The translations under genes and the position numbers were made by a program. Below the pieces are notes generated by a model, which did no database searches, had not been told where the DNA came from, and saw only the letters and a program-made list of their open reading frames with translations. Shown here in pieces: positions 1 through 64,000 of a stretch of 64,000 nucleotides of DNA (position 1 is its first letter; each line of letters starts with the position of its first letter). This stretch comes from Magnolia sinica (Eukaryota; Streptophyta; Magnoliopsida; Magnoliales; Magnoliaceae): assembly GCF_029962835.1 (NCBI RefSeq), contig NC_080583.1:53299658-53363657 (forward strand), read 5' to 3'.

Positions 1-430
1 CTGTGAATCGCATCGAACCTTGAGTCTCTGGACTCTTACAGAGGCTGCTAGCTTGAGCCCGGCTAATAATGCTTCATACTCGGCTTCATTATTCGAGGCG
101 CGAAAATTGACCCTTACAACATACTGGATGGTCGTCTGCTTGGGGGCTTGAAAGACGATCCCTGCTCCCCCACGCCTCGAATTAGACGACCTATCTACGT
201 AGAGTATCCAGCTGTTAGAGTCATTCCTTGTCCCAGGATCTTCGATCAGATGGTCGAGCTTGCTCGGATGTGACTTCTAAGCTAGATGGCTCTCCCGAAC
301 TGCCTGTAGTGGACTCATCGTCTTGGTTGGAAAGTTCTGCGATGAAATCAACCACCGCTAGACCTTTAATAGCCATCCTGGGCTGGTACCGAATGTCGAA
401 TTCTCTGAGCTCGACCGCCCATTTCGTCAG
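1..430 (-). pseudogene. Tat-type Ty3/gypsy pol remnant (RNase H end), left part of a split element
   Basis: The minus strand reads a Ty3/gypsy RT-RNase H tail with the signature order TKWAVEL, FDIRYQPR, AIKGLAVVDFIAE, then further RNase H-like sequence (RASNNEAEYEALL-like) running off the window edge. The IKG..VDFIAE linker followed by a second RNase H-like region is typical of the Tat lineage (known family trait). The piece stops exactly at the edge of the LTR at 431. The same element resumes at 20083, and the 5-bp GTCAG is present at both junctions. It is a fossil with several breaks. Confidence 0.85.
426..430. repeat. Target site duplication GTCAG, left copy
   Basis: GTCAG at 426-430 abuts the LTR end TGTCACACCCC. 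The identical 5 bp at 20078-20082 abut the other end. Five bp is the usual duplication size for Ty3/gypsy integrase. Confidence 0.85.
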
Positions 431-2104
431 TGTCACACCCCAAACTCAGAAACTAGGCTCATAAAATTTTCGATTGCTGAATCTGGTGCCGACAGCCTTC
501 GTAGTACCCCATTCTCGGCTCCCAGCGTGCATGTGCTAAATTCAATCCTGAGATCTTACAAGGAGGATTTTCCAACGTACATTTATCTCGTAAGAAGCAT
601 AACCACAAGTATACCCAAATCACAAGAACAATATTATCATCACATATCCACTAATATAATCATTCGTGTACAATGTTGAAAGAGAAATATAAGATAAATG
701 TCAAAAGCTCCAGAAGCTCTGCCGCATACTCCTGTCTCAGCTCAGCTGCATCATAACGTCACCTACACGCATCTATCGTGTATAAGCTTATAAAAAGCTT
801 AGAGGGTGGTGTAAGTGTGTGAGTAGTATATGCGTGCTCAGAATATAATATCAGAGTAAGCGAAAATACTAACAAGTCCATAAAATATCATCAATCTCAT
901 CCAGCATATGCGATGAAAAGACATAGTAAGATGGTGTCATAAACTGAGAAAGTAATGTGGGTTAGTTATGCAATGCAAAGACAGAATGAGTCAAATATCA
1001 GATACTGATGATGCAATACCATACGCAATTCTGAAGAGCTACGAATACCATTAGCCTCATCTAAGTCATATGATTGCAGAAATATAGCAGCTCAAAATGT
1101 CATATGCCGAGGATGTAATGCAATATGTAATATGTAGTGTGAATGAAATGACCAAACTGCAATGTAAACTCAGGATGATAGTACGTGGTATCGCAGGCTA
1201 TGGGGCCTATCACAAAGGACTTCTATCTAAACCAGTCTCATACCTAAATTTGGATAGATAGACTCAATGTGGGAAGCTCCTGATCTCAAGTTAGTCGCGC
1301 GCCCCAATCAAAATCCTGGTCATTGCGAAAGTACACATAACAATTAGTTGCGCACCACCAGCCCGAGTGGATAGTGAATAAATGAATAAATGAGTATAAT
1401 CATGAGAATATAACTCCTGCCCAATCAGTTCACAAATCAGTACTGTACATCTATGGGATCATGACCAGGGTCTAGTACACTCTACATGCAATCGCCGCTC
1501 ACTGACGCGCCACCATGCAAGTGGAAGAGACCTCACCATCTGCCTGACCAGTAGTCAGCTAATATCTACTCGGCATGTTGATGGCGGACCCAATCACGAG
1601 CTGGTCAAACTCAGCCTAGCATGCCCCATACTCTCGAGTGGGTAAGGCCACACCCCCTCCCAAACGACCACGACACAGTAGAAGATGTGGCCTACTGGTA
1701 TTTTGCACTCAAGCGCTCGTGTATCCACTCGGTCTCGACATGGGGGCGTCTGCTGGCCACGGAGGTTTAAGGACTTTCACCTACGGACATCTAAAGTATC
1801 CAGATGCTCGAACCAAACATTTTCAGTGTCCCATCTAGCCATCCACGACATACCTGTGGAGGCTACGACCCTGATGTCGCTAGGGCGTACAATAATCCTA
1901 ACACACAATGCAAGATGCATGAGTCATACAAACCATTCATGCATTAATCCTGCGCATACCATGCACTCTTGTGAGACAATCTCTGCCTATTAGGGAGTCT
2001 CATAACAACCTGCCCAATGACATATGCAATGGTCAACCATATCTCATAACAAACATGTAGATGGTGCATATGGGCATGTATCATGATGATATGCTGTCAG
2101 ATAC

Positions 2105-3125
2105 TCATAATCAGCATCGATAATCGGTCTCGATATCACATACTTATAATCGATATCGATAACTAGCATCGATAATCGGCCTCGACAATCGGAATCAGCC
2201 TCAACAATCGGAATCGGCTTCGACAAACAGAATCGGTCTCGTCAATCAGACTTGGTCTTGACAATTGGAATCGACAATCAAGATCGATAATTGGAATCGA
2301 CAATCTAAATCGGCCTCGACAAACAGAAATCAGCTTCGTCAATTAGACTCGGCCTTGACAATCGGAATTGGCCTCGACAAATAAAATCGGCCCCGACAAT
2401 CGGACCCGGCCTCGACAATCGAAATTGACAATCGGGATCAATAATCAGAATTGAAAATCGAAATCGGTCTCGACATTTGGCCTCGATAAACGGAATCGGC
2501 CTCGTTAATTGAACTCGGCCTCTATAATCGGAATCGACAATCGAAATCGGCCTCAACAAACAGAAACCGGCCTCGACAATCGGAATTGGCCTTGACAATC
2601 AGCCTCGACAAATGGAATTGACCTTGTCAATCGGACTCGGTCTCGACAATCGGAATCGACAATCGAAATTGACGATCGAAAACGGCCTCGATAATCGGCC
2701 TCGATAAACGGAATCGGCTTCGGCCTCGACAATTGGCCTCGACAATCAGAATCGGCCTCGACAAATGGAATCGCCCTCGTCAATCGGACTCGAGCTCAAC
2801 AATTGGAATCGACAATCGAGATTGACAATCGAAATCGGCTTCGACAATCGGCCTCAACAAATAGAAATCGGCCTCGTTAATGGGACTTGGCCTCGACAAT
2901 CGGCCTCGACAATCGGAATTGGCCTCGACAATCGGCCTCGACAAATAGAAATCGGCCTCGTTAATGGGACTTGGCCTCGACAATCAGAATCGGCCTCGAC
3001 AATCGGAATCGGCCTTGACAATTGGCCTCGACAAACGGAATCGGCCTTATCAATCGGACTCGGCCTCGACAATCAGAATTGATGATCGAAATCGGCGTCA
3101 ACAATCAAAATCAGCCTAACAAATG
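2105..3125. repeat. Degenerate minisatellite of CGGCCTCGACAAT-type units inside the LTR
   Basis: About 1 kb is built from short, imperfect units such as AATCGGCCTCGACAATCGG, with variants CGACAAACGG, CGTCAATCGG and CGATAATCGG. Unit length drifts around 14-35 bp. Long open frames on both strands here are repeat translations, not genes. At the same relative position the related LTR at 59976-64000 has only two or three units (about 61545-61580). The LTRs at 5434, 14273 and 49474 have none. Confidence 0.9.
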
Positions 3126-3179
3126 GCCTAAGGGAAGGTCATAATGTGGACATTTAACCATCATCGCTCATCAATGTGG

Positions 3180-3535
3180 ACATTCAACCAACAATGCTCC
3201 CAAGCAGTGGCCCACATAGAGGCAAACATAAAGTGGGCCCATACCCTCACACAAAGGCCTAATATACATCGCAATGGGCCTTATATAAGGGCTACATACA
3301 TATCACTATGGGCCGCAACACATGGTCCTAATACACGTCAGGTGGGCCGCATCACATGGGCCTAATACGCATCATGATGGGCAGCAACCCATGGGCCTCA
3401 TATTCAAGCAGGTGGGCCCCATCATATGGGCCTTAAATAGAAGGCAGGTGGGCCCTATCACATGGGCCTCAAATATACACATGATGAGCCTCATGGATGG
3501 GCCGCATCAATGGGCCTCAAGTGGGCTTGGACCAC
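3180..3535. repeat. About 35-42-bp array with GGGCC core in the LTR
   Basis: Repeated phrases of the type CACATGGGCCTAATACACATCA, about 8 imperfect copies, each with a TGGGCC core. The same array, on the opposite strand, occurs in the other LTRs of the family (about 7760-7935, 16275-16460, 52500-52935) and again at 61600-61960. Confidence 0.75.
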
Positions 3536-3937
3536 ACCAAAAATCATTTCAATAGTTGTAGGTATAACATGTATATCATTGTACACTGTCATTCCATGAG
3601 GCACATGGCTCACTAATGATGATCAACACTGTCCAAACTTTGTCCAAGTAAATCAATCCAAACATTGTCTATGTAAATCAGCACCATCCAAACATTGTTG
3701 ACAGTGTGGATATGGAACATACATCGAGGTGAGGTCTACAACACTGTCCAAACATTGTCCAGCACCGTCAAAATGTCTGGACGGTGTGGATGAAACAAAT
3801 ACATCACTGGTGGTGTCCACGAGACTTGCTAACGTCCCACATATGCATAGTTGGTGTGAAATACACCAGCCAGTCCTCATCCACATGAATGGGTCCCACG
3901 TAGGGCCCACCATCATATGAGATAATATATTATCATT

Positions 3938-3950
<13 letters not shown>

Positions 3951-4002
<52 letters not shown>
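3951..4002. repeat. (AT)n microsatellite
   Basis: Uninterrupted TA/AT run of about 50 bp, preceded by a short ATT repeat. Confidence 0.95.
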
Positions 4003-4006
<4 letters not shown>

Positions 4007-4955
4007 AACAAACGACCAGCACTGGACAATCATTGATGGACGGCTAGGATAAAATATATAAATCAGGGTGGTCCAGGGCTGTCAAAATGGACCGATGGTG
4101 TAGATATAAACATACATCATGGTGGCCCATACAACAGTGGACGGTGTGATCTCACACACTATGAAAGGTGGGTCCCACAAACTGCTGTCGTCAGCAGCAA
4201 AATAGATGCATGGCGTGGATGAAACCCACATCACGGTGGGTCACGTCCAGACGGATGGACGGACGGTTGATACAACACATTCATCGTGGTGGGGCCACAT
4301 ACATGATGACGTTGGATAACAGTGGGCCCCGCCATTTCCAACGGACAGATGGTTTGGAATACAACAAATACTTCTAGGTGGGTCCCATGCTGGAAAACAG
4401 AAGAACGGCCTGGATATATCTAGTGGGTCCCACCGTCCCATGATGTTGGACGGTGTGGATAAAACACATACGTCATGCCCATGGCACCGTCCAGACCCAC
4501 CTGGACGGTGCTGATCTTCACATATATTAAAGGTGGGTCCCACGTGGGAGTGGCCCACCATAGTATTCTTTTAATATAATATATATTATATAATATTATA
4601 TATTATATACTTAATATAACATATTATATTATAACTTTAATGCACCAGCGTCCAGAGAGTCTGGACGCCGGATGGAAGGTTGCCTGCACGATGTGGGCCC
4701 ATCTCCACACGTGTAGCACGTGTGGAGTGGTCCCCACTCCTTGCTGTTGTATGATAGAGACGTACATCATGGTGGGGTCCACGCGTGTGGCCCACATCAG
4801 CTCTAAATCAAACTGATACTTGTGTTTCCTTCATTTGGGCCCGTCCAAACGGACTACCATGTGGGCCACTCGGTGGACGGCACAGATCAAACTGATACTT
4901 GTGTTTCCTTCATGGTGGGCCACACACCTCACCATCATCATCACTATTCAAAAAG

Positions 4956-4995
<40 letters not shown>

Positions 4996-5100
4996 GGATG
5001 GTGGAGGGACCCCGCCACTATGGGCCCTTCATATAATCACAACACATACATGAAATGGGTCCCATTTGTCCCAAACATCAAAGGTCAAGATCTACTCTAG
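4003..5100. repeat. Degenerate ACCGTCCA/GTGGGTCCCAC module array in LTR
   Basis: The stretch repeats a loose module: GTGGGTCCCAC, CATCATGGTGGGCC, ACATACATCATG, TGGACGGTG. Similar modules make up 6150-7200, 15010-16050 and 51430-52330 of the other LTR copies. No coding potential is seen. An AT-rich island lies at about 4570-4640. Confidence 0.65.
4960..4993. repeat. (GA)n microsatellite
   Basis: Pure AG/GA run of about 34 bp, preceded by AAAAAGAAA. Confidence 0.95.
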
Positions 5101-6223
5101 AACACCCACCTTTGATCTCCTCTTTCTTCTTCCACCTATAGCCTCTAGAGCTCCAATAGAACGATCCCAACGGTCGAGATGAACTTTGGATGGTGGGGAT
5201 GGGAGGTAGGAAAGTGGTAAGGAGTGGGCCACACTTGACTCTCTAGTAGGAGGCTTAGACGTTGGCTCTCCTTTGGTGATTGGGATGGAGTGAGAAATGA
5301 AAGAGATGATGGGTTGTTGTAAGGAAGAAGGGATGGAGGGAATGGTTTCTTTTGACTTTTAGTAAGAAGGGAATGGTTAGGTATGGGTGTTGTTGACTCG
5401 GTAAAGAGAGAGGTATAGGTGAGTGATGGCTTGTGTAAGCCCCGTATCCTACACCGTACCGTTCTGTAGGCTTCCGCGGTCGAATTTCGACAACCTTCGA
5501 CCCTTAACCGTTATTTGCGCGCGACCCTGCATCACACACCGTCAACCTGAATCGACTCAAACCGAAACTTGAACCCTTGCGACCGCGCCGTCGCCGCGGT
5601 TTCGATGCTGCGTCTCGCGCACTAATCCGATACTCTGGCCAGGAGATGTGGGTCAGCATTCGGTGCAAGGAAAATGACGCGCGTACGAATTTTGAGAGAA
5701 TCTCTACAATATGTTACATCAATCAATCAACCAATCAATCCTATCATGTCAAGTACACATCACCTGTCACCCTTCCCTAAGCAACCTCTAAAGTCAAAAG
5801 TTTGTTACAAGCCCATACCCTTTCTTACACAATCTACTACAAAAGTCAAAAAGTCTCTTACACATCCATCACTCATCTCTCTCTCCCTTTACAACCCTCT
5901 CTCTCTCATTCCTCAAATCACTTTTCCAAGCAACAAAAAAAATCCCACGTATGAGCTGCCCAAGCTCTCATGGAGGAACTCTAGCGTGGCCCACTTCCTA
6001 CCCTCTCATCACCCATCTCAACCATCAAAACTCCATCATCCTCCATTGGGATCGAAGCTAAGGAGCCAAGGTAGCCAAGGGAGCAAAAAGAAGGCGGTGG
6101 CTGATTTGGATTTTTGTCTTTCATTCATTTGTTTGATTTAAGGGTCCATCTATGTGGGACCCACCTTGATATATGCCTTGTAACAAGAGGGACCCATAGT
6201 GGTGGGGCCCCTCCATCTTTGCC

Positions 6224-6225
<2 letters not shown>

Positions 6226-6266
<41 letters not shown>
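6226..6266. repeat. (TC)n microsatellite in 5' LTR
   Basis: About 40 bp of pure CT/TC; the 3' LTR has a much shorter run at about 15090-15107. Confidence 0.95.
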
Positions 6267-6268
<2 letters not shown>

Positions 6269-6448
6269 ATGACTATGGCCCACCTATAATGTGTGTATAT
6301 CATCCATGCCATCTACCGGTGGACTCCATCTATGTGGGACACACCATGATGCTTATATGCCATCCCAACCGTCCATAGGGGGTCCACCTTGAGGTGGCTA
6401 ACAGTGGGGGTGGCTGCCAGTGAAGTGTGATTTGACGTGGGCCCACCT

Positions 6449-6523
6449 AGCTCCATAGCTCAGGTGGCAGACCGAGTGAAAGATGCCTCGTTTCAACACT
6501 GGAGGTCTTAGTATTGATCCCTG
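6449..6523 (+). repeat. tRNA-like (SINE-head-like) module 1 in 5' LTR
   Basis: TAGCTCAGGTGG (6456-6467) resembles a pol III A box and GTATTGATCCC (about 6511-6521) resembles a B box, about 45-50 bp apart, in a tRNA-sized unit starting near CTAGCTCCATAGC. Two related units follow at 6714 and 6943. It is not called a functional tRNA, because no clear acceptor stem or intact B box is visible. Confidence 0.55.
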
Positions 6524-6713
6524 TGGAGGTGGCTAACATGGAGTGTGTACTGACATGGGTGTGGACTGACGGTGGGGTCCATAGGACCCACCCACGTCAT
6601 CCATTCATTTTGGTGGGCCACACCATACTGTATGTGTTTTATCCAAACCGTCCACCACCCCTGGATAGTGGGACCACGTCCGTGTGGGCCCTCTTTGGTG
6701 CGTATGCACACTC

Positions 6714-6788
6714 AGATCCATGGCTCAACTGGTAGACTGAATGAAGGTACCTCGTTTCAACACTTGAGGTCTCGGTATCAATCCCTGT
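6714..6788 (+). repeat. tRNA-like module 2 in 5' LTR
   Basis: Same plan as module 1: ATGGCTCAACTGG (A-box-like), then CTCGTTTCAACACTTGAGGT, then GTATCAATCCCTG (B-box-like). It starts about 260 bp after module 1. Confidence 0.5.
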
Positions 6789-6942
6789 GAGGGTGGCTAA
6801 CAGAGAAGTGTGAGTGACGGTGGGGTCCATGAGACCCACCCCCTGTCCTCCATCCATCCAGATGGGCCACGCCATCATGTATGTGTTGAATCTGAACCCT
6901 CCACCGTCTCCAGACGATGGAATTACGGCCGTGTGGGGCCCA

Positions 6943-7014
6943 AACCCTAGCTCACGTGGTGGCTGTGTGAAAGATACCTCATTCCAACGTTGAGGTCTTG
7001 GTGCGATTCCCTAG
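6943..7014 (+). repeat. tRNA-like module 3 in 5' LTR
   Basis: CCTAGCTCACGTGGTGGC, then CTCATTCCAACGTTGAGGTC, then TGCGATTCCCTAG. More diverged than modules 1 and 2; starts about 230 bp after module 2. Confidence 0.5.
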
Positions 7015-9421
7015 TGCGGTTAGCTATCTGTGAAGTGTGATTGACGGTGGGGTCCATGGGACCCATCCTAGCCATGTAGTCCACCCATTTGTTGGGCCAC
7101 ACCGTGGTGCATGTGGAGTGTCCACCGTCCGAGGACGGTGGGACCCACCCCACATGTGGGGCAACACCGTGATGTATGTTGCTGTCCTGGCCTTAGACGG
7201 CCTGGACGTTAGGTATATATATATTATATTATATTATATTATATATATTAAATATTATATTAGATTATATATATGATATATTATATTATATAATATATAT
7301 ATATATATATTATAAGATAAATGTTATTGTGGTGAACCCTACGTGGGACCCACCTTTGTTTTGTTGCAGAGCAGGAAAAAAATAAAAAAATAGAAAAAGA
7401 AAAGTAAAAGCAGCTATGCTGCTCGCACAAGCAGCACGTGGCTGCTCTCTCTCTCTCTCCCCCTCTCTCTCTCTCTCAACGTCAGTAGCTAATTCCGTGG
7501 GTCCCATACCCACCATGGTGCATGTGTTGTATCCAAACTGTCCAACCATCGGTGCGATCATTTTAGGACATGGGGTAAATGAGTGAGATCCAAAGTTCAA
7601 GTAGACCCCACCAATTGCAATAAATAGTGGGGTACAGTGACATCCACCGTTTAAAACTTCTTAGGAGTGACGGTGGTTCCCACTCAAGTTGATATTTGTT
7701 TTCACTTCATCTATCCCTATGTTAAGTTATGAATAGGTCAGGTCTCAAATTACATAAGGGTGGGCCCAATTTGACGTACATTCGGCCCATCCAATTCAGC
7801 CCAACTGATTTGACCCATTTTATCGACTCATTTGAATTGGCCCATTTGACTCGGCCCATTTAATGTATATGAGACCCAATGAGACGTATTTTAGGCCTTT
7901 GTGTGGGTCGAATGCGATGTATATAAGGCCCATTCGATGTGAGAGCCTACAACGATGTATGTGATGATGTTTTTGGCGGTCATGCCTTGGGAACAATGAT
8001 GGTTTGATGTCCACATTGTAGAGCAATGATGGTTAAATGTCCGCATTGTAACTCTCCCAAGGGCCCATTGTTAGGCCCATACTTGTAGTGTGTAGGCCGT
8101 CTAGGCCCATCTTCGTTACTAATAAGAATTCATCACCATATAACATGTTTAGAATAATTCCATGATTCATGATCATACGCATCATATGTATGCTTGATAT
8201 GAGAAGTGACTGATTATAGCATATATCTTCAGGCAGATTGTTTATGGACTCCCGGATAGGCGGTGTTGCCCTACATGTGCGCACGATACGCGTAGGATTT
8301 ATTGCATGATTGGATAGTATGATTCATGCATTTCGCATTATGTGACATGGATATTGTACGCCCTAGCAACATCAGGGTCGTAGCCTCCACAAGCGTATCG
8401 TGGTTGGTAGGATTAGATATCAGAAATCTTGTTCTACATGGGGTGCTATAGATATCCTTGGATAAAAGTTCCTAAACCCTTATGGAACCAGGAGGTTGCT
8501 CCAACTTCTAGACCGAGTAGGTGCATGAGCGCCGAGTGTCGATTACGAGAAGGCCGCGCTTTCTACTGTGTCGTGGTCGGTTAGAAGGGGGTGCGGCCTT
8601 ACCCGCCCGAGAGGAGGGGGCAAAGGTAGGCTGAGTTTGACCAGCTCGAAGAATGGGTCCGCTATTGATAAGCCGAGCCCGATATTGGCAGGCGGATGTG
8701 AGGTCTCTTCCACTCACCTTATTGCGCGGGATGAGGCAGCAATTTGGTTTAGAGTGTACTAGACCCCGATTATATTCTAGAGTTGAGCCATATTGATATG
8801 TGGACTTAGATGAGGGTTCACACGTTTGAGTTATATTTCACACCGCATGGCCTTGGTATGGCCGACATCATTCATGCCTTACACCGCATGGCCTTGGTAT
8901 GACCGACATCATTCATGCCTTGCATGCATGGCCTTGGTACGACTAATAGCATTCATGGATTCATCAGCACATTCCGCATTACTCTGATACTGCATAATTG
9001 TATTACTACCTTATGCACACACTTACACCACCCTCTAAGCTTTCCATAAGCTTATGCATGACCGTTGTGTGCAGGTGACGTTGGACCACAGCAGCGCTGA
9101 GGCAGGAGCACATAGCAGATCATCTTAGAGCTTCTTGTCTATTATCATTGTATTTCCCTTTATGCTCATTGTACTCATAAAGTTTTTGATCATAGTGGAA
9201 ATGTGATGAAGTTTTTGGTTGTTGTTTGTGGGTTATGCCTTTGGTTATGCTTATTACGAATCAAAATGATGTTGAAAATTCTCCTCGTAGCATCCCAGGA
9301 TTGAAACCTAGCGAATGGGCACTGGGAGCCGAGATTGGGGTTCTATGGAGGCTGTCGGCGCCGGATTTGGCGATCGAAAATTTTGTGAGCCCAGTTTCCG
9401 AGTTTGGGGCGTGACAGAAGT

Positions 9422-9433
9422 TAGTATCAGAGC
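9422..9433 (+). promoter_or_regulatory. Primer binding site, initiator tRNA-Met type
   Basis: TAGTATCAGAGC lies 5 bp after the 5' LTR end at 9416. It differs by one base from the TGGTATCAGAGC complement of plant initiator tRNA-Met used by many plant LTR elements. Confidence 0.8.
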
Positions 9434-9599
9434 ATAACTTGGGGATAACTGAGAACAACATTATATGTCTACTATGAGTTTAGAATGACTAAGTCCCAAA
9501 GTTTAGATAGCTTAGTGATCTTCCGTTTTAGGCATTTAACGTGCGTGCCTTCGAGAGTTTTCAAAGTTGATAGGCGCCTTCGCTCTTTCCTATAAGACA

Positions 9600-12500
9600 T
9601 GCTGCGCAGGAGAGTGACCCGATCGACTCCCGCTTCACCACCTATGACTCTCGCCCTACCACCTACGATCCCTACTCCACCACCAGACATTCTTACTGCC
9701 CAGCCTGAGGATGACGCTCCTATACTAGAGACCGATGCAGATCCGACTGTATCTATGAGTGCCTTCTAGTTACAGCAGATGTTGCAGGCTGTGACGGCCG
9801 TACTTCAGGGGCAGGGCAGGCACCCCGTTGTTTCACCGGCCCAGGCAGAGCAGGAGCGCGCGAGTGCCCTCCTTCGAGAGTTTCGACGGCTCGATCCCCC
9901 GCGTTTTCAGGGCTAGCCAGACCCAACAGTAGCTGAGAGCTGGCGCTCCGATTAGCAGTATTTCTCCTCCATGGTGAGGCTGAGCACTGGTGGACATCAG
10001 TCTCTTGAGCAGCAGGCACCGATTTTGTATGGACCTGGGAGGATTTTGTGGATCAGTTTGATCGACAGTATTTTCCTAATTACATCCGATGACAGCGGGC
10101 GTTGGAGTTCGAGGCCTTGGTGCAGGGTGATATAACAATGGCTCAGTATGCGGCTCATTTTGTAGCGCTGTCCAGATTTGCACCATATCTGGTAGATGAT
10201 GAGAAGCGGAGAGCCCGCCAATTCGAGGACGGCTTGCGTTACGGTCTTCGAGGTCGTGTTATTGGGCATGAGCTTCCGACTTTCGAGGGAGTGGTACGGA
10301 AGGCCCAGATTAATGAGGCTGAGTGTGCCGGTTCTCAGTCTGATCGCGGTCAGAGGAGAGACCGGAAGAGGCAAGCTCCTTCTATTAACTCCTAGCAGCG
10401 TCGACCACAGCAGTAGAGGCGCACAGGTCGCCCAGCCTTCCGAGCGCCAACAACACCTCCAGCACCACCTCCGAGGCAGTTCACCGGCACCTGTTTTGGG
10501 TGCGATGCAATAAAACACCGTATATAGCAGTGTCCTCGCCCCTAGCAGCAGCAGTAGAGAGGTCCATAACAGCCTCCACCATAGCAGCAGCAGAGACCCC
10601 CACAACAGTAGTGATAGAAGCCCCCACCACCGAGGCCACCTCTGCAACAACATCAGTACCAGCCTCCGATGCCGCAATAGCAGAGGCAGCAGTTTCAACC
10701 ACCTCAGCGACAGTAGCAGCAGTACGCTCAGAGAGGACCGACTCCTCCCTATCCGGCTCAGGCTAGGTTCTATGTGGCTCAGTAGGACCCGCAGTTATCC
10801 GGAGGAGTCGTCAAGGGTATACTTTTAGTATCTGCATGCATTGTACGTGTGTTGTTTGATTCTGTTGCATCGCATTCTTTTGTGGCTGAGAATTTTTACC
10901 GATCGACTAGTTTACCGTTGGAGTTTGCTTGTGAGGGCTTGTCAGTATCGACTCCCTTGGGAAAGATATAGTGTTTGGCCGATTTTGCTCGTCTTGCCCC
11001 GTTCTAGTTGGGGATACCTTTTTGCCTGTCGATCTGTTTGCATTGCCGATGTCCGAGTTCGACATTATCTTGGGCATGGATTGACTTGCTAAGTACCACG
11101 CCATCTTGGACTGCTCCGCGAGGATAGTCACGTTCTGTATACCAGGCTTGCCGCAGTTTCAGTTCGTTGCAAAGCCCCGAGGAGAGCCATTGTCATGCTT
11201 GATGTCCTGCGCTGTTGAGGAGCCTGTTGCCGCTTGTATCAACCAGTTGCCCGTGGTTTGCAATTTTTTTGATGTGTTCCAGGAGATTCCGGGATACCGC
11301 CTCGCCGACACAACAAGTTTGAGATTGATCTCATGCTCGGTAGCGCACCTATTTTGAAGGCCCCATACCGTATGGCACCGTTGGAGTTGCGGGAACTGCA
11401 GAAGCAGTTGGACGAGTTGCATGAGTTGGGCTTTATCCGTCCAAGCAGTTCGCCATGGGGAGCGCCGGTACTCTTCGTGAAGAAGAAGGATGGCTCTTTG
11501 AGGCTCTGCATAGACTACCGCGAGCTCAACAAAGTCACGATCAAGAATAAGTACCCGCTCCCGAGGATTGATGATTTATTTGATCAGATGCAGGGTGCAC
11601 AGTTCTTTTTGAAGATTGACTTACGTTCCGGTTACCATTAGATTCGGGTCCGAGAGGAGGACATTCCGAAGATGGCTTTCAGGACACGCTACAGTCATTT
11701 CGAGTTCCAGGTCATATCCTTCGGACTGACCAATGCACCCGCGGTCTTCATGCAGTTGATGAACAAGGTCTTACGCCCTTATCTTGATCAGTTTGTTGTA
11801 GTCTTCATCGACGACATTCTAATTTATTCGAGGACTCGTAAGGAGCACGAGCAGTATCTGGAGGTTACGTTGCAGACCCTCCGCGCACACCAGCTCTATG
11901 CGAAGCTGGAGAAGTGAGAGTTTTGACAGGAGAAGGTGAAGTTCCTCGGTCACATGGTGATGAGGGAGGGTGTTGCAGTAGACCCCTCAAAGGTTGAGGT
12001 AGTGCGTCAGTGGGGTCAGCCCACAAACGCGTCCAAGATCCGCAGTTTCCTTGGTTTGGCGGGCTACTACCGGCATTTCATTGAGGGTTTCTCTCGTATT
12101 GCAGCTCCGTTGACCAGGTTGACTTGGAAGGGCACAGAGTTTATTTGGAGCGACGCCTGCAAGCGAACATTTATGGAGTTGAAGGACCGCCTCACGTCCG
12201 CTCCTGTCCTCACTCTTCCCTTAGGAATGATGGATTTATTGTATTCACCAATGCCTCGCATATTGGTTTGGGTCTGTCCTGATGCAGCACGGGAGACAAG
12301 TGGCCTTCGCGTCTCGCCAGCTCAAGATCCATGAGCTGAAATACCCCACGCATGATTTAGAGCTGGCTGCAGTTGTCTTCTCACTGAAGGTGTGGAGGCA
12401 CTATCTCTAGGGGTTAGGTTCGAGCTCTTCTCTGACCACAAAAGTTTGAAGTACCTCTTCTCGCAGTCTGAGCTGAACATGAGGCAGAAGCACTGGATGG

Positions 12501-14140
12501 AGCTCCTAAAGGACTATGACTTCGATCTTCAGTACCACCCGGGCAAGGCGAACGTGGTGGCGGATGCCCTCAGCCGTCAGCCACGAGGTCTGGTGGTGCA
12601 TATGATGATTCAAGAATGGCAGATGCTTGAGGATATAACAGAGTATGATTTTGAGTTTGGCTTGCAGTCTTCTATCGTGCAGTTATCGAGCCTGTCGATT
12701 TAACCCTCTCTTGTCACAAGGGTGATCAAGGCTCAACAGGCTGATGAGTCGTTGTAGAGTTATATGGCTGAGGCGGCATCCGAGAGTCAGACAGATTGGC
12801 AGATTGGTTCAGACGGTGGACTTCGCTTCAGAGGCCGATTATGTGTCCCGGATATTCTTGAGTTACGTAGAGATCTTATGATCGAGGCACATCGATCGTG
12901 ATTTTCTATCCACTCTGGCTCGACGAAGATGTACCGTGATATGAGGCGATAATATTTTTAGGAGGGGATGAAGCGCCAGATCGCCAGTTTTGTGGCCAAG
13001 TGTGACGCATGTCAGCGTGTCAAGGCCTATCATCAAAGACCCCCTAGTCTATTGCAGCCATTGAGCATCCCGATGTGGAAGTGGGAGCATGTGTTGACAG
13101 ATTTTATTATGGGCTTGCCGAGGACTCAGCGTGGTCATGACGCCATATGAGTTGTTGTGGATCGTCTGACGAAGTCAGCGCATTTTCTTCCGATTCGTGC
13201 GACTTGGCCTTTGGATCGGCTTGTGAGGTTATTCGTTGAGGAGATTATGAGGTTGCACGGCATTCCAGTCTCGATCATTTCTGACCGAGACCTGAGGTTC
13301 ACATCTCAGTTTTGGGGGAGCTTTCAAAGAGCAATGGGGACTGAGTTATAGCTCTGCACGGCATACCATCCGCAGACCGATGGCCAGACCAAGAGGGTAA
13401 ACCAGATCCTTGAGGATATGCTTAGGGCCTGTGCGATTGATTTCGGGGATAGCTGGGATGAGTATTTGTGATTGGTTGAGTTCGCTTACAAAAACAGCTA
13501 TCAGGCGACCATCGGCATGACTCCTTTTGAGGCACTATATGGCAAACCATGCAGATTACCAAGTTGTTGGACCGAGGTTGGAGAGCGCCGTCTCCTAAAT
13601 CCCGAGCTTGTGTAGGAGATATCAAAGGCTATCAATATCATCAGGCAGAGGATGCGCACAGCTCAGAGCCGACAGAAGAGTTTTGCTGATCGTTGGCGTC
13701 ATCCCTTAGAGTTTGATGTGGGGGACCATGTATATCTCAAGGTCTCACCCATGAAGGGTGTAGTTCGATTTGGAGCGAAGGGCAAGCTTGCTTCAAGATT
13801 CATAGGACCTTTTGAGATCACTGGGCGCATTAGCGTCGTGGCCTATCGGCTTGCCTTGCCATCTCAGTTGTCTAGTGTCCATAACATTTTTCATGTCTCC
13901 ATGTTGAGGAAGTGTGGGTTAGACATCATTCCTGTTGTTGATTGGCAGTCGTTAGAGGTTCGTGAGGACACTTCCTATATTGAGCAACCAGTTCGTATCC
14001 TTGATCGGAAGGAGCAGGTCCTCCGGACCAAGGTCATTCTATTGGTGAAGGTTCAGTGGGGTCACCATTCTGTTGAGGAGGCTTCTTGGGAGCGCCAGGT
14101 GGAGATTCGAGAGTGCTATCCCCATCCCTTTGATGATTGA
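9600..14140 (+). pseudogene. Broken gag-pol polyprotein of the chromovirus
   Basis: Parts in order: gag with FDRQYFPN-like and DITMAQYAAHF, FEDGLRYGLR motifs (about 10040-10395); a zinc-knuckle-like CFGCDAIKH (about 10490-10530); a protease-like VLFDSVASHSF (about 10850-10890); reverse transcriptase with [29 protein letters not shown] and FIDDILIYS (11333-11917); RNase H with [21 protein letters not shown] and [15 protein letters not shown] (11936-12600); integrase with a CDACQRVK zinc region, LTDFIMGLP and ISDRDLRFTSQFW (about 12900-13500); and a C-terminal chromodomain-like VQWGHHSVEEASWE (about 14040-14130). The last places it among plant chromoviruses. The reading frame is broken roughly ten or more times across gag and pol. 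No intact product is expected. Confidence 0.93.
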
Positions 14141-14259
14141 TATGTGTTGTATTTTGTATACTGTCTTTGGTTTTATATGATGATGATTATGTTTCTTATT
14201 CCTCAAGAATTATGCCTAGTTGCGATGATTATGTAAATTTTGAGGACGAAATTTTTATT

Positions 14260-14272
14260 GAGAGGGGAGAGC
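14260..14272 (+). promoter_or_regulatory. Polypurine tract
   Basis: GAGAGGGGAGAGC directly abuts the TGTAAGCCCC start of the 3' LTR. The TTGAGGACGAAATTT context just upstream is usual for this chromovirus clade. Confidence 0.85.
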
Positions 14273-17200
14273 TGTAAGCCCCGTATCCTAGACCGTACCA
14301 TTCTGTAGGCTTCCGCGATCTTTCCGGTCGAATTCCTGCAACCTTTGACCCTTAACTAGCATTTGCTTGTGACCTAGCGTCACATACCGTCAACCTGAAT
14401 CGACTCAAACCGAGACTTGTACCCTTGCGACCGCTCCATTACCGCGGTTCCGATGCCGCGTCTCGCGCGCCTATCTGAGACTCCGGCCAGGAGATGTGGG
14501 CCAGCGTTCGGTGTGAGGAAAACGTTGTGCATGCGAATTTCGAGAGAATCTCTACAATATGTCACATCAATCAATCAACTAATCAATCCCATCATGTCAA
14601 GTACACATCACCTCTCACCCTTCCCCAAGCAACCCCAAAAGTCAAAAGTTTCTTACAAGCCCATACCCCTTCTTACACAATCTACCACAAAAGTCAAAAA
14701 GTCTCTTACACATCCATCACCACCACATCCATTACCCATCTCTCTCTCCCTTTATAACCCTCTCTCTCTCATTCCTCAAATCACTTTTCCAAGCAACAAA
14801 AAAATCCCACGTATGAGCTTCCCAAGCTCTCATGGAGGAACTCTAGTGTGGCCCACTTCCTACCCCCTCATCTCCCATCTCAACCATCAAAACTCCATCA
14901 TCCTCCATTGGGATCGAAGCTAAGGAGCCAAGGAAGCCAAGGGAGCAAGAAGAAGGCAGTGGGTGATTTGGATTTTTGTCTTTTATTCATTTGTTTAATT
15001 TAAGGGTCCATTTATGTGGGACCCACCTTGATGTACGCCTTGTAACAAGAGGGACCCATAGTGGTGGGGCCCCTCCATCTTCACCGATGTCTCTCTCTCT
15101 CTCTCTTTCTATGACTATGGCCCACCTATAATGTGTGTATATCATCCATGCCATCTACCAGTGGACCCCATCTATGTGGGACACACCATGATGCTTATAT
15201 GCCATCCCAACCGTCCATAGGGGGCCCACCTTGAGGTGGCTAACAGTGGGGGTGGCTGCCAGTGAAGTGTGATCTGACGTGGGCCCACCTAGCTCCATAG
15301 CTCAGGTGGCAGACCGAGTGAAAGATGCCTTGTTTCAACATTGGAGGTCTTGGTATTGATCCCTGTGGAGGTGGCTAACATGGAGTGTGTACTGACATGG
15401 GTGTGGACTGACGGTGGGGTCCATAGGACCCACCCATATCATCCATCCATTTTGGTGGGCCACACCATACTGTATGTGTTTTATCCAAACCGTCCACCAC
15501 CCCTGGATGGTGGGGCCACGTCCGTGTGGGCCCTCCTTGGTGCGTGTGCACACTCAGGTCCATGGCTCAACCGGCAGACTGATTGGAGGTACCTCGTTTC
15601 AACACTTGAGGTCTTGGTATTGATCCCTGTGAGGGTGGCTAACAGAGAAGTGTGAGTGATGGTGGGGTCCATAGGACCCACCCCCCGTCCTCCATCCATC
15701 CAGATGGGCCACGCCATCATGTATGTGTTTAATCCGAACCGTCCACCATCTCCGGACGGTGGAATTACGCCCGTGTGGGGCTCAGACCCTAGCTCATGTG
15801 GTAGGCTGTGTGAAAGATACCTCATTCCAACGCTGAGGTCTTGGTGCGATTCCCTAGTGCAGGTGGCTATCTGTGAAGTGTGATTAACAGTGGGGTCCAT
15901 GGGACCCATCCTAGCCACGCAGTCCACCCATTGGTTGGGCCACACCGTGGTGCATGTGGAGTGTCCACCATCCAAGGACGGTGGGACCCACCCCACGTGT
16001 GGGGCAACACCGTGATGTATGTTGCTGTCTAGGCCTTGGACGGCCTGGACATTCGGTATATATATTATATTATATTATATATATTATATATTATATTAGA
16101 TTATATATATGATATATTATATTATATAATATATATATTATATAATATAGATGCTATTATGGGACATCCACCGTTTAAAACTTCTTAGGAGCCACAGTGG
16201 TTCTCACTCAAGTTGATATTTGTTTTCACTTCATCTATCCCTATGTTAACTTATGAATAGGTCGGGTCTCAAATTACATAAGGGTGGGCCCAATTTGACG
16301 TACATTCGACCCATCTTTGGGCCATTTTATCGGCCCAACTGATTTGACCCATTTTATCGGCCCATTTGAATCGGCCCATTTGACTCGGCCCATTCGATTG
16401 GCCCAATGAGACGTATGTTAGGCCTTTGTGTGGGCCGAATGCGATGTATATGAGGCCCATTCGATGTGAGATCCTACAATGATGTATGTGATGATGTTTT
16501 TGGCGGTCATGCCTTGGGAACAATGATGGTTTGATGTCCACATTGTAAAGCAATGATGGTTAAATGTCCGCATTGTAACTCTCCCGAGAGCCCATTATTA
16601 GGCCCATAATTGTAGTGTGTAGGCCGTTTAGGCCCATCTTCATTACGAACAAGAATTCATCACCATATAACATGTTTAAAATAGTTCCATGATTCGTGAT
16701 CATACGCATCATATGTATGCTTGATATGAGAAGTGATTGATTATAGCATATGTCTTCAGCCAGATTGTTTATGGGCTCCCAGATAGGCGGTGTTGCCCAA
16801 CATGTGCGCACGATACGCGCAGGATTTGTTGCATCACTGGATAGTGTGATTCATGCATTTCATATTGTGTGACATGGATACTGTACGCCCTAGCGACATC
16901 AGGGTCGTAGCCTCCACAGGCGTATCGTGGTTGGCAGAATTAGATACCGAAAATCTTCTTCTACATGGGGTGCTATAGATATCCTCGGGTGAAAGTCCTT
17001 AAACCCTTATGGTACCAGGAGGTTGCTCCAACGTCTAGACTGAGTGGGTGCATGAGCACCGAGTGTCGATTACCAGAAGGCCGCGCTTTTCACTATGTCG
17101 TGGTCAGTTGGAAGGGGATGCGGCCTTACCCGCCCGAGAGGAGGGGGCAAAGTTAGGTTGAATTTGACCAGCTCGAGGAATGGGTCCGCTATTGACGAGC

Positions 17201-17945
17201 CGAGCTCGATATTGGTAAGCGGATAGTGAGGTCTCTTCCACTCGCCTTATTGCGCGCGATGGGGTAGCAATCTGGTTTGGAGTATACTAGACTCCGGTTA
17301 TATCCCAGAGTTGAGCCGTATTGATATGTGGACTTAGATGAGGGTTCGCATGCTTGAGTTGCATTTCGCACCGCATGGCCTTAGTATGGCCGACATCATT
17401 CATGCCTTACATCGCATGGCCTTGGTATGGCCGACATCATTCATGCCTTGCACCGCATGGCCTTGGTACTGCTAATAGCATTCATGGATTCATCAACATA
17501 TTCTGCATTACTCTAATACTACATAATTGTATTACTACCTTATGCACACACTTACACCACCCTCTAAGCTTTCCATAAGCTTATGCACGACCGTTGTGTG
17601 CAAGTGACGTTGGACTGTAGCAACGCTGAGGCAGGAGTGCATAGCAGATCATCTTGGAGCTTCTTGTCCATTATCATTGTATTTCCTTTTATGCTCATTG
17701 TACTTATAAAGTTTTTTATTATACTGAAAATGTGATGGAGTTTTTAGTTGTTGTTTGTGGGTTATGTCTTTGGTTATGCTTATTACGAATCAAACTGATG
17801 TTGAAAATCCTCCTCGTAGCATCCCAGGATCGGAACCTGGCGAATGGGCGCTGGGAGCTGAGAATGGGGTTCTACAGAGGTTGTCGGCGCCGGATTCGGC
17901 GATCGAAAATTTTGTGAGCCCGGTTTTCGAGTTTGGGGTGTGACA
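14273..17945 (+). repeat. 3' LTR of the chromovirus
   Basis: A 3,673-bp LTR, TGTAAGCCCC...GTGTGACA, colinear with the 5' LTR but about 310 bp shorter, mostly around the AT-rich block. It carries the same three tRNA-like modules (about 15290-15364, 15556-15630, 15786-15856). Confidence 0.92.
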
Positions 17946-18019
17946 ACTTGTGATGGAATGTACTTGACTTATGATTGATGTGATTGATGGGACATGTCGT
18001 AGAGATTCTCTCAAAATTT

Positions 18020-19863
18020 ATGTTGAACATGTGATTGCCATGATTATTTGTCGTGTACTTATGCTAGATGTATGTGCGACAACTCCTTGGTAAGAGGAAT
18101 TGTCCAAATGTATGTATTTCAACATACGTCATGTATGTTGAACTATGTATTCTAAGTGTTTGTAGAAATGTCTAAATGATCTAAAGTGTTACTTCTTAAC
18201 CTAATCGCGGGCGTTGAGAAGCGATTCTCAACTCTCTCACTAGTGTGTATGATTTCCTTCTTGCAAGTTACATTTCTTGTTATTAAATTTCAAGTCTTAC
18301 TTATGCTTAAATCCATGTTAAGTTGATATTCTTCAGATGCTTACATACCATATGATTTGAGTTGTTGTTCCATTACTATTCTATATTGTTGATATCAATA
18401 CCTGTTATAGTGGAATGTGTTTGGGACTATGAATAGTCCAGGAAATCGGTAATCGGCCTTAAGTTCGTGGCTAAGGTTGCTTTCGCCACGTAGGACGTAA
18501 TTAGACGAACCTGAGTCGTATTAGAGTTGTCGGCAGTGGTTTGGCCACACGGAGTGTTTGCCACTCTATGTCGTTCAACATAACGTGCGCTCGTGCTAGT
18601 CGAGTTTGTCAAGTAACCCGATTGTCCGATGTATGTTCACCATGTATGGACGCTATTGTTTGAATCTAGGGTACCGAACTTACCTGTGGAATCCTATTAA
18701 CCTTGGTACTTTGATCCGCTAAGACTCATGAGCCGGACATGGTGGTATGGGACACCGTGGTCGAGCTGTCGGCCTACGCTGGGGTGACGAGCCTCCCCGT
18801 AGTGACCAGTGAGCAACCAAACTCGTGACCCGATTATGGTGGTATGGGACACTATATTCGTACTGTCGGCCTACATTGATTGGTGACGAGCCCCTTGTAG
18901 TGACCTCGAACATGCCTGGATACCGCATTGAGGTGACGAGCCTTAGTGTAGTAACAAAGGTATGACAGGCGTGCATTGATTGGTGACGAGCCCTTTGCAA
19001 CGACCTCAAACCATATGATCGTATGAGATGATCTAAGACTGACGACCCTAGAATGGATCACTGTTTGGATGGTGATATGAGGAAGGTACCTTAGCTTCCC
19101 AATCCTGCTGTATGAAAAGGTCTAATAACAACTTGGTAATCATGCTCATGCACCGCATTTGCATGTGCTTTGTAGACGTGACACACTTTGAGGTGGTGTC
19201 ATGCGTAACGTAAGATGAAGACGCTAAGGGTGTACGCGTGAGGGCACGCATCATTCTGCATACATCCTTGCATTAACAAGAGTACTTAGGACATGTTTGA
19301 TTATTCTGGTTTATCATTACTGCTTGATTGAATTGATAACATGTTAACATGTGCTTTATTGTTCCACTGAGTTGATCACTCACTCCCACGTTCTGGGCGG
19401 TGTTAAACACCCACCAGACTCTGTCTTAGTTGCTGATGTTGCAGATGTTGATGCAACCTTTGAGGCAGAGCCGGAGATCGATGATGATGAGGCTGCTTTC
19501 TCTTTTATGCAGTTTTCAGATGGGTTCTAGTGAGCCTAGTGCTGATGCGCGGGATACTGGGATTTCTTTTGGGAATTAAATGATGTAATTTGATACTTGT
19601 AATTTTGATAGCAACACTTACATTTCAACCTGGTATGTGTATGTATTTCAGGGATTTGCACATGTACACACTTATATTTCTTTAAGTCTTCCGCTTGCTT
19701 TCTTCACTTATCCCTGAATTATATCTGCACTTTGGCTTAATCTATTCCATGTTTTACTCGCTAATACAGACAACATACATCCATCATTCAATATGTTGCA
19801 TAAGTGATGTTTTGGAACTCAGGAGCTGAGTTATGCTCCACCCCCGAATTTCAGGGCGTTACA
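18020..19863 (+). mobile_element. Truncated LTR of a different Tekay-like family inside the older LTR
   Basis: The right end reads ATTTCAGGGCGTTACA at 19863, a typical LTR 3' terminus. The body includes GATCACTCACTCCCACGTTC and a 3' region with polyadenylation-like AT-rich sequence. The left side starts abruptly at about 18020 (TGTTGAACATG) with no matching terminus. About 50 bp of the host LTR seen in sister copies is missing at that junction. So it is either 5'-truncated or joined by a deletion. It contains four imperfect units with GTGACGAGCC between about 18780 and 19000. Two partial bounding matches support its origin, but no target duplication is visible. Confidence 0.65.
18730..19010. 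repeat. Imperfect tandem units with GACGAGCC core
   Basis: GTGACGAGCC recurs near 18786, 18884, 18933 and 18986, each followed by a GTAGTGACC-like phrase; two units also share GGTGGTATGGGACAC. Confidence 0.6.
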
Positions 19864-20613
19864 CCCGGGTATCGCCTTGGTGCATGAGATGCAGCATCAG
19901 AACTACGGTGACGGCGCGGTCGCTAAGGTATAAGTCTCGGGTCGAGCCGACTCTGGTTTATAGGACTTGGTTTAGGATCACGTACAAATGTCGGATACAG
20001 GTCGATGGTTGCCGAAATTCGATCAGAAGGATCGCGAAAACCTATGGAATGGTACGGACTAAGATACGGGTCTTATAGTCAGTCACCCCGACACCTCGGG
20101 TTTCTGGAGAACTTGGCGAAGAGGTTGATTGGTGAGGACCACTATGGTGTGTGCTTGGAAGTAGGGGTGGAGTTATCCAGATGAAATTACTAGGGCCAGA
20201 GTGAGCTTCTCTATACTCGGATATCGGGTCTCGGCGGGGACCAATGCCTTGTTGACATAATAAACAAGGTATTATTTTCCTTCCATTTCCCAAACAAGGG
20301 TTGAGCTTATGACTAAAGGGGACACGACCAAGTAGAGTTGTAATGATTCTCCTTACACCGGCTTTGACAGTAACAGGGGTGATCCCAGATACCCCTTTAA
20401 TTGTTGGAATGCTTGATCATAGTCCGAGGTCTACTCTGCCTTCTTATTGCCTTTTAGTTGTTGAAAGAACGGGAGACATTTATCTGTGGCCCGTAAGACG
20501 AATTGACTGAGGGCCGCCACCCTTCCAGTGAGACATTGGATCTCTTTCAGTGTTCGGAGAGACCCCATGTCTAGTAGAGCTTTGATCTTATATGGATTCA
20601 CCTCCATCCCCCT

Positions 20614-21444
20614 CTAGCTAACATGGAAACCGAGGAACTTACCTGAGTTGACCCCAAATGGGCACTTGGTCAGATTCAGTTTCATCCGGTACTTCCTCGA
20701 GATAGAGAATGTTTCTCCGAGCTCATTTAAATGGTCGGCCGCCATGACACTTTTTACTAACATGTCATCGACGTACACTTTCAGTGTGTGACTGATCTGC
20801 CGAGCAAACATCTTGTTCACTAATTGTTGGTACGTCGCCCATGCATTCTTTAGACCAAACGACATGCCCTTATAACTGTAAAGGCCTTTGTCAGTGACAA
20901 AAGTAGTCTTTTGTTTGTCCGAGGGATGCATTGCTATTTGATTGAACCTCGAGTACGCATCCATGAATGTCAGGAGCTCATGCCCGGCCGTACTGTCGAC
21001 CAGTTGGTCGATTCTGGGAAGATGGAAGCTATCTTTCGGGCATGCATTGTTCAGGTCGGAGTAATCGACACAGACGTGCCATTTCCTATTGGACTTCTTA
21101 ACAAGCATGATGTTGGAAATCCACTCAGGATAATATACTTCCTCGATGAAGCCCGCGTCAAGTAGTTTCTCGACCTCCTTGGCTATTGCCACATATCGTT
21201 CAGGCTCAAACATCCTTCTCTTTTGCTTGATCGGTTTGAAACTCGGATCCACATTTAGTTTGTGGACCATCACCTCGGGATCAATACCTGATATATCCTG
21301 ATGAGACCAGGCAAATACATCCTTGTTTTCCCTAAGAATACTCATCATCCGAGCACAGTGGTTAGGGTCTAGAGACGTTCTGACTTGTATAGTGTTGCTC
21401 GGGTCACTTTCGTTGAGTGGAATGGTTATGAGTTCCTCCATCAA
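20614..21444 (-). pseudogene. Tat-element reverse transcriptase region
   Basis: Open for 276 codons with the RT motifs SNIMLVKK, CVDYSDLN, CPKDSFHLPRIDQLVD, TFMDAYSRFNQI, FGLKNAWATYQ and YVDDMLVKS. The N-terminal part (AWSHQDISGIDP, KPIKQKRR, FEPERY) is the linker usual before RT in this lineage. This is the best-preserved open stretch in the nest and part of a fossil polyprotein. Confidence 0.92.
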
Positions 21445-21669
21445 GTGAATTGATCATCAGAGCTTACTTGGGTATACCTTTCCTTACCGAAACCGACTAG
21501 CAATGCCGAGCCTCACGCTGGTCTCCTTAGAGGTAGCCGACCCCATTTACAGTGGGGAACTTCATCATTAAGTGGTATGTAGATACCACTGCCCTCATGG
21601 AGTTGAGTGAAGGTCGTCTGAGGATAACGCTGTAGGTCGACGGGCAGTTCACCACTATGAAGTCTACCA

Positions 21670-22092
21670 TCAAGGTGACCTGGTTCTGTCCCTCTCTGGT
21701 TGTGACGGGTAGAAGAATCGCACCCTCAAAGATGACCTTATCTCCTGCGAAGCCGTGCAGCGGGGTTTGGATGGGTCAGAGGCGCGATCTGTCGATTCAC
21801 ATTTATCGAAGGCCTTGAAGTATAGTATATCAGCCGAGCTACCTGTGTCGACCAGGATACGGTATACCTTCCTATTCGCTATGGTCATAGTCATCGCCAA
21901 GGCATCGTCATGGGAATGCTGAATGCCTCGCACGTCATCTTTGGTGAAAGTCAAGCTGCACAGATTCATACATGGTTCTTTGCTAATGCTCAGGATCATG
22001 CTCCTTACATGTTCTTTGCATGCCCGGTTTGAATCTCTGCCCCCCGATGGTCCTCCGTGAATAGTTTGGATCTTGACCTTATCGTCTACCAT
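21670..22092 (-). pseudogene. Tat-element protease region
   Basis: Contains FTKDDVRGIQHSHDDALAM and ILVDTGSSADILY, the retropepsin active site DTGSSAD of Ty3/gypsy Tat elements. Its end and the link to RT are decayed. Confidence 0.88.
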
Positions 22093-22289
22093 TTTGCTCG
22101 GCTACTCGTCTCTCTGAATTTTTTTATCCTCCTTGACATACTCTTGCAAGTGTCCCTTGCGGATCAGGGTTTCAATCTTTTCCTTAAGATCAACATAGTC
22201 ACTGGTGTTGTGGCCATGGTCGTGGTGAAATCGGCATTATTTGCGCTTATCTTGTTAGCTTGCGTTGGTCTTCATACAGCTCGGCCGCC

Positions 22290-23612
22290 TCAAAAGCTTC
22301 TTGTCTCGGATCTCCAAGAGAACTTGCTCTGGAGATGTGTTGAGAGGAGCGTATGAGCTGAACCTGCTTTCAGGCCTTTTGCTCGGCCTCTGGCCACTTG
22401 AGGTGTCTTCATCCGACCTCCTTTTGTTTGATTGCTGCAGAGCTTCTTCTTTGTGCTTCTTATCCCATGGGGGATTTCCTGAGTTTTGAGAATTTTTTCG
22501 GGAATTGAAGAACTCTTCGGCATTTGAATACTTCTGAGCTCAATTTATAAGTTCTCCTAGTGTGGTTGGAGGATTCTTTCCTATAAAGAAGAGGAACTTT
22601 CCTTCCTTGAGTCTGGCAATCATTGCGACTAGTGCAATCTTATCGGAGTAGTCGTCGATTTGCATCGCCTCTTTGTTGAATCGGATGATGTAGTCTTTCA
22701 ATGCTTCTCCCTCCTTTTGTTTGATGGTCAGCAGGTGGGTAGATGACTTTCAACACTATTTTCCGACGATGAACTGTGTCAGGAATGCTTTGCTGAGCTT
22801 GGCAAACGAGCTGATCGACTTTGGCTTCAATTGTCTATACTAACCTCGTGCGACTCCCGTGAGAGTTATGGAGAAAGCGCGACACATGATCGGTCCAGAG
22901 GTTGATTGAAGCTCCATCCATGACCGATAGGATTCTATGTGCTTAGTTGGATCCTTAGAACCCGAATGCGGCGCGATGGGAGGCATTCGAAACCTCAGAG
23001 GCATTGTTGCACTCATTATCTTGTTAGTGAATGGGGGCTCCGTTTCTTCCATCATTGCTTCTATAATGGTCAGAGCCTGTGCTTGATAAGCTCGACGCAT
23101 GGTGTTAATCTAACCTCGTAGTTCATTGATTTGTGCTTCCCAAGGGCTCTTGTTCTCAACAACTGTTTCGCGAAGTGACTCTGCTTTGGGAGTCTTCCCG
23201 CATCTCCTTTTCTCCAATTCATGTCGGAGATAGGAGCTAGCAGCAAGGTTCCCGAGACATGGGTTGGTGCTTGTGCCGGTAGGCTCCGAGATGCTCCCCT
23301 TTGGGAGCCAACAGGGGCGGAGCTTTCCACTGCTACTGGGGCAACTACTTCCTAAGCGGGAGGGGGGAGTTGCCTTGCCATCTGTTGCCTCATAAGAACG
23401 AGCACATTTGTCAAGGAGTGATATCAGCTTGTTTGTGCAATGAGCACTTGGTTTTGCAATGAGTGATATCGGCTTCCTCGATTCCGAGGCCATTGTGTTG
23501 GACCCATTGGAGCTGATTCAGCATGCAACTGAGAAGACGAGTTTCGCTGCCCAGCTTGATCGAAGTCTGCGACAACGGTAGGAGGGAGTGTTTTCTTCTT
23601 TCCTTTTACCAT
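22290..23612 (-). pseudogene. Tat-element gag region
   Basis: Minus-strand segments contain PPFTNKIMSATMPLRFRMP, YRSWMELQS and IMCRAFSITL, the conserved Tat/Retand gag core. A basic MVKGKKKTLPP start lies at 23612, about 60 bp inside the leader. The frame is broken several times. Confidence 0.85.
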
Positions 23613-23672
23613 TTTCTCTGGTAGAGTAGGAACGGTCTTTTATTTCACTTCCCATAGACGACGCCAAAATGT

Positions 23673-24306
23673 TGATGCAAAAATCTGGTTCACCCTTTCA
23701 GAGCTCCTAAAGCCGAGCACCTGCACAGATGAACGATAATGGAGACCCTGGCTAGAGTTGGGGACCCTCCGATGCCAAAGTCAGGCCTGGAATCTGGGTC
23801 TAAGTTATGTGGATGGGATTTTGGGGTGAGAGATTTTGTGTACCTGTCTCAATAGTATAACTCTGTATTCATAGTGTAGGGTAGGATGTGGGAGTCCATC
23901 GATCTCGGCACGATCTTAGCCATTAGGCTAGCCGTGCTTGAACGGTGACACAGGCAGTTACGCTAAGATTGTGTGTAGGATGTTACTCCTATCGTGCGCT
24001 ACTGAAGTTAGTTTCTGGGCGTGACTCTAGGTCATCTATCATCTGAGCCAAGCTTATCAAGTCCGAGCCGAGCTTATCAAGTTTGAGCCTGATGGCTCTT
24101 TTGGCAAGGACCTAATCTAAGCTGACATCGGAATAGATAGTCAGTGTTGATTCCTTATCTAATTTGCTTGGCTCTAAAATCGGTTTATATTTGAAATTGG
24201 TTCGGTAGAGAGCGACTTTCACAAGTTACCTCATGATCGGCCACGCCGACGTTGTTATAACTTCGCCGAGCTGCATGAGATGAGCAGGACCATATTTCCT
24301 ATAACA
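23673..24306 (-). repeat. LTR of the Tat element
   Basis: About 634 bp. On the minus strand it starts TGTTATAGGAAATATGG (24306) and ends GCATCA (23673), followed by ACATTTTGGCGTCGTC, the leader/primer region. Relatives lie at 56512-57193 and 58935-59580. Confidence 0.85.
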
Positions 24307-25103
24307 CCATCTATCCATTTTGAAAAGGTAGAATAGAATAGGATTCTAAAAATAGGAAAGACCCAAAGCTTATGTGGGCCCAGTTATGCGAAACAGTGTG
24401 GATTGAAAGCATTAGGGTGATGGAAGCTTTGTATCAGGATGATATTTCTTCTTACAGTTTATCTTACTGGTAACAATCCTATGAACCGGTTGGATGGCTT
24501 ATAAACATCATCGTCAGCTTCAGAAGGCTTCATCGTCAACATTTCTCCTCCCACTGTTTCGTTGGTGTGACCGACTTGAATTTTTGGATCTACCTCGGGT
24601 ACAAGTAAATTACTCCCCTTCCCTCTCCACCGCTCCCTAGCTTAAGGAAGAGAAATTCTATGTAATGTTGCTAGCACTTTGGCTGTGCATACACGAACTT
24701 CTAGTTTGGTGTAGTTAGGTCCTTTTTCATACCCCAATCCATTGGTATGCTGAAACACAATGTGGATGGATTAGTAAAGAAAATAGTTTTGATTGCAATG
24801 TCCTAATTATAAAGGAATTTCTTCAAATGAATGTAGACCGTTGCTAAATTTCTCTTGTAAGCAGTCATTAATAGTAAACTAATGTTTTCAAATTAAAGAT
24901 ATTGTTTTAATCAAAGTTTCATTTAAAACGCAGCCAAAACCAGATGAATGGTGTGGATTTCTGAAACATGAGCCCCACCTATTATAATTTAAAACCCATG
25001 TATAGTGCACAAACATGAGCCGCACCCCCACCTATCATAATTTAGGAGGGCATTTCAGTCACGGTAACTTCTCCTTCTTACATCCAAGTATGTTTCAGTA
25101 GGC
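24307..25103. other. Upstream flank of the plus-strand receptor-kinase copy (left inverted arm)
   Basis: About 24307-24600 is a truncated foldback MITE (phrases AGGATTCTAAAAA, GTTTCGTTGGTGTG, ATTTTTGGATC) related to 44027-44400. The rest matches, in inverted order, 43820-43728 and 43192-42878. It includes the unoccupied insertion sites for the MITE (near 24660-24680, GTAATGTTGCTAGC) and for the Mutator-like element (near 24979-24990, ATAATTTAAAACCC). No gene is seen. Confidence 0.75.
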
Positions 25104-27589
25104 ATGGATACCAGAAGAAGAATACCATTTCTCTCTCTCTCTCTCCTCCTCTTCTTCTTCATCTTCTCTCTCAAGGCCTACCTCTCCAATGCTTCAGATT
25201 CTATCACCCCAACTCAACATCTTACTTAGCCCCATAACCTAACCTCCAAAGGTGCATTTGAACTGGGTTTCTTCACGCCAGGCAACTCCCTAAAATACTA
25301 CAGAGGCATCTGGTACAAACGGGTCCCGCAAGGGTAGCCAACGGAGAAAAACCACTCCCAAACCCCTCCAATTCAATCATAAAAATTGCGGAAGACAGCA
25401 ATCAGATCCTCCTCAGCCCCTCGAATTTTCTACTCTGGTCTACCAATCAAATATCTAAGCTCTTCAACGCGACTGTAGCGGTCCTCCTAGACACTGGAAA
25501 TCTTGTTCTGAGAGACAGATCCAACTCCTCTGTGGTGCACTGGCAGAGCTTTGATCACCCAACTCATACATGGCTTCCTGGAGGGTGGCTTGGATTGAAC
25601 AAGGTAACGGATGAAAACCAACGGCTTAGTTCGTGAAAGAACTCGGAAGATCCAGCCCCTGGGCTGTTCTCTATAGAGATCGACCCGGGCCCTAGCACAT
25701 AGTATTTTATTATGTGGAATGGGACTAAAAGTTACTGGAGTAGTGGAAATTGGGATGGGGCAATTTTCAGCAATGTCCCTGAAATGCGATTGAATGATTT
25801 CGATTTCATTCAAGGCGAATGGAGGAATTACGGTTTCAACTTCATCAATGACGAACTGAGGAAGTTTTTCAATTACTCACTGAAAAATACTTCCTTCCTT
25901 TCCAGATTCGTGATTGATCATTCCGGTCAGATCGAGATGATTTCATGGCTGGAATCCTCCTCTCAATGGTATCTGTTCTGGGCGCAGCCAATATCTCATT
26001 GCGATGTTTATGCTCTTTGTGGTTCCTTCGGAAGCTGCGACGAGAAGAGCTTGTCCTGTACGTGCTTGCCTGGTTTTGAGCCTAAGTCTCAGAACGACTG
26101 GGATTTGAGGAGTTGGTCGGGTGGGTGTATGAGGAAAACCCATTTGGAGTGTGGGCAGAACGGGTCATTCGATAGTGAGAAAAATGGGTTTTGGGCTTTG
26201 TCCGACATGAAACTGCCCAACGGCTCACGATCTTTGGCGGTTGGGAGCATCAGAGATTGTGAATTGGCCTGCTTAAATGACTGTTCTTGCACTGCTTATG
26301 CTTTCGAGAGCAGGTGTTTGATATGGAATGGAGAATTGTTGAATCTGAAACAGCTGTCTGATGGAAATAGTGAAGGCCAGACACTTCATCTACGTCTTGC
26401 GGCCTCTGAAATGAAGATTTCGGACCGTAGTAAGGGGACCAGTACATGGGCTGTTGTAGGTGTGGTTGCAGGGGCTGTTCTTCTATTGGGTATTGCTCTG
26501 TTTTTTATTTGTAGGTGGCAGCGACAACGGAATATGGTTAGTTCAGAGGCAGTTCAAGGCTCTTTTATTGCATTTAGCTACCGAAGCCTGCAGATTGCAA
26601 CGCAGAATTTCTCAGAGACATTGGGCTGCGGAGGTTTCGGTTCTGTTTTCAAAGGTACTCTGCCTGATCAAACAATGGTGGCGGTGAAGAAGCTTGAAGG
26701 GTTTCGGCAAGGAGAGAAGCAGTTCAGGACAGAGGTGAGCACGATAGGGATGATCCAGCACGTTAATCTCATCCGTCTTCGTGGGTTTTGCTAGGAAAGG
26801 GCTAAAAGGCTGCTCGTCTATGATTACATGCCAAATGGTTCTTTGGATTCTCAACTGTTTGGTGAGATTTCCAACATCCTGGATTGGCCGACGAGGTACA
26901 AGATAGCAATTGGGACGGCGAGAGGAATAGCTTATCTTCACGAGAAATGCCGAGACTGTATCATACATTGCGACATTAAGCCGGGAAACATACTTCTAGA
27001 TGGTGGGTTTTGTCCAAAGGTGGCGGATTTTGGCCTGGCAAAGCTCATTGGGCGGGATTTCAGTCGGGTTTTAACAACCATGAGAGGAACAAGAGGCTAT
27101 CTTGCTCCTGAATGGATTTCAGGGCTGGCAATCACATCAAAAGCTGATGTCTACAGCTATGGCATGATGCTTTTCGAGATCATATCAGGAAGGAGGAATT
27201 CTGAGCACTTGGAAATAGGGGAAACGGTGTTTTTCCCTATTTGGGCTGTGAGGAAAATCACGAGCAGTGAAATCCATTGCTTGTTGGATTACAGATTGAA
27301 GGGAAATGCGAATATGGAAGAGCTCGGTCGAGCTTGCAGAGTTGCCAGCTGGTGCATTCAGGACGACGAGAATGACAGGCCGTCAATGGGGAAGATTGTT
27401 CAAATCTTGGAGGGTGTTTTGGAGGTGAGCGTGCCGCCGGTACCAAGATCACTTCAGATTCTAGCGGAAAATCGGACGGAAAATCAGAACATGGTTTTCT
27501 TCTATGAGTCTTCGTTGTACCAGGGGCCGAGCAATGAATTAAAGGATTCGCGTTACAAGATCACTTCGTCAGCAGGTTCCAACAAGTGA
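25104..27589 (+). pseudogene. G-type lectin S-receptor-like Ser/Thr kinase pseudogene (At2g19130-like), plus copy
   Basis: The family encodes plasma-membrane receptor kinases with an extracellular mannose-lectin-like region. The ATG at 25104 opens a signal peptide (MDTRRRIPFLSLSLLLFFF). Then come a B-lectin region (AFELGFFTPGNS, LLDTGNLVLRD, FDHPTHTWLPG), an S-locus region (SGNWDGAIFSNVPEM, CDVYALCGSFGSC, CTCLPGFEPKS) and a PAN-like cysteine region (CELACLNDCSCTAYAF). A membrane span (VVGVVAGAVLLLGIALFFI) precedes a kinase with LGCGGFGSV, VAVKK, HCDIKPGNILL, VADFGLAK and APEW; HCD makes it a non-RD kinase. It is intronless, as usual for this clade. Lesions: TAG at 25227, a 13-bp deletion near 25333 that shifts the frame, TGA at 25634, TAG at 25700 and TAG at 26792. 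None of these stops is shared with the minus copy. The kinase C-lobe (26828-27589) stays open. Confidence 0.93.
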
Positions 27590-28040
27590 AGATTGTCAGG
27601 GTGAGATTCAACTGTCCAAATGTTCCAATATAATTCATTGCGCGGAAATTACAGTTTGCTATAGTAGCTCCGGTTTGTTTATTTTCTTTGTATAAGCTGC
27701 ATTAATTTGGATATTTAATTGAGTTAAATTGTGATATTTCAGTCTAATATAGTTGAAATGGCCACGATTAATTAAGGGTTGCTCCCTATTTGTGGTTTAA
27801 TTTGTTTCATATACAGCTGGAAACAGTGGAATTTAGCCTCCCGAACTAGGTTAATTGTTTTGTATCAGCCTGATTACCGCATTTCAGTTGAATTGAGGAT
27901 CTAAACCAGCAAAGGTAATGTCGTGAAGAAGTTGATCACCATCTTCTAGATCCATAATTACCTTGAATCCATGGGGGTCTCTTGAAATCACAAAAGTTTT
28001 TTTGCAATTCCATGAGAGATAATTTTTTTAAGGAATTGAT
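27590..28040. other. 3' flank of the plus kinase copy
   Basis: To about 27868 this matches 35561-35834 inverted (GTTTGTTTATT.TCTTTGTATAAGCTGCAT). Beyond that it is unique AT-rich DNA with no coding signal. Confidence 0.7.
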
Positions 28041-30165
28041 TTATTGAATGAGTCATTCTCATAAAAACTATTTTAACTACTTTAAATAATCCTACACAAA
28101 CCTTTAAAATGTAATTAAAGAGTTTTAATCAAATTAGTAAATAAATTAAGAAAATTGTGTAAATTTTCCACGTCCGTGGACCGGTTGAGTTGACAAGTAG
28201 AAATAATCAAAAAGTGTCAAGAGATTTAAATTCGAAATTTTGTGATTTTCGACCTTTCGACCTGTGTAAACTAGTAGAAATCAACCCGCAAGCAATTTGG
28301 AATTTTAGGTTGAATTTCGACTTGTCGATCAAATCAATCGACCGTTTAAACTGGCCAACTTCGGCCGATCAAATGTATAACAGAACCTAGCCGACTTTGG
28401 TTCATTGATCGAAGTTGATGTTCGATCGATCAAAAGTGTCAATTTTTGTCCAACAAACAAAGTCGAAAAATCGTATCGTGGTCCGATTTATCAAAGTCCA
28501 AGTTCGATCGATCAAGGGTCTCCTCGATCGGTTCCAATCTATCCAGGGTATTGATTAAGAATTATCAAAACTATCCAGCAAATGAATTGAATTAACCCGA
28601 CCCATTTTGATGGATCGACAGGCAGGATCGATCGATCGAAGGTGACAAAAAATGTCTAGACACTTGAAATGTTAAATTCTAAATTTCACTAATCTATAGC
28701 CGATCAATTAGAAGTCAATAAAGGGCCATCGAGTTAGCTTGATCGATCTACTGCATTGATCAATAGTTCCTTTTTTGTTTTTAAATTTAACTTAAAAGAA
28801 TAATGGTGGGTTATCTTAGTTTGATCAAAGGTGGACCCCACTTGATGGGATAACTTAATTGAATTCATGAATTGTTAAATCATCTTAATAGGGATTTGAA
28901 TTCTAGATTATAAAGCATTCGACTACTCGGTGGATTTGATTCTAATGGGAATAGGTGAGTGGATCCTATGAGTACTATTGTAATTGTTATGATTGTCATA
29001 ACGGATGTAATTGATAATGATTTTATTTGCTTATAATTCATGTTGTATGATTTACATTCTGAATACTTAATATGAATTCTATATGTGACATGCAAAGCAT
29101 TGATGACATAAACCCATGTTTTCCTCTTAATGAGATTTATATGTTGGTCACTTATGACAAATCATAGATATGAGCGTACATGCATTCATAGCATTCTTAT
29201 GCTGACTCCTAGAGGTATGCTATAGATGCCTGCATGCACTCCTCGTGCTTAGGCTCTAGAGGGATCTCCCTGGATGGTTCTTCTGGTAGGTTCATTGTAG
29301 ATGCCCACATTAGTGAAAGCCTACCCACAGAGTAGATGTGTACACTACCTATGCCTAATTAGGTGGATGTCTGATGGGTACAAATTGCCCATGCCTACCT
29401 ACGGTGGAGTCAAATGGGTACAAATTGCTCATGCCTACCTACAGTGGATGTCTGAAGGGTAAAGATTTGGGTTGACGAATATTCAACCCAAGCAAGTGGA
29501 CAATTATCCCACTTAACATATATCCCATGACATCTCAACATCGATACTCATGTTTGCATGTATACATACCATTCCATGTTTGTTGTGTTATATTATATAT
29601 TTTGTTATGTTTGAACCGTGCAAGGTTCACTCACTAGTTTGGCCAGTTAACATTGTGGATCGACAACCGTACAGATGAACAAGACAGGTAAACCGCATCA
29701 ATTGCCGAAGAATGAGGTTGGGTTATTGGATGAAACCCAAGACCAATGGTCGTATATGATGGAAGATGAACTTACCGCACTGGATGGATGATCTATTTAT
29801 GTAGTTGATTTATAAAAGATTTAGCTTCCGTTCATTGTAGTAATTGATGATTATATTAAATCTATAACTATGCTTTTATTGTACAATATTTAATATTCCA
29901 GTTAAATAAAGTCCTAAATGGGTGGTCATAGTTTGATTCTTTTGAGTTTTATTTTGTGGTTGTGGATGTGATGGAATAAGTATCAATTCAAGACATGTAG
30001 TTGTGTGGATGTATCAATGTTAATGTGTGGAGACTTATAATAAATCAAATTGTGCCCCTTAACAATTGTTTGATGATAGGAATGATGTACACTTGGTGTA
30101 CGAGTCTTGAACCATAACTCGGTTATAAGGGTGCGCACTCTATATCCAATTTTTGGGGCATGACA
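28040..30165 (+). mobile_element. Probable Tekay-like LTR remnant with a clear 3' end only
   Basis: The right end reads TTTTTGGGGCATGACA at 30165, an LTR-style terminus. Upstream are features common in long Ty3/gypsy LTRs: CGATCGATC-rich stretches at 28430-28640, a tandem GGGTACAAATTGC / GCCTACCTAC region at 29340-29460, and a GTGCAAGGTTCACTCACTAG segment near 29615. No left TG terminus or target duplication was found, so the start is approximate. Confidence 0.5.
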
Positions 30166-30840
30166 CATATAGTCATGACCCTAACCTTCACACATCTTGG
30201 AGTCTAAGGATTAATCAAGTTCCAATGTATTATCAAACTTATTCATAGTATAGATAAATATGCCGCCCTTGGAGTGACTTCATGATCATCAACAAATGAA
30301 AGTGCCCAAAAGGTCCAACAGATATTTTGTTCATGACATACTTACACTCCCATGTGGGGTAGAGTGAAGGCATACTAACAAGAAGTTGAGCCTGATGGTG
30401 GAGACAGTCCAACCTAACCTAAGTTGGCTCTCTCATACAAGATGACTATTCCTTTCATCAAAGCATGATCACAAGCTTCTACTAAAATGACACGGTATAC
30501 AATGTATAATGGTCTACTTAACTCACAAATTTTCCTTGCCTAATGAAGACCATTGAAGTCTTGTTAAAGTCTGTCAAAGTGAGACGAATTATATTTAGGT
30601 GCTTGTAAATCCCATCAAAGTCCAACTAAGTCTCTTTAATTAAAAGGACATTGAAGATAAACTTGTTGATTAGGTCGATATTGGAGTTGAATGGTTGGAT
30701 TTGGTTGATATTTATTAAAAAAAATGGTAGGATGAGGCTAGTACTAAAGACCAAAGGTTTGATTGCAATTATAATGAAATGATGGGTCCAAACAAACTTA
30801 TAATGAAGATTAATGATTTGATTAGGTTGGTGTTTAAGAG
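30166..30840. other. Gene-free stretch between LTR remnant and copia fragment
   Basis: Unique-looking AT-rich sequence, possibly decayed internal or LTR sequence of the following copia remnant; no reading frame or motif recognised. Confidence 0.4.
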
Positions 30841-31500
30841 AAACATCCTCATTATGTTAATATTGATTACAAAATTTCAGATGAAGTATGGAGTGGTCAG
30901 GTAGCTGATTACTCAGGATTGGGATATTTGGTTTTGATGCTTACTCTCATGTACTACCAGTTGAAAGAGATAAGTTAGACCAAAAGGGCGAAGAAGTATA
31001 CTTTTGTCGGCTATGATAAGAAGTGAAAGGTTACGAATTGTATGATCGGGTTTCACAGAAAATCATATTTAGTCTGTATGTTAATTTTGATGAAGGGCCC
31101 TTGTTTCGGAAGGATAAGCACAAGGAAACAGAAAAATCAATTATTAATGTTGAAACAGACAAGGGTGAAGCACTTAAAGAACTTGAGTTGTAGGTAGAGA
31201 TATAAGAAGATGTGAAGCAATCACCTATCAAGAAAAATCCACCAAGGGATTGCAAATTACTATTGAGATACAGGAATGATTCAAACGTTGCATTCGTTCT
31301 CATTACAGATGAGAGAGATCCGTTTACTTTTTAAGAAGCACAAGAAGACAGAGATGCAGAGAAGTAGATGGCAGCAATGCATGATAAGATATACTCTCTA
31401 TACAAAAATGAAACATAGAAGCTGATGGAGTTGTCCGTTGCATAGAAAGCAATCAGTTGCAAGTGAATTTACAAGAAGAACTAGATAAGTACAAGTCCTG
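30840..31500 (+). pseudogene. Ty1/copia pol fragment (integrase tail to start of RT)
   Basis: Translated pieces give SGQVADYSGLGY, then a TFVGYDKK.VKGYELYDRVSQKI-like segment, FDEGPLFRKD and KLLRYRND. This is the same order as the better-preserved copia fragment at 48800-49470. Fossil with many breaks. Confidence 0.75.
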
Positions 31501-32074
31501 ATTAGTAGTCCTTGTGTTGCTTTTGTTGACGTTTTTTGGAGTCTTGGATCTAGTACCTGTGTTTGCATCACACCTGGTGCATTGAATTAGAGTATGATGG
31601 CTGCAGTAACAAAAATCATCTGACACGATTTACATGAGTTTCGAGCTTGGCTTGCTTGAGCAAGTGTGCTGGTTGACTTGAGGATCTGTGTTTTGCTCCT
31701 ATACATGGAGCTCTAATGAGCCCAAACACACCTCTACATTCAGTTACAGGTGCCAACCTTGCACATGATCAGGGTATCATAACTGTGCATCAGGTGGATC
31801 CCACCATGTAAATGACCTTGTTCAAAAAACAATGGAAGTCTTAATTTTCCAATCTACTATGGATTTGGCTCCACATCTGCATCCAAGGCCTAGACAATGT
31901 CTGTATCCATGCTAAATAAATTTTCTTCAGAGAACACATTTCCAAATTATTCCAGTATTTCCCACATGAGAGTAAAATAAAGTTAAGAAACCATGTTGTA
32001 CATCCTTGATCAGCGTTGTTGCCTATGCTCCTAAATTTGTTGCTATGCTATGTATTCTTATTCTGTTGTTTTAG
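31501..32074. other. Non-coding stretch upstream of the MAPKKK exon
   Basis: Looks like intron or intergenic sequence. The end (TTATTCTGTTGTTTTAG) is a good polypyrimidine tract and 3' splice site. No upstream MAPKKK exon was recognised. Confidence 0.45.
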
Positions 32075-32168
32075 TTTTAGTGAAAGTGGTGAATTGTGTG
32101 CAATGAAGGAGGTTACACCCTTCTCTTATGATGCCCAGTCAAAAGAAAGTGCAAAGCAATTGATGCAG
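32075..32168 (+). pseudogene. Single exon of a YODA/MAPKKK-type protein kinase gene
   Basis: The exon reads SESGELCAMKEVTPFS, then DAQSKESAKQLMQ, and is followed immediately by the splice donor GTAAGT. YODA/MAPKKK3-type plant kinases have SESGE.CAMKEVTLFSDDAKSKESA.QLGQ at this point of the N-lobe, including the ATP-anchoring lysine in AMKEV (recalled family motif). Flanking splice signals are kept, so this is a genomic fragment and not a retrocopy. Neither the glycine-rich-loop exon before it nor the EIALLSRLRHPNI exon after it was found within several kb. It is therefore an isolated fragment, most likely non-functional. About 31 residues are aligned, but the match is distinctive. Confidence 0.82.
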
Positions 32169-33143
32169 GTAAGTTCCTTTTCTAACGGAATTATTTGAAA
32201 CTTGTCATCCAAAGCTCTTGCGGATATTCTTACCTTTGTAACTTCTTTTACCGTGGCTTCTTGATTATTTCAATATGCAATTTCTTATTTTCATTTTTTT
32301 GATAAGTTTTATTATTCTACTCTGCTTCAAATATTGTTTTCGTCCTTTAATCATGTGCATTGGCTCCACAATTCTTTGTGGTGTGATATTTCTCTCATAT
32401 TTTTTTAAAGGTGTCTAAATTCCTTACGGAAGAACAAAGTGTTATCCTCACTCTTTTAGCACGCTACTTATCATCATGTTCATTATTATTATTATTTTCT
32501 TTTTCTCTATGTGCTACCATATATGTATTATGATTTCTACTTAGCAACATACTCCCTTATCGAATTTGATATGTTGCATTGACTTTGACATGGTATCCTT
32601 CAGTATAGTTGGATATATTTGTTTTTAGCAATTCTTGGAAATGCTAAATTCTTGAAAAGGCCTCGTATCAATATATGTTGATTGATTATGTGGTTTATGG
32701 TTTGGTTTCTGACATTCTTGAACTGTTTGGTGTTGCTTATCAATTCCAAAGTCATTGTGGCTCTTGTGGAGGCTTTGGCAATAGTACCCATTCACTAGGT
32801 TGCATTTGGATGAACATTTTTAACTGAATTGCAGTGAATGGTTCAACAAATTAAGAGGAAATGGCCAGATTGTAGTGAAGAATTGTAAGGTCCTTGTTTG
32901 GTGATGCAAAGGACTCCTTACATGTGGGGAGTTGGTTTAGTGATCCAAACCGTTAATCTGATGGGTTCCTACGTGGGTGGGAAATGTACCTATAAGATCT
33001 GATATCAGATGATCATAACCCCCAATATCTGGCCTTTTCCATTGAATGTGGACCCCTGTTGTAATTTTCATCTTCACCATCTGTTTTTTGGGAGCTAATT
33101 GAAGCGCTTGATCTTCTATATTTAGGAGATTTCCAATGGATTC
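32169..33143. other. Intron-like AT-rich sequence after the MAPKKK exon
   Basis: T-rich sequence without open frames; may include original MAPKKK intron. It ends at the solo LTR target site GATTC (33139-33143). Confidence 0.4.
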
Positions 33144-33845
33144 TGATGTAGAGCAGGTCGTGGACAGTTACATGGCCAAGATGGATCAGAAAAGGCCCGG
33201 TCGACGACAGAAGTGATCCAGACCATCAAACCTTAAATCGGGCATATCTTGCAATCCGGAAGGAGTTATCTGACGTAAAATATATGATTTTGGGGTAGAA
33301 CGAGCTACTGAAGCCAACCAACCCGCTACGCCGGGTTGCGCAGCCCGGAATTGCGAAAAACCCCTGGATCGATGGTCGTTTCCCCGTTTTAATTTTGCTT
33401 TTACTATAAATAGTAAGTTTTAGTTTGATTATAACTCTTCATCCGTCGGGCTTTAGGAGTTGCGCCCAACGTGAAAAGAGCTTAGAATAATTAGGAGAAC
33501 GGTTTAGTGAAGCCAAATAGGACACTTACTATTTTTGGCTGAAAACCTTGCGCACTAGTAGACATCAGAACCGTCTATAAATAGTAAGTTTACTATTTAT
33601 AGTAAGTCGCGGATTCTAAGAGTTTGAGTTGTAGTTTGATTCTGATTTCTTTCCTATTGCTTGGTACCCCTATTTAAAGGGTTGTGAACTCGTTTTTATT
33701 CATCAATTAATCAATTTCGAATTTATTAGAATTTATTTCTATTTTCTGCTTTCTTTCCTCGTGGATTCGAGAAGTCTCTGTGAGGAGTCCAGAGAAGCTC
33801 CGTGGATTCGGAGTAGTTATCCTCATCACGTTCATCCCTGCGTCA
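33144..33845 (+). mobile_element. 702-bp solo LTR with perfect 5-bp target duplication
   Basis: Bounded by TGATGTAGAGC and CCCTGCGTCA, with GATTC on both sides (33139-33143 and 33846-33850). It has TATA-like TATTTAAAGG near 33672 and a perfect 28-bp palindrome at 33575-33602 (arms CTATAAATAGTAA). The superfamily is not certain from the LTR alone. The segment 33280-33380 (ATATGATTTTGGGGTAG) is also found in both arms of the Mutator-like element. Confidence 0.82.
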
Positions 33846-34600
33846 GATTCCCATTCATGGAGGGCCCCCTCAGATTAACAGCTTGGATCACTGAATCATG
33901 TGCACTAGATGTCAGAGATCTTTATCTTTGCGGATGAGCTAGAACTTGTTATTTCTCACTTGTAATTAACTTGGAATTCATAATAAGAATGGAACCAAAA
34001 ACTACAGTCATATTCCTCGTAAGTCCAACTGTGTAGTTTCTCAAGGTGAGAACTACGTTAGTTGCAATTTGTGGGAAATTTTTTATATGCTTTCTATTCA
34101 TTGATATTTTCTTTTTTAACAGGGAAATGACTCGGTAGTGCTGGAAGATGGTATAGCCATCTTTGGATAACACATTTGGCAGGATTATGTTTCAATTGCT
34201 AACTTCCATACACTAGCAGTTTTTTTATTTTTTCCTGAGAAACCTATATTGGGTTAATGGGATATAATTCAAGGGGTCATGTGGTTCAAATGGGAGGTGA
34301 TTTCTGTTGATGCACTTAATCCAGTGCAATTTATATTTGTGTTGATATAAGTGCAAAATTCTACGGTCGCTCTTTGAAGAGGAAGAAGAATTAAAATAAA
34401 ATAAAATCTTTCTAGATGTCTGTGATTGCATGGAGCCACCCATAGAATATCAACTATTTTGGTTACTCCCGGTTGGCCTCACTTTATGTCCCTAATACAA
34501 AGCATCTGCAGTTTTTTTTTTTTTTTGCCAGCACCTTGCATCATTTCCTTCGTATGTTTGTCTGCAGTTAGTTTATCTGATTGTGAGTTGTGGGTGTTTG
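33846..34600. other. Gene-free stretch between solo LTR and sulfate-transporter fragment
   Basis: Continues the sequence interrupted by the solo LTR. No motif or convincing frame seen; a T-run lies at about 34511-34527. Confidence 0.4.
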
Positions 34601-35115
34601 CTCAAATTAGATATCAACGTTGTCCTGCTGTTAATTTATGCTGCAATGGGGAGTTCGACGAGGGAGATAGCCATCGCTCCGGTTGCAGTAGTTTCGTTGC
34701 TGCTGTACGTCTTCCATGCTTCAGAAAGTGGTAAATCCTTCTGCTAATCCACTCACATACAGAAAGTTGGCTTTCACTGCAACTTTCTTCGCTGGTATCT
34801 TCCAATCGACATTTGGATTGTGCAAGATCGAGTCCATTAATCTGACTGGGTCACTAATCAGTCAGGCAACATATGTATGTTGAATATAAAAAATGTAGTT
34901 ATTTTTGCTCTAGTTGTCTATGAGTGGACCTGCCTGATTTTGGGTATGTGCCCTGATTGATGGATATTTCAGATCTTTTGCATGTGTTTCAATTTAGACG
35001 TGTGGCGAGAACATCACAGGGACAATTTGATGACCTGATGGTCTTGATTTCTGTTTTTGTTGGGTCCTTGCAGGCTTGGTTTTCTCGTAGACTTCCTCTC
35101 ACATGCTGCAATATG
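34600..35115 (+). pseudogene. Sulfate transporter (SULTR group 1/2-like) gene fragment
   Basis: Three segments match the membrane core of plant SULTR proton/sulfate symporters. The first is LLLIYAAMGSSTREIAIAP followed by VAVVSLLL (about 34620-34705). The second is YRKLAFTATFFAGIFQSTFG (34758-34816). The third follows the splice acceptor TTGCAG at 35073 and reads LGFLVDFLSHAAI (35075-35113). The family motifs recalled are YAFMGSSRDIAIGPVAVVSLLL, LAFTATFFAG and RLGFLIDFLSHAAI. The first two segments are in different frames (a frameshift and a stop between them). The third is preceded by a roughly 260-bp intron-like gap. The rest of the gene (upstream exons, later transmembrane segments, STAS domain) was not found. 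So it is a genomic fragment with intron, not a retrocopy, and not functional. Confidence 0.85.
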
Positions 35116-35560
35116 GAAATATTCAATTGAACACACTGAATGATAGGATGCTTGATTGGGGTGCAAAAGGGTTATGCAGGTCAATGAATGTTTTCGACCC
35201 AACCTGTCTAATTTTATTGGGTCTAAATATCAGCCCCAAAACAAACTATGTTGGTTGGATTCAACTCAATATAAGCTAGATCTGGTTGGGTCAGGATTGT
35301 TTTAGGTGAAATCTGGACCAAAGATGATCTGTATCTGGACATAGGTAAGGTCTAGATTAAGTTTTCCTAATTTTGAACCCCAATTTAATCTGGACACAGG
35401 AGGCTTTTGGATAGTGTGAGCAGCAATTTATGCATGTGTTTTGCATATGAATATGTACAAAAATTTTTGTGTAAAAAAGAATGCAGATTTTAATCAAATA
35501 TAAATAGTGACCATCACGGTTACGATCCCGGCACTTTGGCAAACCTTTACCAGTGCTTCG
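35116..35560. other. Gene-free end of the spacer
   Basis: No SULTR continuation and no other motif recognised; the right inverted arm starts at about 35561 (ATACAAAACAATTAG). Confidence 0.5.
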
Positions 35561-35834
35561 AAATACAAAACAATTAGCTCAGCGGGGAGGCTAAATTCCA
35601 TGGTTTCAAGTTGAATCTGAAACAATTTAAACCACGGATAGGGAGCAATCCTTCATTAAGCATGGCCATTTCAACTATATCAGACTGAAATATTGCAATT
35701 TAACTCAATTAAACATCCAAATGCAGCTTATACAAAGACAATAAACAAACCAGAGCTACTATAACAAATCGTAATTTCTGAGCCATAAATTATATTGGAA
35801 CATTTGAACGGTTGAGATCTCACCATGACAATCT

Positions 35835-38298
35835 TCACTCGTTGGAACCTGCTGACGAAGTCGTCTTGGATCGTGAATTTTTTAATTCATTGCTTAGCCC
35901 CTGATACACGAAGACTCAGAGAAGATAACCATGGTCTGATTTTCCGACTGATTTTCAGCAAGAATCTGAAGTGATCTTGGTACCGGCAGCACATTCACCT
36001 CCAAAACACCCTCCAAGATTTGAACAATCTGCCCCATCGATAGCCCGTCATTCTCGTTGTCCTGAATGCACCAGCCTGCCACTCTGCAAGCTCGACCAAG
36101 CTCTTCCATGTTTGCATTTCCCTCCAATCTGTAATCCAACAAGCAATGGATTTCACTGCTCATGATTTTCCTCACAGCCCAAATAGGGAAAAACACCGTT
36201 TCCCCAACTTCCAAGTTCACAGAATTTCTCCTTCCTGACATGATCTCGAAAACCATCATCCCATAGCTGTAGACATCAGCTTTTGACGGGATTGCCACCC
36301 CTGAAATCCATTCAGGAGCAAGATAGCCTCTTGTTCCTCTCATGGTTGTTTAAACCCGGCTGAATTCCCGGCCCATGAGCTTTGGGCAGAACCCACCATC
36401 TAGAAGTATGTTTTCTGGCTTAATGTCGCAATGTATGATACAGTCTCAGCATTTATCATGGAGATAAGCTATTCCTCTTGCCGTCCCAATTGCTATCTTG
36501 TACCTCATCGGCCAATCCAGGGTGTTGGAAATCTCACCAAACAGATGAGAATCCAAAGACCCATTTGGCATGTAATCATAGACGAGCAGCCTTTTAGCCC
36601 TTTCCAAGCAAAAACCCACGAAGGCGGATGAGATTAACGTGATGGATCATCCCAATCGTGCTCGCCTCTGTTCGGAACTGCTTCTCTCCTTGCCGAAACC
36701 CTTCAAGCTTCTTCATCGCCACCATTGTTAGATCAGGCAGAGTCCCTTTGAAAACAGAACTGAAACCTCCGCAGCCCAATGTCTCTGAGAAATTCTTCGT
36801 TGCAATCTGCAGGCTTCCATAGCTAAATGCAATAAAAGAGCCCTGAACTGCCTCTGAACTAACTATATTCCGTAGCCTCTGCCACCTACAAATAAAAACA
36901 GAGCAATACCCAATCGAAGAACAGACCCTGCACCACACCTACAACAGCCAATGTACTGGTCCCCTTGCTACTGTCCGAAATCTTCAGTTCAGAGGCTGCA
37001 AGACGGAGATGTAGTGTCCGGCCTTCACTATTTCCATCAGACAGCTGATTCAGATTCAACAATTCTCCGTTCCACATCGAACACCTGCTCTCAAAAGCAT
37101 AAGCACTGCAAGAACAGTCATTTAAGCAGGCCAACTCACACTCTCTGATGCTCCCAACCACCAAAGTTCGTGAGCCGTCCAGCAGCTTCAGTCAGGCAAG
37201 GCCCGAAACCCGTTTTTCTCACTATCAAATGAGCTGTTCTGCCCACACTCCAAATGGATTTTCCTCATACACCCACCCGACGAACTCTTCAAATTCCAGT
37301 CGTTCTGAGACTTGGGCTCAAAACCAGGCAAGCACGTACAGGATGAGCTCTTCTCGTTGCAGCTTCCGAAGGAACAGCAAAGAGCATAAACATCGCATTG
37401 AGATATTGGCTGCGCCCAGAACAGATTCCATTGAGAGGAGTATTCCAGACATGAAATCATCTTGATCTGACCAGAATCATCAATCACGAATCTGGAAAGA
37501 GAGGAAGCATTTTTCACGGAGTAATTGAAATACTTCCTCTGTTTGTCATTGGTGAAATTGAAACCGTAATTCCCCCGTTGGTCTTGAATGAAGTCGAAAT
37601 CGTTCAATCTCATTTCAGGGACATTGCTGAAAATTGCCCCATCCCAATTTCCACTAGTCCAGTAGCTTTTAGTCCCATTCCACATCATAAAATACTGTGT
37701 GCTCGGGCGGGGTTGATCTCTAGAGAGAACAGCCCCGGGGCTGGATCTTCCGAGTTCTTCCATGAAGTAAGCCGTTGTTTTTCCCCGTTGCCTTGTTCAA
37801 TCCCAGCCACCCTCCAGGCAGTCATGTATGAGTTGGGTGATCAAAGTTCTGCCAGTACATGACAGACGAATTGGACCTGTCTCTCAGAACGAAATTTCCA
37901 GTGTCGAGGAGGACTGCAACAGTCGCATTCAAGGGCTTAGATGTTAGATTGGTAGACCATATTGGAAAATTCGAGGGGCTGAAGAGGATCAGATTGCTAT
38001 CTTCTGCTATTTTTAGGATTGAATTGGAGGTGTTTGGGAGGGGTTTTTCTCTGTTGGCTACCCAGACAACTGTTTGTTGTGGGACTCGTTTGTACCAGAT
38101 GCCTATGTAGTATTTTTAGGAGTTGCCTGGTGTGAAGAAACCCAGTTCAAATGCCCCACCTTGGGAGGTTAGGTTATGAGGCCAACAAAGATGTTGAGTT
38201 GGGGTGATAGAATCTGAACTATTGGAGAGGTAGGCCTTGAGAGACAAGATGAAGAAGAGGAGGAGATAGAGAAATTGCACGCTGCTTCCGGTATCCAT
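35835..38298 (-). pseudogene. G-type lectin S-receptor-like kinase pseudogene, minus copy
   Basis: Paralogue of 25104-27589, clearly similar throughout. ATG at 38298 (MDTGSSVQFLYLLLFF signal), stop equivalent at 35835-35837. The same B-lectin, S-locus, PAN-like, membrane and kinase parts are in order, with VAMKK, HCDIKPENILLD and APEW kept. Lesions I can see: TAA at 38116-38118; TGA at 37822-37824; 1-bp losses near 37777, 37700, 37188, 36930, 36905 and 35905; a 1-bp gain near 36610; TGA at 36446-36448; TAA at 36350-36352. An in-frame 24-bp loss near 36380 removes VADFGLAK, including the DFG magnesium-binding motif. The glycine loop reads GCGGFSSV. All checked stops differ from those of the plus copy, so the two copies decayed separately. 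Confidence 0.93.
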
Positions 38299-38424
38299 GC
38301 CTACTGAAACATGCATGGACTAGTCAGATATATGTAAGAAGGAGAAGTTATTGTGACTGAAACGCCCTCCTAAATTATGATAGGTGGGGCTCATGTTTGT
38401 GCACTATACATGGCTTTTAAATTA
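38299..38424. other. 5' flank of the minus kinase copy up to the Mutator-like insertion
   Basis: Matches 24990-25103 inverted (GGAGAAGTTA, GAAACGCCCTCCTAAATTATGATAGGTG). The 9-bp TTTAAATTA at 38416-38424 is the insertion site duplication. Confidence 0.8.
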
Positions 38425-39655
38425 GGGTAATTTGCGAATGTACGACCCATTTATGGCCCATTTAGGAGACCAAGCCCACCTTATTTTCCCTCGCGAGAAT
38501 ACGCCCCAGCTGTACGGATGGGTTGCCAAAGGTCGAAAATGCCCCTGCTTGTTCCTTCAAGCGGATCAGCCGCTGCTCGAAGACGAGCGCTGACGCTCCT
38601 CGAACTCCGGGTTATACGAACGGTTCAAAAGAGATCAACGTGACATGGGCCCCACAGTTATGTATTTATTATATCCACAACGTTCATCCATATTTCGAGA
38701 TCATTTCCGAGCATTATCCAAGCAAAGCAAATCATATCCAAAGAGCAACTGGACCACACCACAAAGAGCAGCAGAAAATTGATTTTCACCGTCGAAACTT
38801 TTGTAGGGCCCACCATAACATTTATTTTCCATCCAATCTATTCATAATGTCACAAAGGCCTGGATGAAGAGGAAAAACAAATTTTGTAATGATCCAAAAC
38901 TTCTGGGACCCCTAAAAGGGTTTCAATGGTAGACGTTCAATCTTCCACTGCCTTTTACAGTGTGGTCCACTTGATAGCTAAATCTATCTTATTTTTCTTC
39001 CCAAGCATTAGTACGAGTTTGCCAAATAGATGGACGGTTTGGATATAACACATACCTCATAAAAGGACCCACAAAAGCAGTGGGGATTACAAATGGAAAA
39101 AAAAAATGCATGGTATCTATGGCTACGGGTTATAACAACTGCAGCCAAATGCTCTTTCAACATGTCTTCTACTATGCATCGAAGGTCTTTCGATATCTAC
39201 TTCGATATATCGAATGTCTTTCGATTAATCAAAAAAGGTCCAAAACTGTCCAGCAACTTTGCATAAAAAATCCTGGAATTTTCAATTAATCGAAGTGTAT
39301 TTGATATGTATCGAAGATATAGCTACAGATTATAGCCGTAGCCATAACTGCAATTCGTAAAAGTCTATGCAAATTTTTTTATTTTTTTATTTTTATTTTT
39401 TACATGGAGAACTTTATTCTACCTACAATTTTCTCTAATACATATTTATATAAATATGTATATATAAGCATATATAAAAAATTCTCTCTTTTTTTCATTT
39501 ATTTCTCTATTCATTTAATAAGAATATCTTCTAAACCAAAATTAGTTACTTAATGTACCCTATATGATTTTGGGGTAGGAGAAGCTACTTTAGCCAACTA
39601 ACCTAGTTATTTTCCAAGATTCCATCAGGTCGATGGTCGAAAATCCATTTCATTC
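38425..39655 (+). repeat. Left terminal inverted arm of the Mutator-like element
   Basis: Pairs with about 41640-42877. It includes ACCGTCCATCTATTT-like sequence, TCGATTAATCGAAAG-type palindromes, an AT-rich block, and ATATGATTTTGGGGTAGGAG at about 39563-39583. Confidence 0.85.
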
Positions 39656-41639
39656 ACTTTGAGTTCAATTTCAATCAGTTCGTGGTCATTTCCATTCATT
39701 TCATTGTCAATTCCCTCCACTTCACGGACAATTCCATGCATTTCACGGTCATCCCAAGCTATTCTGTGTCAATTCATGGTCATTTCGAGGCATTTCACGG
39801 TCAATTCCCTTCACTTCACGGTCATTTGCATACATTTCACGGTCAATTCGAACCATAATCATTCCCATGCACTTCACGGTCATCCCAAACTATTCCGTGT
39901 TGATTCACGGTCGTTTCGAGGCATTTCGCGGTCAATTCCCTTCACTTCACGGTTAGTTACATGCAACTAACCCTGAAGTGAAGGGAATTGACCGCGAAAT
40001 GCCTCGAAACGACCGTGAATCAACACGGAATTGTTTGGGATGACCGTGAAGTGCATGGGAATGATCATGGTTTAAAGTGAATTGACCGCGAAATGCATGC
40101 AAATGACCGTAAAGTGAAGGGAATTAACTGCGAAATGCCTCGAAACGACCGTGAATCAACATGGAATTGTTTGGGACGACCGTGAAGTGCAAGGCAATAA
40201 TCATGGTTTGAAGCGAATTGACCGCGAAATGCATGCAACTGATCATGAAGTGAAGCGAATTGACCGCGAAATGTCTCGAAATGACCGTGAATCAACACGG
40301 AATTGTTTGGGATGACTGTGAAATGCATGGGAATGATCATGGTTTGAAGCAATTTGACCGCGAAATGCATGCAACTGACCGTGAAGTGAAGGGAATTGAC
40401 CGCGAAATGCCTCGAAACAACCATGAATCAACACGAAATTGTTTGGGACAACCGTGAAGCATGGGAATGATCATGGTTTGAAGCGAATTGACCGCAAAAT
40501 GCATGCAACTGACCGTGAAGTGAAGGGAATTGACCGCGAAATGCCTTGAAACGACCGTGAATCAACACGGAATTATTTTGGAGGACCGTGAAATGCATGG
40601 GAATGATCATGGTTTGAAGCGAATTGACCGCAAAATGCATGTAACTGACCGTGAAGTGAAGGGAATTGACCGCGAAATGCCTCGAAACAACCGTGAATCA
40701 ACACGGAATTGTTTGGGACGACCGTGAAATGCATGGGAATGATCATGGTTTGAAGTGAATTGACCGCAAAATGCATGCAACTGACCGTGAAGTGAAGGGA
40801 ATTGACCACGAAATGCCTCGAAACGACTGTGAATCAACACGGAATTGTTTGGGACGACCGTGAAATGCACGGGATGATCATGGTTTGAAGTGAATTGACC
40901 ACAAAATGCATGCAACTGACCGTGAAGTGAAGGGAATTGACCGCGAAATGCCTCGAAATGACCGTGAATCAACACAGAATTGTTTGAGATGACCGTGAAA
41001 TGCATGGAAATGATCATGGTTTGAAGTGAATTGACCGCAAAATGCATGCAACTGATCGTGAAGTGAGCGGAATTGACCGTGAAATGCCTCGAAATGACCG
41101 TGAATCAACACGGAATAGTTTGGGATGACCGTGAAATGCATGGGAATGATCATGAATTGAAGCGAATTGATCGCGAAATGCATGCAACTGACCGTGAAGT
41201 GAAAGGAATTGACCGCGAAATGCCTCGAAACGACCGTGAATCAACACGGAATTGTTTGGGACGACCGTGAAATGCATGGGAATGATTATGGTTTGAAGCG
41301 AATTGACCGCGAAATGCATGCAACTGACCGTGAAGTGAAGGGAATTGACCGCGAAATACCTCGAAACGACCGTGAATCAACACAGAATAGTTTGGGATGA
41401 CCGTGAAATGCATGGAATGATCATGAATTGAAGCGAATTGACCGTGAAATGCATGCAAATGACCATGAAGTGAAGGGAATTGACCGTGAAATGCATGGAA
41501 ATGACCGTGAATCAAAACAGAATCGCTGAGATTGACCATGAAATGCATGGAATTGATCGCGAAGTAAATGAAATGAATGAAATTGACGGCAAACTGATTG
41601 AAATTGACCGCGAAGTGAATGAAATGGATTTTCGACCAT
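39656..41639. repeat. 136-bp tandem array with internal inversion at about 39964
   Basis: The unit is 136 bp (marker GATCATGGTTTGAAG recurs near 40063, 40199, 40335, 40469, 40606, 40740, 40876, 41012, then variants near 41148, 41284, 41419). Each unit divides into six subunits headed by GACCGNGAA or GATCATGG, of 21, 21, 21, 31, 21 and 21 bp. The array inverts at a palindrome near 39950-39978 (CGGTTAGTTACATGCAACTAACC). About two units lie on the left (reverse) and about eleven to twelve on the right. Open frames on both strands arise from the 21-bp spacing and are not genes. Confidence 0.9.
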
Positions 41640-42877
41640 AGATCTAATGAAATCTTGAAAAATAACCAGGTTGGTTAAAGTAGCTTCTCCTACCCCAAAA
41701 TCATATAGGGTATGTGAAGTAACTAATTTTGGTTTAGGAGATATTCTCGTTAAATTAATAAAGAAATAAATGAAAAAAAAAAAGAGAGAGAAATTTTTTT
41801 TATATGCTTATATATGCATATTTATATAAATATGTATTAGAGAAAATTGTAGGTAGAATAAATTTATCCATGTAAAAATATAAAAAAATAAAAAAATAAA
41901 AAAATTTTCATAAACCGGCACAGACTACAGTTATTGCTACGGTTATAATCCGTAGCTATTGGTCATATCACCTTCGATACATATCGAATACTCTTCGATA
42001 TGAATCGAAAATTGTAGGATTTTTGAGGCAAACTCGCTGGACAGTTCTGGACCTTTTTCGATTAATCGAAAGACCTTCGATACATATAAAAGGACATATC
42101 GAAACGGTAGGGGCTACGGCTATGTCTACGGTTATAATCCGTAGCTATAGAAAACACTGTAGCCATAAGTTCCTGGCCTATTTATTTATTATTATTTTAT
42201 TTTTTTACTATTGTAATCCCCATCGCTTTTTGTGGGTCCTATTATAAGGTATGTGTTATATCCAAACTGTCCATATATTCGACGAACTTGTATTAAGCCT
42301 TGAGGCGAAAAATAAGACAGATCTAGCTATCAAGTGGACCACACTGTAAAAGGATGTGGAGGATTGAACGTCTACCATTGAAACCCTTTCAGGGGTCACA
42401 GAAGTTTTGGATCATTATGAAAAAAAATTTTCCCTCTTCATCCAGGCTTTTGTGACCTCATAAATAGATTGGATGGAAAATAAATGTAATGGTGGGCCCT
42501 ACAAAATTTTTAACGGTGAAAATCAATTTTCCCGTTGCTCTTGGTGGTGTGGTCCAGTTGATCTTTGGATATGATTTTTTTTTTGATAATGCTCCCAAAT
42601 GATCTCGAAATATGGATGAACGTTGTGGATATAATAAATACGTAACTGTGGGGCCCATGTAACTTTGATATCTTTTGAACCGTTCGTACAATTCGGAGTT
42701 CGAGGAGTGTCAGCCTCGTCTTTGAGCACCACCTATCCTCTTGAAGGAACAAGCAGGGGCATTTTCGACCTTTGGCAAGCCATCCGTACACCTGGGGCGT
42801 ATTCTCGCAAGGGAAAATAAGGCGGGCTTGGTCTCGTAAATAGGGCCATAAATGGGTCGTACAGTCGCAAATTTCCC
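41640..42877 (-). repeat. Right terminal inverted arm of the Mutator-like element
   Basis: Inverted partner of 38425-39655; ends CGCAAATTTCCC at 42877, followed by the target duplication. Confidence 0.85.
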
Positions 42878-42886
42878 TTTAAATTG

Positions 42887-43192
42887 TGATAGGTATCCAC
42901 ACCATTCACGTGGTTTTGTCTGCATTTTTAATGAACATTTGATTAAAAAATCTTCAATTTGAAAATCTTCAAAGTGAAAAAATTATTCCTTTTATTAATG
43001 ACTGCTTACAAGAGAAAGTTAGCAACGGTCAACATTCATAAGAGAAATTCCTTAATAAATAGGACACTGCAATCAAAAATATTTTCTTTAGTTATCCATC
43101 CTCATGTGTTTCAGCACACCTATGGTTAGATTACCCAAAAAGACCCCATTCACCAAAAGGGAAGCTCGTGTGTACACAGCCAAAATGTTAGC
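42887..43192. other. Right-arm flank between two insertions
   Basis: Inverted match to about 24680-24980 (GAATGGTGTGGAT.., CTCTTGTAAGCAGTCATTAAT). Ends in AATGTTAGC (43184-43192), the MITE target duplication. Confidence 0.75.
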
Positions 43193-43727
43193 GGAAACGG
43201 ATTGGCCACTCCTCCGCCACCGTCTCTGTGGCTGATGGTCGGTGCTTTTTGGGCCCCACCATGATGTATGTGTTTCATCCATTCTGTTCATCCATTTTTA
43301 TAGATCGTTTTATGGCTTAATCCCAAAAATGAGAGGGAAATAAATCTCAAGTACACCACACCACATGAAAACAATAGTGATCAGATGTTCACCATTAAAA
43401 TCCCCCTAAGACCCAATATACTGTTTATTTGACATCCAATCTGTTGAGTAAGTCATACAGGCCCAGATGAAGATAAAAACAAAGATCAACTTGATCCAAA
43501 ACTTTTATGGCCCCCAAAATGTTTCTAATGGTCAACCCTCATTCAACACTGTTTCTGTAACGTGGTCCAATTAAGATTTGCATATACCTCATTTTTGGAA
43601 TTATACATAAAATAATATGTAAAAATAGATGAATGGCATGGATGAAACACATACATCATGGTAGGGCTCACATAGCACCGACCACCAGCCATTGGCCGGT
43701 GTCAGGGGGAGTAGCCAATCCGTTTCC
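43193..43727. mobile_element. 535-bp Mutator-like foldback MITE
   Basis: Terminal 20-mers GGAAACGGATTGGCCACTCC and (reverse complement of the right end) GGAAACGGATTGGCTACTCC differ at one position. Flanks AATGTTAGC (43184-43192) and AATGTTTGC (43728-43736) match at 8 of 9. The left kinase arm has the site unoccupied near 24670. Interior includes GGGCCCCACCATGATGTATG / ATACATCATGGTAGGGCTCAC inverted phrases; no coding capacity. Confidence 0.87.
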
Positions 43728-43736
43728 AATGTTTGC

Positions 43737-44026
43737 AACATTACCGTAGATTTTCTCATACGTAAGCCGGTGTAGCGGAAGCCGAATAATTTGCTTGTCA
43801 CCTGGAACTGAACTCGAACTCAAACTCAAAAACTTGTCTCAAAATTTTAAACTCGATCTCAGCTCGAACTGGCCGAAACTGCTAACTGAGCTAAGACAAG
43901 CTGGATGAATGACTCGGTCACCGAAATAAGTCAAACTCGTGATGGGGTAGCAACTGATCGAGTTGAACTGAGTTGAGCTGCTCAACTCAGTGTCCAGCTC
44001 CACTTGCCTCTGAGGCCATAAATGTC
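43737..44026. other. Right-arm sequence with extra GAACTCGAACTC-rich segment
   Basis: About 43737-43815 matches the left arm. The following 200 bp (CTCGAACTCAAACTC, GTTGAACTGAGTTGAGC) is absent there and resembles the terminal part of the hAT element at 44458. Probably another small insertion, with ends not resolved. Confidence 0.45.
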
Positions 44027-44400
44027 TTTGAAAAATCCACCCTATTTATCTGTTTTACAAGATCATAATATGAAAGGATTCTAAAAAATGAGGCAAATCC
44101 AAAACTCAAGTGGGCCACACCAACGAAACAGTATGAACAGAAATGTTGACGTTGTAGCCTTCCTGGAGCCAACAATGATATTTATATACCATCCAAACCA
44201 TTCATAAGATTATTACAACTCAGATAAAGTGTAAAAAAAAAATATCATTCTGATACAAAACTTCTGGCACCCTTAGGCATTCACTCCCCACTGTTTGGTA
44301 CACTATTGGCCACATAAGCTTTGGATCTTCTTGATGTTTTAGAATCCTACCATAGTAGTCTTTCAAAGTGGATGGATGGAGTGGATTTTTTTCACGAACA
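44027..44400. mobile_element. Foldback MITE, related to 24307-24600 and 45310-45860
   Basis: Inverted ends TGAAAAATCCACCCTATTTA and, reversed, TGAAAAAAATCCACTCCATC, with GTGGGCCACACC / GTGGCCACATAAGC phrases inverted inside. Carries GTTTCG and AGGATTCTAAAA phrases shared with its relatives. Target duplication not identified. Confidence 0.6.
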
Positions 44401-44457
44401 TTCTTGTACAATCCAAGCATATGAATATATTTGTCACGAGCAATCCTCTCTTGGTGG

Positions 44458-45274
44458 TAGGGGTGTACATGAACCGAGCTAGCTTAGTTGGCTTGCTCGA
44501 CTCAACTTGAAAAAGCTTGACTTGACTCAGTTCGAAGCTGAGTTCGAACTGAGAAGAGTTGATTTTTGGAGCTTGAAAACGAGTTCGAGCTTGCCCCAGC
44601 TCGACTCAACTTGGATCGAATCTACCTCGAACTTGGCTCGACTCGGTGCAGGGTTATATATACCCGTCAATGCCTCGTCTTTTCAAAAGAGCATCGACAG
44701 GGCTGCTCCCACCGGCCATTTTATCAAGCTCCATCTCGTCCATTCCCTTGTTCTGAGGCTGACTTACCTCCCCTGTCATGCTCCCAGGTTTCTGGAAAGC
44801 CGTCACCATGCTCCAGATCCCAGTAGAGTGACTCATTGAAGAACACCGCCCAGACTGCATCGTCACCGACATGTGCTTGCCATGGACAGTCGACATTGCT
44901 CGCAAGCACGACATAGTGAGGCTTGGTTTTAGTGCAAGCAGCTTCTTCTCCATTGTTATTTGGAACTGCATAAGACGTTACAGGCCCCATGATTATGTTG
45001 ATAGTGACTTGGAGAATTTTGTTGTGACTGGTCTCCCACATTGAATAGAGATGACAAGGTCTCAATTGCCTGACTTCTTAAGAGTCCAAAGCGGTTTCAC
45101 GGACTTCATAGATCGTATTCACAAAGCTAACGACATGAGCTATGGCATCGTGGTGGCGAACTCGGCTCAAATTGGCCCGAGCTACTGGCCAAACCGAGTC
45201 AAGCTGGCCAGTTAAGCTCGAGGACCGAGGTGAGCCGAGTTCAAGCTGAGGTCAGCTAGTTATGTACACCCCTA
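44458..45274 (+). mobile_element. 817-bp non-autonomous hAT element carrying a UGT73 gene fragment
   Basis: Perfect 13-bp terminal inverted repeats (TAGGGGTGTACAT at 44458-44470 and its complement at 45262-45274) and a perfect 8-bp target duplication CTTGGTGG (44450-44457 and 45275-45282). TAGGGGTG ends with 8-bp duplications are the known hAT signature. Roughly 190 bp of GAGCTCGAACTC-rich sub-terminal DNA on the left and 105 bp on the right enclose a host gene fragment (44651-45165). No hAT transposase is present. Confidence 0.92.
44651..45165 (+). pseudogene. UDP-glycosyltransferase (UGT73-like) fragment inside the hAT element
   Basis: UGT73 enzymes transfer sugars from UDP-sugars to small molecules in the cytosol. 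The fragment covers about 170 codons of the acceptor-binding N-terminal half. Segments in order: YIPVNASSFQKSIDRAA, FIKLHL, FPCSEADLPP, FWKAVTMLQIPVE, EEHRPDCIVTDMCLPWTVDI, FSASSFFSIV, CIRRYRPHDYVDSDLENFVV, IEMTRSQLPDFL, FTDFIDRIHKAND and SYGIVV. The family counterparts are (M)LQEP.E, RPDCLVADMFFPW, SFF, RSQLPDF and SYGVVVNSFYELE (recalled). A frameshift lies near 44735 and another before 44790. In-frame TGA codons fall in PVE*LIEE and in GLPH*IEM. The C-terminal PSPG sugar-donor box is absent because the fragment ends before it. It is a transduplicated piece with no function expected as an enzyme. Confidence 0.9.
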
Positions 45275-45309
45275 CTTGGTGGAGAGCGGGCAGTCAAAGA
45301 AGTGGATTG

Positions 45310-45860
45310 TGTCCAGGGTCACATGTTATCCGCTCTTGGTGGAGAGTGGCAGCCAACAGCGTGAAGCTGAAGCTGATTGGTGAATGCTGGTGACTGGAGC
45401 ACAGAGATATTTCTCTGCCTGGGCCTGTGTGGGTCCCCCAAGGGATGTTCTTGACAAATCTACTCTGTACATTTATTTTTAATGGCTACAATAGTGACGC
45501 CATATCACACAAAACTGTGGAGGTTGAACGGCTGCAGTTGCCAGAAATTTTGTATTAGGATGATATTTGTGTCTATAATTTATTTGATGGTAATAACCCT
45601 AGGAATGGTTTATATGGCGTATAAACATAATGGTCACCTTCAAGAAGGTTTCCATGGTGGACGCTTTTGTTCCAACTGTTTCGTTTGGGATGGCGCACCT
45701 GCGTTTTGGATCTGCTGGGTTTTAGGTTACCATCCTATCGTGGTAATTAAAAACAGATGGACGGAGTAGATTTGTCAAAGACATCTCCACGGCCCACACA
45801 GCACTGAGGACAGGTATATCTCTCTATCCAGGGTCACCGGCAATCCGCTTCCCTCATGGA
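45310..45860. mobile_element. Foldback MITE-like repeat
   Basis: TTGACAAATCTACTCTGTACA at about 45450 and its inverted relative TGGACGGAGTAGATTTGTCAA at about 45755 mark inner arms. GGTGACTGGAGC...GAGATATTTCTCTG and the inverted counterpart near 45810-45840 extend them. The centre (about 45490-45740) shares phrases with 24310-24600 and 44040-44390. Outer ends and target duplication not resolved. Confidence 0.5.
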
Positions 45861-46484
45861 CGCCCTTCGGAGGACTATTATACGGTAGGAAATGCCGGTG
45901 TTTTCGTTTTATTGGTGGATTTTCAGTTCAGATTAGTGAAACCACTGATTAGTTAATCCAGGCCACTGAAAGCTTGAGAATAACATTGGTTTGAGTATCA
46001 TGTAACGAAATTCTCAATAAAACAATCTGAACCATTCAAAACGTGGCACAAATAGCAACCGTCAATATTTACTGAAAATGTATCCCAGTTTTGGAGGTTT
46101 CAATTCTTTCATGAGCAGAAAATTTCGGAAATGTTCCATCCACATTGTTCCACATAAAAACATCGGTGTAGATTATTTAACCATGGCCTCAGTTGTAAGA
46201 TTAAGAAAAGTTATGCATATAGAAAAATAAGCCGTTAGGCATCACATAAATTTTCATTTAAGGAACGATAGGACGCCGATTGCATGGCAATTTCTGCACC
46301 ACGTAGCTAAAGCAGGGTGACAGTGACCTCATTTAACCTGATGATAAGGTCCTGAATTGAAGGTTCCGTTTTACTTTTTACTTTTTACCAACACCCACAC
46401 ACCACCCACGCTACATGGACATTCGATCCCCGGTGTTATTGTAACAAGAGTATCCACTACGCGCGTGGATTAGTTACTTTCAGG
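45861..46484. other. Gene-free stretch
   Basis: AT-rich single-copy-looking DNA; no motif recognised. Confidence 0.4.
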
Positions 46485-46990
46485 TTAAGTAGCGAGACTC
46501 GCTAACGAAGTGACGTCACCAAGTTCCATCGGCATCACAATGATGTATGTTTTGTATAGATGCCTTCCATCCATTTGGAGAGATTATTTGGGAGCAATAT
46601 CTAGAGGATGAAATAAAACAAAAGTTTCAGTGGACCCCGCACAGGAAAAAGTGGGGACAGTGACGCTCACCATTAAAAACTTCTAAAAGCCATGGAAGTT
46701 TTAAATCAAGCAGGTATTTGTCTTTTCCTTTTTTTCATATCTTTTTAACTTTTGAATAGGTTGAATTTCAAATAAACATTATGGCGGGCCTTAGGATAGT
46801 TTCATCGGTGGGAATCACTCTCCCCACTTTTTTTTGTGGTGGGGTCTACTACAGATTTTTATCTGCTTATTTTTTGAATAATACCTTAAAATGATATCTC
46901 AAAATGGATGAATGGTGTGGATACAACACATACATTATAGTAGAGCCCACAAAACTTGATGATGTCAGGGGACTTGCTACTCAACTTGTC
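46485..46990. mobile_element. Candidate foldback MITE
   Basis: AGTAGCGAGACTCGC near the left and GACTTGCTACT near the right are loosely inverted. Inside, CATCACAATGATGTATG and CATACATTATAGTAGAGCC, and GTGGGGACAGTGACGCTCACC and GGGAATCACTCTCCCCAC, are inverted pairs. This is the same architecture as 43193-43727. No target duplication found. Confidence 0.5.
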
Positions 46991-47870
46991 AGTACCTAAT
47001 CTGCCTCCATCTGCGACTGTGCTATGGAGCCCGCCCCAACGGACAACATAACTATAGATTACTGTTTTTTTGCCCCTCATGGTGTGGTTTACCTGAGCTT
47101 CATACGTGCTATAATTTTGAGCTCATTTTCTAAAAGGAGGGGACAAAAGGCTGCCATTCAAGCCTCACTTTTACCGATGGTATAGTTTACTTGGTTTTTG
47201 GAAATCCTTTAATGTGGCTCATTTTCTAAAATAAGCTAGCAAAATAGACGGACGGTTGGGAGAAAACATATATATCATGGTAGGCTCCACTGATATTCCA
47301 TATGCTACTATAGCGTGGTGAGCTCCTTATTGCACAATCGGCGTCACAGGTCATGCTTGAGTGGTATAAATTCATACACCATGGTAGGCCCATGGAGTCC
47401 GGTCGCCACGTAGCTGTATGGCATTTGGATCACCATGCAGTCTAAGTCCAAGATGGGCCAGACGCATGTGTTAATTGGGTGCCATTTAGAAAGCGGTGAT
47501 GACTTTTCAAACGTGCACGTGGATTACTTGCACATCATTAAAGACCTTCAAAATCCCTGACTTCAGGTTACGCCCCTGGTTTGAATCGGATTAGCCTCTA
47601 TAACCGGTATGGTTGTAGAGCCATCTATGATTGCGGCAGGGGCAAAGAGATCAAAGTATGTGCCTTTATATTTCAGAAAATTTGGCATCTCCCTGCAGCC
47701 ACTTCAGGCAAGTTCATTGAAATTTAAGAGGAATGCAGTAGATTCATCCAGTCTTTGTTGACGATGAAATTGTTTGGAGCATATATTTTGCTTATGCCGT
47801 GGTGGTCTTTGTTGTTGATTTCTTAAATCTGTAAACAATAGGATCTTTTGATGCCATCGAGTAGTGGTCA
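46991..47870. other. Gene-free stretch with further TGGACGG/GTAGGCCC repeat phrases
   Basis: Scattered dispersed-repeat phrases; no frame or RNA gene recognised. Confidence 0.4.
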
Positions 47871-48410
47871 ATGCCATAGATAGGTACACGATATCATCAG
47901 AAAAATCTAAAAAATTCATGTTCTACTGCTGGAACATGTTGGTGTTTTTCTTGATTTCATGGAAAGTGTTTTGATGCCATCAAAGTCCCATCAAAAGTGC
48001 CATCGAGCACACGGGCAGAATTGCGTAAGTGTGGAATTTGTTTCCTCATCTGATTGTAATACTATATATATCGGGTGTAATCGGGATTTGGGAGAGAGAA
48101 GAAGAGTTAAGGCTTTCTAAATTCATTTCTAAAGGTTTCAAGGGCATAACTTGGGCTTGTGGAGTAGATTTGAGGTTTGATTGAATCAGTAATATCTCTC
48201 TTGTAATTTTCGCTTTCATAGTGCATTATTCATCGCTTTGTTCCGTGGTTTTTTCTCGAAAGGGTTTTTCCACGTAAAATTTGGATTATTTATATTTGGA
48301 CTTGGTTGTGCGATTGGTATTATCTTTGCTTAATTCATTTCTAGGTGCTTCCACGTAAAATTTAGATTGTTTATGTGCATTCTGATGTATGGGGGCCGAC
48401 GCCTGTGGTT
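47870..48410 (+). mobile_element. Probable Ty1/copia LTR remnant
   Basis: ACTATATATATCGGGTG (TATA-like), then GGGAGAGAGAAGAAGAG, TTTGTTCCGTGG and TCCACGTAAAATTTGG. This is the layout seen at the 3' part of many plant copia LTRs, just upstream of copia pol sequence. Ends not defined. Confidence 0.45.
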
Positions 48411-48454
48411 TCGGGTGGAGGGTCAACATAGTTTGTTATATGAATTGATGATTA

Positions 48455-49473
48455 TTATAGGAAAGTATGAGTTTATTTTATTAAAAATAAATCCGAAGTT
48501 TTCACCAACTTCAAGCAATGGAAGGTGATGATGAAAAAATAGACAGGACGAAAGGTAAAAGTGTTGACGATAAATAATGGTGGAGAATTCACTTTTAGAG
48601 AATTCAATATATACTGCAAATACGAAGGGATCATGAAGCACAACACAGTGTGCTATACATAAGAGCAGAACGGTGTGACTGAGAGGATGAATCAGACTCT
48701 CTTGGAGAGGGCCCAATGCATGATCAATAATACTGGGTTGGGTAAGAAACTGTAGACTGTGGTCATTAATACCGCTTATTACTCGGTAAATCAGTCTCCT
48801 TCTATGATCATTGAATGTAAAATTCCAAAAATAAGTGTAGAGTGGTCATCAGGTAGACTACTCAGGATTGTGTGTATTTGGTTGTGATGCTCACTCTCAT
48901 ATACTCTCAGTTGAGAGATATAAGCCAGACAAAAGAATTAAAAAAGTATATCTTTGTTGGATATGGTGGTGGTGTGAAAGGGTACAAGCCGTATGACTGG
49001 GTCACACAGAAAATAATCCTTAATTGTGATGTCAAATTCGACGAAGGATTCTTATTCTGTAAGGATGAATGCAAGGAAGTGAAAAAGCTGATTGTGGACG
49101 TTCAGGTAGATAGAGATGAGACACAAACTGATACAAAGATGCTTGTAGAGGTACAAGAGAGGGTGGAGCAGCCACTTGTGAGAATAAAGTCGCCTCGAGA
49201 TCGCAAGTTACCGACAAGATATAAGGATGACTCAAATGTTATATTTTTCCTCATTATAGATGAGGGGGATCCGTCTACTCTTCAAGAGAATCTTGATAAA
49301 TCAAATGTTAAAAAGTGGATAACAGCGATAGATGATGAGATGAAGTCCTTGTACAAGAATTAAATGTGGGAGCTAGTGGAGCTTTCCATCGACCAAAAAG
49401 TAGTCGAGTATAAATGGATCTTCAAGAAGAAATATGATAGGTACAAGGCAAGGTTGGAAGCAAAAGTATGTAC
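48455..49473 (+). pseudogene. Ty1/copia integrase to RT-start fragment
   Basis: Integrase features NNGGEFTFREFN, EQNGVTERMNQTLLERA and INTAYYSVNQSP are followed by FVGYGGGVKGYKPYD, VKFDEGFLF, LPTRYKDDSNV and DDEMKSLYKN, then the WELVEL..KWIFKKK RT entry. It is cut by the solo LTR at 49474. The 5' part of the element is missing. Fossil with several breaks, though 48872-49363 is open. Confidence 0.88.
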
Positions 49474-50442
49474 TGTAAGACCCGTATTCTAGCCTATACT
49501 GTTCCGACGACTCCCGCGATCCTTCTCGCCGAATTCCGGCAGCCTGCGACGTATAATCGATGTTTGTGCACGATCCTAAGTCGTATCCCGTAAATTTGAG
49601 TCGGCTTAATCCGAGACTTGTATCATTGCAACCACACCGTCGCCGCGGTTCCAATGCTGTGTCTTGCACACCGATGCGATACCCTGGTAGGAAGATATGG
49701 GCCGGCGTTTATTTAGAAAAAACGCCGCGCTTTTGCGATCCTACGAGAATCTCTACAACATGTCCCATCAATCAATCAATCCTCCATCAATCAATCACAT
49801 CATATCATGTCAAGTACAAGAGTAACTCATGCTTCCTTTCTCCACAAGTCAAGCAAACCCCAAAGTCAACCAATCACTCACCTCACATCCATCACTCTCT
49901 CTCCTTACATCTCATCTCTCCCTCTCTTTTCCTTCACATTTTCCAAGCAAAAATCCAAGCAAGAGAGTGGACATCCATGGTTTTCCAAAAGAGGAAGTGC
50001 ATGTGTGTGGCCCACCTTCCCATTCCAAACCCATCATCCTAACCATTCAAACCTCATCTTCCACCATCAAAGTGAGGCACAAGGAGGTTGGCTTTCCAAC
50101 GGATCAAGAAGATCAAATGGTGGGTACTTCTATAGGCTAGTTTTCATGTTTTTACGATGGGCCAAGTGAGGCCTACCGATCGATGGTATGGATCTCACTT
50201 TGGACCCTAAGAGGTGGCCGATGGCCCACCTTGATTATCAATATCATTCCATGATGGGGCTATTCTCTATCATGATTTTTACTTTCTAGTTTGAAAAGGG
50301 GTCATCTAGACCCTCTATTTCGGTGGAGAAAGGATCTCCACCGTTGATTTGGATCGGCGGGCCCATATGAAATGAGACCTACTTGATGTATGCTTTAAAT
50401 TATGGAAGGGAGGGCCCATAGTGCCGGGGCCAGTCCATCACT

Positions 50443-50467
50443 CGATCTCTCTCTCTCTCTCTCTCTT
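50443..50467. repeat. (TC)n microsatellite
   Basis: CT run followed by TTTCTTTCTCTCTCC. Confidence 0.9.
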
Positions 50468-51429
50468 TCTTTCTCTCTCCTCCTCTCTTTTTCCTTTTGT
50501 TGAGTATGATGATGTGGCCATGTGGCCCACTTGGATGGACCCACCTTGATGTTTGTCTTATCCGCACCATCCAACCATTTTGTGGCCCACCTGAGAAGGG
50601 CCCACCCCTCCTTAGCACATCTACATGTGGGACCACCTTGAACTTGTGTTGTATGCAAACCGTCTAGCGTCTAGAGAAGCTGGACGTTGCTGCACCGTGA
50701 AATGTGAACTCGGTGTGGTGTGTGGACGGCCAGACAAAACAAAAATATAATATAAATATTAGCTTGGTTTAAGCTTTTAGAGTGAGCTGTCCATGTAGGC
50801 CCCACCTTGATGTATGTGTTTAATCAACACTGTCCATGCCATTCTCCAAGTCTTTTTAGGCGTTGAGATGAAAAATGAAGCTGATCTGAATTTCTGATCG
50901 GCCATAGCATGGCAAATGATGTTTTATACTGTTGAAATCCACCTGTCTTTTCCACGCATCAAAACACATTGAATATTGGACTCATTGGGTTGGTCCCAAA
51001 CTGTAGAATCCAATGGCCAAGGTGGATCCCACTGATGCGGGTCCAACATATGAAAAACCTTGGAAATTCATGTTTCTTTGAAAAAATAAATAGTTAAGCA
51101 GCAGACGCAGCGTCTGCTGCTGCTGACAAGAAAGGATGCCCAACAACGTCCTAGGCGCTGGAAACAGGGGTGCCATGCGTGGGCCCCATCGTGATGTGCA
51201 TTGAATATCCACACCGTCCATTAGGTAGCCCCCTTGGGTACAGTGGGTCACCCCCAAAAATAAGCCTCATCCGGAACTCAGGTGGCCCACACAGCAGGAA
51301 ACAGTGGTGATTGACAACTGCCATTGAAACTCCTTTCTGGATCACAGAAGTTTTGGAACATTATGAAATTTACTTTTCCTATTAGTCTGGGCCCGCGTAA
51401 CCTTATCAACGGTTTGGATGGAAAGTAAA

Positions 51430-52330
51430 CGCTATGGTGGGCCCCACATGGGACCCAAGGATGTATGTTTTACACACACCGTCCACGGATGGTGGAACCA
51501 CTGTGGTGTATGTGTTTTTCCCACGCCGTCCACACCATTGGACGGTGGGACCATTACGAAGTATGTGTTTTATCTGTGCACGCCCACCCCTGCACGTGCA
51601 CGTGTGCTGCGTCCGTGCAGCGTGGGACCCACGTGATGTATTCATTTATATATGCTGTCCACTGTGTGGACGGTGGAACCCACCAAGCATGTGTTTTATA
51701 AATGTCGTCCAGACACTTGCTGGACGGCCAGTATAGGCCCCACCATGTGGGTTACATCCACACCGTCCATCCATCCGTAATGACCCCACCATGATGCAAC
51801 ATCCAGGCCGTCCAGGGCCTGGAGGCTGCTGTCCTCTTAAAAAAAAAAGGGGATACGTATCATTATTATAATGATATAATATATGTTATATACGTAGTGG
51901 CTCGTTAATGTATATATAAATATCCACATATTTATATATAGTGTACATTGTGGTGGGTCCCACATGGGACCCACATTGATGTATTTTATCTGCACCGTCC
52001 CTCTGGACGATGCTTGTGTGAAACCCAACATGATGTACATGTTTTCAACCGTCCATCTATTTTTACATACCATCTATGTCGTCCATAGCTGATGTGGGCC
52101 CTGATCACGAGGTATGTGCTATACCTAAACCGTCCATATCTGTGGGACCCACTCCCATGTATGTATTGTACATCCAATCCGTTCATCCCTGAACAGTACC
52201 GTTTGGGGCCCACTTTAAATCACATTTGCACCATCCATGGGACGCACAGTGGTGTACGTGTTTCATCCTTGCCATTCAGCCCACATGCATGGGTCCCACC
52301 ATAATGTAAGTGTTGTATCTCCCTCGCCCA
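51430..52330. repeat. Array of about 65-bp ACCGTCCA modules
   Basis: The module order GTGGGNCCCAC, NTGATGTATGTGTT, TATCCACACCGTCCA, TGGACGGTGG repeats about twelve to fifteen times with drift (for example at 51440, 51500, 51550, 51620, 51670, 51730, 51950, 52000, 52090, 52140, 52200 and 52280). Confidence 0.7.
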
Positions 52331-52499
52331 CCTTGCACGTGAGCTACATCTAGCATGTGGGGCCATGATGTGTGTTAGCCATGCATCTGCAATGGTGCAG
52401 ATCAACACCAACCATGAAGTATGTGTTATATACATATTGTTCATCCGTTTAGAGTCTTGGGTTGTCCATGAGGCCCACCATGATATCTATGTTTTATCC

Positions 52500-52935
52500 T
52501 TGCCATCCATCAGTTTTCTGGCCCATGCAATGTGGCCCAATGCGACATATATGAGGCCCGTTGTTAAGGCCCACCTTGATATGCATGAGGGCCCGTTATT
52601 GAGGCCCACCTTGATGTGTATAAGGGCTCGTTATTGAGGCCCACCTTGATGTGTATGAGGTCTCGTTATTGAGGCCCACTGTCATGTGTATGAGGCCCGT
52701 TGTTGAGACCACCTTGACATATATGAGGACCATGTGATTAGGCCCATTTTGATGTATTCTAGGGCCTATGGGTTGAGGCCCATTATGATGTATTAAGGCC
52801 CATGGTTTGAGACCCATTGTGATGTATAAAGGCCCGTGGGTTGAGACCCACTGTGTGTATATAGGGCCCATGGGTTGAGGCCCATTGTGATGTATTTGGA
52901 GCCCATGGGTTAGGGCCCATTATAATGTGATTCCA
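52500..52935. repeat. About 40-bp GAGGCCCACCTTGATGTGTAT array
   Basis: About eleven imperfect units: GAGGCCCACCTTGATGTGTA then TGAGGGCCCGTTATT. Early units (52555-52690) are nearly identical; later ones drift to GGTTGAGGCCCATTGTGATG. Confidence 0.85.
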
Positions 52936-54826
52936 CCATGGGTTATGTAATGACATTTATGGCGGGTCATGCCTTGGGAGCAATGTTGGTTTGACGTCCA
53001 CATTGTAAGAATAATGTTGGTTAAATGTCCGCATTATAACTCTCCCTAGAGCCCATTAATAGGCCCATACTTGTTGTGTGTAGGCCATCAAGGCCCATCT
53101 TCTTCGTGAGGATTGTTCATCACCATATAAAATGCTTAGTATAACTCCATGATTCATACCCATACGCATCATATGTATGCCTGATATGACGAATGTTTGA
53201 TAATAACATACGCCATTAGACAGACTATTTAAGGGACTCCTTATGAGACGGTGTGCCCACATTATCGCGCCATACGCGCAGGATTGCTGCATGACTGGAT
53301 AGTGTGACTCATGCATCTTGCATATATATGAGTTGATTATTGTACGCCCTAGCGACATTAGGGCCGTGGCCTCCACAGGTACATCGTGGATGGCCAGATG
53401 GGACATTGAAAATATTTGGTTCTAGCACTATGGGCACTTAGGATGTCCTTGGGTGAAAATCCTAGAACCTCCGAGGCCAGGAGTAGCCCCAACGTCTAGA
53501 CCGAGTGGAACATGAGCGCCCGAGTGCCGAATACCAGTAGGTCGCATCTCCCACTGTGTCATGGTCAGTTGGGAGGGGGTATGGCCTTTTCCGCCGAAGT
53601 GAGGGGGCTATAAGCTAGGCTGAGTATGACCAGCTCATAAATGGGTCCGCTATCGATGAGACGGGTAGGTGTTGGCAGACTACTGGTCAGGCGGATAGTG
53701 AGGTCTATTCCGCTCGCTGGGCTGTGCCGCTGGGAGGAGACAGTCGGTGTCGAGTGTAATAGACCCCGGTAATTTTTTCAGAGAGTAACCATACTGATAT
53801 GAGGACTTATTGAGCAGAAATTGCATATCCATCCATTCATTCATTCACTATCCACTCGGGCTGCTGGTGCGTAACTATTTGTTACGTGTACCATCGCATG
53901 GCCAGGATTTCGGTTGGGCGCACGACTAACCTGAGATCAGGAGTTTACCACATTGTGTCTGACTATCCAAATTTAGGTATGAGACTGGTTTGGATAGAAG
54001 TCCCTTGTGATGGACCCCATAGCCTGTGATACTTCGTACTATCATCCCGACTTCACACTCCATCATGGTCATTTCATTCGCACCGCATATCATATTGTAT
54101 CCGCAGTACTGCACATTTTGGGTTACTATATTTTTCCACTTATAGCCTAGATGAGGTTAATGGTATTCATGGCTCATCAGGATTTGCATATTGCATTGCA
54201 TCATCAGCATCTGTTATTGTCTTTTTATGTTTCATATCGCATGGCCTTGGTATGGCCAATAGCATTCATGCCTTGCATCACACAACTTTGGTACAGCTGA
54301 TAGCATTCATGGACTTACCCCATATTTTTGCATTACTCAGATATTGTATGATTCATGATCTTGCAGTATTTCCGCTTATTCCGATGATGTATGATTTATG
54401 GGTTTTATGGTGTACTTGACACTTACCTTGGCCACACACTTTCACCACCCTCTAAGCTTTTGTAAGCTTATGCACGATAGATGCATGCAGGTGGCATTGG
54501 GTTGTAGCAGCGTTGAGCTTGGGGCGTGCAACGGTCTTTTGGAGTTTTGATTTTCGACATACGTATTTTCCTTTCAACATTGTATTCAAATATTTATATT
54601 AGTGGATATGTGATGATGATGTTGCCTTTGTGATTTGGGTAAACTTGTGGTTATGCTCCATACAAAAAAAATCATACTGAAAATCCTCCTTGTAGGATCC
54701 TAGGATCGAAATCTGGCGCATGCGCGCTGGGAGCCGAGAATGGGGTACTACGGAGGCTGTCAGCACCAGATCCGGCGATTGAAAATTTTGTGAGCCCAGT
54801 TTCTGAGTTTGGGGCGTGACATGTAC

Positions 54827-55979
54827 TTAGAGAGAAATGTTGAGTGTGAAATATCGCATATTTCTCCCTATTTATACCTTAGTTTTATAAATATGATAGT
54901 ACTTAATTGATCTAATTATACATGTTTTCATGTGCGAGGTGATTTCGAGAGCTTAAGGTGAAATTGATGCTAAAAGGAAGATTTATGCTAAAAAAATTAC
55001 TAAATGAATATTTAAAGATTTGGAAGTCATTGATGAAGAATTCACATGCGAAAGATCCAAGAAAACCAAGTGAAAAATGAAGAGAATTAAAGATTTGAAG
55101 TGAAGAAAAGAAATCTTGAATTTGTCCTGAAAGAAAATATATTCCTAAAATTGTCATGAAAAAACATATTCCGGAATTCTGAGTCTGAAACAAAAATGTC
55201 CTGAAACACCCTTCGGTCCAACTGAAATTCAATTCGGTCTGACCAAAATCGGGTAAAACAGTCCAACGAGAAATAAAATTTTTAGCCATAATTCAGTCCG
55301 ACTGAAGTTAACTTCAATCCGACCGAAATCGCGCAGAATTGTTCAGCGAGAGAGTGGGATTTTCAGCATTAATTCGGTTCGACCGAACCCAACTTCGATC
55401 CGATAGAAGCGTAACTTTTTACGTAAATTTGTGCGGTTTCAAAGTCGGTCTAAGCAAATACTATAAATATGAGTCTCTTAATTATTTCTAAGCACAAATT
55501 AGGGTTCAAGAAGCAGATTCAAAGGGTGGAGCAGCCTTCCAAGAGTTTTTATTAATCTTCCTTAGTTTATTTTCATGTTTTGTTTAAGAGTTTTTAGTTC
55601 AATCATGTTTATGGTTAACTAAACCTCTTAGTTAGAGCTAAGAGGTGAAATTGGAAGTATGTTGGGATGTTTATTTTTCTTTGATTCTTATTTACGTTGA
55701 ACTTCATTGATTTCTAGTTTGATTATTAAGGAATATTTTCAGTTTTTTATGATTTATTATGACTCAAATTACAATAGATGCTGCAATATCTTTGAATATC
55801 TTCTTTCCCATTCTGAGATTATGAGATTGGAAAATTCTGTTGCTCACCATTGTCTCCTGGGCATGGTAGAATGATGGAATCCCTTCCAATCATCACGATA
55901 CTCCTTCATGTGAGAACTAGTTCAATGAGAAGTTCAAATTGTGCTTTAAATCTTTTATCTTCTAATTGAATAAGATAAG
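54827..55979 (+). mobile_element. LTR-like segment, possibly Athila/Tat type
   Basis: TGTTGAGTGTGAAATATCGC at 54838 looks like an LTR start. There are paired TTCGGTCCGACTGAA-type segments (55195-55410) and a TATA-like CTATAAATATGAG at 55460, followed by AAATTAGGGTTCAAGAAG. These are features I associate with Athila/Tat LTRs. The 3' end and target duplication are not resolved. The first 10 bp after the solo LTR may still be copia pol. Confidence 0.4.
55195..55410. repeat. Two imperfect tandem copies of about 105 bp
   Basis: AAATCGGGTAAAACAGTCCA and AAATCGCGCAGAATTGTTCA each lead to an ATTCAGTCCGACTGAAGTTAA-like palindromic segment. Confidence 0.65.
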
Positions 55980-56425
55980 TGTAACACGCTCGTTCTCGGA
56001 ACCCGAGTACACTAATCGTTTTCCAAAAATCCGAGTGTTAACTTATAATAGTGGCTCAAATATCACGTACATTTTTTTTCTTCCTTATCAGATTTAATGA
56101 ATTAGCAGAATATGAGCAATCAAGTATAAGTGGGAGTCTAAATATACATAGCCAAATATTCTTGTGGTTACCCAAAAAACTTGTACAAACCAATGTCTTA
56201 ACTTATTACAAAACAAGACAGTACAAATTTAAACACAAATGAAATTAAGAATAGAAGGTCGCAAGATCATCTAGCTCCTCCTATTCCACATAATCACTGG
56301 CATGCACATCCTTTGCATGTCCTGTACACTGGATACGGTTTGATAGCGTCAATGGATATCCCAGTGAGGTATAACCCCCAAGATTTATCGTATCATCAAG
56401 ATAATTTAGCCGCGATTATTGGAGC
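55980..56425 (+). mobile_element. LTR fragment starting TGTAACACGCTCG
   Basis: TGTAACACGCTCGTTCTCGG resembles the start of Tekay-type LTRs; the fragment ends where Tat leader sequence begins (about 56430). No other terminus. Confidence 0.4.
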
Positions 56426-56429
56426 TTGT

Positions 56430-57193
56430 GCTTTCTTCTTTTCTCTTGCCATTTTCTCTGGTAGGGTAGGAGAAGTTTTTATGTCACTTCCCATAGACGA
56501 CGCCAAAATCTTGATACAGAAATCCGGCTAATCCTCACCGAGCTTTGAGCACTCGCGCCGAGCCTTGTAAACCTACACAGGAAGAGGATAAAGGAGACCT
56601 TAGCTTAAGCAGGGGACCCTCCGATGCTAAGGTCAGGCTAGGAATCTGGCTCTAAGTAGTGTTGGTAGGTTTCGGGTGAGAGATTTTGCATACTTGTTCC
56701 TGTGGGTGAATCTCTTATTTATACTATTTGGTTGGAGTGAACATGTCCGTCAATCTCGGCATGATCTCTGTCATTAGGCGAGAACTATACGTACGCTGAT
56801 GTCATCGGTTATTCCATGATCATGGTGCATCAGTTAATACCATCGTGCATGACTTGATTAAGCCCGGTTCAGCCGCAGTATCTTGACTGATCATCTGGAT
56901 TCAAACAGAATAGACGAATCAGGCACAACTATCCCTGACTGGGCTCGGATCACGTCAAATCAATTGTAAATAGGTATGTCCCGATCACTTGCAATTGGTT
57001 CGGCATAAATCGTCTGAGCCCATATCACGTCACAGGTCAAACTTACCTAGCTTTGTGATCTTGCCTAATGAAGTATCTGATGCGGCTGCTCGTCTAGTCG
57101 AGCAGACCTTGAACAAAGCTCTGTTGAACCATCCGAGGATGTGGCCGAGCCGAGCTGACTTCAATTGGGGTCAGCTCAGATTCTCCCATAACA
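56430..57193 (-). mobile_element. Tat-type LTR with short leader stub, minus strand
   Basis: The LTR is 56512-57193 (682 bp): TGTTATGGGAGAATCTG at 57193 and GTATCA at 56512 on the minus strand. The following leader, with the GGCGTCGTCTATGGGAAGTG primer region, runs to about 56430 and matches 23590-23672. The rest of the element is missing. Confidence 0.78.
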
Positions 57194-58934
57194 TACACTA
57201 CTCAATAAAATACCGAAATTTTCTCTCCTATTTTCTTATGGACCCAAGAACTTTCCTTGTGGATTAAGGTTTTAACCTCTTGATAGGAAGATAGTGATAT
57301 TTCTGTTATTGTTTTAATCTCTCTCCTGCATCACTTTGATAGAGGTTGCATGTAACAGAATGTCAAAGCTTAAAATACCCTAACATTCTAGTCAGGCTTA
57401 AAAGTGGCTTGGTTCGTTATGACTCAAGTATCTACATTAGTTGTTTGTTTAAGAAAGTTCAACTTAATTGCATCCAAGGGTGAAGGAATGAGGTAACTAC
57501 CCTGCATATATTCTATGGCTTTATAGGGATCCAACCACTACACTGATAAAAAAGACATGAAAGGTATCCCCTGATTCATGGTTGCTCTAGAATTTTCTTT
57601 GAGTTTGATTTTGAAATGACTAGTTGATACTCATCTTAATTTTGCTATTTGAACTGTGATTTTGACACTTATGTGACAATGGGCTTTCCATTAATGACAA
57701 GTGATTGCCCTGACCATAATGCGAATCAAATATTACTTTTATTCACTAATCGGACTGACATTGATACTCTAAACCGACAGTTGCATTGCCTATAAAAATT
57801 TGAAAAATCAAAAGTTAGAAATACCAAATCCAAGTTGTTGTTCAACTTGTGACTACTGAAGAGTAGGAAGAAACAAAAGGCGAGGAAAGTAAAAACCCTT
57901 CACAAAAGGCTAACCTTAGGAGAAAGAAAAAGCTCATGTCTAAGGCTAGGAAAGAATAGAAAATAACCCACACCTTAGGTCAGGGAAAGGAATGCCCACG
58001 ACCAGACCCAGCAAGAAACAACCAAAGCTTCTGACAAAATAGAGGAGGGCTAGCTTAAGAGAAGAAAAGAGGTGAAGCAAGGGAGAAGGATAAGGGACAA
58101 AATAGAGCTTCACAATCAGCTTTCTCTTTCTCAAATTCAATGGAAATAAGGTCGATCTTTACGCACTTAACTTTAGAATTCAGAAATCGAGCATACAAAC
58201 GCATACCCCACGAGGAGCAGGCCGAATCTTACATTGGATTGATTCCTTATTGTAGAGGTCAAAGGAAATATATGAAATGAAACTTGAAACCAACATCCTT
58301 AAGTTGTAGAAAATAATTTTAAGGCATTGATCTTCAGGGCAATGCCACTATATTGTAAAGATGCACCCTAATAGATATGTCCTGTGAAGGAAAAGCAGAA
58401 AAGCTGCACAAGACAAGTTCCAGCATCTGGCAGAAATACTATTATGGCATTGTATAAAGGGTCTAGGATGGGTTTCATTAATGGAAGTGGGAAAATTCCA
58501 GGCAACAAGGGGATTTGCAGATGTATTACTTGCAATGTTAGGACTAAGATAAAGCATGGCATTACTTCCTACATTCTTCAAAATGCATCTTAAGATACTT
58601 TCCTTTCCCTCCAAGCATGTCAAACAATACCAAGAAGCAAAGCCTACAATTTGACGCTGTTTATAGGAATTTTTCCAGTATTATCAGGAGAGAATCACAG
58701 TCTGTCTCTTATGGAAGATCCTAATAATGGAATGAGATTAAATTTATAGTGAATTTTCCTCCAAAGCAAAAAAGGAAAGGGAATTGAAAGAAAATATACT
58801 TAACAGATTTAGTCCCGCAAACGAAAAGTACAATTTTCATCCGGTATATTATTAAATCCTTTTAATCTATTTTTTGTTTTAAGTCAACCAAGAAAGTTTA
58901 ACCTAGTGATAAAAGAGTGCTTTGGAATAAGCAC
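57194..58934. other. Gene-free stretch between two head-to-head Tat LTRs
   Basis: About 1.7 kb of AT-rich DNA. Purine-rich 57850-58100 and a moderately complex 58370-58620 were read on both strands without a recognised protein. Could be decayed element interior. Confidence 0.4.
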
Positions 58935-59580
58935 TGTTATGGGAGAATTTGAGCCAACTCCTGTTGAGATAAGCCCGGCTCGGCCAGTTGGGCGATCGCG
59001 TCAGGGAGAAGGGATGGTTGAGCAAGTCAAGCTGACCTGTGGCCCAGAGCAAGCTATATTATATTGTCCAAATTCTTTTGTAGAGCTTTCACATCAACCT
59101 GGAACCCAAAAGAAGCCATTACACACCTCATTTGTCGACTCTGACTAAGTGCTCATCAACAACACAACCAAATTGTCATAGGAAGGACTCAGATTATAGG
59201 GTCGGCTCAGATGGAGATATGCCTTACAATCACACACGAGGCTTAACTCCAGTTACGCACATATGGAGCAATATCCGGCACGCGATCTCAAGGCAACTGT
59301 CAATTTCAGCGCATGCATCATTCTCGCTAAATGGCATAAGTTGTGCCGAGAATGATGGGCACGTGGTCATTCTATGCAAAAGGTATAAATATGGGACTCA
59401 TTTTCATAGACAGGTACACAAAATCTCTCACCCGAAACCTACCCAGATTCCTAGCTTGACTTTGGCATCGAAGGTTTCCTTTTTCTAGTCAGGGTCTCCT
59501 TTGTCCTTCTCCTGTGCAGGCTTACAGGTCTCGGCGCGAGTGCTCAGAGATCGGCGAGGGTAAACCAAATTTTTACATCA
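58935..59580 (+). mobile_element. Tat-type LTR, plus strand
   Basis: 646 bp, TGTTATGGGAGAATTTG...TTTTACATCA, followed at 59581 by ACATTTTGGCACCGTCTGAG, the primer-site region. Confidence 0.8.
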
Positions 59581-59975
59581 ACATTTTGGCACCGTCTGAG
59601 GGAACTTGAACAAAAAACTGCTTTTACTACAATGAGAGAGAATGCCAAGAGGAAAGAAGAAAATGCATACGCCAATTGTTCCTGTTGATCCCGAGCTATC
59701 CAGGGCACGAAATTCAACCTCTGGACTACAGATGGAATCTGTGCCAACAGAACCTACTCAGTGATCCAGGAACCGAGGAGGCAGATACTAAGCATTATAG
59801 CACTAGATGGAAATGCTGGTCAATAAGGTTAGCTAGATGAGGTAGTAAATGAAGAGGCAACATCCACCTCTAGACCAGGAGGTAAATGCTCTGACAATTG
59901 CAGAACGTCAGGCCCCCTTAGTGTCTCGAGATGCCTCGCAAGGAGCGTCTGCTCGAGTCCCGATACGACCACGAG
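59581..59975 (+). mobile_element. Leader and gag-start stub of the Tat element
   Basis: Continues directly from the LTR at 58935-59580. It includes an ATG-bearing MPRGKKKMHTPIV-like basic segment (about 59645) comparable to the gag start at 23612. Cut by the LTR at 59976. Confidence 0.65.
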
Positions 59976-60087
59976 TGTCACGCCCCAAACCCGGTGACGG
60001 ACAGCTTCCATGATGCCCCGAATTCGGCACTCGACTTCCATACACCAAGTCCCGAGTTCGGCACACCACAAGGAAGATTTTTGACTG

Positions 60088-60102
60088 AATTTTTTTTTTT
60101 TT
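60088..60102. repeat. Poly-T run in LTR
   Basis: About 13 consecutive T following GACTGAA; no function inferred. Confidence 0.8.
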
Positions 60103-61599
60103 AATATATACATAGTAATACCTGAGCATGAAGATCCATGATCAAACTACCAAGCAACACTCTCCATCATAAGTCCCGATGGTTATAAGTATAATGCTTT
60201 ACAAAAGATACGTAACGTCAACATTGCCTAAATCGAAGAATAGATGCAATGCATCAAGAAAGCTAAGTCTTCCAAGCTACTCCAACCCTGAAAAAAATGG
60301 GAAATAGGAGGCTTAGGCAAAAAGCCTAGTGAGTACACACGTATGTGCAGTGTATCCTACATGCAGGCAAGATAAATATGCTACAAGGAAATCATACCAC
60401 AGCCATAACCATATTACATGCATCCGTAATCACATCATCATCTTCATATTGTCATGCCATAATTATACAATATCGGAAATACTGACAAGTCCATGAGTCA
60501 TACAATATCAGAGTACGCAATATAAATCAGTATGTAAATGAGGAGTTATAAAGAGCCAAATATCAGATGTCGAGGATGCAATGCAATATGTGGTGCGAAT
60601 GAAATGACTATGCTGGAGTGAAGTCGGGATGGTGGTACGTAGTATCGCAGACTATGAGGTCTATCACAAGGGACTTTTATCCAAAATAGTCCCATACCTA
60701 ATTTGGATAGTCAGACTCAATGTGGTAAACTCCTGATCTCAGGTTAGTCGCGCGCCCCAATCGAAATCCTGGCCATTGCGAAGGTACACACAACAAATAG
60801 TTGCACACTACCAGCCCGAGTGAATAGTGAATGAATGAATGAATGAGTATGCAACTCCTGCTCAATAAGTCCACATATCAGTACAGTTCATCTCTGGGAT
60901 CATCACCGGGGTTTAGTACACTCCAAATGGCACTGTCTCTCTCCCAGCAGCACAGTCCAAGTGAGCGTAAGAAACCTCACTATCCGCCTGGCCAATAGTC
61001 TGCCAATACCTATTCGGCACGTCGATAGCAGACCCATTTACGAGCTGATCAAACTCAGTCTAGTAATGCCCCCTACTCTCGGGCGGGTAAGGCCACACCC
61101 CCTCCCAACCGACCACGACACAGTGGGAGACGCGGCCTCCTAGTATTCGGCACTCGGGCGCTCATGTATCCACTCGGTCTTGACATTGGGGCATCTCCTG
61201 GCCTCGGAGGTTTAGAGATTTTCACCCAGGGACATCTATGGCGCCCGTATGCTAGAACTATATATTTCCGGTGTCCCATCTGGCCATCCATGATATGCCT
61301 GTGGAGGCTACGGCCCTGACGTCGCTAGGGCACACAATGCAAGATGCATGAGTCAAACAATACAGTCATGCATCAATCCTGCGCATACCGTGCACTTATG
61401 TGAGATAACCTCCGCCTATCAGGGAGTCTCATAACAATCTGTCTAACGACATATGCAATGGTCAACCACATCTCATAACAAACATGCAGATGATGCGTAT
61501 GGGCATGTATGATAATGTTGTGCTGTCACATACTCATAATCAGTATCAATAACCGACCTCAACAATCGGCTTCGACAATGTAGATATTTAACCAACATT

Positions 61600-61960
61600 G
61601 TTCCCAAGGAATGGCCCACATAAATATCAATACATATATCATGGTGAAATCACACCACATCGGCCCTCAGATACATCGCTTCGGGTCTCATGTAAGGGTC
61701 GCACATTCATCGCATTGGGCTTCACTCATGGGCCGCATATACATCACATTGGGCCGTATCATATGTGCACTACACATTGCAATATGCCTTGGCTCATGGG
61801 CCATGAATACACCACATCAGGCTTCACGACCTATGGGCTTCAAATACTCAAGAGGTGAGCCCTACACATGGGCCTCAAATACATCACAATGAGCTTCATC
61901 ATATGGACCGGAAATATATCTCAATGGGCCTTGCCTATAGGCCACGAATACATGGCTACA
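61600..61960. repeat. GGGCC-type array, copy in third LTR
   Basis: Units of the type CATGGGCCGCATATACATCACAT, same orientation as 3180-3535. Confidence 0.75.
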
Positions 61961-63411
61961 CTAATTATGATAAGTCTTATACCACAACCGATTCACACGT
62001 CACATAGTTAATGACTCATATTTAGTGTCGCATGGTTAAAGGCCAAGAGCCACATTTCATCGTACCATTTACGGTTTAGAGATCACAGTGTATAGAATCC
62101 AAGACCTTGATAGCATTAGCTTGGGTAACATAACCCTACATCACATTCGGTTTAGTGTACAACTTAGTTATATGTGATTCAAGCGGCGGTATCTATATCG
62201 ATAAGCACAAACCTACGCTATTGGATGACCATCAATGCCACTTGATTTCATACGGTTAGGTGGCCTTGTATGTATCTCTCATTCATATAATTAAATGACT
62301 ACATATACTACATATACTCCACCATTGCCTATGATTAGGTGGCTATATATATGTCAAATACCTACATCATTAATGGTCCAAACAGGGATATCACACCCTC
62401 ACACCACTAGAGTCTACATATTTGTTATAATTAAACATGTTTAAGGGTTTAAACACAAGTCACATGATCCTATTACTTAGGACCATACTCTAACCAAAGT
62501 GCCAAGTGATCAAGGGCTGTCCACAACCAGCCCATTAAAGGGATTATTCATCATTACTCCAAAAATTATGATACTAGTTCGTCATATGTTCAACACATGG
62601 AGATTACCAACCCTTGTCGAAGAGGCCCAATAGTTGGCCCAAACAAGGCTACCACTGATGGGCCCATATAGCATTCACTTAAAATGGGCCTTAACATTCT
62701 TGGACCCACAAATAAATGGAATTTACAATGAGTTCTATATGGTGGAGCTCATAGGGCTTTCCCATGAGGTTAAGTCGTATGTGACTCACTTAAGACTTAG
62801 GTCTACTTTGATTTTAGCACAAATTCTAAAATGATATGAGGAAGTGGATGGTCCGCATGGATTAAATAGATACCCCATGGTGGCCTTAGGTTGGATTCAA
62901 TAGTTAGGTCCTTATTCTCGCAACCTTGTATTATATGGTCCAATTCAGGTTAGATTGACTGATCTTTGGGACAATGGGGACCCGGTACATGGGCTAGATG
63001 GGTTGAATATGTAATACATCATTAGGATGACCCATAATAAATTTTTTTTTTTTTTAGTGATGAGAGTTCAATTTATATTATTTCATAATGTACGGCTGTC
63101 TAATCATTAGATGGGCTTGCTTCATGGTAACATACCGTTAAAAGGGTTAATAAAATAGATAAATGATGAGGATCTTAAATATATATCGTGTCATAGCCAT
63201 GGTAGATTAAGTGGCATAACACCTGCATCAAAGTGGGCCATACCACACACAAGTTGAGAGGTTTACCCTCCATTAAATATTCATAATCGGGTCTACAGAG
63301 ATGTGTTTCATAAATCCGGCCCATCCATTATGTGTGTCCCATTTGGTTGAGGGGTCAGACCAAGTTTTAGATATATCCATATTTCAGGTGGACCTAACAA
63401 GTGATTTTACA

Positions 63412-63890
63412 TGCTCGAGCTTCGAGTTGTACGAATGGTTCAAGGAGATCAAAGTTACATGGGTCATAAAGTGATGTATTTATTATACCTACACCTTTCA
63501 TTTACTTTTAGAGATCATTTTAGAAAATTATCTAAAAATGAATCATAACCAAAGATTATCTGGACCTCACCTCAATTAGCAGTGAGGATAATGATTTCAC
63601 CGTTAAATCATTCATAGGGCCCTCCATAATGTTTACTTTCCATTCGATATGTTCATGAGGTCACCAGGACCTGAATTAAGGGGAAATACAAATTTCATAT
63701 TGGTCCAGAACTTCTTACCCAAAAGGGTTCCAATGGTAGATATTTAATCCTTGCTACTTTCGTAGTGTGGCCCACTTGATAGTTAGATCTATCTTATTTT
63801 TCTTCTCAAACCTTAAGACAAGCCCACCAAATGGATGGATGGTTTAGATATAACATATACCACATGATCAGACCCATGAAAATTGCTGAT
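63412..63890 (+). mobile_element. Diverged copy of the Mutator-like terminal arm inside the LTR
   Basis: Aligns by eye with 38590-39080: TACGAATGGTTCAA, AGATCAAAGTTACATGG, GATGTATTTATTATA, TTAGAGATCATTT, TTTACTTTCCATTCGAT, AAAGGGTTCCAATGGTAGA, TGATAGTTAGATCTATCTTA. The outermost 165 bp of the arm at 38425 are not seen here. The rest may lie beyond the window. Confidence 0.7.
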
Positions 63891-64000
63891 TTATTCAGCT
63901 TCATGAATTTATTTTTATTTTCATTTTTTTGATGGTGTGGGCCACATGAGTTCCGTGTACGGCTGAATTTTGAGGGTGACCCATTTTTAAAGGGGACCCA

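Follow-up and report, generated by a model that had tools for sequence, protein, structure and literature searches.

The element at positions 44458–45274 of the window (the whole 64,000-nucleotide stretch of Magnolia sinica DNA analysed here, C11:53299658-53363657 of the host assembly) is a genuine Pack-hAT. We consider it highly likely that a non-autonomous hAT element took up a UGT73-like gene piece of about 519 bp and then multiplied by cut-and-paste transposition; this confidence applies to capture and spread, and leaves out the template-switching step discussed below. The identification draws on inverted termini (TIRs) and target-site duplications (TSDs), four copies, a donor gene without the ends, relatives with other interiors, paralogous empty sites, neutral drift and a second capture in the same family. 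A Pack-hAT-like non-autonomous element had been proposed in a preliminary description of this DNA, and the proposal is supported by the copies with the same borders and the donor without ends.

Between its two ends the element measures 817 bp. The TIRs agree at 13 of 13 bp, with a mismatch at position 14, and CTTGGTGG borders the element on both sides with 8 of 8 bases identical. Both the perfect 13-bp inverted ends and the perfect 8-bp duplication claimed in the preliminary description were borne out, the ends at exactly the coordinates given for them. The features are as follows:

44450..44457, no strand: left copy of the TSD (CTTGGTGG); a single copy, with 1–3 differences, is present at paralogous empty sites
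44458..44470, plus strand: left TIR, TAGGGGTGTACAT; 3683 genome matches against 51 for a control
44458..44662, plus strand: left terminal region of the hAT family, common to relatives without the UGT piece
44663..45149, plus strand: captured UGT73-like fragment, donor coding bases ~124–642, N-terminal half; sense on the plus strand, frame broken
45150..45274, plus strand: right-hand terminal region of the family, which a deletion close to the end has made shorter than in several relatives
45262..45274, minus strand: right TIR, a perfect inverted match to the left TIR
45275..45282, no strand: right copy of the TSD (CTTGGTGG), duplicate of 44450..44457; one target copy at paralogous empty sites

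The perfect 13-bp TIR agrees with the short TIRs of non-autonomous members of the hAT superfamily. Pack-MULEs have Mutator ends and a 9-bp TSD; with a TSD of 8 bp and a TIR of 13 bp, that identity was rejected. The window was scanned for 11-bp perfect inverted pairs that are separated by 100–2500 bp and flanked by a perfect 8-bp duplication; one place, the 44458–45274 element, has this structure, which occurred in 0 of 20 first-order Markov shuffles of the window. Searching the window with the two terminal regions of the element, at E values up to 0.001, brought up no other family members.

The captured stretch occupies 487 bp in the window copy (44663–45149) and contains two stops; two deletions, of 31 bp and 1 bp, account for the difference from the 519 bp of the donor. 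The earlier estimate of about 515 bp for the insert agrees with the length in the donor (donor 124–642). All three UGT motifs that had been read in the translation as UGT73-like, RPDCIVTDMCLPW, RSQLPDFL and SYGIVV, were recovered in the third forward frame.

Using the interior (44686–45165) as query against the host assembly (1,838,573,281 bases, 127 contigs) we found six matching places, the window included. The hAT ends are present at three of the four matched loci outside the window and absent at the place on C16:

C11, window 44458–45274: captured copy of 817 bp, TSD CTTGGTGG, 8/8
C2 at 132.78 Mb (C2b), match C2:132775697-132776206: captured copy of 910 bp, TSD GTCGGGCC/GTCGGGCT, 7/8
C8 at 14.10 Mb, match C8:14099732-14100243: captured copy of 842 bp, TSD ACCATGAC/ACTGTGAC, 6/8
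C2 at 5.40 Mb (C2a), matches C2:5396123-5396448 and 5402859-5403032: captured copy split by a later insertion
C16:49650154-49650649: interior match without hAT ends, the donor

The preliminary description had named as supporting evidence several copies with the same boundaries and 8-bp duplications. Such copies exist: the element with its fragment has transposed, being present four times, with a duplication matching at 6 or more of 8 bases in three of the four. At 8/8 in the window, 7/8 in C2b and 6/8 in C8, these agree with the 8-bp TSD of the hAT superfamily; the fourth, C2a, has no clean 8-bp duplication, its flanks reading GATGTACG, then four extra bases before the left end, and GATGTACC past the right end. 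The match to the donor begins at donor base 124, 130, 124 and 129 in the four copies and ends at base 642 in all of them, so the borders are common to the four. Copies and donor are 86.7–90.3% identical in DNA over 484–514 sites, and the main matched pieces share 59–84% protein identity with the N-terminal part of the donor. What was captured is the N-terminal half of the donor; the half that matches PF00201 lies outside the capture. A tree rooted on the donor groups the window, C2b and C8 copies with an ultrafast bootstrap of 87, with 5 sites favoring this group against 4 that place C8 with the donor, and the branching order of the four copies appears weakly resolved. The C2a locus (C2:5393500-5403499, L046) is interrupted by about 6.4 kb with 465-bp direct repeats that are 94% alike; the insertion is probably an LTR retrotransposon.

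The donor, at C16:49650008-49651465 (L045:4409-5866), is a full-length UGT reading frame of 1458 bp without hAT ends, its one interruption being codon 266, an in-frame TAA. Within the surrounding 8 kb we found no family termini beyond two chance-level matches (12 bp, E 0.19; 19 bp, E 0.66). It is by far the closest full-length gene, since no other UGT gene from the protein search exceeds 54% identity; next to its N-terminal part come four genes on C11 and C1, with 52–54% protein identity. The PF00201 profile matches the C-terminal part of the donor (E 4.8e-23), and no match rose above the cut-off for its N-terminal part or for two short window pieces. UGT73C1 matches the N-terminal part at E 5.2e-63, and among 49 solved relatives UGT73C1 ranks second and SgUGT73AM30 fourth. 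With its UDPGT domain and its relation to UGT73, the donor is best assigned to the UGT73-type plant UDP-glycosyltransferase genes. A best protein match outside the UGTs had been named as grounds for abandoning the original reading; the closest proteins are UGT73-type enzymes. The expectation of an intact parent lacking the ends was met in part: the full-length UGT73-like gene on C16 lacks them, but an intact parent was not seen, because this gene carries one in-frame stop, which may reflect recent pseudogenisation, allelic variation or a fault in the assembly. With that one stop noted, the arrangement is that of a Pack-TYPE element, host gene DNA lying between the ends and the donor lying elsewhere without them.

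The ends themselves are widespread. The genome contains the 13-mer TAGGGGTGTACAT 3683 times, 1804 in forward and 1879 in reverse orientation, compared with 51 (26 forward, 25 reverse) for the reversed control pattern. A search of the genome with the element, in which the best 40 of 6949 candidates were scored, listed 56 matches, most of them to one terminus alone (element bases ~1–214 or ~700–803). Among 25 relatives (L014–L038), 17 pair up as complete elements of 793–1301 bp and eight remain unpaired; the pairing rule itself demanded both ends and an 8-bp duplication, admitting up to 2 mismatches in each, and the TSDs are perfect in 7 of the 17. The ends of the relatives align with the window element up to both borders of the UGT piece. 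Past these borders six aligned relatives switch to unrelated interior, most with an A-run and pyrimidine-rich stretches. Seven open fragments from the interiors of six relatives gave no Pfam match above the cut-off. Pieces of the interior of one relative (L023) have matches of up to 93% at other places, in part tandemly arranged, and this interior does not clearly look like a gene. At C1:778439-781451 (L006) a direct tandem array repeats the TIR word, with up to 1 mismatch, every 46 bp for at least four units, which looks as though an element end had been amplified.

One relative holds a second capture. At C10:45718698-45721913 (L035) a family element of 1301 bp, with TSD ATTACAGC/CTTACAGC, carries 465 bp that are 92.7% identical to C1:107993378-107993839, a segment that runs from inside exon 1, over the GT border, into intron 1; the end of exon 1 in this source gene is predicted from the reading frame and the GT. 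No family ends were found in the 1001 bp read at the source (C1:107993100-107994100, L087), with 2 mismatches allowed. Profile and structure searches with the fragment returned no solved structures, no Pfam matches and no NCBIfam matches; we presume that its gene resembles a plastid protein, Ycf45/SPD1-like. The piece also matches C1:103995262-103995509, which may be another copy of this capture because a 75-bp match to the L023 interior lies about 200 bp away. It is conceivable, and we put it forward tentatively, that the TAGGGGTGTACAT family is a lineage of hAT elements that has captured genes repeatedly, with many further gene pieces, some of them multicopy, behind the approximately 3,700 end matches.

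The two flanks of the element were joined with one copy of CTTGGTGG and searched against the genome. Three segments (C12:78581088-78581476, 78455364-78455747 and 78421593-78421982) are continuous across the junction at 76–78%, and further segments match the joined flanks in part. In the alignment, L081–L084 are continuous where the element is inserted in the window and have a single copy of the target, which differs by 1–3 letters; L085 and L086 match the right flank side alone. An intact UGT73 gene with the same flanks at an allelic or syntenic position was the other outcome named as contradicting the capture; the sites compared here are paralogous, and they are empty, with no UGT gene. The element is probably nested in another repeat, because parts of its flanks recur at many places in the genome. 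The longer flank matches (72–93%) cluster at C11:53.24–53.30 Mb and C12:78.38–78.65 Mb, and the surroundings of the element (43548–45823) contain imperfect inverted repeats of 60 nt (44240/45509) and 59 nt (44158/45590). Elsewhere in the window, at 25262–27589 and 35894–37796, lie reading frames that are apparently two related copies on opposite strands; we take them to resemble S-domain/lectin receptor-like kinases.

How the gene piece and the ends came together may be considered from the borders. A single capture event would underlie all four copies, and the UGT stretch would have replaced the ordinary interior, which measures some 430 bp in L022 and similar relatives but is longer in others. 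For the capture itself we lean towards template switching during repair of a break in the element, a process described in PMC8277862. Border microhomology, if such it is, appears short: ACCC is present in element and donor alike at the left border, while at the right the element has AACTC against AACAC in the present donor, where microhomology would require a later change in the donor. The main competitor concerns the capture step alone, and holds that the DNA was gained when two neighboring elements flanking a gene piece moved as one. Such neighbor insertion is proposed for plant Pack-TYPE elements, hATs among them, in PMC8903248. The aligned copies contain no inner TIR remnants at the insert borders, although such repeats may have eroded since. 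Beyond chance level, family termini are also absent from the 8 kb of sequence surrounding the donor, and the UGT insert sits in place of the ordinary interior of the relatives. Since both inner TIRs and termini near the donor are missing, template switching fits better than a fusion of two insertions, and we regard neighbor insertion as unlikely.

The capture as a whole could be denied by supposing a decayed UGT gene that bears hAT ends by coincidence, or a UGT pseudogene with an independent insertion on either side. The UGT piece is indeed a broken gene fragment, but its two borders are common to four copies, each at a site of its own, and paralogous segments lack any insertion at the point occupied in the window; this supposition is therefore extremely improbable.

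After capture, movement of the element would use hAT transposase supplied in trans. Transposase genes of this kind appear plentiful in the host genome: in a search for the hAT dimerisation domain (PF05699), all 150 scored places, the best 150 of 2766 candidates, pass the cut-off. The two transposase loci read (4.1 kb each, with long open frames) yielded no autonomous partner: neither has a matching TIR pair, and one of them has a single 2-mismatch TIR match. Of 100 exact TIR positions listed, 52 were compared with three transposase matches on the first 35 Mb of C1; none lies within 80 kb of them, the nearest distance being 88 kb.

The captured piece itself would be a passenger without selected function. 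Changes confined to single copies are synonymous in 15 of 59 cases (40 are nonsynonymous and 4 create stops; the count leaves out 2 more that fall in gapped codons), and the neutral expectation is about 0.25; changes that divide the donor from all copies are synonymous in 11 of 23 cases (P ~0.016). The copies thus look neutral in their drift. Three of the four (window, C8 and C2 at 5.40 Mb) are broken by stops or frameshifts. That the piece now functions, through a chimeric protein from the C2:132.78 Mb copy or through small RNAs tuning the donor UGT, is a reading to which we give very little weight. It can point to the open frame of 206 codons without a stop in that copy, and to the 21-mers that the window insert has in common with the donor, 17 of 467 exactly, and 219 when up to 2 mismatches are tolerated. 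However, the changes look neutral, and a simulation of the 172 captured codons left them stop-free in 22–58% of cases for 63–20 changes, in a model without frameshifts; chance explains the absence of stops, and a functional frame in this copy was rejected. Codon 266 of the donor is an in-frame TAA. As for small RNAs, none of the 467 21-mers of the insert recurs exactly in the six other UGT genes that were compared, and no more than 4 do so when up to 2 mismatches are tolerated. The suggestion in the preliminary description that siRNA from the captured strand could affect parental UGT73 genes is thus unsupported, the sole close parent having a stop and the six other genes no exact match, and a regulatory role of the captured piece appears poorly supported.

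A single genome contains the donor, copies amplified with common borders, relatives that lack the piece, and empty sites in paralogous segments, which makes this a well traceable capture, of value for testing how cut-and-paste elements acquire genes. It matters for annotation too, where copies of this kind may pass for UGT genes. Our literature search found no paper on hAT gene capture in Magnolia, and UGT73 was absent from the text of the transposon, capture and hAT papers among the matches listed. Pack-hAT elements are already known in other plants; the window element adds a well-documented case and leaves the general picture of hAT gene capture unchanged. Published accounts cover maize Ds2 and Ds-l4 (PMC3260210), grapevine Hatvine-6 (PMC2528002), Pack-hATs of maize and rice (PMC8903248) and a frog hAT (PMC8277862). 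Because the maize Ds study calls hAT gene capture rare (PMC3260210), a clear case together with a second in the same family is useful.

Comparison with these systems, on the features that the respective texts describe, places the window element among them. The Ds2 and Ds-l4 elements of maize are likewise non-autonomous hATs; they have variable filler, and 2 Ds2 and 9 Ds-l4 elements contain gene fragments, with the donor on another chromosome in two drawn cases (PMC3260210); unlike these, the window element belongs to another TIR family, has its fragment in four copies and occupies a site that is empty in paralogs. With the Pack-hATs of maize and rice it shares non-autonomy, TIRs, an 8-bp TSD and captured coding DNA, but it comes from another species and its borders fit interior replacement better than a two-insertion fusion (PMC8903248). 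Hatvine-6 elements resemble it in their common ends and in interiors that are often gene-derived; they have a common transposase coding sequence, whereas none was recognised in the 817-bp element, the interior of which is the UGT piece (PMC2528002). The frog element Pack-hAT-N8_XT offers the same history of one capture followed by amplification with distinct TSDs, although there the host is an animal, the fragment is 291 bp of 5' UTR and the copies lie on three chromosomes (PMC8277862).
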